From Blakeslea trispora (lineage: Eukaryota; Mucoromycota; Mucoromycetes; Mucorales; Choanephoraceae): DNA of 64,000 bases. Below are positions 1 to 64,000 of the stretch, piece after piece. The notes below the pieces were generated by a model. The model was not told the DNA's origin, made no database searches, and worked only from the letters and a program-made list of their open reading frames with translations. The stretch lies in NCBI GenBank assembly GCA_025331445.1, contig JAIWNE010000127.1, positions 30,513 to 94,512 of the forward strand, read 5' to 3'. The translations under genes and the position numbers were made by a program. Numbering within the stretch: position 1 is the stretch's first letter; the number at the start of each line of letters is the position of its first letter.

Positions 1-1614
1 ACAATCCATAGTCAGAGGCTATACGAAAGGAAGTTTACCGTGTCAATGAGGAAACCAGTATTTGAAAGCCTATAAAGAAAGCAATGAGTTATACTGAAAT
101 CATAGATTCTGATATCTTACTTACGTTCAAGAAAGCCATCAACAGGGTCCTTGTAAATAATATCATTATTAAGCACAACTAGGCTCTAAACGAAAGAAGT
201 ATGTGAATAAAAAGATTACAACATGGATGCTCATGAATAATTACCTCAAGTTATACAACAAAGTAAACACATATCAATTAAAGACAAGAACTAAGTAAAA
301 GAAGTAGACTATTAGTGGCTTGACCGAAGAAAAAAAAAGAAAAAAACTTACCTTTATACTTAAAAAAAAGTAATAAAAAGAGAGAAAAAGGAAAAGAAAG
401 AAAAAAGAAAAAATTTCAACTTATTGACAGCTTCCTATTTGGGTCTTGTCAATAACAAAAAAAAAGAGAGAGAAAAATATCACACTGACAGATTTTATTA
501 TTGAATCACCGACAAAGAATAAAATATCTGACTTTACTTAACCGTTAAAAAATCTATGAAAAGGACTAAGAGAGCGCTTCAAGTGCATTATAAGCATTCA
601 GTAATATGTCCCTTTGATATAGCTACAAACAGGCACCTCTTTTCTTTTTTTTGTGTCTAAAAAACGACATTAGACCTGTTGACATGGGCACGTATGAGTA
701 CACTTTGAAAAAATAAAAATAAAGAGAAATAGCTCTATTCAATCTCAGCCAAAATCATACACACTTTTTTTTCTCCTCTCTTAAATTTATTTATTTTTTT
801 TATTACAAGTAGCCTTAACTCATAGTTTATTTATCTCTTTAAAAGCAGATGAGACTTAGCGAGCTCATGTATTTCAGCAATGCAGTATATTGGACACAGA
901 CATTCCAAGCGTGGACTCTGGTTTGGAAATACAACGAAAAGAGAACAGCCAGGAAAGCTTTTAAGTTGCAAGTTGACTTCAATCTAAAAAAAAAGAACAC
1001 CACGCTGCTACTTTTTTCTTCTTCAGTATTAAGCTTGATCCTCATCATACATGCCAAGTAAAAGGTAAGTTACATTGCCGTGTTATAAATCAGCTATACC
1101 CTTTCTTTTTTTTGTTTCGAAAAGAAGTGGATTGCTTTATGAACGAGAAGATCTTTTTTATGAATGGAAAACACTTTTTCGCAATAAATAACGACTGTTT
1201 ACGAGTTACTTTATGGACCAACCTTTATTTAGTTTTGTCTCAGTACATGAAAGGAAAGAATGTGGATTTTGGTATAAAATGAGCATATACAAGAGGAAAA
1301 AGATGCAAATGAACTATTGCAAGTTCTTACTTCTTATATTTTGACCTGTTAAGCTTACAAAAGTGGAACAGGAGAAAGGGGTTTTAGAGTAGAGGCTTAC
1401 CTTGAACGCACTACTGGTTATTTAGAGCATGAGACCGAGATGAGCTTGCATGTTCTTCACAAGACTCTTTTTTTTTGCTTTTAATTTTTATATGCTATCT
1501 TTTCTTCAAAGGTTTTTTTTAAGTATGTTTGTCTTGGTGCGTTTATTTCAATGTGTTTATCTCGGTGTCTTCTGCTTTAGATGCCTTTATTTCAGTGTCT
1601 TTTTTCTCTTTTAA
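1..1614. other. AT-rich region without a supportable gene
   Basis: This stretch is AT-rich with many A and T homopolymers. The short open frames (the longest about 110 codons) are low-complexity Lys/Phe-rich readings, and I recognise no domain, RNA gene or clear terminal repeat. Part of it may be the interior of the CACTA-like element whose right end lies at 2104. Confidence 0.5.
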
Positions 1615-2104
1615 TTTTTGAGAGTCTCTTTTTTTCAGTGCCTTAAGATTTTCGTTCCCATTTTTTAAAAATTTCCCAATTATTTTGTGAGTCTCAATCT
1701 CAATTTTTAATTTCTTCATTTCCAAAAGTGTTTTCCAATTTTTTAAGCAGTGATTTTTTAAGTCTTTATATTTTTTGAAGAAAAAAAGACAAGTCAATTT
1801 AAACTCCCCAGCATTAAGGAAATCAAGTAGCTGCAAAAACTCAAGAAGACAAAATATCACTGCCAAAAAATTCAAAGAGCGAATTTTCTTTAAGCAGGTA
1901 AAAATCTAAATGGTTATAACTTTATGAAAACAAACTCGTTTTGAATTCTGTAAGAAGTTCTGAAAGTCCAAACAATATATCTTAACATCTGTCAAAAAAA
2001 GTAGCAGCTTTTATAACCCAAATCAATACTTGGGTTTGGGGTGCACCTAAGACCATGTTAACCGTGGATGACCACCGTACGTTGGTCAAGCATTCGGTGT
2101 AGTG
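1615..2104 (+). repeat. Right arm of CACTA-like element A (copy 1 of a 490-bp repeat)
   Basis: About 490 bp, beginning near GAGAGTCTCTTTTTTT, recur in the same orientation at 4557-5049 with clear but diverged similarity. Both copies end in GTGTAGTG, the reverse complement of CACTACAC, so I read them as the right ends of two related CACTA-type elements. The last 100 bp are GC-richer and diverge most. The left end of element A is not identified and may lie outside the window. Confidence 0.55.
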
Positions 2105-2108
2105 TAAC

Positions 2109-5049
2109 CACTACACATAAAGGGTCGTCGCGCGCACGCCAATTTCTGCGGATAACTTGACTGTAACGCACGTTCCAGGCATGACGCGCGCAAAGCGTAG
2201 GCGTCATGTGTTTTGGCATTGTGACGACACAGCGAAACACTGTCATGTGTCAACGCATTGGAAGACAGGGCGGAGCAACGTCTTGTGTTTTCGCATCAGA
2301 ATTTGAGTGAACCTCTTTGTCTTTCGCTTCTATTAAAGAAACCTGATTGGATTGTTTACTCTTGACATCCTCATTCAATTGGCTTTTTTGACGATATATA
2401 CAATCATTAATTCGTTTTAATTGGCTTCATACTCGGTATTTTTATTGAATGTATGCTTTTAATTGGACAAAATGGGCTTCTTTACGTCAATACACTTCTT
2501 TATGATTGGGTTATATAGGTCAAATATAGAGGATTATAGGTCTAAAAATAGAGCTTTTTATCATAAAAAATGGTATATAAGGGCTGAAAATAATTGCTTA
2601 TACAGGGGGAAAATATTAGGGGTTCTATAGAAATCCAGGTAGAATGACCAGGCACAAATACAGCCAAAATGGTAGGCAAAATGATGGGCAAAATACGGCC
2701 AAAAAGCAGGCGAAAGAGCAAATTCAGTTATCCCGAAATGTCAGAAAAACCTTAACAAAATGACTATTAAAATGCTAAAACAGTTAGTTATAAAGCAAGC
2801 AGAAAATAACGTCATTTACTTACTTTAAAAGTCTCAAACAGCCATCCGGAAAGTAAATGGTAATGCGCTAAAATGATAGAAGCTCAACAACAGAAAAAAG
2901 ACTATAAAAAGTGAATAAGTTAAACCGAAATGAGATAATTTAATCATTTACTTACATACTAAAGCATCATAGCATCTCAGGTTATAATCATATTCAATTA
3001 CGAGTGTCTAAGGTAACTAAATAGAACGGTTAGAGAGGTCTTGAATCATATTCGATGGCTTTACTTACTTTTATACCAAGTTTCTCAGAAAAGACAAAAT
3101 TACGTGACTAATCCTAAAAAAAAAAGATGGTAAGTAAACAGCAATATATTGTTTGTCAAATTGTACCTTAAATTATGTATCAGTCTTCATAAGCTCTAAA
3201 GATAACATGCCTACATGAAGAATAGTATTCAATAAACTGTTGCTTAAGTATGGGAAAGTACTTACATGTTTTATTTCAAAATATAAAAAAAGTAAAAGAA
3301 ATGGAAGAGAAAAGAATAAAAAAAAAGGAAAAAGTATGTCTAAATAAAATAACATATTGACAAATTTCTATTTTCGTGATAAAAAATGAATCGAAAACAA
3401 AAAAAGATCTGTAAAAATACGATCCGTAGAAAATTAGATGGACAGAGACTGAAGATAGATGATTTTTTTCTCTCATCAGTAACACAAAGAATAACTGTTC
3501 ACATTGTACTTTACATGAGACTTTGCTAATCAGCTTAATAGTGTAGATATCCATAGGCCATGTAATTCAACTTAACAGATAGTCAAGATGGTTTACTTAA
3601 ATTGCAAAAGCAAGCCATTTAAAATAGACAATGTTGACATTAAATGAGCCCTTTTTTTTAAAAAAACAGGTTTTCTGAGGTGTTATTTTTTCCCAGACAG
3701 TTTTTTTCTTTTTCCTTCTATTTTCTTTTTTTATTACTAAATGAACTTTTACTCACTACTTGTATATTTTTAACCAAGTTGATGAGCCTCAACAAACTCC
3801 CGTCATCACAACAAAGCAACGCAATGCAAGTGCGCAATCAACAATCTTACAAGAGTTTAGAAGTTTAGAGCAAAAAAACACGTAAACAAAACTAGAATGA
3901 CTTTGACTGTGTCTACAAAAAAAAAGAGCTATCGCCAGCAAACGTGTAAGATCCTCTCATTTCAGCATCACTGTTTTTCTACACCCAAGCTTTAGTTATT
4001 GCAGTACACAGTTATTGAAATCTACTGTTGAACGCTTTACAAGAGGTAAGTAATACTTTTGGTTTAAATTGTAAACGGCTCTTTATTGGAATGGACTGCA
4101 TCACGAACAGTGACCTTGAATATTTGGTTGAAGAATTGTTTTTAAGCAATAAAAAAAAAGACAACATCTTTCTTGTCAAGTTATTACTTTATTTTTATAT
4201 GTGGCAATGTTATTCTGGATGATATGTATAGAAACGAGTATAAGGGAATAGAATACGGTAAAAAGGGCTGCTAGCATAGAATAGTGTGTGATAATGACTT
4301 TGGATTTACCTTATCTATCAAATATAAAAGGGATTAGCGTCTTTGTACTGTATTTCAAAAATAAACCTTTGATACGAGTAGCTTTAACAAGATCAAGCAT
4401 AAGGATTAAATTATGTTTGTATGTTGCTTACGTCTTTATTTTGACAGCTTTTGGCTTTTCAAACTACCCATCTTTAAGCAATCGTTTAAGTTTTTTTTTA
4501 GGTGTCTCTTTTATTTTCAACCTCTTTTTTTTTATGTATTTTTTCTAGTATTTTTTTTTGAGAGTCTCTTTTTTTTAGTGCTTTAAGTTTTTTATTTCCC
4601 ATTTTTAAAAGATTTTCCCAATTAATTTGTGAGTCGCATTCTCAATTTTTAATTTCTTCATTTCCGAAAGTATTTTCCAATTTTTTTAAGCAGTGATTTT
4701 TTAAGTCTTGATATTTTTTGAAGAAAAAATGACAAGTCAATTTAAACTCCTTAGCATTAAGAAAATCAAGTTGCTTCAAAATCTTAAGCAGAGAAAAAAT
4801 CACTGCCAAAAAATTTAAAGAGCGAAATTTCTTTAAGCAGTGAAATGATAAAAGAAATGTAAATGGTAATAACTTTATGAAAATACATCCAATTTTAAAT
4901 TTGTAAAAAGTTTTGGAAGCCTAGAAAATGCATCTAAATATCTGCCAAAAAAAACAGCAACTTTCATAGTTAAAATCAAAAGTTGAAAAAATAAGGCCCA
5001 TGTTAGCCGCACGTGTCCGACGTGCGTCCGACACGGGTTAAGTGTAGTG
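2109..5049. mobile_element. CACTA-like non-autonomous element B (about 2.94 kb)
   Basis: The left end reads CACTACACATAA and the right end is the reverse complement of CACTACACTTAA, giving an imperfect 12-bp terminal inverted repeat of CACTA type. AAC lies just outside both ends (2106-2108 and 5050-5052), as a 3-bp target duplication would; its last right-hand base is shared with the first base of element C, so this is not fully independent. No transposase or other gene is visible inside. Short open frames at 3173-3554 and 4028-4548 are low-complexity and not credible. The right 490 bp match the right arm of element A. Confidence 0.5.
4557..5049 (+). repeat. Right arm of CACTA-like element B (copy 2 of a 490-bp repeat)
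   Basis: Direct-orientation partner of 1615-2104. It ends in GTGTAGTG, followed after two bases by CACTACGGG, the start of element C. Short inverted GC-rich words (ACGTGTCCGACGTGCG) precede the end. Subterminal repeats of this sort are usual in CACTA elements, where they bind transposition proteins. Confidence 0.55.
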
Positions 5050-5051
5050 AA

Positions 5052-5064
5052 CACTACGGGTAAA
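5052..5064 (+). repeat. Left terminal inverted repeat of element C
   Basis: CACTACGGGTAAA, matching 11 of 13 bases of the reverse complement of 12410-12422. It directly follows the right end of element B. Confidence 0.65.
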
Positions 5065-5105
5065 AGCTTGTCTGTTTTATATCTGAAAACCCCTGTTTGG
5101 AATAT

Positions 5106-5268
5106 TTAACCGACTTTGTCGGTTAACGACAGAAAAAGACAAAACACAGACTAATCGGTTTAAGGATTTATTAGGCCTTTAACCGACAATTTTCTCGCTG
5201 CTTAAAAATTGTCAGTTAAAGGGTGTTTTAGACTTTTAACTGACAGATAATGCATGTCGGTTAAAGGG
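5106..5268. repeat. Three subterminal hairpins, left end of element C
   Basis: Three successive inverted repeats share the word TTTAACCGACA. The first (5106-5126) has perfect 9-bp arms TTAACCGAC around a 3-base loop. The second pairs about 18 bases (5176-5193 with 5205-5222, one mismatch). The third (about 5233-5268) pairs TTTAACTGACA with TGTCGGTTAAA. The same arm recurs near the right end at 12348-12402. These are likely binding sites for element-encoded proteins; the shape is seen, the role is inferred. Confidence 0.7.
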
Positions 5269-6520
5269 CAATCCTTTGATCTTATTTGCTTTCTTGATTA
5301 AAACACCCTTGATACCATTGGCTTAAAGAGACCTCTTGTACTTCTTTCGGTCTTTATACCCCTTTACTCCCATAGGATCTCTCACGTTACATTATTACAC
5401 AATTTTTTCAATTACACTCCTTTGCTATTTGACCTTAGTTTAAAGATGTATGCTCTATTTGGCAGTTGTTACTTTTCTTTATTGGCTAGTATGCTTTCGT
5501 TACTACTCTTTTCGTACTCGGTTAAAATATATTACGGAAGGCTTTTTTTAAATTCTTTTATATAATTGGTTTATTCATAATCAGTTATTACTATATACGA
5601 TCTATCTATAGGATTTGTGTCCATATATTATTGGCTAATCCAATGCTCAATATACTGGGTCCCCCGTACTCATTTGTACCTCTTTACCTAGCCTTGGGTA
5701 TTGCAGTATTCATATTTTGTGCTTACCTTTAGAACCGTTGTTTTCAGAGCTATACGTTTATTATTCAGTCAGGGAACCAGAATAAGACAGAAGCAGTTTG
5801 TATCTCTTCTTGAGGCCATTAGACGATCTTTGTAAAAGAAAAAGAACTATAGTGAAATAAAAAGAAAGGGTTATTAGAATCAATTGCAAACGCAAATGTT
5901 AGAAATTATTTACCTTTTCATTATGATAAACATCAGCCTTCGCAGTAAGAGTCCATCAGATAGAACATCTACAAAATACATCAAATGCAAAATTAGATCG
6001 AGCTTATTCAGTTACATCTTATTTTTTTATGTTTACTTACAATTTGAGAGTATCAAAGGATTTGGGCTTTCTTTACACACACTTTAAGAAGGGCAAGGTA
6101 ACTAGTTATGACTATTAAAAGAAAAGCGTTAGCTTCGTTTCAATGAGAAGATTCTATCATTTACCTTTTTGCGAAAAGTAACAGGAACGAAAACTTGGTA
6201 CTTGCACGATAATACTATACAGTAATTCATATTAATAATTGTTTTCTTTTTTATTTTTAGTAATAGATACATACCATGAACCACTCATAAATAGTTTAAA
6301 GAAAGAACGAAAGAAAAAAGAAACTAAAAAAATTTTAATTGGTTTTTAACGATTTAAATGTTTTGTCCTGAGCCACTTGGTGTTTAAATCATGTTTCATT
6401 CAAATTCCGATTGTGTCAAATCAATTCAAATCAAAGTATCTAATGCTGACAGTATAAAAGACTTTGTGCCTGATTTCATTTTGTTGATTGTCTTTATCAT
6501 CATTTCTATACAAATCAAGC

Positions 6521-7670
6521 ATGTTTCACACTACCACTTCCAACAACACCAACACTAACGCCGTTGCTGTTCCCATTCCTGTACCTAACGCTGTTAGCAT
6601 CAGCGGTACTGTCTCTACTCCTCGTCAGAACAACACGGCCATCAACAGAGAAGTACAAGAGTTGAAGCGAGCCCTTGCTAACACCAATCAGCAGCTTCAA
6701 AGTGTCGAGGCCAAGAACAACCTGCTATCTCGCCAGCTGAATGACTTGAATGCAAAATTTACTACCAATTCGACTAGCACTAATACCAAGTTTCGATTCC
6801 CTGGCACCAAAGACGATTTAAAGATACTCCGTGTTAGTGCTATTCATAATCTATTCTTTCGGCTTTACTCATCGTTTCTATTTAGTGTCTTATAATCGAT
6901 ATTGAAAGAGAACAGCTCGGCGAAAATGGCTGGAGACTAGATGAGACACTAATCAATGGTCCTTACAATGGACAAAAAGTGAAGACAATCATCAGCAATT
7001 TTGAGGTACATCACACGTACTTTATTATTCTTCGTGATAAAGTCTGGAGCTCTACAGACAGAGCAAACTTTGTCAAGTATGTCCTTGGCAAACGCTTCAA
7101 CAGCCTTCGTGACGAAAAAAAGAAGAAGGATTTGCCAGAAGAAGCTAGAGAAGAAATCCAAAGAAAGAATAGTTATGCGACTCGCAAATCACAAGTAAGA
7201 TATTTTGATTACAAGTTCTCATGTTTCGCAATCGCTAACAACAATATTTCGATAAATAGATCTTGAAAAGAAGAAGAAACACGTACAGCAATTTCAAGCA
7301 TCGCCTTCAAAGTTACTATGGAACGGATGCTGAGTGCACTTCAGTACTCGTTCCAGATATGATTTCAGACCAAGAGGATGAGTTAGATGCTGACGGTGAA
7401 GAAGTAAGACTAAGAAAGACTCCAAAATACAGAACAGAAAAGGTTAGTAGACTACAGCAAACTATTGTGAATATAATAACTAATTTGCTTAAATAGTGTG
7501 ACGAGTTTTTTGATGAGTTGGATGCAATTCGCAACGCCAACACAAAAGCCAGAAACCGTCGATTCATACCCACCAAGATTGGTTCAAGAATTCGGAAGGA
7601 ATCACACACCATTACTTCTGAAACACTTGCTGCTTTGCCAACATGGGCGATTGATAGTAATTCTGTTTGA
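6521..7670 (+). CDS. Element C protein 1: coiled-coil/basic four-exon protein
   Basis: Function unknown. It starts at ATG 6521. Exons 6521-6832, 6886-7194, 7260-7442 and 7497-7670 are separated by 53-65 nt introns with donors GTTAGT, GTAAGA and GTTAGT and TAG acceptors. All join in frame to give 325 residues with no disruption. The N-terminus is Thr/Asn/Val-rich, then residues about 45-85 form a Leu/Gln/Asn-rich heptad-like coiled coil. The middle is Lys/Arg-rich with clusters such as DEKKKKD and KRRRN; an acidic patch (DQEDELDADGEE) follows. The gene lies in a CACTA element beside a Tnp2 transposase and converges on the 247-residue ORF, 57 bp from stop to stop. It may be a TnpA-like DNA-binding accessory factor that recognises the terminal hairpins, but this is inferred from position and charge only. 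AATAAA near 7689 could serve as a poly(A) signal. Confidence 0.75.
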
Positions 7671-7727
7671 GCCTTTTCTTAAATCTGTTGTAATAAATAC
7701 TTTGTAAAAAAAATCATCCTTTGTTTG

Positions 7728-8471
7728 TTACATAATTTTATTTGGTAAATCAACAACGACAGTGATATCTGTGAAAGGTGTATTCAACATGTGAACTAGT
7801 GAATTCATTTTTTGTACTGGTAGAATTGAATAGGAACTAACATTTTCGTATTCACACCGAAAAGGACGCATATAAGGTCCAGTGTACTGAGATAAATCTT
7901 CTTTACCGGTACGAGGATTCTTGAACCAGTGGACAAAAGCAAAGTAGTGGTTCAAGTAGCATGTTTTGCCATTGCTATCAGCAAACTGTGCCTGATGACA
8001 AAAAAAGTAATCGACTGATCCAGCACGGAGATGCTCGGTAGTGTCTGTTATATTGACACCTTCCAAATCATCGTTTTTGAAATCATCCTGGCGAAAGGCA
8101 TTGAAATCGATGCCAACATTGCTTCCTGTTAGTCTAGAACTGTAAGTGGATCCAAGCACATCAATCTTTTTGAATTTTTTGACATTGTTGATAACGACAA
8201 TCGGTGTACTGTATTGTCTTCCGTAATATTCAACCAAACATTGAAAGTGTTCTGGTTTCAAGTGCTTAGGAGCCCCTCGGGCCCAAGTGAGAGGCACTCT
8301 ACCGTCCCTGGTCATGGATTCAAAGCCCATAGGATTTCCACCTTTTTGTGAGTACTTGATCATGTCACCTAATGAATAAGGAATACCAGGTTCTATGATA
8401 CCCTGATCTTGCAACAAATCCTCACTTGTTTGAATGATATTGTTGTTGTTGTTTTCTGTAGTTTGGTTCAT
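7728..8471 (-). CDS. Element C protein 2: possible detached Tnp2 C-terminal module
   Basis: An uninterrupted single-exon ORF of 247 residues. I place the start at ATG 8471 (MNQTTENNNN); an upstream in-frame ATG at 8522 would add 17 hydrophobic residues. The N-terminus is Asn/Thr-rich, and the body holds aromatic-rich segments including CYLNHYFAFVHWFK and a tail ending TVVVDLPNKIM. The pattern of a phenylalanine-rich strand, an acidic middle and a final ILPVQKMNSLV-like segment resembles the C-terminal domain fused to other Tnp2 transposases, such as the last exon of the relic at 55910-58927. I infer a split-off Tnp2 module rather than an unrelated gene; similarity at this level needs a profile search. 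It converges on protein 1. Confidence 0.65.
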   Translation of the reverse strand: MNQTTENNNNNIIQTSEDLLQDQGIIEPGIPYSLGDMIKYSQKGGNPMGFESMTRDGRVPLTWARGAPKHLKPEHFQCLVEYYGRQYSTPIVVINNVKKFKKIDVLGSTYSSRLTGSNVGIDFNAFRQDDFKNDDLEGVNITDTTEHLRAGSVDYFFCHQAQFADSNGKTCYLNHYFAFVHWFKNPRTGKEDLSQYTGPYMRPFRCEYENVSSYSILPVQKMNSLVHMLNTPFTDITVVVDLPNKIM

Positions 8472-8558
8472 TTCGTAGTTGTTTGATATATATGAAAGAC
8501 AAGTATTTCTAATAAAAAACAAATGAATATGATTGATGCTCTAAATGTCTTGATTTAG

Positions 8559-8706
8559 TTGGATACTATCAATTGATTATCAGCATGGTGACACAACCCT
8601 CTTTTGGCACTACCATTCGAAAAACTACAAAACTTTAACTGATGCGATTGAGATAGGACTGAAAGCTATTGGTAGATTTCCAGATCTCACAGTTATTGGT
8701 GTATAA
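8559..8706 (+). CDS. Orphan coding-like exon inside element C
   Basis: An open frame of about 48 codons begins after a possible acceptor (GATTTAG ending at 8558) and ends at TAA 8704-8706. It reads as coding rather than random sequence (segments DYQHGDTTLFWHYHS and GLKAIGRFPDLTVIG). No in-frame ATG or upstream exon could be joined to it, because protein 2 starts only about 90 bp away on the other strand. It could be the last exon of a lost fourth gene or a captured fragment. I do not recognise the family. Confidence 0.25.
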
Positions 8707-9082
8707 CATTATGCCAACACTGTTACGTTACAGGCAAAAGACAATTTTAACAAACAAAATATAAACCAAAAATGGTAAGAACGTATCACGCTCTGTTTAA
8801 ATTTGGAGCAGAAGTTTAGTTTTAGTCTAGTTTCTTTTGATTTTTTTGGTTTCTTTTTTTATGTATTAGCTTTTCTTTAATGTTGCATCTTCAATAGGCA
8901 TGACAAACCATAAACTACGCGTAGTAAATCAACCATAAACTTGGTATGCATAGGCAGTAGAAAATAAACGTGATAATAATGTAAGCAAATATGTTAAGTT
9001 TTTTTGTTTCTATTCTAAAATTTTTTTAATGATATTGATAAGTATATGTAGATCGATAATAACAATAAAAAAAAAGAAGCAA

Positions 9083-11589
9083 TTAGGAGAGTTCATCTAA
9101 GGAGGTGATGCCAGCATCGTTAGAGAAGATTATTGCTTGCATTTTACGCATGTATGTTTTCTCGAAACCATGCTTGTGATTTGTTTTTACATTTTTAAGA
9201 AAGAGGTTGTTTCTTTCGAAGTTAAACGCCCAAAAGCAAGAGACTGGACCCCATTTGCGCATGCAATCGCGGAGATGCAGCATAAAATGAAAATTGGGCG
9301 GAACAGATTCAGAGCCGTAGGCTTGTTCATATTTTTGGCAAAGTTTAAGAGATGAGTGTGAACTACATCAATATCAGCAATTTTTATAACACCAGAATCT
9401 AGGATTCGGAGAGCATGGATCAACTCCATCATGTGCATGTAAACAGAGGCATCAAGAGCGGGAGGACAAAGGAGAGCATGGGCCTTAGAGGTCATGAAAT
9501 CTTTAAATTCGACTGCTTTGACATATGAGAACCCAGTTTTAGTAATTTTTTTTTCGACATAGGATTGCCAGGAGCTTGGGGATTAAAATCCATATGATAT
9601 TGCATGATTTGTTGAACCTTCAGATAAGCATCTTCCGGCATCATTTTAATCAGAGAAGTTTTGGCAGCACCCAAGTATAGAACGTGCATAGGCTCAATAG
9701 CTAACAGGTCGTAGGAGAAGTAAGGCAACTTGAAAAGCACCGAAAAACGAACACCACTTGCTTGCTCTAACTCCTTTCTTTTCTTTGCTGTGTCAGCCTT
9801 CTTCCAAGCACGAGAGCTAGCCCTTGTTTCCTCATTGGTTCTTCTTCTCCAAGTGTTACAATTCCGGTTGCAATAGTTTCTTTGGTTGCCAGGTTCTGCA
9901 AAACGAGGAAACTGCGTATGGCACAAGTGACAACCAAAATTACTATTGAAGGACGTACTACTTGCTAGTTTTTTTGTTGCTGGAAGATCCGAGCAGATTG
10001 TAGCCAGGCACGCCCTTACGTTGTTCTTAACAACCGAGCCATCTTTCATTACTATCGTCATCTCCACACCATGCAACAACACGAGCAACTCATCCACCAA
10101 TGGCTTCAGGTAATGATTGAATGCAGTGGTTGGAGGTTCTTGAGGACCAGGGATGACTCCCACGAGTACCATATTCTTCTTGAGGTCACGGCCGTCGGCT
10201 TTAGGTAAGTTCTGTATAGTGAGGTATATACACCCTACACTATAATGGGCACTAAATGGACCAAACCAGTCAACGTTCAGAGTGAGGAGCAGGTTGTAGT
10301 CACCGAGGAAAGCAAAAGGAAGAGGATCGTTTGGAAGTGCCTTGAACTCAGCGAAACCGGTACCATCGTAAATGTCAAGCATGTAGCCAGGAACAGTCTC
10401 ACGTCTTCTCCATTCGTTGATCTGGTCAGCAAAACCTTGGCGCAGAAAGAATTTTTTGAGTGTGGAAATGATTGAGCAGTATGGATACTCTTTTTGAGGC
10501 ACAAGTATTGCAACCTCTCTCGTGTAATCGTAGTCATACACTTTGCCTGTACAGTATCTTCCAGACTTATTTGGCTTGAATACTGCATTTTGTAAGTCTT
10601 GATTGCAAACAATATCCTCGCCTCCAGGCTGGTTCTTTTGTTCGTAGAGATGGTGACAGCTGGTACAAACATTATAGTACTTAATACCATCATTACTCAG
10701 TTTGAAAAGCTGGCTTCTTTTCAAGAACGTTGCCAATGTTCTTGGAAAGCGGAATACATCGTTTTGGATTTCCAACAGACGGTTAAGATCTTCCATGTAC
10801 TTTTCGATCTGGTGGCGAGGAGTGCTGTTGTTAAACATGTCAGTAACCAGCCGAAAGAGGATCTTAGAAGAAGGGCTTCGAGGAAGTTTATCAGCTAAGT
10901 TGAGAAAAGATACGAGTTGGTATAAGACTACTTGTACTAAAACAGCTGTTATAGAACTACTTACATAGAAGATCAGATTCAGAAGGTGTAGCAGACTCAG
11001 GCTCAGGCTCAGGCACAGTAGAAGCATTGACAGGTTCTTTAACTTCATCGATTTGCATTGGATCTATTGAAAATAATTTTGTCAGTTCTTTCTCTTTATG
11101 CAGACATCACAGTTTAACAAATTTACCAGAGTTTGATGGTTGTTCAGCCAACTCAGTTGTTGGATGTGATATTTGTCGATTGGTAACAGTAGGAACTGAA
11201 CGAGAAATAATATAGGCCTTTTATTAGGTGAAGAGAAAAAGTGTTAGACACGATAAAAAACTCTTCTTAATAGAATCTGTGTTTGTAAATTGTAATTCAG
11301 ATGTGGTAAATACCACATTGGATTAAGGAAATGAGGAGTACGTCTGTTGATTGAGTTCTCTGTGGATTGAGAGGTAAAGAATAAGAATTAAATGTGAATG
11401 GGCTAGATCAGAGATAGATCACTTACTATTGATTTCAAGCCATTGTTGATAGGGCATCTTGTCATACTTGTTGTGAATTTTATGAGAACGATGGGTAGAA
11501 GGCTTGATAAACTTGGCCTCTTCAGGTCTGTGTTTGCAGATGTCACAAAAACAGTAGATCAAAGTGTTTCCAGTTGGCATAGAAGGCAT
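9083..11589 (-). CDS. Tnp2-type (CACTA/EnSpm) transposase, two frame breaks
   Basis: Transposase of element C. Start ATG 11589; exons 11589-11427, 11195-11127, 11063-10965 and 10894-9083, with GTAAGT/GTAAAT donors, all joining in phase. Exon 1 carries a CFCDICKHR zinc-finger-like motif; exon 3 has Pro-Glu repeats. Exon 4 holds the Tnp2 core: a cysteine pair CTSCHHLYE, DIYDGTGFAEFKAL, LNVDWFGPFSAHYSVG, CSDLPATKKLASSTSFNS followed by CHLCHTQFPRF, the LPYFSYDLLAIEPMHVLYLG motif typical of the family, and finally the HLRDCMRKWGPVSCFWAFNF segment. The frame breaks twice, each explained by one missing A in a run (plus-strand T9 at 9546-9554 and T5 at 9332-9336). These may be real decay or sequencing error; otherwise the gene looks nearly intact. 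Protein 2 may supply the missing C-terminal part. Confidence 0.8.
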
Positions 11590-12347
11590 TTTAAGGTAAA
11601 TCAAATAGAAAGTGAGATGGATAGTAGTTTTATTTTATTTTTCTGCTTGTATTTTATATCTTTTTCTTTTGTTTGAACTGCCACCACTTTGTTACTAATC
11701 AAAAGGATTGCACAGAATTTCATTTGTTCCTTGAATGTAGACAAATCAAAAGTCTTTTTGCTTAGAATTCATTGATCGGAAGCATTGTTTTTGGCTAATG
11801 AATATTCTTCTTCAATGTTTGGTTCCTTTCTGTCAACAATTATTAAAGCAAGACATATTCCAAAGCTTGACATCCGTCGATACTGCTTGATTTTTTATTC
11901 AGTTAAATATGCATATCAACACTTCCGAAACTATACCAGTAATTTGTAAGCTGTTCTAATCATTCCTTCTGCTCTTATTTTAGACATAATGCCTTCCTAA
12001 TTTGTCATGAATCAAGAATATTGTTGAAGCTCAGCTGCGCGCTGTTTAGATCAGAATGCGAAGCGATTTAGAAAATTAAATGCCTTTTTATTGGTTAAAA
12101 GTATCAACATCTTTTTTAAAAAAAATTTAAAGTGGTCACAATAAAAAAACTGGATTTTGTTAAAAATGGCGGTTCTTAAATTAGAGTCGAAAAATGTTCA
12201 AATTGAATGCTTCTAAACGCATAGAAAATGATAGTAAAAACAACAATCTTCTTACATATTTACATTCAATATAGTTACAGACATTACTGCGTCAAATTTC
12301 GTTCAATTTTGACCATTTTTCATAAAAATACATTTTACTGCTTAAAA

Positions 12348-12402
12348 TGACCCCTTTAACCGACATAAAACCGACAAAAAATTTAGTCGGTTAAAGGGGT
12401 CA
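12348..12402. repeat. Subterminal hairpin, right end of element C
   Basis: Perfect 17-bp arms: TGACCCCTTTAACCGAC at 12348-12364 and its reverse complement at 12386-12402. The word matches the three hairpins near the left end (5106-5268). A further ACCGACA sits in the loop. Confidence 0.75.
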
Positions 12403-12409
12403 AATTTCA

Positions 12410-12422
12410 TTTCCCTGTAGTG
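12410..12422 (-). repeat. Right terminal inverted repeat of element C
   Basis: TTTCCCTGTAGTG, inverted partner of 5052-5064 with two mismatches. It is followed by TTCGAAC, with no match to the left flank that would make a clear target duplication. Confidence 0.6.
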
Positions 12423-12838
12423 TTCGAACTAGTGCTAGTGTAATAAGCTCTTGGTATACCTTTAGCCTGACACAATTGTCATGGCGATAAATAGGCATTA
12501 CCGTAGCACCGAAATAATTTTGGATTTCGCTGACACTAAGGAAATACCTTTGTTTCTACGCAATTGGAATATCAATAAGAAGCGCAGGTTCAAACCAAAT
12601 GCTAGCAGTAATAGACCAGCCAAGAGACAGTGCCGGCCCGGACCAGATAATCTCCGCTAAAATATAAATAAGCTGTAATGTTAAGATATGATAGATCTTC
12701 ATCTCTTTAATATCTTAATATTACAGGTAATATTATTATTCATCATTTAAATAAAGTTAATCTCTTTAATATCTTAATATTACAAAATCAGCAGAGTAAT
12801 AGGCTTATTTTTCTACATAAAGCTAACACAATAATTGA

Positions 12839-12911
12839 GGGGCTATGGCCCAATGGATAAGGCGTCTGACTACGAATCAGGAGATTCCAGGTTCGACCCC
12901 TGGTAGCCTCA
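12839..12911 (+). tRNA. tRNA-Arg (anticodon ACG)
   Basis: A 73-nt cloverleaf without intron. The acceptor GGGGCTA pairs with TAGCCTC with one G-T wobble; the discriminator is A. The anticodon stem TCTGA/TCAGG closes the loop CTACGAA, giving anticodon ACG (read as ICG, arginine). The T arm is CCAGG, TTCGACC, CCTGG. A run of T follows at 12913-12917, a usual RNA polymerase III terminator. CCA is not encoded, as expected for a nuclear eukaryotic tRNA. This is the one confidently host gene in the window. Confidence 0.95.
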
Positions 12912-12917
12912 TTTTTG

Positions 12918-14080
12918 TAAAGTTGACACAGCGAATATACTTTTGCGCCAAGGTGTTTGCAAATTATCAGAATCTTTAGGTTGTTGTTACAGGACAAAGG
13001 ATAGTTTTTGCAGTAACTTGAGAAAGAGAACAAATAGATATAACAGAGCAATCAGGCAGCAAGGTTATAAGTAATGAGCACCAGGTTTCAAGTCGTCCAA
13101 CTAGAGATATAAGTAAAGTAGAGAGAATAAAGTAATATAAAAGAAGAGATGTAATAAATGAATACAATGATCTGTAATAAGTATCAAGGGAACCAATAAC
13201 AATATGTGGATTTAGGTAGTGAATATGTCAAACTACAACCAAGCGTAAAGTAAATAAGAGAAATGTAAGTTGAGTTTATTAATAAGAGAAGATTAAAGAG
13301 TTTATTTACTATTCTAAAAGAAGTCATGTTGTGTGATGATCTGACCTTAATAAACTATACATCTTTATCTTTACATATAAAATACATACACATCTATACC
13401 GGTTCAATCACTAATAAAGAAACATGATCCTGACATGTTTCCAAGAACAGAAATCATAATCTGAAATTGAATAAGTAAAAATTTTCATAATTACAAACTC
13501 AATACAGTTACTCCTGTCAACATGAATTACTATAACATAATATACATATCATATGCACTTTATAATACACGACAACATACAACACAACATATAAAATATA
13601 TCACAACAATACACAGTAATGATATACAAGTTATTTATAAATATCCAAGATACAAATCATACATTTCAACTCCGGAATTTACAGTATGACAGAATTTGAC
13701 AATCAGCTAGTGAACCCTGAATGTTTCCAATTGAAGAATTTGACATAACAACAATAACTGTCATTTTACTTATACAGCAAGTGAATCTTAAAGAAGCAAT
13801 TACAAGATCTTTCTCAGATTGAAATCAAGGATAAACCATTATTCAATCCACTCATATAAATTCTCTTGTAAAAATCAGAATAGATAGAACGCTCTCTCAC
13901 TTTTTATTCCTAAATAAATCGTAAAACCCGTTTCAAAGTATTTCCTCTTTGACTCCATCCTTCTATCTATCAATACTTCACATGTTGAACTTGCCAACTA
14001 GAAACTTAAACAGTCAAGTTAATGAGTCATCATGTGTGAATTATTAATATATGTCTAAAGGTTTTATTCATTCCGAGAAT
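12918..14080. other. AT-rich intergenic region
   Basis: Very AT-rich sequence downstream of the tRNA. I see no credible open frame, RNA gene or terminal repeat in it. Confidence 0.5.
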
Positions 14081-14089
14081 GTTACAAAC

Positions 14090-14345
14090 CACATCATCAT
14101 TGCAGGAATAAAATTAACCAAAGCGCAGCGGAGATGTTAATTTTATTGACCTTCATTGTGGTGCGATACGCTACGCTTTGCAAGATGATCGGGCTGCCGC
14201 AGACCAACTAATCCGGTGAAAAGATAAATGTAGGGGGCACAACCCACATTCTTTGAACCTTCGCTGTGGTTTAATATAGCCCCTCCGCTACGCTTCGTAT
14301 ATTTCAAACAGTCGCTTTGGTAAGAAAATCATGTGTCCCGGGGCA
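14090..14345. repeat. GC-richer hairpin-prone stretch, possible Helitron 3' region
   Basis: Much GC-richer than its surroundings, with repeated words GCTACGCTT (near 14170 and 14290), AAGCGCAGCGG, and short inverted repeats such as AAATTAACC with GTTAATTTT. It lies just downstream, in minus-strand sense, of the helicase tail at 14478-14697, where the 3' end of a Helitron would be. I could not fix a CTRR end, so this is inference from position and composition. Confidence 0.3.
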
Positions 14346-14477
14346 GTGAGAAAGACATAAGCTTATGCAACCTTATTAACATATGTTTGATCAGATGGGT
14401 TTGTTCAAGACCAAATACACTTTCTTTTTTCAAAATATATACATGAGTTTATTGATATTACTTATGATAATAATCAG

Positions 14478-14697
14478 AAAATCAGAGGCCTTTATGAACA
14501 CCTTTTTTTATACAACGTTTCTGGTATGATTGGCTGCATACTTTGATGTAAGAGCAGTAGATTTGCTGATTCAATTCTTTAACGATTCTTTTTGCTTCAC
14601 ACTAGATAAAGCAACGTAAAGCTGGCCTTGACTAAAAACAGGCTGTGGTATATATAGGCAGATCCTTTCAAGAGTTTGACCTTGAGTAAGGATTGTA
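14478..14697 (-). pseudogene. Helitron/PIF1-type helicase C-terminal remnant
   Basis: The minus strand reads LTQGQTLERICLYIPQPVF, then SQGQLYVALSSVKQKESLKN. This is the superfamily 1 helicase tail of Helitrons and PIF1 relatives (family form: K-x-QGQT-L then HGQLYVALSRV, near the C-terminus). After a TGA the frame continues to a segment like TRNVV-stop-KKVF, matching the usual NVVYKEVL end. Only about 70 codons remain. Upstream (higher coordinates) the helicase is cut off at about 14698, where hAT-like terminal sequence begins, so a hAT insertion or deletion removed the rest. Motifs are seen; which of the two helicase classes it belongs to is inferred. Confidence 0.6.
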
Positions 14698-14830
14698 GAC
14701 GGGTCAAGTCAACTCGACTTAAAACCCGTCGGGTCTAAAAATTGACTCGACTCGACTTTGTTTTTCTAAGCAGATAACCAACTCGTAACCGGCTCAACCT
14801 AGCTGAATGACCCGTTTATTTTGAGACCAG
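14698..14830. repeat. Subterminal GACTCGA/GGGTC repeats of the hAT relic
   Basis: Short words GGGTCAAGTC, ACTCGACTT, ACCCGTCGGGTC, GACTCGACTCGACTT and GACCCG recur in both orientations over about 130 bp. Such clusters are typical of hAT subterminal regions. They lie between the truncated helicase and the hAT dimerisation domain and so probably mark one end of that element. The opposite end was not found. Confidence 0.4.
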
Positions 14831-14844
14831 TAACTTGACAGGAC

Positions 14845-15990
14845 TAATGTTTTAGTTGTTTTTGCCCCAAGCTTAGCTCTTGCGATGGTAGTGATGTGCT
14901 TCGCTCGTGAAAAAAGGCGCTCACAAGGCGTTGATGTGGCTGGCATAGAGAGTTATTTTTATGCCATTGCTGACAGAGCAAGATATTTTCCACCTTCAAT
15001 TTTTGGTAACAAGTAGGTCTTCCAGATCTGCAAAATGTTTGAATTGAGATTGTCTAATTTTGCATAATAGTCATTTGATGGCAATAAATCTTCTATTTTT
15101 TCTTCGGTTTCTTCATTTTCATTTATTTTTTCCCTTATATCTATAAGAAAGCGTTGGACTTCAGCACCTGTCATATAGTCACTGACAGTCTCCTTTGCTT
15201 TACCTTTAGTATCAGCTGCAATTATTGATGGAGGTTCTTGTACAAGTCCCTCCTGCACATACTGGTCTAATTCATCAATTGACAGCGCGTTTGCAAAAGA
15301 TGTTTGGGCTATCTTTCGCATCATCGAACCAAAGAGTTTTTTGCTTTGTTGCGGAACTATGTTTGATTGTATTTGTACTTGGTCTGCTCTGGAGCTGATA
15401 CTGCTATCAGTCTTAAAGTTTCTCAGCCATTCTTGTTTGACTAAAAACTCACAGAGAGTACCGAAATCGCCCCAACCACCATCGATATTCCACAGGCCAA
15501 ACTTTACTGTTAGATCCATTGCTGTTTCAATAAAATAGACGCTTGTATTGTCTGGATCAGTGTAATATTTGATTAGCTTCTTTCGTGCTTCAAAAGTAAC
15601 TATCAATATTTTTTTTGTAAGGATGTTGAAGTGTTCGATGTTTATAGCTAATTTCATTCGATCAACAATATCTTCAACTAGCAAAAATAATTGGAGGTTG
15701 AAGGGTAATATTCTACTAACACATTGTCTAAATGATCAAGAAGCTCATTGTACAACATGACAGCTTTGTTGACGGTAGGGTATCTATTAGATTTAAAAGG
15801 GCTTGTTCAGCAATATCTTTGGTAGCCTAATTGTTATATGCATTCTTACCTTTGAGCGGACGCCCAGAGAGTAGCTTGCTCAAAGGGGTCCAATAGTTGA
15901 AAGATTTTTCCAAATAGGTTACCTCTTCGTCATTCAGTTCAAATTGGCTTACACCTGCATTTTGAGGAGCTCTTGCACAGGTGTTGCATA
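14845..15990 (-). pseudogene. hAT-family transposase relic
   Basis: Minus-strand pieces in order are: a LLDPFEQAT-like segment near 15890, RYPTVNKAVMLYNELLDHLD at about 15725-15784, a 241-codon open stretch (15684-14959), and after two stops the dimerisation domain MPATSTPCERLFSRAKHI near 14850-14935. The last matches the hAT C-terminal signature (P-A-T-S-x-P-S/C-E-R-x-F-S). The full protein would be much longer; the N-terminal zinc finger and first catalytic region were not found. Stops and shifts between pieces make it non-functional. hAT transposases cut and paste with 8-bp target duplications, but none could be assigned here. Confidence 0.65.
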
Positions 15991-18900
15991 CAACGGCCTC
16001 TTTCAGAGCAATAAAATAAAGTAAAGATCAGATTAGGCTTATTATGACCAGTCTATTTCTATATATGGAATTCTCAGGCTGTTGCGTTCAAACGATACAA
16101 ACACTGGATACAATGTATCCAGGTTACAGGCAATGTATACCACCACAGCGCAGAGGAGTTCTAAAAAACCCAGCATTTGAGTCTAGGATAAAATAAGTGA
16201 GTTTAGACTCACTTTGCTTTTGAAGGTTAGCTATACAGAGAGAATAAATAATGAAAGGGAAGGTTTTTTTTGTCGAAGTATGATATAAAGGGTAATGGGA
16301 GGTTAGTTTTCGAGTTTGAAGCTGATCCGAGGAGATGAGTTGATCTCGGTTTTTTTTAAATGTCAAAGGCCATAAAATAAGTAAAAAGACTAAGAAAAAT
16401 AATCTGTGGGAAAGAGATTTGGCTAAAATGAGAAAAAAAAATAGCAGTAAAAATGAAGAGACAATCAAATGGGGGGATTGATTTCAGATTTTATGCAGAA
16501 AATATGTACAAAAATGGTAAATGGGGGGATAGGCCAAGTGAGGTGAAACAATCTGTGCAAAAAAATAGAGAGTATATATGCAAATTTATTTAAAAGGTAA
16601 AGAAGAAGTATTTGGAAGGGGATTTCTTGAGATTAACTCAGATACTTCATAAGAAAAAGGCAGCAGACTGAAAGAGAAGAAAAAGAAGCATAGGCCATTA
16701 AACTTATACAGCCAAAGGTTAAGGAACCAATTTTTAATTTTTTGTGTAATCACAACAAGGTGTGGAAAGCTAAAGAAGTATATAAAATGGTTGTGAAATC
16801 AAATAATAAGGATAAAGGAAAATATGAGTGTTCTTATTTTTTTAATTTTTAATATAGTAGTACAAAAAAGTTACGATCGTGACTGAATGTCGATCTTGAG
16901 ATCTCTCATCACCATCACTGAAGCAACATGAGTACATGGAGAAGGACCCGTTATTGCTGTAAGTGTCTATAAGGCAAACAATATTTGGTAAAATGAATAA
17001 CAGACATTCCAGCAGCTAAATAAATAAAAAACTACTATCATCTCTATATAAAGTGAGGTTATATAGGATGGACTAAGTCAAGTTGCCATTCATGGGCGAA
17101 AATGAAGCATAAATAAGATGGAAAAGTCTGATGTAGGTGTGAGACTAGAAACGGCAAGTTAGAGAGACGTCTGAAGAGGAAGAAAGAATTATATGTAAAC
17201 TAAAAGGTAGTCAAAAGGAAAAAATAAAATAAAAAGAGAACTGATTCCAATTCCTATCAAATCGCTAATTTATCTTTTGCTAATGACTCTCACTAAATAA
17301 GGATGAAATGTTTGATAGTCTTTTTTAAGAACTGTTAGTGTCATATATTAGAACTCAATTTTGAGACTAAGCGAAATCAACAGTATAAACAAACAGTTAC
17401 AAAGCCTTTGAAATAGATATTGGACTTAATGGTGAAATAGAATCACCTGTTGAGAAGTCATAAGAAGGAATAGAGAGATTAATTGTAGACTCTAAAAGAG
17501 TAATCCATTTTCTTCTTTTATCAAGACAATCGATAGCTGTACATTTTTATCGTAATAAAGTATCAGCAACAATCATCAACATTTTCGGTCAATGCTAGCA
17601 ACAATCCAACACTCGCTTTTCAGATAGATCCATCATAATACGTTTTTATTTCCAAAATGATAAAAAAAATAGTCCAACTAGCTTTCAATGCAATCCGCCT
17701 CATAGATGCTTACCTTTCAAAAATATGATACTCTCTGAAGAACCTTTGATCATCCAAAGTGCCGTTGATATGTAACTTGAATTGATTCTTTTAACGAAAA
17801 TGATGTTGACAATGATGGCATCTTTCTTTGAATAAAACTCCCAACTTTTACTAATAACTTTACCTCTTGATTCCATTTTGTCATTTATAAGATTGATCTC
17901 TAGTAAATCAAATGTAAATTCGGCTAAGTATTGTTATTTGGAGAGTGAAAGTATTGTTATTTGGAGAGTGAAAGTATTGTCTTCAATATACTGAAGTGAT
18001 AAAAGCAGTTACCATAAGTTGAAGGTGCAATCCGGATGTTTAGGTTGATTCAATCAGAAATGATAATGACTCCATACTACCTTCAAAGGTTTATATGTGA
18101 GTCAGGTAATCAATCGTAGAATGGAACAATACCTTACCATGCTTCAAAGATCCATTGGGCTTTATCATAAAATAATCATTTAACAGTGAGACTAATACAT
18201 TATATACTTTCATAAAATGTTAGATTATAAAGCCATATATAATGCCATCGAGTTGCCTATCTTTGCTTCATATTAAACGCGATTAAAAGAAGTCTCATGT
18301 TAGTGTAATCATCTCCATTACTGATAATTTCGAAAATGGTGTAATTATTGATCCTTTTCAATGATTTAGTTATAGCGTGTTTAAAAAACTGCATTGTCTG
18401 CTTTGTGATGGTAAGATGAGTGACTGTATAATAAAGACTTGAGCTGCCCAAATTGATCGTGAACAAACCTAAAAAACAAGCCTCTTTCTAGACAGATAAA
18501 AGAACGGATAAGTTAGCGATCATGTTGAATGACTAGAATAAATCACCTTAAGCTAGAAAGAAAATATCGTCGAGATTCAGGAAAAAAAAAGGGTGTAGTA
18601 ATCAATAGAGTGAAGAAAAAAAAAGGCGAGAAAAAAAGAAAGAAATCAGAAGAGAAAGAGTAATGTCACCCCCATAAATAACACGGAACTTTGGGGGGCA
18701 ATTTACTTTTAGAGTATGTCAGCTATCTTAATATAGGTAAAGAGAGAAAAGACCTGGAACCTTCTTAAAAATTGGCCAATCGGATCACTGGATTTTCCAT
18801 TACTAAGAAAAAGAATAAGGTAAATGTTGATGATTTGGTTCATATTTCTCTTTGCATCATACGCTTCAACCAAGAAAAAAAGAGTTTTTGTGATAGTAAT

Positions 18901-20403
18901 GAACTCAATTATTCACTTAAAAAGAATGAAATATAGTTAAAAAAGAATTACATTTGAATTGTAGAAAAAAAAGACATAATCCTTAGATTTCAATAATAAC
19001 ATCGTTTATGAAGCATTGATTTCATATACTCTGAATTGCTTTTGCATACCAAAGACTGTTTAGAAAAGTCATAGCTTGTATGAAATACATATTCCTTTAG
19101 CTAAAAAAGTTGACTTCTATGAGCACATGTTAGCTTTCTCGCTGCTCATCAGTTCTGCATGCCGACATCTCAAACTTACATGAGCATGCAAGATGGTAAG
19201 CCATCTCGGAAAAGGTTGAAGAAAAATAAAGTAAAAAAAAAAAGCATCTACAAACACCATAGAAAGCGATTGCTTATATGATAAAGTTGAAAATCTGAAA
19301 TGGTATTGACCAATTTCTCAAAGAGATACTAAAAAGGGATACCTCTAAATTTAAAAGATAGATGTATAATGGTAAATTTTGCTACACAAGACGATATACA
19401 ATGTAGATGAAAGTTTGATGGTATTGAACTGCTTATGAAAAAACATCTATTTGCGAAGAAAGTTACTTGATACTCTCATAATGGAATAAACAAATATTCC
19501 TTGCTCTGATTATAATTTATCGAAACTATTGTTTGAAGTAATCAAATTTTCCTATTTATTTCTTTAAACAATTATATTTGAAGTAAAGTTGACAATCTCA
19601 TAAAGTAGTATTGTAACAATCAAAATGTTCGTAAAACTTGCAATGATGCCAAATTATAAACAAGTTGCTTGCAATTGCATTTGGTCTTCAGCCAAAGAGA
19701 TCAATTAAATGATCATCAACATCTATACTTATTTATTGATCTAATGCGATAAGTCACATATACATCACTCCCAAACAAGATACATATCTGAGTCGCTTTA
19801 GCGAATAAGTATGTTTGCTTCAGAAATAAATTTACGATATCCGTTAGAGGTTCGATAAAAAGAAGATTGATTATTGCAAAATCATGATGGACAGTTCTTT
19901 TTAAATTAAAGGGATTCATCACCATTTTTTTGCATCTGAATGATCTATTTGCATACTTCTTCTTGATGTTTCTGATATCCACCATCCTACGATATATTGA
20001 GGAACATGAAACTGTCATAAAATGACAGCATGTTCTAACTGAAACTTGTATTCTTCAATGTTTAGTATTTAGATGGATCTAAAGGGTGCGACGCTGATAC
20101 TATATATGTATGAGCGATTACACTAAATGAATAATTATATTATATTTGCCTCATAATGTACCATCCTATAATTATAATTGATTGAATCATGATCAAAAGC
20201 GACACTATGTAAGGAGTTGCTTTTGATACATTATGATTTTTAACTTATCACTTTTATGTTTAAAATTGCTTTACTCAAATTTGTTTAACATGAAACAGCT
20301 CGACGCTTTACTATCAGCTTTCTTCATAGATTCTGTTTGAAGTGCTTCTTTAAGATCCCCTTTTGTAAAGCGTTCCTTTAATTGATCACTAATAAAATCT
20401 GTT
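15991..20403. other. Long AT-rich region, no gene recognised
   Basis: About 4.4 kb of AT-rich sequence with many short homopolymers. Open frames such as 16124-16468 (minus), 18257-18466 (minus) and 19716-20018 (minus) have no recognisable motif and skewed composition, and I do not call them. A short perfect duplication lies at 17928-17973. Confidence 0.5.
17928..17973. repeat. Two perfect tandem copies of a 23-bp unit
   Basis: The unit beginning GTATTGTTATTTGG occurs twice head to tail, followed by a third partial GTATTG. It is probably a simple slippage duplication. Confidence 0.7.
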
Positions 20404-20594
20404 TATGCAAATCCAAGACATTTTCCTTTTCAGTATGATTTTAGCTTAAATCTGTCAATGAAATCATGCTTTCTTCCCATCACTGCCATATTTCTCATAT
20501 ATACTAGCCATTTTTTTTAATCCCCCATTTTCTTTTTTCTCTTTTTTTTTTCAGTAAATGCACAGCAAAAGGTAAGCACTTTTATCTCTCTCTC

Positions 20595-20628
<34 letters not shown>

Positions 20629-22170
20629 TCATATAATCCATCAACATCACTAACTCTTTTATTTCACAATAGCTACATGTGTATCACCTTATGATGACAA
20701 CATCTCAATAACTCGACTACGCTTCTCTTCTATTTCTTAGAATCCTTCAACTTTTCTTCCGTATATATCTGCTGATCATCCACTTTATACATACTTGTGT
20801 AGATACTCATCATTGACTTTGATAGACAATCTTTTATCCATGACACACTCTTCTGTATTGCTTTCTGCCAACTCATCCATGACTTCTTTATCCAAACTGC
20901 CTGCTCTATACCATGTTGCTCAAACTTATACCTCTTTGACTGTTTTCTAAATACCATCTTTTAAAGGGCTGTCTATTTGGATTGATGCGTCTTTTTCAAG
21001 TTACTCTTGCCTAAGGTCCTTCGATTTCTCCATTTAAATGTTCAAATGCTTTTGTATACATTGCATCGACTAACTTGCTCTATTTGTAGTCATTGCCTTG
21101 AAACCCTTTGACAATCGTATATCCAATCGCCTACCATGCTTCCATCCTATGCCTGATTTATTCATGTCTATCCTCTTTCTTATGTGCACATGTGGTCCAC
21201 CTATCTAAGTATTGTCTCTGGTTATTGCCCTAGCTTTTTGAATTACAGTTTCCCTTTAATATACCGTCGTTCAGGATACTTGGTCTCTTCTCATGTCGCC
21301 ATCTCTCTACCTCATCTTCAAGAAATGCTCTTTATCCGCCTATTCTCCTTTCACTACTATGGTCTGTGCTTTTAAAGGTTGCCGAATCTCTTTTTGATTG
21401 AACTTGGGGTTCCTTTCAACTTTACTGCTTGTGCTTTTTTTCTTTTTGTGTCTTCTCGCCTTTGCTCATGCTTACATGGGTGCTCCATCTCAGATGAGCT
21501 TGCCTCATCGCTTTGAATCTCTTTCCTGACAAGTGAAATACCGCTTCCAGATTATTTTGACTTGACTGTCTTACCGAATGAACTTCTCTTTATCAACTGT
21601 TTACTTCTGACTGTTGCTCTCACTGTTGGCTGGACTCATGAGTTTACCTAATCGCAACTAAAGGACACAACATGCTCATGACAAAGTACATGTGTAAAGG
21701 ATCGCGTCTCATCTTTATTTTTTTTGTTTTATAGACTTGCTATGCTATTTACTTTCTTCCTCTATTGTTTCTGACTCTTTTGTATACTGGTGACTAGTAA
21801 TCTCTCAGTTGGTGTTGCTCATGACCTTGCATGTTGCTTCAAGATGGCTGTCAAGAAAAAAAAAATTTCGAAAAAATTACTCTCGGTTAAGGCTGTATAT
21901 CTTTTCAAGCGCAGCTACTACAAAGCGATTAAGGTGCGAATTGAAGGCTCTAGTCATGGAAATTAATTCATTTCTGCTTCTTATACTGCTTCCCATGATC
22001 CCAAAAGGTACCTATATCAAAGCCAAGCATGCCAATCTATCTGGATATACCCAATGCAGCATCCCTATTACAAAAAAGGACATCTGAGCTACAAATCAGC
22101 CTAAAGAAGAACCCATATATAGCATTTATTTGATCCAAATTAATAAAATTAAAGAAGCTTGATTTGCTCA
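20404..22170 (+). repeat. Unidentified 1.75-kb dispersed repeat, copy 1
   Basis: Matches 53825-55575 in reverse orientation over its whole length with moderate divergence. Shared landmarks include ATGCAAATCCAAGACATTTT at the left end, a long T tract at 20595-20633 (an A tract in copy 2), and TCTGAGCTACAAATCAGCC near the right end. Similarity stops near 22170 and 53825. A minus-strand piece reads KRYKFEQHGIEQAVWIKKSW, and copy 2 has a matching KKYKFAQHGIKQTAWIKKSW, so part was once coding. I do not recognise that protein. No terminal repeats or target duplications were found. Confidence 0.65.
20595..20633. repeat. 39-base T homopolymer
   Basis: An uninterrupted T run inside the dispersed repeat, preceded by a short CT run. 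The corresponding A run in the inverted copy (near 55370) is about 16 bases, so the tract has changed length between copies. Confidence 0.9.
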
Positions 22171-22578
22171 TAATACCAAAATAATCCAATCATAAGCCAA
22201 GCTCATCCGAAATTAAAGGCATTACCATTTGCTCATTTATTGCTTATACTTCTAAAACTTGTTAAATCATCATTACTATATACTCTAAAGGCCATTTGTC
22301 ACTATAACTCCCCTTTGAGACCTAAGCTAGATATGATTCGACTATAAAGCACTCCTATTCAAAGTAAGCTCGTATAATACTTTACCCACGGCCCAATTCT
22401 TGTGTTTCTGCATCGGTTCTCATTGTGTTTCTGCCTATTTTTCGTTGAAACCGCATATGAAAAAAACAAATATTTCGCAGGGTTATTTCACAATTATTTG
22501 AGTCACTATATACACCCTCTACGCCGTGGTGTACATTGTGCTCAAGTTACTCAGTAATCATACCAGTATTTCCCATAG

Positions 22579-22613
22579 TATAAATAGAGACAGAAAACAT
22601 ATATCTGAATAAA
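22579..22613 (+). promoter_or_regulatory. TATA box and AATAAA of the probable gypsy-1 5' LTR
   Basis: TATAAATA (22579-22586) is followed 22 bases later by AATAAA (22608-22613), then a CT-rich leader up to the gag ATG at 22732. Promoter and poly(A) signal so close together fit the U3-R part of an LTR. The LTR ends and primer-binding site were not resolved. Confidence 0.4.
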
Positions 22614-22731
22614 ACATCTTTCTTTTGGTCTGATTGACTTTTTATTGTTATTAATAGTGAATATATCCCATTTTTTTTCAATCAAGATACTCTCTGTTCT
22701 CTGTCTCTCTTCTCTCTTCACTACTTTAAAA

Positions 22732-25700
22732 ATGTCAAACTCACCTGTTTCTTCTTCTTCCCCTGCAGTCGTAGATGTCGACATGGACGTTGTTGTCCAG
22801 GAACCTCTTCCTGTTGTTGCTGCTCCTGTTGTCTCTGCTTCTGTTGCTCCTGCCCCTGTGGTTGGTGTCTCTGCCCCTGTTGTGGTTGATGCCTCTCCCC
22901 TCCGTCACGCCGTCAACGTTCTGAAGGCTGAGCTTGTAGTCCTGGGCTACAAGTACCATGGCGCCAACAAGGAGGCTGACCTTGCTGATTTGCGTGGGCA
23001 AATCGACAGCAAGAAGGCTGACTTGGAGGTGCTTGTTCGCACTTTGGAGAGTGTGGATGGTCCTGCTGTGTCTCCTGCTGTGGGTGCTGCTCCTTGGTCT
23101 GGTGCTTCTTCTGTTGCTCCTGTTGCCGCTCCTTTGTCTTCTCGCGTTGTCTGCCCTTCTGCTCTCCCTCTCTTCCAGTGGGAAGGTTGTGTGCATGACA
23201 ACAAGTCACGCATCTTTCCAGATGTACATGCGTGCATCATGTTTTTTGAGGACATGATGCGCGCCAACGAGTTAGACTTGAACCAGCATTTCTTGCGGTT
23301 GGTCCCACAACTCTTGTCCTACACCGCTCGTCAGTGGTACGGACAATTCTTGTTCCAGTTTGGTTCTGCTTCGCCTTCTTGGGGTGAATTCAAGGCTGCT
23401 TTCTCTTCTCGCTTTGGGCGTACGGTCTCACAAGAACAAGCTGACTGTTCTTTGGCCTTGTCCAAGGTGGAGATGTTGCCTGGTGAAGGCTTTGAAGCCT
23501 TCGTAGACCGCTTCCGGGACTTGTGTCGTCGTTCTGGCCCTCTCTGCTTGCCCTCTCCTGTGTTGATAGACAATTTCCAATGTGCTATACCTAGCTATCT
23601 GCTAGAAAAGGTTCTCTTGGCTCGTGCTGCTCTGCCTGAGCACGCAAGCTGGGACATTGACCAGTTGGTGGCTGTTTCTTTGCGTGTCCACAAGGACAGT
23701 CAAGACTTGGGTTCTCGTGGTTCTTTGGCTTCTGGTGGTGGCGTTGGCTCGTCCAAGTGGGCTGCTAAGTCTGGCGCTAAGGTGTCCAAACGTTCTGCTT
23801 CCTCTTCCTCCGGTCGGTACTGTGAGTTGCACACTCACAACACCGCCGACTGTAAGGCTTTTTCTGTTGTGTCCGCCGCTTTGGCGAATGGTGCTTCTTC
23901 CTCTGCTTCTGCTGCTTCTTCTTCGTCTAGTCCTTTGACGTCGGCCCGTCGCGCCGACAAAGGTAAGGGCAAGGAGAAAGAAAAGAAGTGTTTTCGTTGT
24001 GGTGCCTTGGGTTGGTCCAAGGCACACCAGTGCAACTCTGCTGTGCCTTCGGGCAATCACCGTTCCGGGATGATGTCCATCTCTGGTTTTTCGTCGGCTG
24101 CCTCTGGCACTTCGTCGGCTGCCTCTTCTTCTTCGTCTGCTGTTGTTGGCGAAGGCGCCAATGAGGCTTGGTTGTCTGCTGCTGGTGCTTCTGCTGCTGG
24201 CACTTCTGTTGTTTCTCCTGTCGCTGCTGGCACTTCTGCTGTTAGCACTTTGGGTGCGAGTGGTTCTCCTGCTCCTTTGTCTGGTGTTGCACACACCAAT
24301 GCTGCTGTTCCTGTTGCCTCTGTGGGTGACTCCTCTGCTTTGTCTGTTTTGTCTTCTTTGTCGTCTTCTTCGGAAGACGATATGGATATCGATGAACGTG
24401 TGGTAGAGGCTGCACAGCAATGTAAGTTTGATACGGAATTTTCAAAACTGCCAGAGTATAAATCTAACGCTCTTATCGTTCCAATTATTGTAGAAAAAGT
24501 TGCTGTGTACGCCTTGGTGGACAGTGGTGCCACTTTTAGTGTGGTTCATCCTTCGTTCTTCTCTTCCCTTGGCCTTCCTCTTGTGCCTGCCTCTGGTAGT
24601 GTACAATTGGGACACGAAAAGTCTTCTGCGCCTCGTTTGGGGCAATGCAGTCTAAAGCTTTTGTACAATAAAAAATTCTTAATTCATACTTTCGAAGTTT
24701 TCAATGCATTTTCTATTAAGGATAACGTACCTGTTATTATTGGCTTAGATTTGATGCCTCGTTTGGGTATTTCAATTCATGGATTAGTTACTTCTTGGTT
24801 TGGCACTACAGGACCTAAATTGCCTTGTCCTATTGACCCTGAAGAAGTAAGTAATGCAGTCAATGCTAGTCCAGTCGGTACATCTACAGAAAGATTGCAT
24901 TATATGAATCAGTTACAGCCATTGCTAGATGCCAATGCTAATATTGACCTCAAGTCTACTTTTTGTACGCTACCTAATGCTGTAGTCGACCTTGAGACCA
25001 AACCAGGAATGACTGCATTTCAAAAACCTTATCCAGTTCCTTTTGCTTACAAAAAAGTTGTATTAGATCAGATTCGAGCATGGATTGATGAAGGCGTTAT
25101 TGAACGGTCAACGGGTCACACTGATTTCAACGTACCCATCTTGTGTGTTGCGAAAAAAGATATCGATGATGTTTACTCCATGAAAAAACCTAGAATTGTT
25201 GCAGATGTTAAAAAGTTGAACAACATCTTGGTCAGTAACGATGTTTACCAATTGCCTCTCATCTCTGACATTCATCAACGTATGGGAAATGCGACTATTA
25301 TTTCGACAATTGATATCCGTTCTTGCTTTACTTCGTTTCTCGTAAACCCTAGTCACAAACATAAACTTAGTTTTATGTGTCCTTTCACTAATCTTCGTTA
25401 CCACTTCCGTAAGATGTGCTTTGGCATCACATTCATGTCTGCTTTTGTTCAAAATGTTTTGCAAAACTACTTCCATGATTTGCCTTATGTCTCTATCTAC
25501 GTGGATGATATCACGGTGGCCACTTCGTCTTCGTTGGAGCATCACTTCCTTTGTCTTGGCACAGTGATTCAGCGATTGACTGACGCTAAGTTACAGATTA
25601 ATCCAACTAAATTGGTCATTGCTATGAATTCAGTTCATCTCTTGGGTTGGACTATTCGCAATGGTACCTTGTTGCCTGACCTTCGAAAGATTGCTGCAAC

Positions 25701-26772
25701 TGCTTCTTGGGAGGATGCTCCTGCTACAGGTAAATGACTTGCCTCTTACTTGGGATTCTTGAATTACTTTCGAGGATCGATTCCAAACTACGCTACACTG
25801 GCTGCTCCACTTGGCTCTCTGCGTCCTCTCAAGTCTCTTGATGGTGTCTGGACTGAAGAGCATACTATGGCTTTTAAGAAACTGAAACTGGCCTTGACTT
25901 CCACTGTGATCTTGTCACCTTATGATCCTAAGCATCGCTTGCATGTTGCGACTGATGCATCCAAGTATGGTATTGGTGGTGTAGTCTACTATGTCAAGGA
26001 TAACAGGATTCATTATGTTGGAATGACTAGTCGAAAACTGAACGAAACAGAACAGCGTTACAGCGAGTTGCTAGGCTTCTTGTTTGTGTGTCAGCGTTTT
26101 CATAAGTTGCTATATGGTATTCGCTTTTCCGCTCATGTCGACCATCGCTCACTTGTATTTTTGAAGAGTCAAGCTGTCCCCAACCCTATGATGTTGAACT
26201 ACTATGAGGCAATCTTTAGCTATGACTTTGACATCGTCCATATTCCCGGCGTTACAAACTGCTTGCCTGATGCTCTTAGTAGATTGTACTCTCCTGAGTC
26301 GTCCAATTTGGAGGAGGGTGAAACCAGCTACACTAGTTATAACGACAGACATATCTTAAAAAAGAATAACATGTCTAGAACCGAAAGAAAACAAGCGAAA
26401 GAAAACAGCTTACTTTCTGACTCTAAACGTACTTTTTCTCATGCACGTCACGTCACTTTGTGCAATGCTGCTATGCGCCGCAAAACGAAAAATATTGAAG
26501 TCATTGATAATACTTCTTTTCCTTCCCGTCTGGCTACAGACGATGTGGATAATCACGAAGAATCTTCTTCTTCTACGTCGAAATCACCTTTATCAAGTAA
26601 ACGTCAATCTGCCGAGTATATGACACCACCTGAAATGGAACGTCGAGATCTTATCGAGCGTACTCATCTTCTTGGTCACTTTGGTGTGAATGCGATTGAG
26701 AAACCATTCATGCTGACGGTATACATTGGACTAACTTGAGAAAAGATATTGAACGTGTTGTAAAAGACTGTA
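22732..26772 (+). pseudogene. Ty3/gypsy retrotransposon 1, Gag-Pol polyprotein (truncated)
   Basis: Start ATG 22732 follows a CT-rich leader. In order: an Ala/Val/Ser-rich N-terminus; a retrotransposon Gag domain (ARQWYGQFLFQFG, then GEGFEAFVDRFRDLC); a variant zinc knuckle CFRCGALGWSKAHQC near 23990; aspartic protease ALVDSGATFSVVH near 24510; reverse transcriptase with TIDIRSCF and the YVDD box at about 25498-25509; RNase H with VATDASKYGIGG near 25945 and VTNCLPDALSRL; and the start of the integrase HHCC finger (HLLGHFGVNAIEK). Disruptions are TGA at 25735 between RT and RNase H, with the frame continuing, and a one-base shift at about 26703. The remaining integrase is missing, cut by Tc1-1 at 26773. 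Ala/Ser-rich Gag is far more GC-rich than Pol. Confidence 0.88.
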
Positions 26773-28103
26773 CAGTGGGCTCCCAAAAAATTTTTGAATT
26801 ATTTAAAACCCGCAAAATTGAAATGATAATATGTAATGATAATGATCTTCAAAGAACTACCTAGGTTCTACCAAACCCTTTAAAACGTATAAGTAATTGC
26901 CAGAAGTTTTCGTAGATTATACTGAAATGGTTTTATAAAACAAAAAAAGATTTTTATTTATTCAAATAGGTCCGACTAATGATGAGTTGGCCCACCTTCA
27001 TTCTTGATGACCTCTTTAAGTCTACTAGGCATGCTTGCAATGAGTTTGTTCCAATCTTGCGGTTGTAGTTCATCCCAAACCCTTTGCAAGCATGCCTTAT
27101 ACTCCTCCAAGTCTCTTGGGCGCCTACCTCTAGCCCGAAGGGCCTGCACACGCCTTTTCATTATCATCCACAAATTTTCGATTGGATTCAAATCAGGCGA
27201 TTGTGCAGGCCATGGTAAGACTTGCATACCTCTCTGAGCCTTCCAATCTTTTGCAGCTCTGCATCTATGGATTGGAGCGCCATCTTCCATTAGGATAAGA
27301 TCCTGCTCCGTTCCATAGAATCTTAGGAGCGGGCCTTTGTATATGCATGATACGAAACCCGGTCCCTTTCGCTCTTCATTGCTACAAAAGTGGAGCTCAG
27401 ACTTATGGTCATACCTGATGGCTCCCCAGACCATCAGGCTAGTCCTACCACTCTTAAAAGTAGGCGCCAAGCAACCCTCCAGATACTTCTCACTTGCTAA
27501 GCGCCAAACCATGACAGCGGCGGAATTCTTGCTGTTTTCGAATGAGCTTTCATTCGTGAACACCACCTTCTTCCAGTCCTCGACCGTGAGATGTTGGTAC
27601 TTCTCTGCAAACTTGAGTCGATTGAATCGATGCAGAGAAGTAAGAAAGGGCTTTCTCACGGCCACACGGTTGCGAAACCCCATATTGTGCAAAGCACGAC
27701 GTACTGTTGAGGGGTGAACTCTAACAGGGAGAGATGCTGTCAATTCAGCTAGTGTGGCTCTCCTGTTAAAGATCACCTCTCTTCTGAGTATTCTCAGTGT
27801 TCTTGGTGATAGCTTTTTTGGTCTACCAGATCCTTTTGCTCGAGCCGTGGTGCCCCTTAACTCTGCTCTCTTCAGAGCCGCATAGATGGTGGCCTCTCTC
27901 ACCCCTAATATGAGTGCAATTTGAGACACTTTGATTCCTTGTTTTCTCATTTCAAGCATGATACGCTTTTCTTCGTCGTTTAGGAACTTTCTGATGGACA
28001 TTTTATTATAAAAAGAGATGAAAAAAGGTTCTAGAGTATTTTGCATTTCTTACGTGTTTACATCGGGCTTCAAAAAATTCAAATTTTTTTTGGGAGCCCA
28101 CTG
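26773..28103 (-). mobile_element. Tc1/mariner element Tc1-1 (1331 bp)
   Basis: Bounded by TA dinucleotides at 26771-26772 and 28104-28105. Terminal inverted repeats of about 28-40 bp begin CAGTGGGCTCCCAAAAAA at both ends. It encodes a full-length transposase on the minus strand. The left flank is gypsy-1 integrase and the right flank is gypsy-2 Gag, so the two flanks do not belong to one element. Confidence 0.93.
26976..28001 (-). CDS. Tc1/mariner transposase (DD34E type, first Asp changed)
   Basis: Uninterrupted ORF of 341 residues from ATG 28001 (MSIRKFLNDEEK); an upstream ATG at 28046 is possible but less likely. The N-terminus has a paired-type helix-turn-helix DNA-binding region (residues about 5-115) with the linker GRPKKLSPRTL. 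The catalytic domain has the second Asp in LILMEDGAPIH and the Glu in SPDLNPIENLW, 34 residues apart, as in Tc1. The first catalytic position, normally Asp in an F-T/S-D-E motif, reads VVFTNESSFE, with Asn at residue 150 (codon at 27552-27554). This single G-to-A change should abolish strand cleavage, so the protein is probably inactive although its frame is intact. Length is usual for the family. Confidence 0.92.
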   Translation of the reverse strand: MSIRKFLNDEEKRIMLEMRKQGIKVSQIALILGVREATIYAALKRAELRGTTARAKGSGRPKKLSPRTLRILRREVIFNRRATLAELTASLPVRVHPSTVRRALHNMGFRNRVAVRKPFLTSLHRFNRLKFAEKYQHLTVEDWKKVVFTNESSFENSKNSAAVMVWRLASEKYLEGCLAPTFKSGRTSLMVWGAIRYDHKSELHFCSNEERKGPGFVSCIYKGPLLRFYGTEQDLILMEDGAPIHRCRAAKDWKAQRGMQVLPWPAQSPDLNPIENLWMIMKRRVQALRARGRRPRDLEEYKACLQRVWDELQPQDWNKLIASMPSRLKEVIKNEGGPTHH

Positions 28104-28105
28104 TA

Positions 28106-29085
28106 CAACCTTGCAAATTTTGCAATGAGAAAGGACACAAACACTATGAGTGTACCTTGTACAGCAAAAACCAACTAAAAACCAATCAAAAAGTTCAGTT
28201 CGAGAACATGTGAATCGAAGAAGTGTACTTGTCGGAAAAGTAAAAAGCATCTGATGCTGATGTAGATACAAACGAGCAAAACAGAGATGTTAGGGTCTCA
28301 CTTTCTGGGAAGCTTATCCCAACTCCTCATCTTAAGCGGGCGAACGTTTACAAAACTGATTATAAGGCTAGGCCACTCCCCACATTTGAATCTCAACCCT
28401 ATATTTCATCGAGCCTTGAAACAGAAAGAAGTTCTAGTCGTAGAAAGCAAGTTCAAGTAGCACCCAATCATCAATTATATCCTACATCCCAAGTCAGCGA
28501 AGATTCGCAATTAGTAAAAACAAAAATTGAACAAATTGTGATTAAAATTATCAATGAATTCAAACACACTCTTTCAATCACCGAAATAGCAGTATTATCT
28601 CCCGGAGCGCGCACCTGCATTAAAGGAAGCCTTACGAAGCCACAAACAAACAAGAAATCTATTGATAAAGACCCCATAACAAATGGCACAATTGCACTGC
28701 TAAGTGAGACTATCACGGATGCGCCGAAAGGTAAAAGTGCACCCCATGCTAAAGGCTGGATCGATAAAGAACCCTGCACGGTGATACTTGATGGTGGGTG
28801 TACACCATTCATCATTAGTTTATCATTTGCAAAGAAACTGGGGGTGCGCAAACTCGAGCCTGTTAATACATTCGTTATGTTTGGCGATGACAACAATTAT
28901 GCACCTGTTGAACTGGTCAAAAACCTAAGACTACAAGTGGGTAATTCACAAGTCATATCTATTGATGCACTTTGCTTTGATGTTGAACGATTTAAGTTCA
29001 TCGTTGGACGAGAAGGTTTACACGCACTCAAAATAGGGACAGATTGGTCTACACACTTCTGGTATACAAAACGAGACGATGGTAC
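28106..29085 (+). pseudogene. Ty3/gypsy retrotransposon 2: Gag zinc knuckle and protease part
   Basis: The 5' portion kept here begins within Gag: a CCHC zinc knuckle (CKFCNEKGHKHYEC, 28116-28157), then after stops at about 28212 and 28236 a linker. The protease domain (28538 on) has PCTVILDGGCTPFIIS, where D-G-G replaces the usual D-T/S-G, and later FKFIVGREGLHALKIG. The reading frame runs straight into GATGGTAC (29078-29085), the left target duplication of the KDZ element, and resumes in frame at 43051. Everything 5' of the zinc knuckle, including the LTR, is missing at the Tc1-1 boundary. Confidence 0.8.
29078..29085. repeat. Left 8-bp target duplication of the KDZ element
   Basis: GATGGTAC, repeated exactly at 43051-43058. 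Removing one copy plus the intervening sequence restores an unbroken gypsy-2 reading frame across the junction. Confidence 0.88.
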
Positions 29086-29250
29086 GACCTAGTTTAATTT
29101 TTTAAGCCGATAGGACATCGATAAAATCCCACTTTTTGACACTGTAGTCACCGCTTAGCTATCGGTAATCCCAAATCCCAAATCCAACTTTAAATACACC
29201 CCACTAAACTGTTTTTTGATTGGCCGAGATTTCCGGGATAAGTAACCATA
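29086..29250 (-). repeat. Left terminal inverted repeat of the KDZ element
   Basis: Inverted partner of 42886-43050. Landmarks are AAGCCGATAGGACATCG, CCCACTTTTTGACACTGTAG, AGCTATCGGTAATCCC and TTGATTGGCCGAGATTTC. It contains the half-palindrome CGATAGC/GCTATCG. Confidence 0.88.
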
Positions 29251-29678
29251 AGTGTTCAAACTAGTACAGTGTAAGCTGTATCAATATTGCAAAACAATAC
29301 TATGAACCAGTTAGGCTAACAATCAATGTTCGTGTGCTTACGTAATTTTGGTAACGCATCAATAATTTTCTCTTTTTTTCATGTGTTAAGGAGTTGAATA
29401 ATTTAGACGAGATCAATGGATGATCATTTTAAGACTTTTTTATTATGTTAAATCTACTATACGACATTGTATAATTCATCATATATGTACAAATGAAATG
29501 ACTGGATCAATGTAATTGATGTAACCCATTTAGAATGTCAAAGATTCAGTTACTGACATTCGATTGCGAAATGAATTAAGCAGAATTTGACATGGCTTCA
29601 TTATGCTATCTCTGATTAAACGTAATAGCTAGTCATTTTTTCTAATGCAAAACCCAGTTATTGTATTAAACCCTTATA

Positions 29679-29839
29679 CAGTCAGACCTATTGAATTTGG
29701 CGTTTCATAAAAAATTAATGGCGCATTTGACAGTATTGTTTCATCCCAGTAAACAATTTTACAACACAAATTAGGATGAAGCAATATTGACAAATGCGCC
29801 ATTAATTTTTTGAAACGCCAAATTCAATAGATCTGACTA
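29679..29839. mobile_element. 161-bp palindromic mariner-type MITE
   Basis: TA flanks (29677-29678, 29840-29841) enclose inverted arms of about 65 bp beginning CAGTCAGACCTATTGAAT on the left and TAGTCAGATCTATTGAAT on the right, around a short loop. TA flanks and CAGT ends fit a Tc1/mariner-derived non-autonomous element. It has no coding capacity. Confidence 0.8.
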
Positions 29840-29976
29840 TATTCGTACCCTAAATCTGACGCAGATACTCTAGTATAAATAAGCTATTATTTTACATTCA
29901 TCAAGCACCATCTTTTGACTAAAGATATATTTCAATTAATTTTTCACTTTCAGGCTGGCTAAGATTTTACTAGATG

Positions 29977-30190
29977 TGGATTTGGGATTTGGGATTACCG
30001 ATAGCTAAGCGGTGACTACAGTGTCAAAAAGTGGGACTGTACCGATGTCCTATCAGCTTAAAAAACAGTTTAGTGGGATGTATTTAAAGTTAAGTTTGGG
30101 ATTTAGGATCACCGATAGCTGAGCGGTAACTACAGTGTCAAAAAGTGGGACTTTACCGATGTCCTATCGGCTTCGAAAATTGAAGTCGGT
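29977..30190 (+). repeat. Two internal tandem copies of the KDZ terminal repeat
   Basis: Copy 1 (about 29977-30060) and copy 2 (about 30061-30190) repeat the TIR core, including GGATTACCGATAGCTAAGCG, GTGTCAAAAAGTGGGAC and CCGATGTCCTATC. They have the same orientation as the right end and finish 70 bp upstream of the accessory-gene ATG. The right-end copy lies just upstream of the transposase gene, so both genes have this module at their 5' side. It is probably a promoter or transposase-binding module; the role is inferred. Confidence 0.75.
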
Positions 30191-30260
30191 TTCTCTGATT
30201 TTAACTTCACTTTGTTACTGTGCCCTGACAAATCATATCGAACGCTTTACAGTTATCAAA

Positions 30261-31334
30261 ATGACACATACTCCAGAACAACAAGAACTTTTGGCAAAGA
30301 TAAATGCTTTGGTTTTGCAACACTCTGCTAAGCATTCAACACCACTGACCGATGTCAAGATTCAAGTCGTTGATCACTTAGCTGCAAATTATGTGGTGAA
30401 GGTTTCTTCCTAGCTTAAGAGAACAATTTCAAGTGGAAATGAAGCTTGGAACCAATATGTGAAGAAAAGACGTCGAGAAACACAATCCGGAAATGAAATG
30501 TCGAGATTTGATGACACGATGAAGTTGATTTCTTTCGATTACAAGAAGATGAAAGCTGATCCTGAGGCTTGGTCAGAATGGAAGTCATCACTACCAGCTA
30601 ACAAGGCAAACACGCAAAAGAGGTCGCGCTCTCAGCATGTTGGCTTGCTGAGAACCAACATGCAAGAACTACACAGACTGTACGGGTTCCACATTTATAC
30701 TGTAGGCTTCTGTAATGGCTTTTCACAATTATTCAAGTTTTTTTATTGCAATACGAGTAAGTGTACTTTTGAATTCGCATTTATTTTCTAAAATAGATGT
30801 AGGGGCCATGCAAGAAGCAACCAGACTAGTTGAAAGTGAGTACGACTTGATCCAAAATCTCAGAAGACATGTGTTCTTTTTTTATAACAAAAGTAGGTGA
30901 TAGTTTATGGATTGAAATGGTAGAGTTTTTTAAACAAGAATAATAGATCCGACAGCTTCCGTTCCTCGCCCTGCTTCTTCTGTTGGATCTTCCATTCATC
31001 GTTTCAATAAACGTACAAGAGCAGAAGTAAGAGACAGCTTTAGGCAGTTGGCTCTAGATATATGAAATGCTCAATGTAATGTGAAGAAATTTGAGACAAC
31101 CAACTGAGTGTCTAAAATTTTCTTACAGTTGCAAGTTTAAGACACAAGCAAATCCATTGGTCTCGTCTTTTGAATGGACAAGCGATAGAGGGAATAACTC
31201 TTGAAGGATGGCCCCTAAACGTTAAAGATTGTCTGAAAAAAGGCAGTTTTCGCCTTGACTTGTTGACCAAACAAGATCTTTTAGTTTTGGAGGACGCTTT
31301 GAAAAACAACGTGCTTCGTTTTGTTAAGGAATAA
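30261..31334 (+). pseudogene. KDZ-element accessory protein, multi-exon, one nonsense codon
   Basis: Not recognised as a named family. Start ATG 30261 (MTHTPEQQELLAKINALV). Exon 1 runs to about 30756 and contains one in-frame TAG at 30411; the frame continues with a Lys/Arg-rich helical region (NQYVKKRRRE, SFDYKKMKADPEAWSEWK), weakly reminiscent of HMG-like basic helices. Further exons follow at 30797-30892 and 30947-31026 (GTAAGT and GTAGGT donors, ATAG acceptors). The last coding stretch ends at TAA 31332-31334 and reads GITLEGWPLNVKDCLKKGSF, DLLTKQDLLVLEDALKNN. The junction to the last exon could not be phased. Its place inside the element, behind repeated TIR modules, suggests a DNA-binding partner of the transposase. 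It is disabled unless the TAG is read through. Confidence 0.5.
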
Positions 31335-33053
31335 TTTTTTGAGGTTGCATCTAACAACACATTGTGTCATTAAGTCTTTTAATTTTTTTGTGGACAGAGG
31401 ATTTAATTACTAATGGGGTAAAGGCGGAGTCAAATTTAATAAAGGTGCTTGATGTTTAAGTATCTCACCTTGACAGAAATCAGGTGTTGTGTCTTCAATG
31501 ATTCCATGAACCACGAGCCAGTCGTCAGCATCGAAAGACAGTCTCTAGAAAAGATATATATGCACTCTTGATACATTTTACTCATCCGCATTTGTAATCA
31601 TTTTGTCTATTATAATAGTTAGTTGATTTTATTTTATATGAAATTATCAGACTGTAAAGTTCATAATGTAAAATGGCACCTTTCTTCAGTCTTAGCATAT
31701 TATTTCACACTCTCACACACAAAAGTTAAGCCGTTCCCATTAGAAATTATAGAGCAGAACGTCTAAACAATTTGACTGTGAGAGTAAAAGTCTAACTTGC
31801 ACTTTATAAGTAATCACTCTTTATATATAATGTAAAACTTTATGATATTGAATATGTTTGAAAAAGTGCTAAGAGACAGTGGTCAATTCGATTGGAGCCA
31901 GATAAAACAAAGTTAACATTTTTGGCTATACAACTGATTACGTATTTAGGGGCTCTTGGAGAATCTAAAATAATGATTTCGAGTAAGTGTCTTCTATATA
32001 TGTCTTTCAGTACTTATTAAACATCCTGGCTTTGAACTAAGTTTGATTGATGATAGCTAAAAAGAAGGTATGAAAAAGAGTTAATAGCTCCTGCGCACTG
32101 AACAAAGGTTCTCACTGGTACACATACTTTGATTCAACTATATAATGTAGCTTAATGAGGAATAATCTAATCTCTATTTTAGCCGAAGTGTGTACCAAGC
32201 TGACAATGAATAGGCGAAAACTAAGCATATACAAGTTGAATTGCTAAAGGTAGAAGTGTATATAATCCTGATAGGCTTGCACAAAACGTTGCTCGTAGGC
32301 ATTCGTTCTTCATCAAATAAAAACAGAGAGAACAATAATACAGACAATACTTTAATACATAAAGCTAATCCCAAAATTAGCTACTCAATGTCGCTTTTGG
32401 AAATTATCTTTGATAATCAAGACAAACAATCGTCGAAAGAAGAATTTTGTATTTCTTTAGCTTTATTGACTTTTTGCCTGAACCTTCTTTGAATGATCAC
32501 TCTATTGTTTGTATCATTTTAACTTTGTAATCAATTGAAATTACATGCTATTTCCAAGTATATGCAGAGCAAGAAAGATCAATCTAATATATGTAATAAC
32601 TTTAACTGAAATGATAGTGGACAACAATGAAAGATTGGATGAAGTGCTTGTGGTTACTAACATGTAAGGAAAATGTACTTTACAGACTGTTCAACCTACA
32701 GTACCTGAATCCCAGTAACTGGTAAGATACCAGCACAGATCTTAAAGATTTATCCGGATTGATTCCCTAAACGAACAAGCTGAAGTTAAAATATAATCTG
32801 ATTTTTAAGTCATAAGTGGATAATCCAAGAACCGCGCTATGTGCATACAACATAATCAACGCTTCTCTAATTTTGCATCCCTTTTACCTTGCTATATCTT
32901 AGTTCCTGATTATCAAAAACATGTTTTATTGTGATATTAATCCTAAAAATGATAATAATAAACAATTCAATTTGTCCAAAAGAATTTTTTTATTTAATAT
33001 ACATTATCTATCTCTATTCAAGAATGTATCAAATTGCGAGAATGATATGGATA
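31335..33053. other. AT-rich interior of the KDZ element
   Basis: No supportable gene. An 83-codon frame at 32241-32492 and others of similar length have no recognisable motif. Confidence 0.45.
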
Positions 33054-33055
33054 TA

Positions 33056-33269
33056 CACTGACGTCCAAAAGTGTTCAAATGTTTTCACTTTTTACGGTTT
33101 TTCGGAGTTTTCGGGGGTTAAAGCTCGATCTCATGAAATGACGTCAGCTAATAAATGTAGAGAAAACTTCTTTCTTTCTAACGCAATTTGAATCACCGTA
33201 TTTGGTTTTGTGTAACAAAAGTTACAGTGATTCAAAGCCAGACAAAACATTTGAACACTTTTGGACAGG
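33056..33269 (+). repeat. Left 214-bp inverted repeat of Tc1-2
   Basis: Inverted partner of 35263-35476. It starts CACTGACGTCCAAAAG and ends ACACTTTTGGACAGG, so it is itself a TA-flanked, palindrome-ended unit like a small MITE. Confidence 0.88.
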
Positions 33270-33478
33270 TATTAAAAAAAACCACCATTTGGCCACAACC
33301 GCAGTTTGACTTATAAATATCCCGTTTTTTGTGCTTTTCAGTATTCCACATCTCATACACACATTTTCATATTAAAGTAATTTTATTTCATCATTTTTTG
33401 GTCAATCACATCAAGATGCGCTCTATTTCAAGTAAACAACGCAACGACGTCATTGCCTTGCTTTGTAACACCTTCTCT

Positions 33479-34220
33479 GGATGACTGGCTATTTTTTCTT
33501 TTTTATAAATATCTCTTTTTTTTCTCTCTAAATAAAAAGGCAGCTTCGTTCTCATCTATTCTATTTCTACCTAACTTATCACATACGGATCTTTTTGTCC
33601 TTCGAGACTTTATTTTTCTTTATACTTTTCTTTCTTTATATTTTCTTTGTATTTTTCTTTTCCTTGTATTTTCTTTTCTTTGTATTTTCTTCAATTACTA
33701 CACGTTAAACTAAACAAGTCTGCCATATAAGACTACCATAGTTAACCTTCGAATAAACAAGTCTATCAGATTAACATATTCAATTTCACTTTTCGTTACC
33801 CAAACTAAACAAGTCTGCTATATAAGACTACCATAGTTTATTGAACTACCAAGTCCTTTAGAATTAATCAGTTCTCTTTACCTTTTATATTACTAAAAAC
33901 TAAACAAGTCCGCCATATAAGACTATGATAGTTATTGAATTACCAAGTCCATTAGTATTGAACTATTCTTTTTATTTTTCATACTTCTACAACTAAACAA
34001 GTCTGCTTCTAAGACTACCAAAGTTCCTGAATAACCAAGTCCAATAGGATTGAACTGTTCTTTTTACCTTTCTCTTATTTTTCCTCATAAAACTAAACAA
34101 GTCTACCACTAAAGACTATCATAGTTATTACTTATATCTGAATAACCAAGTCGTTAAGATTAACATATTCATATATTCTCTAAAGAAAACTATATTTATT
34201 CCTTTTAAAACCCCTTCTCT
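33479..34220. mobile_element. 742-bp insertion in the Tc1-2 transposase
   Basis: CCTTCTCT occurs at both boundaries (33471-33478 and 34213-34220); deleting one copy with the intervening sequence joins the transposase frame exactly. The insert starts GGATGACTGG and ends CCTTTTAAAACC, with no convincing inverted repeats. It holds a T-rich stretch followed by five tandem repeats of about 95 bp. An 8-bp duplication is typical of hAT or KDZ-type integration, so this may be a non-autonomous element mobilised by one of those. Confidence 0.65.
33706..34165. repeat. Five-copy tandem repeat, period about 95 bp
   Basis: The core AACTAAACAAGTCT followed by AAGACTACCATAGTT recurs at about 33706, 33801, 33898, 33991 and 34091, with AT-rich, more variable spacers containing CAAGTCC or CAAGTCG. 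The outer words AACTA and TAGTT make each core weakly palindromic. The spacers are related to one another, so this is a minisatellite and not a CRISPR array. Confidence 0.85.
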
Positions 34221-35262
34221 CGTACAACAACGTTACAGCTTCAAAACGGGAAATCATTCCGTCAAGTGGCTTCGGACTGTAAACTGAGTCTGGGTACAAT
34301 TCATACAGTCTCAAAAACAGTTAATCCGGGCAAAAAAATTTCAAAAAGCAGGTCGTCCCAAAAAGCTGACACCTACTGACAAGCACTATTGAGTTCATCA
34401 AATGACCAGGGGTGCAGAAAAATCCGCTGTAGACATCTGTAGAGCACTCAAACGTGATCACAGTGTCAGTGTGAGCCGCCAAACTGTTGGTCGGGCTTTG
34501 AATTCTCTTGGTCTTGCTGCTATAGAAAAGGAAAGCCGACCATTAATCACGAAAGTCAATGCGAAGAAGCGTCTTGCATGGTGTCGTGCTCATCGCGATT
34601 GGACTGAAGCTGACTGGGCACGTGTTATATTTACAGATGAAACAAAAATCAACCGGTTTAACTCCGACGGTCGCACATGGGCCTGGATTTGCGACAACGA
34701 GGCCATTCAACCTAGGCATGTTAAGCCGACAGTAAAGCACAGAGGTGGTAGTATCATGCTTTGGAGTGCTGTCACTGCAGCAGGAGTAGGCTGGATGTGC
34801 AAGATCGATGGAAACATGGACAAGACCCTTTATCAGTTCATTTTGGAAGACGAACTGGAACAATCCATCAAGTTCATGTGCGAAGAACTGGGCTTAAACC
34901 GTTCTCAGGTCTGGTTCCAGCAGGATAACGATCCTAAGCATAAGGCCAAAAGCGTGATAAAATACCTCGGAAACCAGGATTATCAAGTCATGGAGTGGCT
35001 TCCTCAATCACTGGACCTAAATCCAATTGAAAATATGTGGTCCCTGTTGAGGCGCCGTCTTAATGAGCATCCAACTCCTCCAAATGGCATGAATGAGCTT
35101 TATGAGAGGGTGCAAGAGGTTTGGTATAAGAAAATTACCATCCAAGACTGTCAAAATGTCATAAATAGTATGCCCAATCGTATAGAACAGTGTATAAAGG
35201 CAAAAGGCTATTGGACAAAGTACTAAAGTGGAGTTAATAAAGATCCTTTTCATTTTTTTATA

Positions 35263-35476
35263 CCTGTTCAAAAGTGTTCAAATGTTTTGTCTGACTTTGA
35301 ATCACTGTAACTTTTGTTACACAAAACCAAATACGGTGATTCAAATTGCGTTAGAAAGAAAGAAGTTTTCTCTACATTTATTAGCTGACGTCATTTCATG
35401 AGATCGAGCTTTAACCCCCGAAAACTCCGAAAAACCGTAAAAAGTGAAAACATTTGAACACTTTTGGACGTCAGTG
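35263..35476 (-). repeat. Right 214-bp inverted repeat of Tc1-2
   Basis: Inverted partner of 33056-33269. Its inner end reads CCTGTTCAAAAGTG next to TA 35261-35262, and its outer end GGACGTCAGTG next to TA 35477-35478. Confidence 0.88.
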
Positions 35477-35478
35477 TA

Positions 35479-38400
35479 TAATTTAACATCGAGATGATCG
35501 ATCTAACTTTAGGAACTGTGTTGTTTCTAAGACGGCATGTGCATTCTACAATGGCGTGTATATATAGCATATACAACGTAATAAATGAGCCAAAGCTAAT
35601 AGCATACATGATCTAAAATTTCTCTACATAATGATGTCGCTATAGTGTATGAGGCTCCAGCCATACGTATGAAAGAAATAGACCTTCAAAATCATTGCTC
35701 TAAGGAAATATAGAAACGCATTATTAAACAACATCTACCTATTCTGGCAATGTTGTGCTCAAGTCATGCAATCTTACCAAATTAGTGAATATATGATGCT
35801 CTGCTTATTTTATAGGTCAGCCATATTCTCATTAATTCAGTGAAACCGAACAAGCGGGTGGTATTGTTAACATCTTCAACTGCTTTTTATGGTAAATTTT
35901 TTTCAGAAGGCGAGTTGTAACCTTTTACCGAATCAAGCTGAAACTATGCAACTTAGTGTTGATATTCGAGAATATTTTCTTTGCATCAACCTAATAACAA
36001 AGGTATGGTCTGAGAAATTCTTTACACTTGAAATAGTTTGCAAAAGCAAGTATGGTTTTAAAACAGATAGTTAAAAAAAAAAGGAAAAGCAGAAAAGTAC
36101 TATGAGAATATAGTTTTAGAACACTATCAGCTTTTTCTCTCTCAAAAATGTATGCACAATATTTGATGAACAACTTACTGCTTCGTTTCCAAAAAGAAAC
36201 CCCTTCTTAATGTGACTGATTTATGTACTCTATGGCGTTACCAATTTAATTGCGTATTCAATTTTTTTTACTAGTTGAAAACAATTTTTCTGCCCAGTGA
36301 TAAATAACATTGATTCTTCTCTATTTGCTTTGATGAGATCACAATTGCTTGATCATAATAATTGGCTTTTAATTACTTGAAATTACATGTTTGTAAATTT
36401 ATTTTGATCTTATTTCTTTTCGCGCATTTAATTGTCCTTTACTGCTTCAAACAACTCGGTTCAATTAGGTTCTCTTTTTATTCGTAATGCTGATTATTTT
36501 GCGTAGTTAATATGAGTAAAATGTTCTACAAGGTGAAATCAAATCATTTGATATTAGGCTTCAAGAAAAAAAAAGAATTCCCTTTAAGTGTTTTGCACAT
36601 TGAACAGCTAAATTTTGTTTGCGGTTTGATCACTTTCAACACGCCATATATCTCTGTATCATCTGATACTTTGGGAGAGCTGATTGATAAATTCTGCAAT
36701 AAAGAATGTCATGAAAAATACAGACAATAAATCACAACTTCTAGATTGATTAAAATACATATTTTATCAAGTCTGAAAGAGATGGATGTTGTTATAATGA
36801 AGTCAATTGAGAAATCGACGGAATTACATTAAAGCAGACTTGTATTCATCACAATAGTTGTACCTGATAATTGCCATTGAAATATAATGCTGCCACTTCA
36901 ATTTTAGAATTCGCTCTTAACTTGATAAACAGAAATGGTGGACTTTTTCTAACTTTACTAACTCACTTCAATTTCTATCGTCTATAATAAGGGTAAAACT
37001 AATGCATCTACTGCTCTAAGGAAAATAAGCTTCCTACTTTGTAAGCCTTTTTATGATTTAATTATTGCCCATCAGCAATGAATTCCTTTCCTTTGTTCAC
37101 TCTTTCTCTTCTTCTCGATTGTATATAAATCATAGAAGAAATAACTATATACTAATTCATTCACACAATGATTATAGTGTTTGAAATTAAAGAAACCTAG
37201 GTTCGGTTTACATTTGTTGAATTTATACTTTCAAGTCGACAGTCTTCTTACATCTAAATAGCTTAGTATTGGCAACCTACAAAAAGCAGAGAGAATCTTA
37301 TTTATGTTTCATTCAATAGATCTCAATTAAAGAGGTTTGCTATCATTATTCTCTTACTTACCATTTCACTTAGTTTGAATAAAACAATTAGTTTGAGCTA
37401 TCTTAAACATGCATATCAATAAAACACATATTTGACTTAATATGTTTTGAAGCCATTCTAGAATAATTGAATACCAAAGATTTAAAGTAAAAGTGATATC
37501 GAACTTCATTTCCTTACAGCTTTCGCAACTATCAATCTTAAGATTTTCTTTTTTACAAATTATGATTAACTTTAACTAAATACATAAATTTTATTAAAGA
37601 TTGTATCAGTCAATTGGGGAAAGTTAAAGGGTTTTAGAGAGTACCAAATACTGTGTTTCTATAATAGAAACCATATAGTAAAATTGTTCTAAAGAAATCA
37701 TCAACGTTGTTTGTCATTATGGCTACATACACCACAAATGCATTGAATACAATAATTTTATTGGTTGATAACTCATTTCAGACCTCCTAAGACGTGAATC
37801 AAATTTAACCCTTTTCTTGAAACCTAAAACATGATTGAAGTTATCTAGTTTTATCAGTTGATTAAACAATAGGTTTTTTAATGAATTTGAAGAGTCTATT
37901 GCTCTATGCTAGTGCTTTCTTTTTCACATAATGAAGTCCAACAAAGTCGTGCCTCTTACTAAAGCATTAGCCAATTATAACCTTAACGTATTACATGATT
38001 TATGAGTCATATTCTGTGTAACGATTATACTTTAGCAGTCCAGAAATGAATTTTCATGATCAAAGCAAACTAATTCTTTATTGAAAATGCTTATGAATGA
38101 GACGAACTTATATTCTTTCAGAAAACCTTGTGACAGTAGCCAAAACATTATTGACCTGACCAACATAGCTTTCTAGCATCTCTAGCGGCTTTTTGTGTAT
38201 ACTTTGCTCATAATCAATCAGCCTGCTTAAAAGTCTACCGAATGCCCGATGCAGTTCCATCGGAACTCCTTATTTGCGTCTTTGTATAACTTCTCACAGT
38301 AAAAACAACAACAGTCTCCAAAGTCTTCTAAGCTATTCAGGAAAAAATAATTATCTTATCATAAATATACAACTTTACTTCTTACCTAAATACTAAAGGG

Positions 38401-38782
38401 ATATATTTTTTTCTAAGTTCCTGTTTTAATGAAAGAAAAAGCTGGTAGAGGCGGAAGACCTTCTTCTTTTTTTCAATAAATCGTCTTGTTATCGATTGCA
38501 GTAATTTTTCTCTAAGCTTTTATTGCCAAGTTATTTTTCTGATAATAACGTTGGTCGCGATTCATTTTAATAAAGGAAAGGAAAGAAACTGAAAAGTCTC
38601 AAAAGATCGCTTGGACTTAAGATTTGCTAAGTTTATGCGTCTTGTTTCAAACACATGTTGACGAAGTATTAAACTTATTACAAAAAAAAAGTTTTTTTGT
38701 ATAGTGAATGTTAGATTGTTTCTTTTTAAGTGTCCTTGAATCTTGCTTGAAGATATACGTACTATCACCATCAAATTAAGTT
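35479..38782. other. AT-rich interior of the KDZ element
   Basis: About 3.3 kb with no recognised gene. A 72-codon frame at 36512-36730 (MSKMFYKVKSNHLILGFK) has a balanced composition but no homology I can name and no partner exon, so I leave it uncalled. Confidence 0.45.
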
Positions 38783-39165
38783 GTGCGTACTATTCAAATA
38801 AGCTTAACGTTATGCACACCTTAAGAATATTTAACAAATACGCGTAACATTCAAAAACTTTGAGTGTTACGCGTTTGTTTGAAATTAAATTAAAATTATG
38901 CGGACTGCTTAAAAAGTTTACTTTTTTCGCGTTACATCAATCTTATTAAAATAACACGCATATTATTTACCATCTATAAATAGTCCGCGTACTATTTACA
39001 ACTGAATAAAAGTGTGCGTAATATCAACAGATTGTAAATACTACGCGTATGATTAATATTTTTTTTATTAAATGCGTAGCACTCAAGTTTTAACAGTAGT
39101 ATGCATATCATAATTCGACAGTTGTAGTACGCGTATTATTTGTTTCATATTTATAGTATGCCTAT
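38783..39165. promoter_or_regulatory. Cluster of about 12 ACGCGT-like motifs
   Basis: Roughly every 30 bp there is a variant of TACGCGTA or TGCGTA: GTGCGTACTATT, ATACGCGTAACAT, GTTACGCGTTTG, TCGCGTTACAT, ACACGCATATTAT, CCGCGTACTATTTA, TGTGCGTAATATC, ACTACGCGTATGA, ATGCGTAGCAC, GTATGCATATC, GTACGCGTATTAT and GTATGCCTATC. CG-containing words are otherwise rare in this AT-rich DNA. The cluster lies just past the 3' end of the KDZ transposase gene. It looks like an array of sites for one DNA-binding protein; the identity of that protein is unknown. Confidence 0.6.
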
Positions 39166-39292
39166 CAATTGTGTTAAAATTGTTTTGTGTCTTCCATTTA
39201 TATTAGACAACATGCGCAATTTTTGTTTGGACCGTAGAAAAAAAAAGTTAAGATATATTTTGGATATTATATGTGCATATGTATATTTAAAA

Positions 39293-42200
39293 TCAATCTA
39301 ATTCTAACAAATTGTCCTCAACAACTATCTCGTCTTCATCGATAAGTTCAATAAGATCGACAAGTGGTTCTTCGATACCGGTTGAGGGCAACAAGGGAGG
39401 AAAAAACTGAGCAATAGATAGTTGATCAAAATCAACATCTTCTCTATCAACTAGAAGAGAAAGAATATTTTCTGTTGTTAAGTCTCCACTCGATTGTAAA
39501 TTAGAGACTTGCTTCAAAAGAGTTTGTGGAACAGTCAACTTAACAATATTTGCATTGCAGATATCATCAAGCAAGTATTTAGCGTTGCTGGGTCGATACT
39601 GCAAATGTAGTTTTCGTTTTTGTAGCATACATTCTATTCCTTGATCTGAGATGGAACCAACACTGAGACTTTTGATTGCATTTTCACATTTAAAATCTTC
39701 AATTGTCAGGTTTCTGATAAACCTTTTAGCTTCATCCTGGTACAGAAAATAAGAAAGAGAAGTCAGTAACAATAGTAACCGAAAAGCAAACAAGCAATGG
39801 CTTACAATCAAAATTAATCTCTTCTATGTTTCTCTTAAGCATCAATAAGTCCTTGATTTCAGTGCTCAAAGAGAGCCTGTTATCAAGTCCATTTTTCTTC
39901 AAATCCTCAACGAGACTTCCAAGAGATAATACTTTCTGCTTTCTTCTTTCTTCTTCAACTTCTTTTCAAATTCAAACAAGTTTTAGTTTCGAGCAAAAAG
40001 CAAAGCTTCAGGTAACTTACCATATTGAAGATCTATCTGCTTGTTAATGCTACTAATTAACAAGGTCGCATCTTTCTTCAGCGAAGCAAGAGATTGCATC
40101 ATCCTGGCAGCAAGGTCAGTCCCTATTTTATTGCAGGGCGGGTTTCAATACAGTTTCTAATTATCTATGTATAATATCATTGATCATACCTAATGTACCA
40201 GGGCGTCTCATTTGCTGCTCTTTGTGCAGAATCATAAAGACCAAATAATCAAGAAGATTATTTATTGTATCTATCTTAATCTTTCGAGCTTGTTTAATGT
40301 GTGCTGCTAACAACGGGTCCTCCAAATTCTTAGGGCGACGCACACCAAACTTTGCTTCGAAAGCCTCCATGTAGTCCTTCAGCTGCTTCTTGCTTTTTTT
40401 TTGTCATAAAGCTTTGTACGCTACTTTTTATCATATTAGATATGCTTCGATGTATAGCATAGAGTATCCGTTTTTCTGCTTACTCGATGTTTTTAGCTCA
40501 AAGAATGTAGCGACAGCTTCCAAGTAAAGAGACTTGTTGTTGTTGCCCAAAGAATTGGCTACAGCAGTGGCTTGGAACTGCTGCAAACCCTTATCTGTAA
40601 GCTTAATAAGCATGGCCTCGGAAAGCTGCTTCCATTGAAATTCCAATCTTTGGAACTCGTTTATGCTCATATTTAGTTATTGAATGCTAAGCAAGCATTC
40701 TTTGTATATCCTTCTGATATGGCCAGCTTCGAGTTGATTGTGATGAGTATCAAAACAAGCGATATATCTATGCTTAGTCAACTTACGAGTCTCTTTCATC
40801 TTTTCTTCTGCATAGTATATTGTAGCATTAGTCAAGAGCAATTGACGTCTGTCTTTTGACATTGAGCGTGTCATTGATATAAATTGACTGGTGTACGACC
40901 AGAAGCGTTCAATGCCTTCACCATCTACTCCTCGTGATTAGCATTAAGTTTAAGTATAAAGTTTCAATACGATATTACCTGTTAATCCAAAATGGTCGCT
41001 GTATCTTGGATTATACTGTATTTGACAATGTATGTTGTGGGCATGTGCATGAAAGATTGGCACTGCATACTGGATGTTGCAGGAGGCCAAAGAAGTAAAC
41101 GTTTTCTGATAAAAAGAATGTTAGGCTTAATTGACAAATGACAGCAGGGTTTTGCATTGGTTTTCTTACTTCAATTTTTTTTTTGCATAAGCATGCAATA
41201 TCATACATGATAGACACTTCTTTTGGTCGTGTCTTCAGAAGACTTTAACAGATGCAAGGGCATACTTGCGACTAGGAAAAGCAAACGATAGCAAGATTAA
41301 TATTTATTTGACATTGTAAATTTATCGCTTACCTTCTCCACCTTCGATATCAAAGAGGCGAATTGGGACTCCATGACGAGCACAGCCCATTGCAAAAACA
41401 CCGTTTACATCATACCTGCCGGTTGAGTGTGCGTTCGTTTTTCTTAACAGCCTTGAACTGGTTGTCAAGATCCTCAATTGAGCACTTGATATTCTTTTTA
41501 GAACGAGCAAATTGATGGCATGTTAAACAAAATTTACCTCAACTTCTTCATTGTCATCATCTTCATATTTTTGACATCAAGGGAAGTTCCCCAAAGTTCT
41601 TCTTCTTCTGCAGTTCGAATTCTATATTGAGCAGCAGATGAATTGGATTTTCGCTTCAACTGGAAATTTCCATCCATTGTAACCATTTTGTGTTCCGATG
41701 CCTAAAATAGGAAAGGGGACAATACAATGAGTAAATCAAGTATCTGATATTTTGATATGTCCATACTTCGCAACCAAAACAGGTGATTGCCTTTGCAAGG
41801 CAAAAAGTTTTTACAAAGAATTCATTTACCAAAAGCATCATGTTTTGGTAAATGAAGTACGAATTATTCAGCAAAACCTTTGAGATAGCAGAATACTACA
41901 AAATAGTTAATGAATTTATTGTCATAGGAATTATGAAGAGTTTGATATTTACTTCATCATCAAAGCCTGCTAGTTGCAGGCCGAATTCATTTATCACTCC
42001 TGTAAAAGAGTGATTTGATACCTCAGCAGCCATTTTGAGTTTATGCAAAAAGCTTAATAACCCAAAATGAACTGCTAAGCGGGGACTTTTTGTAGAACTT
42101 GGAAGCAATTGCATAACCATCAAGGTCTCAAACAAGTTCTTGCAATTGCAATATTCAACATTGGCAACAACGTTGTCTGATTGAAGTTTTATATAAGCAC

Positions 42201-42839
42201 CACGTAAGAAGAATATTTTAGAAAACTTACTGAACATAAAAAAGCACCTGATTTGTGCTGAAAACTTTATCTGACAGGAGCATGGCGAGTTGAATGATAG
42301 AGGTTTACTCAATTGAGGGCCAGGCTCGCCATACAACTCGAATGATTCAAGATAGCACTTGATCATGACATCCTTCTTATCGTTCCACTTTTGTTGGTTG
42401 TCAACACGAATGCTTTCAGAGCTCCGAGGCTCGCTTTCATCGATTCAAATTCTCCTTCTGATGACATAAAAAAGTCATCAATGTAATCGTAACCACTGAT
42501 GTTTTCATCAAAAACACCAGTATCGATTTCAAAATCAATATCAGCATTAGGAGCCTCAGATACTTCTTCAGTTACAACAGGCTCATGTTGCACAATTTCG
42601 GTCTGTTCGGCTTCAAGCAATTGCTTCTGTCTCTTTGCTTCAAGCCTTTTCAACCTCCTTGCTTCTTTCTTTGCTTCTTTCTTTGCTTCTTTCTCTACTT
42701 CTAGCAATGGGTCTAGTATACTATCTAATGGAGCAAAGCCATAGATATTCATCTCATCGGTAGAGTCAGCTTCATAGTAGTACTCATTAATATCGGGGTG
42801 AAGTTCTTGTTTTCTCTTGTTCTTTTTGGGTCTACCCAT
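39293..42839 (-). CDS. KDZ (Kyakuja-Dileera-Zisupton) transposase, multi-exon
   Basis: Start ATG 42839 (MGRPKKNKRKQELHP), with a basic then acidic/Lys-rich N-terminus. Next comes the cysteine region SPCSCQIKFSAQIRC and VEYCNCKNLFETL, resembling the CxC clusters that accompany KDZ transposases, with a 54-nt intron at 42177-42230. The core follows: KMVTMDGNFQLKRKS, FAMGCARHGVPIRLFDIEGG, SIMYDIACLCKKKI, VPIFHAHAHNIHCQIQYNP, DGEGIERFWSYTSQF. These match the KDZ pattern (DGNFxLKR, CRHGxPL, YDIAC, FHAxAHxxxCQ, DGEGIERxWS). Introns lie after the CFGCE, IEGGEG, CKKKIE and FGLT segments. Breaks: single-base shifts near 42415, 41430 and 41245, and TAA at 40677. The C-terminal region ends at 39293. It is probably slightly decayed, or partly affected by sequence error. 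Confidence 0.85.
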
Positions 42840-42885
42840 CGTTTAAAATTTAGAAAAAAAGGGGCAGTTCTGATTAATGCCTCAC

Positions 42886-43050
42886 TTATGACTACTTATC
42901 CCAGAAATCTCGGCCAATCAAAAAAAATTTAGTGGGGTGTATTTAAAGTTGGATTTGGAATTTGGGATTACCGATAGCTGAGCGGTGACTACAGTGTCAA
43001 AAAGTGGGACTGTACCGATGTCCTATCGGCTTCAAAAATTGAAGTGGGGT
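42886..43050 (+). repeat. Right terminal inverted repeat of the KDZ element
   Basis: Inverted partner of 29086-29250, lying about 50 bp upstream of the transposase start codon at 42839, so it probably contains that gene's promoter. It is followed directly by GATGGTAC at 43051. Confidence 0.88.
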
Positions 43051-43058
43051 GATGGTAC
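43051..43058. repeat. Right 8-bp target duplication of the KDZ element
   Basis: GATGGTAC, identical to 29078-29085 and in the same codon phase of gypsy-2. Confidence 0.88.
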
Positions 43059-45930
43059 TATTCCCTTAGATACTTACTACACAACGGTGATCGCCAGAGA
43101 AAGCGCGGATACCGAGGACAAGATTGAATCAGCTGAATTAGAAGAAAACTACATTGATCAAGATGACAAAGAAGAAGGCTATTTAATTTCAGAAGCTTCT
43201 GATGACGAAGACCAAAATGAGGTATCCAAGCAAATAGACTTCAAAACAATTCATGAACGTTTTGGTGAAATGATCAAAAAGATTAAACGCCAAGACGAAA
43301 TCAATGCGGATGAAAAGAAATCTCTTATCAAACTGCTACATCGATATTCCGATTGCTTTGGTACTGGATATGAACACTTATCTCAAACAAACTTGCTAGA
43401 ATTTCATGTTGATACGGGTAATGCCAAACCAGTATACAAAAGACCATACGCATTTCTGTCATACTCAGAAAAACAGGAATTGAAGAAGGATCTTGAAGAT
43501 ATGGTGAATAATGGGATACTAACACCCAACATGCATGTACCTGGGAATGCAGCACACTTAGGATGGTCATTTTTATGCCGTTATGTACCCAAGAAGACTG
43601 GAGACAAGCGGTTAATAGCCAACTTCAAGGTTCTCAATGATGTCACGGTAAGGGATACATGGTCTTTGCCAAACATAGTGAATGTCATAGGAAGTCTTGC
43701 TGGTGCTGAATGGTATTCCGTCTTGGACTTTCTAAAGACTTTCCAACAGACTGCAGTGGAAGAGAGCTCTATTCTGAAACTCACAATCGCCACATCATGG
43801 GGTTCATATTCTTGTCGTTGTGTGCCATTTGGAGTGTTGAATGGTCCTGCCGTGTTTAGTCGATGCGTTTTCCTCGCAATACAACCATTCCTAGATGATT
43901 TCGCAACTAGCTACCTGGATGATGTAACTCTTTATTCCCACACAAAAACAGAACACCTTGATCATGTTTGAAAAGTTTTTACAGAGAATGAGAGAAGTGA
44001 ATCTTAAAATGAATGCATACAAATGTGAGTTCTTTCAAAAAAAAGTTACTTTATTAGGATATGAAGTATGCAAACATGGCGTGTCCCCCTCACCTTCCAA
44101 GATTGAAAAGATTAAACAATTTCCTCGGCCCAACAACGAAACTTCAATACGAGCCTTCGTTAACCTGTGTGGTTTCTACCAAAGACATATTCCTGGATTT
44201 GCCGACCTTGCCGCTCCAATGAATGAACTGCTCAAGAAAACAAACCCGTTCATATGGGATGAAGCGGGTGGGAAATCATTCAATTCATTGAAAGAAGCTT
44301 TGATGAATGCGGTAACTTTAGTATCACCTGCTGCAAACACTAAGTACAACCTGTACTGTGACGCTTCTGAAGTTGGGATTCGAGCTTGTTTGTCAACAGT
44401 ATCTGAAGGTGGTGAGAGACCCGTAATATTCCTTTCAAGAAAGTTACAACCAGCAGAAACTCGTTACCCCATTGTGGAAAAGAAGCTTTTAGCTGTAATA
44501 TACGCATTGAAAAAGCTAAAAAAATACTTGCTTGATCGAGAATTTGTATTGTATTGTGACAATACTGCGGTGTGTTATTTGATGAACAAGAATGAACCCT
44601 CTCAACGTTCACAAAGGTGAGTAATGTGCACACAAGAGTTTCAATTCAAGATTGTACACCTACCCTCTTCCAAAAATTCCGTGGCTGATGCATTATCTCG
44701 GTTTCCACCCAAAGACATTAATGACAATGAAAACGGCGAAGATTACATAGATGCCTTGTTTGATCATCTATTAATTGATGAAGCTGTTAATCCCAAATAT
44801 GAATCATGGCTCTTTGATCTCGTTCTTTACTTTCGTTTCCCTGGTCATGCGAGAAATAGTCAGAAAACAAAGCGAGTGTCCCTCAAATGCCATTATCAAG
44901 ACCAAAATTTGTAGCGTAAAGTGGGGGTAAGACTCGTACTAGTCCCGCCTATGCCACAGAGACAAGCTACAATGGACGAAGTACGCGACGGTCATGGGCA
45001 TTACGGCATTCATGCATCATGTTCTCGCCTCTATAAAGTTTATTGGTGGCCGTCTTGTTATGCTGATTTGCGCAAACACATCAAGACCTGTTACCCATGC
45101 CAGATGTTCTCCTCTCCTGATTCTAATCCTGCTTTTGAGAGAGTGCCGATACATTTTATTTTTGAGCAATTTTCTCTGGATTTTGTCGGACCCCTACCCA
45201 AGTCTAATTATGATAATGTGCACATATTAGTGGTTGTAGAATCATTTACTCAATAGCTAATTACCATAGCTACACCAAATACAGAAGCAAAGACAGTTGC
45301 AAATTTTCTTTACAAGCATATTTTCTGTCAATTTGGTCCTCCAACTCATATACTGACTGACAACAACTCTGCATTTGACAATGAAATTTTCAATAATTTC
45401 ACAAGTCTTGTTAATGTTCACCACAAGTTTACATCGCCTTACCGCCCTTCTACCAATGGAAGAACAGAACAGATGAATGGCAATATCATTAAGTCGCTCA
45501 AAAGATTATCCATGACAAACCCTTTGGATTGGGATGAGAATTCATAGGCCGTTCTTTATGCCTACCATACAAAAGATCACTCTGCGTTGAAGGTTTCTCC
45601 ATATGAATATATGTATAGTATTGCACCTAACTCTTCTAGAATGAACCCGTTACAGTCATCAGGACGTGCTCTGGGTATGCAGAGACTCATGGAACTGAAT
45701 GATCGCAACTTACAAATTAATAATTACAATGCCTTGAACGATGAATATGATCCTAATACTACAATTTAAAAAAGATTTTTTGAAGCTGGTACTTCAGTTG
45801 TGCGAGTCAGACATAACAAGTTATCAAAACTTGATACGCATTTAAAGCCTGAAGTTTCCCGTGTTGTCTCTTGTTTTGCCAATGGTACCTGCCAACTCGC
45901 TGATCAGATGGGCTGTCTAGTTTAAAGAAG
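43051..45930 (+). pseudogene. Ty3/gypsy retrotransposon 2: RT, RNase H and integrase part
   Basis: Continues the gypsy-2 frame after the KDZ insertion. The reverse transcriptase has KRLIANFKVLNDVTV, WYSVLDFLKTFQQTAV and a YLDD box at about 43914-43925. One extra T near 43971 shifts the frame; RNase H follows (NLYCDASEVGIRACLS) and KNSVADALSRFPP. The integrase has the HHCC finger (HGHYGIHASC, KTCYPCQ), DFVGPLPKSNYDN, ILTDNNSAFDN and TNGRTEQMNG, so the D, D and E positions are present. The tail GTSVVRVRHNKLSKLDTH is GPY/F-like. Nonsense codons are TAG 45254, TAG 45545 and TAA 45767, all in one frame. It is inactive. The 3' LTR was not delimited. Confidence 0.85.
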
Positions 45931-46493
45931 AGTTAACATCAGCTCTTTAAGAAAAATCTATTCCAGAGAATAAATTTGTCTGGCGGGTGTATGTTCTGAG
46001 CTGAGTTATATTTGAGCAAATTTGCTTTTGCCGACTCTTTCGGGTTTTATGTGTTCTGGTGTTGCGATCTGTATCAGGTTACAATCATCAAGACATATAA
46101 AAACCACTTTCCAATAGTTTTCCTCATTTCACCAATTTTTTTCTTTTTTTACAATTCTGTTCATTGGACTATTTTATATTCTATCAATATTTCATAACTC
46201 CCTACCAACATCTTGGTCAGTATTACTACTCTCTTATTATCATTAATTCAATATTAATCATTATATTTGATCCAGTTGGTAAATAAAATTTAATTAAAAC
46301 CAAGGACCACGAAACAAATGTTGAAAAGAGCAGGTATACCTATATAAAAATCAAGTACCGCTTTTCGAGGGTTCAAATAGTAGCCAGCCAATTAGAAAGC
46401 TAGACTATTTTTATATCGTGTTCGTGTAAGTATTAATTTACGTCTGTTTGCGTTTGAGAAACCGCCTTTTGTTTACATTTACTGTTATTAACT
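45931..46493. other. AT-rich spacer, possible gypsy-2 3' LTR
   Basis: Non-coding sequence between the gypsy-2 integrase tail and the next transposase relic. It may include the gypsy-2 3' LTR, but with the 5' LTR missing there is nothing to compare it with. Confidence 0.3.
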
Positions 46494-48971
46494 ATGCCTC
46501 AATAAAGCAAGAGAGCTCAACATTTCAGATCCCGAAAGAGAGATGAAAAAGAAAAACTTGTGAAGAGAGATGATATTTCTGTTGAAACTTCAACAGTTGA
46601 TAATGTCGAAGATTGGCAACTTTGACAAACTACCGTTAGCACCACGTGTCTTGACCGCTTGCGAGACAACAACAGTAGCATCAGGAAGAGAAAAGGCCAT
46701 TTCTTGAAGAACTCCACTACCACCGAGTGGAGAAAAATTAAGGAAGCTCAAAAGGTAGTTCCCCAAGCAACGCTCTTCAAGTTTGGGATTACTATACAGG
46801 AAAAGCCACTTCCGGTTGCCGTGGTAGAAATGAGTTTCTTTCAAAAGAAATTCGTCTTGATTGAGAAGTCTTAAAACTCAATCAAAGAGATCAACAAGCC
46901 CGTTATAAACAAGAAGCATGACGGAAGCTCTTTGGAGTCATACAACTTTTTCGTTATATGTCTGTTCAAGTATTTTTCGAAAACAGACTTGCAGGATTAA
47001 GGAAGGGCATAGCGTCAGAAGAAGTTACCAAGCACTTATGGCCTCACAACAACAAAAAATACCGTGCTAAATGCATTGTAAAATAGGCTAAGAAGTTCTT
47101 GAAAGCAGGTGAGCTTTCAGATCACTCTTAGGGCGCTGACATCAAGCGTGAATTGTTCTTGAGCGACAATGATGTCAAAATGATGTCGTTACAAAAGTCT
47201 CGAGAGATAAAGCCAGCTGAGCGTACTGTTTTGGCTTTCAAGCAGTACATTGAAGGTGAAGTTGCTCCCTTTGTTCTTGTTGCTAGAGGCACAGTTTCAG
47301 AGTCTACATTGGCCAAGTACCTCTATAAAGGGGAGACAGCCACCGCAAGAACCAAAAGACGATATGTTTCGATGGCCATGAGCGTCAAGACGTCGTAGAA
47401 TATCGCCCTTCTTGGGCCAAATGATTGATGGAGTATGCAACAAAGTCGAAATTTTATGCTGGAGAAGGCGAAAAAAAAGTGGTCTTTGTGACTCAAAATG
47501 AGTCCACATTTTATGCCAATGACGGTAAGGATACCCTCTGGATGTCAAAGGATGAAAACTACATCTTGTGATATTTAGGTAATTTAAAATAGAAAGGGGA
47601 CAAGTATAGTAAATAGTTTGAGACTGTTTTACGTATGCCTTTATTATGAACAAAATAAATGAGAGTATTTATACCAATTGCTATCTACTATTGCTATTAC
47701 GTCTTTGACTTCCTTTAGTCTTTACTCTTTACTAAATCTGGATATTCAAGAGAACAATGTCATAGACTAGTTTGTGTCACCTTTAATGACATATTGACAT
47801 TTTACTTTCTTTAGCAAGACTTATTGCTTATCATCTTCTTTAGTCCAGATTCATAGCACTTGCTTATGAAATCATTCTAGACTGACATAATGTTGGTAGA
47901 ATTACTTAATCCAATTATGATGTAGATCTTTATATACAAATATAGACTTCAATTTTTAAGGAATTCATGTTCAGACAAGCCAAACACGACACATCCGAAA
48001 GAAAGGGTCTGGCTCCTCCATCATGGTTAGCGAGTTTCAGTGCCCCTGTCATGGAACAATGAGGATCCGTGGTTGGGGCTTTAGAAAGCTGTTTAAAGCA
48101 GGGGAGAGCAGAGGTGGTTGGTGGACAAGTAAGGATGTAGTCGCAAAGTGGAAGAATCATGTCATTGGGCTGTTTGAAAGCTTGCACCCAGATTGTCGAG
48201 CTGTAGTCCTCTTTGATAACAGCTCAAGTTATGGGGCTTAAAGTAAAGACGCACTGGTTGCAGGCCGAATGACGCTCAATGAGAAACCATGGCCTTTAAC
48301 TGAGCGTTATCAATTCAAGGATAAAACTATTGAACTCTCTTTTGGTCAGCTTTTGAAGCAATCGTTTTTCTCTAACAAGGAGATTTCATCCCATGACTCC
48401 AAGGGTAGATCTAAAGTAAAGCATGTCAGATACTTCAAAGGTAAGAAAAGTTTAAGTACTCTTATCATAATGTAACTTAGTTTGACTCAGTGGTTTAAAG
48501 GTATCAAAAAAGTTTTGGAAGAGCGTGGACAATGGCTTTGCAACTTAAACGAAAAGACGTGGAAGATGCGCTGTGGTAGTCCCGAACTCGGAGTCAAGTC
48601 GATGCGTTGTGCATTGCATTTTCTTGAAAGCAGACAAGACTTTCTGACATAAAAATTGCATTGCAAGAAGTTGTGGAAGATGCTGGCCACTTCTTCAAGC
48701 TATACCCCAAGTATCACTGCGAGTGTAATTGGATAGAAATGTATTGGGGTATGGCTAAAAGAGAGGCCCCACTTAGATGTGATTACACGTTTAAGTCGTT
48801 AGAAAAGGATATTCCCGCGTTCTTGAATAAAGCTGAAATATCGCTCAAATCAGGAGGTATTTCCGGCGCTGTGTGAACTATATCGAAGCATACAGCAAGC
48901 TAGAACGCGGGAGAGAAGTGGCAGCCGATGTCAAAAAGTTTGTTGAAAAGAGATACCTTTTTCACGGATAG
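46494..48971 (+). pseudogene. Fungal DDE-superfamily transposase relic
   Basis: Resembles a DDE transposase family common in basidiomycetes and some early fungi, usually left unnamed. From ATG 46494 one frame reads SKRAQHFRSRKRDEKEK. Later landmarks are HERQDVVEYRPSWAK, the first catalytic motif VFVTQNESTFYANDG (family D-E-S, here N-E-S, codon 47497-47499), SIMVSEFQCPCHG, the second Asp in VVLFDNSSSY, and KYHCECNWIEMYWGMAKRE carrying the Glu. Nonsense codons are TAA 46503, TGA 46623, TGA 46919, TAG 47084, TAG 47129, TGA 47422 and TAA 48239; there are also frame shifts (for example one missing T near 47368) and a 425-bp insertion at 47566. It is inactive. Terminal repeats of this element were not found. 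Confidence 0.72.
47566..47990. mobile_element. 425-bp insertion with 5-bp target duplication, possible solo LTR
   Basis: ACATC lies on both sides (47561-47565 and 47991-47995). Removing one copy and the insert joins the DDE frame precisely (ENYI to RKKGSGSS). The insert starts TTGTGATATT, ends AAACACGAC, has no open frame, and contains an AATAAA-like word near 47655. A 5-bp duplication and this length suit a solo LTR, although TG...CA ends are not clean. Confidence 0.55.
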
Positions 48972-49149
48972 GTGAAGATACCCAAAGATCTTGATTATGC
49001 TTCTTTTTTTTTTTAAACAAAATTACTAGTAAAAATATCTAGGACATGAGTTCAATCTCTGTATGGTGCAGTTTTTGAGAGGTCAATATTGAAAAGATTT
49101 CGATATTTGGGAGGTTTAAGCTGAGTGGCACGTTATGTCAGATCTCCTT

Positions 49150-49270
49150 AAATGTTCCCGCCGGAATCTGAATTATAGGCATAAATCCTCAGTGGCTTTG
49201 GTGGCTTACTGATTTCTTTACTAGTAATTTTACTTTTTTTCCTGAGGAAGTTTTTTTGTTTTATTTTCTA
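49150..49270 (+). repeat. Left inverted repeat of the MULE
   Basis: Begins AAATGTTCCCGCCGG and includes CTCAGTGGCTTTGGTGGC; inverted partner at 51632-51749. Confidence 0.85.
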
Positions 49271-49291
49271 AAAGTTTCTTAAACATCAAAC

Positions 49292-51475
49292 ATGTCAACC
49301 TCTCCTACCAGAATAGTATACAACTTAGCCAACATTGAGACCGCTCTTGTCAGTACTGAAGTACCAGGAGTTTTAAGTCTCCCTTTGAACGAGACTTTAT
49401 GTGTAGTAGCAAACGAGTGGAAAGAATGCTTCAACCGCATCAGCGAGTTGAGTGCAACCAAATGGATCAAGAAGCGTAGCAGAAGTGCCGAAAACTTGAT
49501 CATGAGTGAATCCCGTGAATGTCACCGTAGAGGTCAACATACCACTACTAAAACTGTGCGTATCAGCCAAAAAATTCGAAGAAAATTGGATGCAGAGAAA
49601 CTTTGAGCATCCTTTAGTATGTTCAAAACCATGGTGTTGTTGAGCTCAAGATGTCGATGGGCCATGTCAACCATGTCTCCGGCAGCAACAGTGACATTAG
49701 AACTCTTCCTCTGATCAAGGAGACCGTAAGGGTCATTGAAAGAAACTTGAGAAATGGCTCAAACTCCAGAGACATTAGAACTGCAGTTCTTCGCCAGATT
49801 GAGCAGTGGGAATGTGGCAGAAGAAAGACCACTTATGAAAATGTTTACAATCGCATCAAAAAGGTGCGACATATTGAGTTACTTTTTGAACATTTGAGTT
49901 AAGTAATAATCTTCCTTGAGTAGATTAAAGAGACTCTTTATCGTCTTGATAAGAACGATTTAATTTCTTTTGACGCCTGGCTTGACCGTCAATTGCCAAT
50001 GAAGAACTATGTTGTCTTCAACGGCAACTTGCAATTGTATAGTCAGAATGACAAGCTTTTTGCCCGTGGGTTTCAATCCCCTGTCCAAGTACGAGAGATG
50101 TCTCTCAACAAGTCTTTCTGCCTTGATGCAACCCACGGCATCTCTCCCAGAAGTACCGAGGTGCTTTAGAGTCTTGTTGCTCGGGATACTCATACCCCGA
50201 AGGGCTATTCTGTTGGGTATATAGTAACCAATGACCAAACCGTTGGTTCAGTAAACCAATGGCTTACCTTCTTAAAGCAACAAGGTAGCTTCAATCCTGA
50301 GGCAATCACCATCGATTGTTGTGTAGCCGAGCTCAATGCCATCCGCAGTGCATTGAATGGCACCTATGTCCATTACTGCGGGTTCCATGTGTTAAAGGCT
50401 TGAAGAAAGGCCATGGACCAAAAGGTCATTCTTACTAGTGCTCACACCGAAGAACAGGTAGGCCAGTACAAGAAACAACTGGAGCAACTCCTAGCCCAAC
50501 TGTTTCTTACAAGCGAAGTTGCTGAATTCAACGAGCTTCTTGCTTAGTTCGAGTCAAATTTGAAACAAGAGAACCAGGCTGGCTCTCTGGCTTACTTTCG
50601 TAGACGCTGGACTCAAACTGAGAAGCTGAAGGGTTGATGGAGTCAATCGTACATGCCGGATACACATAGAAGCATGCTCATTAACAATTATATCGAGTCA
50701 TGGCATAATCAGCTTAAGACCGTATATTTTAGTCGACGCAGAATTAATTGACTTGATCATTTGACTTTCGTCTTGATTAATGATGTCGAATTTCACTTCG
50801 CAGAGGAACGAGAACGTATCATGTTCGACAAAGGCAGAGCGGGGCCGGAGCAAAACGAACAAGCTAAACATTCATTCTTTGCAAGAGAGGTTCCTGCAAA
50901 CCAATTGCCTTCTCTCATCGAAAATTCATTGGGTACCAATAGCAGTGATGTTGCTGATGTCAATGGGAATTAGTTTGTAGGCTTCTTAACTTCCCCGTCT
51001 GTTAAGTACTCTGTTAGTGTTGAAGATGGCTTCATTAGCAAATGTACGTGTCCTAATTTTAGGAAGAGAAGTTTGCCTTGTAAGCACCTGTATCTCTTAA
51101 AGAGATACACCTCAGTTCCTTTGTTCTACGATCGTGTCAGAAATGACTAACTGGTTGCTTTCAGAACTCAGGAAGCAACTCAAATTGACGAAGAAGGTGT
51201 TACTTTCAAGGATAGAAATAGGATTGCTCATGAGAAAAGACTAATGTTGAGCTTTTTTAAAGATGAAGAGATAGATGTAGTTGGTGATAGCGATGAAGAT
51301 GAAGCTGAAGCCAGCACTGTCAACATTCAAGCGGAGAACCTCTTTGCGTTTGATGAAGTTGATGTTGACTTTGTTGGTGGAAGTGACGAAGAAGTTGAAG
51401 AAGGAGGCGAAGAAAGGAGTGCAGCTTGGGAACGTGTCAAGTCTTTGATGTCGACATTGAACGATCAAAAAGAAT
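49292..51475 (+). pseudogene. MULE transposase with SWIM zinc finger, seven nonsense codons
   Basis: Start ATG 49292 (MSTSPTRIVYNLANIE). A first exon or segment ends near 49604, the next frame starts near 49625, and a 60-nt intron is likely at 49864-49923 (GTGCGA...TAG). From 49924 to the TAA-region end at 51475 one frame is kept throughout. Landmarks: KSFCLDATHGISPRS (first Asp), SVGYIVTNDQTVGSV, AITIDCCVAELNAIR, YVHYCGFHVLKA, the NYIESWHNQLK segment (Glu), and a SWIM-type finger CTCPNFRKRSLPCKHLYLL. An acidic tail rich in Asp/Glu ends the protein. Nonsense codons in this frame are TAG 50167, TGA 50401, TAG 50545, TGA 50635, TGA 50749, TAG 50971 and TAA 51148, with no frameshift in this part. 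Each can arise by one C-to-T or G-to-A transition. It is inactive, but the element's ends are well preserved. Confidence 0.82.
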
Positions 51476-51631
51476 AGTTCACAAGGCATCAAGAGCTGCA
51501 TCCTTTGAAAAAGAAGCTGCAGAAGATATTGCAAGACACCTAGAGCATATCTTAGAAAAACTAGACGGGGTTGTGGCAAGAAACCCCGAACTCTATAGAA
51601 ATCCTGAAAGACAATTGCATCAGAAAAACTT

Positions 51632-51749
51632 ATAAATAAAACAAAAAACTTCTTCAGGAACAAAAGTAAAATTACAAGTCAAGAAATCAGTAAGCCACCA
51701 AAGCCACTGAGGATTTATGCCTATAATTCAGATTCCGGCGGGAACATTT
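51632..51749 (-). repeat. Right inverted repeat of the MULE
   Basis: Inverted partner of 49150-49270, ending TTCCGGCGGGAACATTT. Confidence 0.85.
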
Positions 51750-51855
51750 GAGTAGATTCGTTATATCGATATTTTTTGCTTGTTCTATTCATCAGTAAAA
51801 TTAACATTTCGATTTATATAAAGATCTTTCATACAATTATCCTCGCAACATCAAC

Positions 51856-53340
51856 TTGCCTACCACACTAAACGTTTCACTTTTGTTTGCTATGGTTGTT
51901 TTGTTGCGCGAGAATCAATTGAACGACGTTTCATGTGAGACACTTATACTTTTCTCTAACATGGCTCTTTGTTTGACTGAGGAAAAGTATCCCATCCCTA
52001 AGTCTGTTGTTACCTTTGACATTTGGTGTCAATCTGCACGCCCTTTTGATTTTTGCGTGAAGGAGAATGCTAGTTGCGCTACTTGCAATGCCATTTACCC
52101 ATACAGTACCGAAAAAGAGCGAGCAATTGTTCAATAAAAAGTATCATGCTTTGATAAAGGCATTTTTCTGGGCTCGTCTTTTGGAGCGCAACCAATACGG
52201 CACACTCGGTCCTCTTAGAACTTTTTCGTACAACTCTTTGGTTGAGACGCTTAAGATGTTTTTCATGCGTGATAGATTCCCAAACGAAATTAGTTTTGGG
52301 AAGGCACGTCAAGTCTTGTCTGGAATGCCTTTTGACATTTACGACGGTCAGGTCTGGAACGAGTTTATGATCGATAGTACTGAAAATCAACCTTTTGTCT
52401 TCCAAAGCGACTTTAATTTGTTGCTTACATTGAACTACGACTGGTTTCAAGCCTATAAGGATTCTTACAGTGTTGGCGCCATTTGTCTTACTATTCAAAA
52501 CTTGCCCCGTGAGATAAGAAACTTTCGAAGTAACGTCATTCTGGTTTTTCTTATCAATGGCCTTAAAGAACCTAAGACGTTCGAAATGAATCATTACCTG
52601 CGTCCCTTGGTCAAGGAGTTAAAACAGTTGATGAATGGTGTTGAAATGGAGACCAAGACTAAAGGAAAGCAATTAGTCAAGGCGGCACTTTCTTTGTGTA
52701 TAATGGATTTGCCTGCTCAACGCAAAGTGGCTGGTTTTACGTCGTTCAACTCGATCAATGCCTGCTTAAAATTTAAGAAGCAATTTGACCCCATTGTGAC
52801 AGGTGACAAGGCTCGGGACTTCAGTGAGTTTAACATTGAAAGCCAAGTCAGAAGAACGTGTAGTGAGCACAAAAGACAAGCGCAAGATTGGCTGCGAACA
52901 AAAACTGAAAGTGCTTGCAAAGAAAAAGAAAGGCAAAACAGTACCCGTTAGAATGTTCTCTTGGACTTGCCGTATTTTGATCCAATCCGCCATGTCGGTA
53001 TTGACTTGATGCACAATCTGCTTCTTAAACTCACAAAGAAAATGGGAAGTATATGGACAAGCATTTTTGCCACATCCAGTAGAAGATCGTTGCCCAAACT
53101 CACACCCGTCCATCTGAAGGAAATGCAAGTGATTTTGGAGAGCAAGTTCATTCTTCTTCCTAGTCACGCTGTATCGTCCATTGCAAGAAAGATTACCATC
53201 GACAACGGGTTTTTAACTTTAAGGCAGACAAGTTGGCTACCTGGTTGTTGATGTAGTCGCCATACCTCCTCCCCAGCGTCTTGAAAAGAAGCTTTACGAA
53301 CATTAGATGCTTTTACTCAAGGCTTGAAGAATTCCCCACT
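51856..53340 (+). pseudogene. Tnp2-type transposase relic 2
   Basis: Related to the element C transposase. Pieces in order: a cysteine pair ENASCATCNAIYPYS, a frame change near 52130, then DIYDGQVWNEF, LLTLNYDWFQAYKDSYSVG, FEMNHYLRPLVKEL, CIMDLPAQRKVAGFTSFNS, and after another frame change near 52955 the signature LDLPYFDPIRHVGIDLMHNL. A last piece (DKLATWLLM) precedes a stop near 53255. The second cysteine of the usual C-x-x-C before FKKQF is lost. Introns were not assigned. It ends close to the GCCCA-rich stretch at 53418, which may mark a later insertion. It is non-functional. Confidence 0.75.
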
Positions 53341-53417
53341 CTCCTTGTTTGTCTTTCTTGGAACTTGACACGGCACATGACCTGTTGAAGTCTTTCTTGG
53401 TTGGGTTCCACTACGGC

Positions 53418-53580
53418 TCAAGCGGGTGGGCTGATGGCCCAATTTTTGGGCCCTACAGCCCAATCGGTCTACTAACAAATCGAATGGGCTAAAATGCGTT
53501 TAGCCCAATTTTGGTTTGCAGTAAAATGGGCCATCGGCCCATTGCCGAAGGCCCAATTTTGGTAGATTGACCCATTTTTT
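53418..53580. repeat. GCCCA/TGGGC motif cluster
   Basis: Words GGCCCAATTTT, TTTGGGCCC, AGCCCAATCGG, AATGGGCT, TAGCCCAATTTTGG, AATGGGCC, CGGCCCATT and AAGGCCCAATTTTGG are packed into 160 bp in both orientations. This resembles hAT-type subterminal repeats and differs sharply in composition from its flanks. It may be one end of an element that cut the Tnp2 relic; no partner end was found. Confidence 0.5.
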
Positions 53581-53824
53581 GACTGCTTAAATCATTAGTA
53601 TACCGCTATGAAGGCCAATGATGATTGCTTATATAATTGAAGTGGAGCTTCAGCATCAAATGAAAATGCAAACATTAAAGAGGTTTAAATGATCATGTTC
53701 TATGTGGATAAATAATAAATTGACTAACGGTTTATCAGTATTCCTTTAAGTAAGCTTGAATACTACTGGATCATCTAGTATTACAGGCCAATCATGTTTG
53801 TTAAATTGCGTCTTTTTTATAATT

Positions 53825-55575
53825 GTAGGCAAATCAAGCTTTTTGAATTTTATTAATTTGAATCAAATAAATGCTATATATGGGTTCTTCTTTAGGCTGA
53901 TTTGTAGCTCAGATGTCCTTTTTGGCAACAGGAATGCCGCATTAGGTGTATTCAGATAGACTGGCATGCTTGGCTTTGACATAGGTACCTTTTGGGATCA
54001 TAAGAAGCAGTATAGGAAGCAGAAATGAGTTAATTTCCATGACTAGAGCCTTCAGTAAGCACATTAATCGCTTTGCAGTAACTGCGCTTGAAAAAATATT
54101 CAGCCTTAACCGAGATTTTTTTTCGTAATTTTTTTTCTTGACAGCCAACTTGAAGCAACATGCAAGGTCATGAGCAACACCAAGTAAGAGATCACTCGTC
54201 ACCAGTATACAAAAGAGTCAGAAACAATAGAGGAAGAAAGTAAATAGCATAGAAAGTCTAAAAAACCAAAAAAAAATAAAGATGAGACGCGATCGTTTAC
54301 ACATGTAGTTTGTCATCAGCATGTTGATTCCGTTAGTTGCGATTAGGTACCTCATGAGTCCAGCCAACAGTGAGAGCAACAGTCAGTAGTAAACAGTTGA
54401 TAATGAGGGGTTCATTTGGTAAGATAGTCAAGTCAAAATAATCTGGAGGCGGTATTTCACTTGTCACGAAAGAGATTCAAAGAGATGAGGCAACCTCATC
54501 TGGGATGGAGCGCACATGTAAGCATGAGCAACGACATGAAGACACAAAAAAGAAAATAATAAGCAGTAAAGTTGGAAGGAACCCCAAGTTCAACTAAAAA
54601 GAGATTCGGTAACCATTTAAAACAACAGGCCTCAGTAGTGGAAGAAGAACAGGCGGATAAAGAGCGTTTCTTAAAGATGAGATAGAGAGATGGCGACATG
54701 GGAAGAGACTCAGTACTTAAACAACGGTATATCAGAGAAGAAAAGTATTTCTTACAGCTTGGATAATGATCAGTGATAATGACGGAACAGGCAGACGAAA
54801 TGAGCACACAAGAAAGAAGACAGACATGAACAGATCAGACATAGGATGGAAATACAATAAGCAGTTGAATATCTGGTTACGAAGAGGTTTCATGTCGATG
54901 ACTACGAATAGAGATTTTTAGTGAATGCAATGTGCACAATAGCATTTGAACAGATAACTAAGGAAATTGAAGGAATTCGGGCAAGAAATATTTATGCAGA
55001 GGCATCGATCCTGATAGGCAGCATAGATAGACATGGTATTCAGGTTTCAGTCAAAGAAGTATAAGTTTGCGCAACATGGTATAAAGCAGACAGCATGGAT
55101 AAAAAAGTCATGGACGAGACAGTAAAAAGTAGCACAGATGAGGGTGAGATGAATAAGGGATTGTCTACTAGAATCCATGATAAGTGGTTGTATAAGTGTA
55201 TAAAATGCTAAAGACAAGCAAATGCATACTAATAAGAAGATCGAAGCTGCAAAGAAATGAGAAGAGAAGTGTAGTCGAGGTGTTATAATGTTGTTATGAT
55301 AAGGTGGTATACATGAAGCTAGTGTGAAATAAGAGAGTCTGTAATGTTGATGGATCATAAAATATTTGTAAAAAAAAAAAAAAAAAGACAAAAGTGCTTA
55401 CCGTTTGTTGTGCATATAATGAAAAAAAGAAAGAAAAAAGAAAATGGGGGATTGAAAAAATGGCCAGTATATATGAGAAATATGACAGTGATGAGAAGAA
55501 AGTATGATTTCATCGACAGATTCAAGCTAAAATTGTACTGAAAAGGAAAATGTCTTGGATTTGCATATTATATGC
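53825..55575 (-). repeat. Unidentified 1.75-kb dispersed repeat, copy 2 (inverted)
   Basis: Reverse-orientation partner of 20404-22170. In plus-strand sense it contains a decayed coding trace KKYKFAQHGIKQTAWIKKSW near 55045. The two copies flank about 31.7 kb of nested elements. Confidence 0.65.
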
Positions 55576-55909
55576 TTTACCAAAAAAGAAAGAGAGAGAG
55601 AGAAGTAAAAGAGAGAGGATTGGCTAAAGTAAACAAAAAGAGATATGACTGCTATTTGGCGTTTGAGATGGCGTCATCTGTGGTGCTTTAATTCGGAAGG
55701 ACTATCTCAGAGAAAGACAAACTGCTTCTTCTCTTTGATATTTTTTATAGTTTACATATTATACTCCAAACATTAAGATAGTTTAAGCTAAGACAGTTTA
55801 AGAAATACTTGGAACGAATATATTAGTTAGTGATTTATTATAGATAATATCAGTAAATGAACGATGAAAAATATGTACACGAGTATGAACGACGAGAAGA
55901 GTGAGGTAT

Positions 55910-58900
55910 TTACAAAATGGTATGGCCGCGCAAGCGATTGTTTAGTTTTTGATAGTATTTGGCATCTGACCATATTACTTTGTAGTGAAGAAGTTCGTCG
56001 TCATATCTTACGAGACCTACAGTAGTGAGAATGTCCCTCACTTCACACACCATATAAGGACCGTTATTTCTTTCATCATCGCAATTAGCCTTGATAATTC
56101 CATAATCGTCCATATCGGTATCAAGAATTACAGACAACAGGGCGAGAAAACGTATACTACCATTGAATTTGTGCTCAAAAAAGAACACAACCTCACCTAA
56201 ATACCAGAGTTTTTGTTGTCTGCTAATGACAATACATGTTAGCGATTTGAAAAGTTAGGAAGAATATGGCAAGTACCTGGTAATATGCTTTGCTTCAAAC
56301 AAGACAAGATGATTTGCTCGACGAATCTGGCTCTGATATTGTCGATACAATCTTGACTGGAAGACAAAGCCGTTGTGCAACATTCGAGCTGCCAGCATTA
56401 TTTTCTCTCCATAGTTGACAATACTCGACAGTCCCAATCGATTGTAAAATCTCTGCAAAGCATCAACACAAACAGGGACAGGTACATCAACAACAATATC
56501 TTCACGATTGAGAGATACATTTGAAAACTTTTCCCATAGTTGAGGCCATTTATCTGGTTGTGTAGGATGGTCATGGTAATCAACTCTAATGTTTGTTTCA
56601 GGTAAGCTGATTTGGTCGAAAGCTTCAGTAACATCGGTTTGATTAAAAAAATTGAATCTTGTGTGAATGTTACTGATTTCTTTGTTAGGCTTGGACATCG
56701 AGAATACTTTGTTGCTATATAGTTTGATAGTTCTTTCAAGAGATCTACAAGAATAGTATCGAAGGGATCCGTGTTGTCTGATGAGATCGGCTACATGATA
56801 AACGGCAAAGTGACAATTCATTGTCCAAACTCGCATGCTCAATTGGTCTTCTGCTACGCTTTGTTGAAGAAAGTCAGCCCATTGTTTGAAGGATCTATTT
56901 TATGAGGTGTTAAAATCGAATACAATCGGCAGCATAAAAATAAAAAGGTATCTTTCCATATATTGTAACTCCTCAACGGTGATACATCTTTGCAGACTTA
57001 TAGAACATGCACTCACTAAATGCATTAATGCGTTTCTGGTTTGAACGCTTCTCATGTAAGGTACAATTACAGTAGGAACAACGTGCAATAGAATATGCTG
57101 CCAATCAACAGCCCTGTAGAAACCTGCTCTGTGATCAAAAGTGAAATCAAACATGAAAGGAGTTGTCTTTTTACTTTGATTGATCCATTGACCAAGCTTA
57201 TCGCCAAAAGTTCTCAGTGTAAAGCCTTCTATTGTGTCAAACGCATAGCTGGACATATTTGCAGGCATGAACTTGTTTCGGGTTGGCTTTTCCAAAAGAT
57301 TGAAAACAAGATGACCTATTCCATGACCTAACATATACAACTCATCGCCAAAAAAGGAAAATGGGCCCAAGAAAGTTGGCAAACTAGTGATCAGATCAGA
57401 TACACCACGCATTCCATGTTCCTTTGATAACTGTTAGTAAACGAGTTATATAACTGTGGTGTGATATGCCTTACAATGTCTCCTTTAATCAAGCTTTCAG
57501 CAGTACGATCATCGCTAACACCAGAGAATACTTTCCATGTGTAATATTTTGACGATAATTATCTGCTCTCACATCACAGATTCGACAACCGTAAAAACCT
57601 GTATGGCCACCAAAATGCATGATTTCAGCAATACCTGGTATGTCGCCGGTAAAACCAAGTATTGCAACCTTACATTAACTTTTCGACACCATCACGCTTA
57701 ATAATCAGACCACGACGATACAACTGGTTAACTCGGCTATCAAAGGTTGCAAAAAAGACACAAGCATTTAGGCTTTCCTGGACAAATGGCTATTTGATCA
57801 TGTTTTTTTCTTTTGTTCTATAAAGTTTAAAGCAAAGTAAGTTAATATGTTCGATGAGGGTAAACATGAATCAATGTTGTACCTATACTCAGGATGAATG
57901 TTTAGAATCAGGCAGTTAATCATGACTTGGTGTGCTTTCTGTACATGCTTTGGCTGATAGCCGTCAACAAAAATCAACAAACAGATGGTATTGTCCTCTA
58001 GAACTCCTTCATTCAACAAACGTTGGTATGCACCTGAAAAGACATCTCGATACTGGTTGTTTGATGCTGAATGATCAAAGAAATGATTGCGGTAGTCAAG
58101 CATATCGCTTCGTTTTGGGTCTGCATAGAATTCCGTCAAAGCATTAGCGATTGATGTAGCCATGTGCTTTCAGATTTCAAAGAGGTAGAGGCATATTTGG
58201 ATCGCGTTCAGTGTTATTTCTGGCCTCTTCCACTTGAGAATGTTGCTGTAACGAGGACGCTGACATGGTTCGTATTGACAAGTCAAAATATCCGGACTGT
58301 CAAGAGGAACATGTAACACCCATTTGCACAGATGTCATGTTTAACGATTGTGGTCGGATTGTTATAGATGAAACGACGGTAAGTGTCAGGTGATTTAAAC
58401 AAGTTTTCATTCAAAAGATCTTCTACAGTAAAAAGTCATCAGCTTGAAAATAATTACATTACGTTGAATAAAAAGTACCATCTAAATGCATTGGCATGAT
58501 CTCTTTGTTGAGATACTTGACAATCTCTCTTTGACCTTGACGAGAGACATTGAATTTATCTAGCAAATGCATAAACCCATTGCTTTTACATCAAATTGAC
58601 TGATGTTGCAGCTGTCAATCCATTCTTTAACAATGGTTCATCATCTAAAGAACATGTTTCAATAACATTTATTTGCATTGTTTGTGTGATGTTTAACTTA
58701 CTTGATGGCTCTTCTATGTCACTAGAAGATTGCTCTACAACTGGATCGTTATTGCTGTCTAACATCTCAATGTCTTCAATCACAAAATCAGCCGGATTAA
58801 CTTGCTGACTTTGAGTAGCATCGTATGCTCTTTCAGCGGCTCTTCGAACACATTTGGACTTTCTTTTGTGGCATTGAGTTTGGCAATGCTAATGAAAGTA

Positions 58901-58927
58901 GCGAACAGGTAGGACAGTGGAACATTT
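55910..58927 (-). pseudogene. Tnp2-type transposase relic 3, several exons
   Basis: The minus-strand gene begins near 58927 with FHCPTCSLLSLALPN, a C2H2/C2HC-like finger whose frame shifts near 58880, then an acidic linker DFVIEDIEMLDSNND. Core pieces: NEGVLEDNTICLLIFVDGYQ, MINCLILNIHPEYRY, GFTGDIPGIAEIMHFGGHTG followed by FYGCRICDVRA, HGMRGVSDLITSLPTFLG, SMRVWTMNCHFAVYHVADLI. An intron (GTACTT...AGCAG, about 56202-56270) joins in phase to the last exon, whose tail reads DILTTVGLVRYDDELLHYK. TAA at 56900 interrupts an otherwise continuous frame, and one shift lies near 57760. The zinc-binding and Tnp2-like segments are seen; placement in CACTA is inferred. It diverges from the coiled-coil gene at 59922. 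Confidence 0.72.
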
Positions 58928-59921
58928 TAAAAAGGTTGATGTGATGTGTGATTATAATGAATTTGGAAATAAAAACTGGTCGATGATTGCAAGAACCTCT
59001 CTATTTATATAATAGAATCATAAAGAGCATATTCTTTCATACTTCCATAAAAGGAGGTAAATAAAAAGTTTAAAATATAATAGTTGCCAAATTAACTTTC
59101 AACATGCAACTATTAATAAATTGTACTTTTGATAGTATGCATTTCAACAAGGCTAATAATAACTAAAAGCAGTCATAATGAAAGTCTTTTTTAATTCTCT
59201 TTTATTTAAAATAAACTCTTGGTTTATTTTTAGATACTCCCCTTTTTTAGTTGCCCTTAAATTATATATCCTAAAATGTAGCGCGCTCAGATTGTTTCAG
59301 TAGCTTAGCAAACAATGATTTAAATAAGCTTGATTTCATAAATCAACCTTACCGTTTGATGAAAAGGGTGATCAATTATCTACACTAAATCGAATTAACT
59401 AGGCTTTTATTACTGGCACTCTATGTCATTCAAAATTTGATAACTTTTTTGCTTTTTACCACTTTTGGTTTTAATGTACTATTTATGTTATCATAAGCAG
59501 ATTACTCTAATGTCCTTTAAGCAAAAGTATTGTCAATATTATATTATCATCTAATAAGATGCAAAGTTGTTATGTTCCCTAAATGTTACAAGTCTCATAT
59601 ATTCAAATGGTTCAAGTTGCAACAAATTTGAGTTACTAATGTGTTAGATTAATGAGTATGTAAATTGCATATCCTACATAAGTTCATTACTTGAACTTAT
59701 ATTTATAAATAGATCTCTATAATGAACCAAGCAATACTATTTATTTAGAAATTTAAAGAATTTTATGTATGTTGAAGTATACACTTTAACGAAACTTTTT
59801 CGGCATGCAGTATTGTTATTCATTTTAAAATAGAAAATCATGTATAAATAGCTTTTCTTAAATTTGAATGATTTCGTATACATTTCTCAACTTCCATCAA
59901 ACTATTCTCTGATCAATACCA

Positions 59922-60615
59922 ATGCCATTCCAAAATCCCATAGTCGAAAGCATTCACGATAGTTGTGTTCAAATGGAAAGAAAGATCGATAATCTAGAGA
60001 CACAGATGACTTTCATGAGTGAGCGAATCAACTCTTTAACAAATGTAGTAATGGAGATGAGCAACACATTGAAACGCATTGAATCAAGTAAGTAAACATT
60101 GAATTTGCTTTCTAATAAACAACTTACATCTCATTGAAAACAGCTTCAAACTTGCAAGGCTCAACATCATCTGCAGATAATTTTAGCCATATGCCTGAAA
60201 TAATTGAAAACCCACAAAGAGCTTTCTCAATTGTCAGCAATCAAACATCACACAAGAACAAGTCAGATACTTTTTAAATCTTTGGCTCGTAATGAGATTG
60301 CTTTAAGCCAAGACGACGATGCTGACACTCGATTACTCAAAAGAATGAGATTCAACACATATTACCAAGACCTTTGTACAATAGGCTCAGTCAATCGATA
60401 GAGAGAAGTTGAGAATGAAGCGAAACAATTACAATTGGGAAGAAAAGTCTTTCAAATCATTAGAGCTTGACTATCGAAAAAGTATGATTGACAATTTCCA
60501 ACGAACAGCAATTGATCTTCATTATCCTGTCGATCGTTGCAAAGACCAATGGCTTGCCGAAACTTTGTTGCCTATATGTATCACAACCGTCAAAGCAAAA
60601 GAAAGTCAAGGGTAA
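59922..60615 (+). pseudogene. Coiled-coil accessory protein beside Tnp2 relic 3
   Basis: Start ATG 59922 (MPFQNPIVESIHDSC). Exon 1 (59922-60087) encodes a clear coiled coil (QMERKIDNLETQMTFMSERI). The intron 60088-60143 has donor GTAAGT and acceptor CAG and joins in phase to exon 2 (TSNLQGSTSSADNFSH). The frame then breaks at a T5 run near 60270 and continues as SLARNEIALSQDDDADTRLL, KRMRFNTYYQDL, and after another shift NWEEKSFKSLELDYRKS to a stop at 60613-60615. It lies 995 bp from, and divergent to, the Tnp2 relic. Coiled-coil start, small size and acidic/basic tail parallel protein 1 of element C, so it may be the equivalent accessory factor. Confidence 0.5.
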
Positions 60616-63330
60616 CATATTTCAATGTATAATTAAATGTATGCCTCTTGCATATACTCATATTTATCGTGTTAGAAAACCGCTTCAGAACATGAATTTC
60701 CTGAGTCGGATAATTCTCAATCTGTATCTTATGAGCAAATGTCAATTGCTTCACAAAAGCCAATCGTAAGCATTTACTAAAAAGCTTAATTAATTGAATC
60801 TAAATAGAACTTCGTTTTTCAGACAATTAGATTTGCTAGAATAAATTCTGTTTTTCTTATGTTTCCCAAATCGCAAGTACTTATTTCACTCCTTAACATG
60901 AGAATCTGTATTCTTTCTAGTATCTCACTTTTGAAGGCTGTATTGCGTAACAAATATGTGTCAACATGATTTCATTTAACGTTTCTTTTGTTCATAAATA
61001 ACTACAATACTCTTATATCAGAGTTTATAAAACAGTGTGTTCGCTCCCTCTCAATTTGTTTACAAAGTAGTTATCTTTTGGTGTTTTTTCTTTAATGACA
61101 ACCTAATTTAAAAATTCTATTTTTTAAATATAAAGATGTGCACTCGATTAGACTATTTCTTTAGGAATCGACCAATAGAAATTGAGAGCTTTCGAATTGT
61201 TTTGAAGTACCGTCACTAAGCAAGCCTATACCTGCTCTGAAGGTTTTTTTCTTCTCTTTATTTTTTCGAGATCGTCTTCTTTGTAGTGTGCCATGTAGTT
61301 CATCATGTACACATGTAGAGCAGATGAGTACCAAGAAAGTTAACCTGAATTTATAGAAATCGACTGCTTGTATTGGAGCAACACTCTTTATGTCTCTCTC
61401 TTTTTTTCATTTTTACTATTTTCAACGATCATGCATTCGAAATAAAGACGCGACTATTTCTTCGGTTTCAATATACAATCAGTATCTGCTTTGCTTTTTT
61501 TATCGATATAGCGTTACAATCAACAGCATATTTTTTGAGGGTCATTATTCAACAAAAATGATTTCGTACAAGCTGCAATTTTTTCTAGTCGCTACAACTT
61601 ATTTGTCAGTGCCTTTTGATTAAGGTAAAGGTATGAGAAAAAGAAACAATATATATATTTTGAGCGCTTGTAACTATATCTTTTGATAGGTTCACGAAAA
61701 GAGAACATTTAGAATCGGAAATCCATTGCTAAGAAGACAAACATGTTATAATCTACTGCACTATCTTGAGAAGGTTCAACAGATTTTGACAAAGGATTAT
61801 TATCACATTTAGACAACTCACATGCATATGGGTGCGTTCTCTCAAGTCGAAACATTTGTCACGGTCTATTTTTAAGATGCATTGTTTCTTGAATGTAACA
61901 TATAATTGCCTCTTATATCTACAAGGTTTGCTTCAATACTATTTAAGAGGTGTTTATTAAAATATCTCCCAAAATGTTAGTAGGCGCCTTATTGTATAAG
62001 CTTTTGTCTTATAAGGAATGTCTGACAGAAGGATTCTTTTGAAGGATGTATAGAGATGGATTGGAAAGCTTGTTTATGTTAAATGAATAAAGGTTATCAA
62101 CAATGTTAAATGCTATTGATTAATGATCAATTATCGGTTTTTGGTAAACTGAAGACATTCAAGGTATACGGAGCGAAGCAATGGAGCAAGATAGTCTTTA
62201 ACCGCCTTGAGTTTCTTTATGATAACCTTAAATGTGGTAGAAACTCTCATCAGCTTCTTTTTATACTACACCTTATTGTTGAGAACGTTTGGAGAAAAAA
62301 TCAAAAGCAATACAGATATCAGCTACAAGGTGGAAGGCTTAAAAGTTAACAAACCCTTTTTAAATGGCTCTTCTTATTCACTAACGGGTATTGTTCATCA
62401 AAAGAAGTGTATTTTAACAATATTAATGGCTAACTATTTAATCGCAGTCTTTTAAGTGCACGATTACTCTTTACGGTTCTACTAAAAAGGCATTGGTTTC
62501 ATGGTTAAAAGGGAACTATTTTTTAAAACTGCCCAATTTGTTTCTAAATGACTTATTTGCTGTGTGTTGACATTCATCTTTGATGTCTAAAAACTACAAT
62601 ACCTAATTTAGACTATCAAACATTCGTTACATATTTGGAGACAATCTTTAGCTGAGATAAAAATCCATCTTTTTCATCATTCAATACTTTTTAATTCTTT
62701 CCTTTTATTTTGTTCCACTTTCGCTGTTTTTTGTGATTTTTATAACCGTCTTATATACACTCTCTGTAAAGCAACCACCCAATTCAGCCGTTATGATTAT
62801 TATTTAAACATCTTTACTACTTATAAGCGCGACTAAACAGACTCTATGAACGACACACTCTGTAAGACCTACCAAATGTTTTCTTTTGTTTTAACTATTG
62901 GAGATTTCTTTTTATTTTTTGGATAACCCTTTTGCTTGACAAGACATTTATAGCAACAACTGCTCGTTCAACATGAGCTCATGTCGCTTTTGCAATGGGG
63001 ATGAGCGATCTGAAGATCGAACATGAATCAAGATGTCAACTTTTTGTACCACATTCTTCAAAATTAAAACAAAACAATCGCTTTGCTTCTCTAATTCTTT
63101 ATTATGCCTTTCTTCGCCTTGTTTACTACTTTAGCCTTGCGCTTTTCTTATCATTACACAAAATTTAAAATTGTCTCCTTCACTTTAAGACCTATAAATT
63201 TGCCGGCAAATGACTTTCTTGCCTTTTTACCTTTGACCTTTATTTTGCAAGGTATCTGATTTTACCTCAAGAGATTGCTTACTAAAAAATTACCTTTACC
63301 TTTGAAATTGAAATTAAATCGTCTTCTTTA
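60616..63330. other. AT-rich region, no gene recognised
   Basis: About 2.7 kb without a supportable gene. Open frames at 61373-61623 and 62110-62455 are Phe/Leu/Lys-rich and match nothing I know. Confidence 0.45.
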
Positions 63331-64000
63331 TTATTCGCTTAAAATGTTTTCTCCAAAATAGTCTGGCCCCCAACTTCCTAAGAATGCTTTTTGCATGAAA
63401 TACTCATTGTTTGTCCCCATTTTCTTCATAGCAATTTCGCACTCGTGCATGACTTTTTTTTTTCTTTTTTTTTTAACTTTTCTGCTAAAAAGCACTTGTC
63501 TGAATATTTTTTTTTGGCACTTAGAATTTATTTTAAAGAAATTCAATGGATGAAAATAGCACGCACTTGGTCAACCTTTCCAATTTGCTTCAAACTTTTA
63601 ACTAAACAACCTTGAACATGTAGGAGTACAATGAACTAAAAAATTGAATCGTTTATTTACTAAATCCATCAAATCTGCTCTCCAAACTTACGTTGGGCCA
63701 AACTACCACAGATTAAATTTTTTTTGCGCTGTAGTGCTCTTACCTCAGCCATGAGCTGCGGTAGTCTTTACATACTACAATTACCTTTAGATGCATCGTT
63801 TTGGCCGTATTTTTCTTGCCATTTATTCAGAATAGAGTAGAATCCATCTAAATCTATTCTTGAAAACAATAAACAAGAGATGAAAGCAGAAAATAAACTA
63901 TAACAATAAAGAAATAGTCATTAGAAACATCGAGAAAATGAGCAATAGAATAAGTTATTTACCTTTTGATAACCATAGCCACCAGCCTTTGCAATAGAGA
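63331..64000 (-). CDS. Partial multi-exon gene running off the right edge
   Basis: Not recognised. The exon at 64000-63963 (donor GTAAAT) is followed by an exon at about 63874-63799 reading IDLDGFYSILNKWQEKYGQN and NDASK, joined in phase 2 across an intron with acceptor TTTTCAAG and donor GTAATT. A likely last exon, 63481-63331, follows a TTTTAGCAG acceptor; it is Lys-rich then reads ECEIAMKKMGTNNEYFMQ and AFLGSWGPDYFGENILSE to a stop. The exon or exons between 63799 and 63481 were not settled (a very short one ending CCCAAC before GTAAGT is possible). The composition looks like a genuine protein, so this may be a host gene, but its 5' part is outside the window. Confidence 0.35.

Follow-up and report, generated by a model that had tools for sequence, protein, structure and literature searches.

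A three-gene CACTA-type element in the mould Blakeslea trispora with a putatively detached Tnp2 C-terminal module

Blakeslea trispora (Mucorales, Choanephoraceae) is a mould known as a carotene producer. CACTA elements that encode a transposase together with a second protein are well known. In the stretch of the B. trispora genome analysed here (the window, 64 kb of a 37.2-Mb assembly in 285 contigs), three genes lie between two CACTAC ends: a Tnp2 transposase, a separate frame of 247 codons, and a four-exon accessory gene on the opposite strand. The locus raises the question of whether these genes form a single transposon and, if they do, whether its transposase has come to be encoded in two pieces. 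On our account, which is probably correct as a whole, this is a CACTA element of the Mucorales in which Tnp2 underwent a single split, in the ancestor of one clade, with the detached module acting in trans beside an accessory protein similar in role to the plant protein TNPA.

The element, its ends and its copies

The entire element occupies positions 5052..12422 of the window; it starts CACTACGGG and finishes CCCTGTAGTG, and identical ends are present elsewhere in the genome. The first-pass annotation had placed the boundaries, with their CACTAC ends, at 5052 and 12422, and both were found exactly there. The left terminal inverted repeat (5052..5060, plus strand) begins at the same base as 14 of the 15 other left ends inspected, the exception (C132) deviating in its first bases. 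The right repeat (12413..12422, minus strand) stops at the same base as 9 of 11 other right ends; in the remaining two, C78 and C79, the terminal piece is missing. Beyond the shared end bases the compared copies diverge, with flanks common to several copies and unrelated in the remainder. The possibility raised by the annotation, that these ends are not element boundaries in other copies, thus finds no support. Two copies (L071 and L072) match the window copy from end to end at 94–98% identity, except for a stretch of approximately 158 bp, and sit in flanks that differ from those of the window copy. Two others are partial, L069 being without the right part and L070 without the left end. The extra 158 bp or so (11160..11320), present in the window copy and missing from L069 through L072, is bordered by a 6-bp direct repeat.

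Plant CACTA/En-Spm elements generate 3-bp target-site duplications, according to the accessible portions of PMC8978399 and PMC1636069; here exact duplications were observed in three of the seven copies that could be read at both ends (C42, CGG; C71, AGT; C38, GTT). The 3-bp flanks were unmatched in the other four: C99 (GAC/AAC), C196 (GTT/GTC), C240 (GTC/ACG), and the window copy, where a matching duplication was looked for and none was found (GAA on the left, TTC on the right). The sole tRNA gene found in the window, a tRNA-Arg (ACG) at 12839-12911 on the plus strand, lies 417 bp beyond the right end.

Eight copies of the motif TTAACYGAC, counting both orientations, are present in the 64-kb window, and all eight fall within the element termini. 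Six, in both orientations, make up the left subterminal repeats (5105..5268); the other two are on the right, where a subterminal hairpin (12348..12402) has 17-nt arms with TTAACCGAC. Subterminal repeats are a known feature of CACTA elements (PMC8978399, as far as its accessible text goes). Because every occurrence is terminal and the repeats form hairpins, the matching hairpins annotated at the two ends can be recognized as subterminal repeats of the TTAACYGAC type.

The transposase gene was identified by its match to PF02992 (Transposase_21, tnp2; E 1.7e-10, 40.9 bits against a cut-off of 28.6). Its main part runs from 11063 down to 9083 on the minus strand (9083..11063) and stops at 9083 without a C-terminal module; a putative Cys-rich first exon (11427..11589, minus strand, splice sites inferred) has a similar start in the divergent copy L073. 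A Tnp2 gene had been annotated at this place and is indeed present on that strand, but it is not intact, its frame being broken near 9550 and again near 9350. Since the same gene in L069 is a single open frame of 612 codons, the window copy is probably defective in Tnp2 and no longer autonomous. Its module and accessory frames, unlike that of Tnp2, are open.

Terminal inverted repeats beginning CACTA and common to other copies, subterminal repeats in both orientations, a Transposase_21 transposase with PF02992 above cut-off, and a second element-encoded protein (the accessory, found beside the module in 65 of its 71 clusters among the matches listed) were all found, and the element at 5052..12422 belongs to the CACTA (EnSpm) class. 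The plant elements, as described in the accessible text of PMC8978399 and PMC1636069, likewise combine CACTA ends, subterminal repeats, Transposase_21 and a second protein, TNPD being accompanied by TNPA. CACTA-like elements have been reported earlier from fungi, and the Rhizopus oryzae sequence among them also carries Transposase_21 in a Mucorales genome; neither a split module nor an accessory gene was found for these fungal elements in the portion of the paper available (PMC1636069).

The putatively detached C-terminal module

The 247-codon gene (7728..8471, minus strand) is an open frame whose product has no Pfam match. Ten stand-alone homologues were found, Blakeslea and Choanephora annotations among them. 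A profile built from 29 module sequences was run against 120 Tnp2 relatives and matched 16, all at E <1e-3 and all with the best stretch at the C-terminus; the top match, P0020, was aligned over residues 652-867 of 869 (E 2.2e-17). These matches make the 247-residue protein a homologue of the C-terminal part of ordinary Tnp2 transposases. The position at which the transposases end is informative as well. In eight of them (L069, P0011-P0015, P0018 and P0019) 43-46 residues follow the FERxN motif; in the 32 called fused, 224-300 do. When 40 of the 121 aligned Tnp2 sequences were placed on a tree, the eight split transposases fell into a single clade (support 100/99) beside the fused pair P0020 and P0021, and all the remaining sequences are fused. 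Provided that the root falls outside the split clade, the tree would imply a single fission of Tnp2. That fission would have given a catalytic protein stopping shortly past FERxN and a stand-alone C-terminal protein of about 240-260 residues. The suggestion in the first-pass annotation that the 247-residue frame is a detached Tnp2 C-terminus is thus upheld by the profile matches, the conserved stop and the tree. In the fused Tnp2 proteins of animals, fungi and others (P0020, for example, and P0036 of Ptychodera), which lie outside the split clade, the catalytic and C-terminal parts are homologous to the split forms but are joined within the same protein.

The existence of these fused relatives lends some credit to a simpler reading, in which Tnp2 and the 247-codon frame are one gene joined across an intron, the split is only apparent, and the element is an ordinary two-gene CACTA. 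The two frames do lie in tandem on one strand, roughly 0.4-0.6 kb apart, and the split is read from DNA sequence. We nevertheless consider a single gene quite improbable. The Tnp2 stop keeps its place after FERxN in all eight sequences, at identities down to 38%, and an intron would not preserve such a stop. The module homologues begin with ATG and differ little in length, and the Blakeslea and Choanephora annotations treat them as independent genes. Three copies, L069, L071 and the divergent L073, each have an AATAAA signal 66-69 nt past the end of Tnp2; the window copy does not.

In this genome, each of the eight best PF02992 loci (L001-L008) had a same-strand module match when the profile included fused C-termini, and six of the eight retained one at E <0.01 with a module-only profile. 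Of these eight, L001 alone has Tnp2 and module in one open frame; in the other seven the module is in a separate frame. Within the window a fused module had been presumed for Tnp2 relic 3. In the relic near 52 kb, which may be the one so numbered, no fused module was found, nor did any window ORF of ≥60 codons or any piece of ≥25 codons from 50 to 58 kb give a match. That relic (51805-53251, plus strand) is a broken Tnp2 with no C-terminal module found.

Values of dN/dS for the module were 0.10-0.15 in four comparisons, which at the sequence level indicates purifying selection. Its predicted structure comes closest to BAH domains (e.g. those of DNMT1, BAHCC1 and EBS); the Pfam BAH profile matched neither the module, nor two of its homologues, nor eight fused Tnp2 proteins, at E values up to 10. 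From the BAH-like predicted fold, the module is possibly a chromatin or target tether. No description of a Tnp2 whose C-terminal part is a free protein was found in the literature searched, which excludes the main fungal survey.

The accessory gene and the three-gene layout

The accessory gene lies on the plus strand and comprises four exons: the first (6521..6832) contains a possible coiled coil, the second (6886..7194) encodes a 103-residue helical core (model pLDDT 85), the third spans 7260..7442, and the fourth (7497..7670) carries the stop. Exons 1, 3 and 4 are open and have homologous exons in copies such as L073. An unbroken four-exon protein had been proposed here, and the gene is indeed open across all four exons, with 325 codons in total. 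As to the accompanying description of a coiled-coil and basic protein, the coiled coil is a possible one, in exon 1, and the basic stretch (net charge +12) covers residues 168-228, a span picked by eye. Exon 2 aligned without gaps in 11 of 11 copies, at 28-98% identity, and AG and GT were kept at its borders in all 11. For this exon, dN/dS was 0.12-0.16 against L025, L031 and L032 (dS ~0.85); for L061 against L065 it was 0.52. By these ratios the accessory is under purifying selection. The protein matched no Pfam family above cut-off, no known DNA-binding family and no database relative, and Pfam revealed no similarity to TNPA. The authors of SmTRC1 state, in the accessible part of their paper, that proteins of the TNPA/TNP1 type are not detectably conserved (PMC1636069).

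Matches from genome searches were merged into at least 148 Tnp2, 113 module and 71 accessory clusters. These counts are rough, since the matches listed are minima and some contigs that share flanks may be duplicates (C99/C175, C180/C38 and C246/C75). Among the matches listed, a same-strand Tnp2 lies upstream of 60 of the 113 module clusters, at 1185-1628 bp in 58 cases, and an opposite-strand accessory lies downstream of 65. Both neighbors are present, in the same order, in 43 of the 113, and neither is present in 31; a same-strand accessory within 4 kb was seen once. Conversely, six of the 71 accessory clusters listed lie elsewhere than in convergent orientation beside a module, and 88 of the Tnp2 clusters (among at least 148 listed) have no module match. 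One group of modules at 38-40% identity (clusters C217, C21, C169 and C50, for instance) has Tnp2 and module with no accessory detected among the matches listed. The three genes, whose independent occurrence had been proposed as a test of the system, are therefore associated with one another. Their order is kept in many diverged clusters, and its recurrence in copies only distantly related shows the arrangement to be a genuine variant of a transposon class already known. Several three-gene subfamilies coexist within this one genome.

The window copy viewed in isolation, with no target-site duplication and with its left end 2 bp from another CACTA end, might suggest that three genes were assembled by chance through nested insertions at one place. 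The full-length matches of L071 and L072 in different flanks, the exact 3-bp duplications, and above all the recurrence of the gene order, which contradicts chance assembly, make this explanation extremely unlikely.

By analogy with plant elements, the three parts may work together as follows. In maize Spm, the proteins TNPA and TNPD interact and are both essential, and the two come from one alternatively spliced unit (PMC1636069, accessible text). The element described here is unlike Spm in that its accessory has a gene to itself, on the opposite strand, and the Tnp2 C-terminus likewise has its own. The accessory protein is the likely functional counterpart of TNPA: it would bind the TTAACYGAC-type repeats, coat both subterminal arrays, and bring the ends together. 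Tnp2 would then be recruited and would cut at CACTA, with the detached C-terminal protein acting in trans as a subunit. We infer that the accessory binds DNA and that the module acts in trans; any binding of chromatin is likewise inferred. That all three parts are required is suggested by their joint conservation. Alternatively, the accessory may not bind the ends at all and may have some other role, such as repressing the element or countering silencing by the host; its lack of a match to any known DNA-binding family would fit such a role, as would the Tnp2-plus-module group in which it was not detected. Set against this are its place beside the module in nearly all of the clusters listed, its purifying selection, its basic stretch, and the long subterminal repeat arrays, which need a binder. 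We judge another role to be somewhat unlikely, and prefer end binding.

Abutting termini and the use of a split transposase

Two bases separate the left end of the window copy from a further CACTA-type terminus, which ends at 5049 (GTAGTG AA CACTAC); the same neighboring terminal sequence flanks C19 and C196, with TT as the spacer instead of AA. Abutting CACTA-type termini occur twice in the window, at 5044-5057 and 2099-2114. With the window copy included, GTAGTG was found 2-4 bp outside the left end in 8 of 16 cases, and CACTAC at 2 bp outside the right end in 4 of 10 intact cases; when shared flanks are counted once, these reduce to about four left and three right junctions. Genome-wide, GTAGTGN{1,4}CACTAC occurs at 93 sites, a count that copying of a few junctions could inflate, as compared with 10 for the reversed control. 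Spacers of 0 and of 5-12 bp together gave 9 sites versus 23 for that control. Among the 50 of the 93 sites that were listed, spacers of 1, 2, 3 and 4 bp numbered 5, 14, 16 and 15. In C38, the duplication GTT takes in the last base of the neighbor's terminus. Such junctions suggest, from their sequence, that new copies went into the target duplications of elements already resident. No published description of end-to-end CACTA packing of this kind was recognized in the literature searched. A more specific proposal, which we regard as unlikely, would unite a free, element-encoded BAH-like subunit, resembling a chromatin reader, and an end-binding accessory in a group that places its new copies at resident CACTA termini, giving end-to-end rows of elements 1-4 bp apart. 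If the packing does reflect targeting, such a choice of insertion sites would be unusual among eukaryotic cut-and-paste elements.

Fission of Tnp2 amounts to a natural experiment on the role of the last third of that protein, a role that is hard to ask about when the parts are fused; as a separate protein, the module lends itself to expression, mutation and exchange. The accessory gene, being conserved, gives a fungal system in which to ask if CACTA transposition depends in every case on an end-binding partner of the TNPA type.
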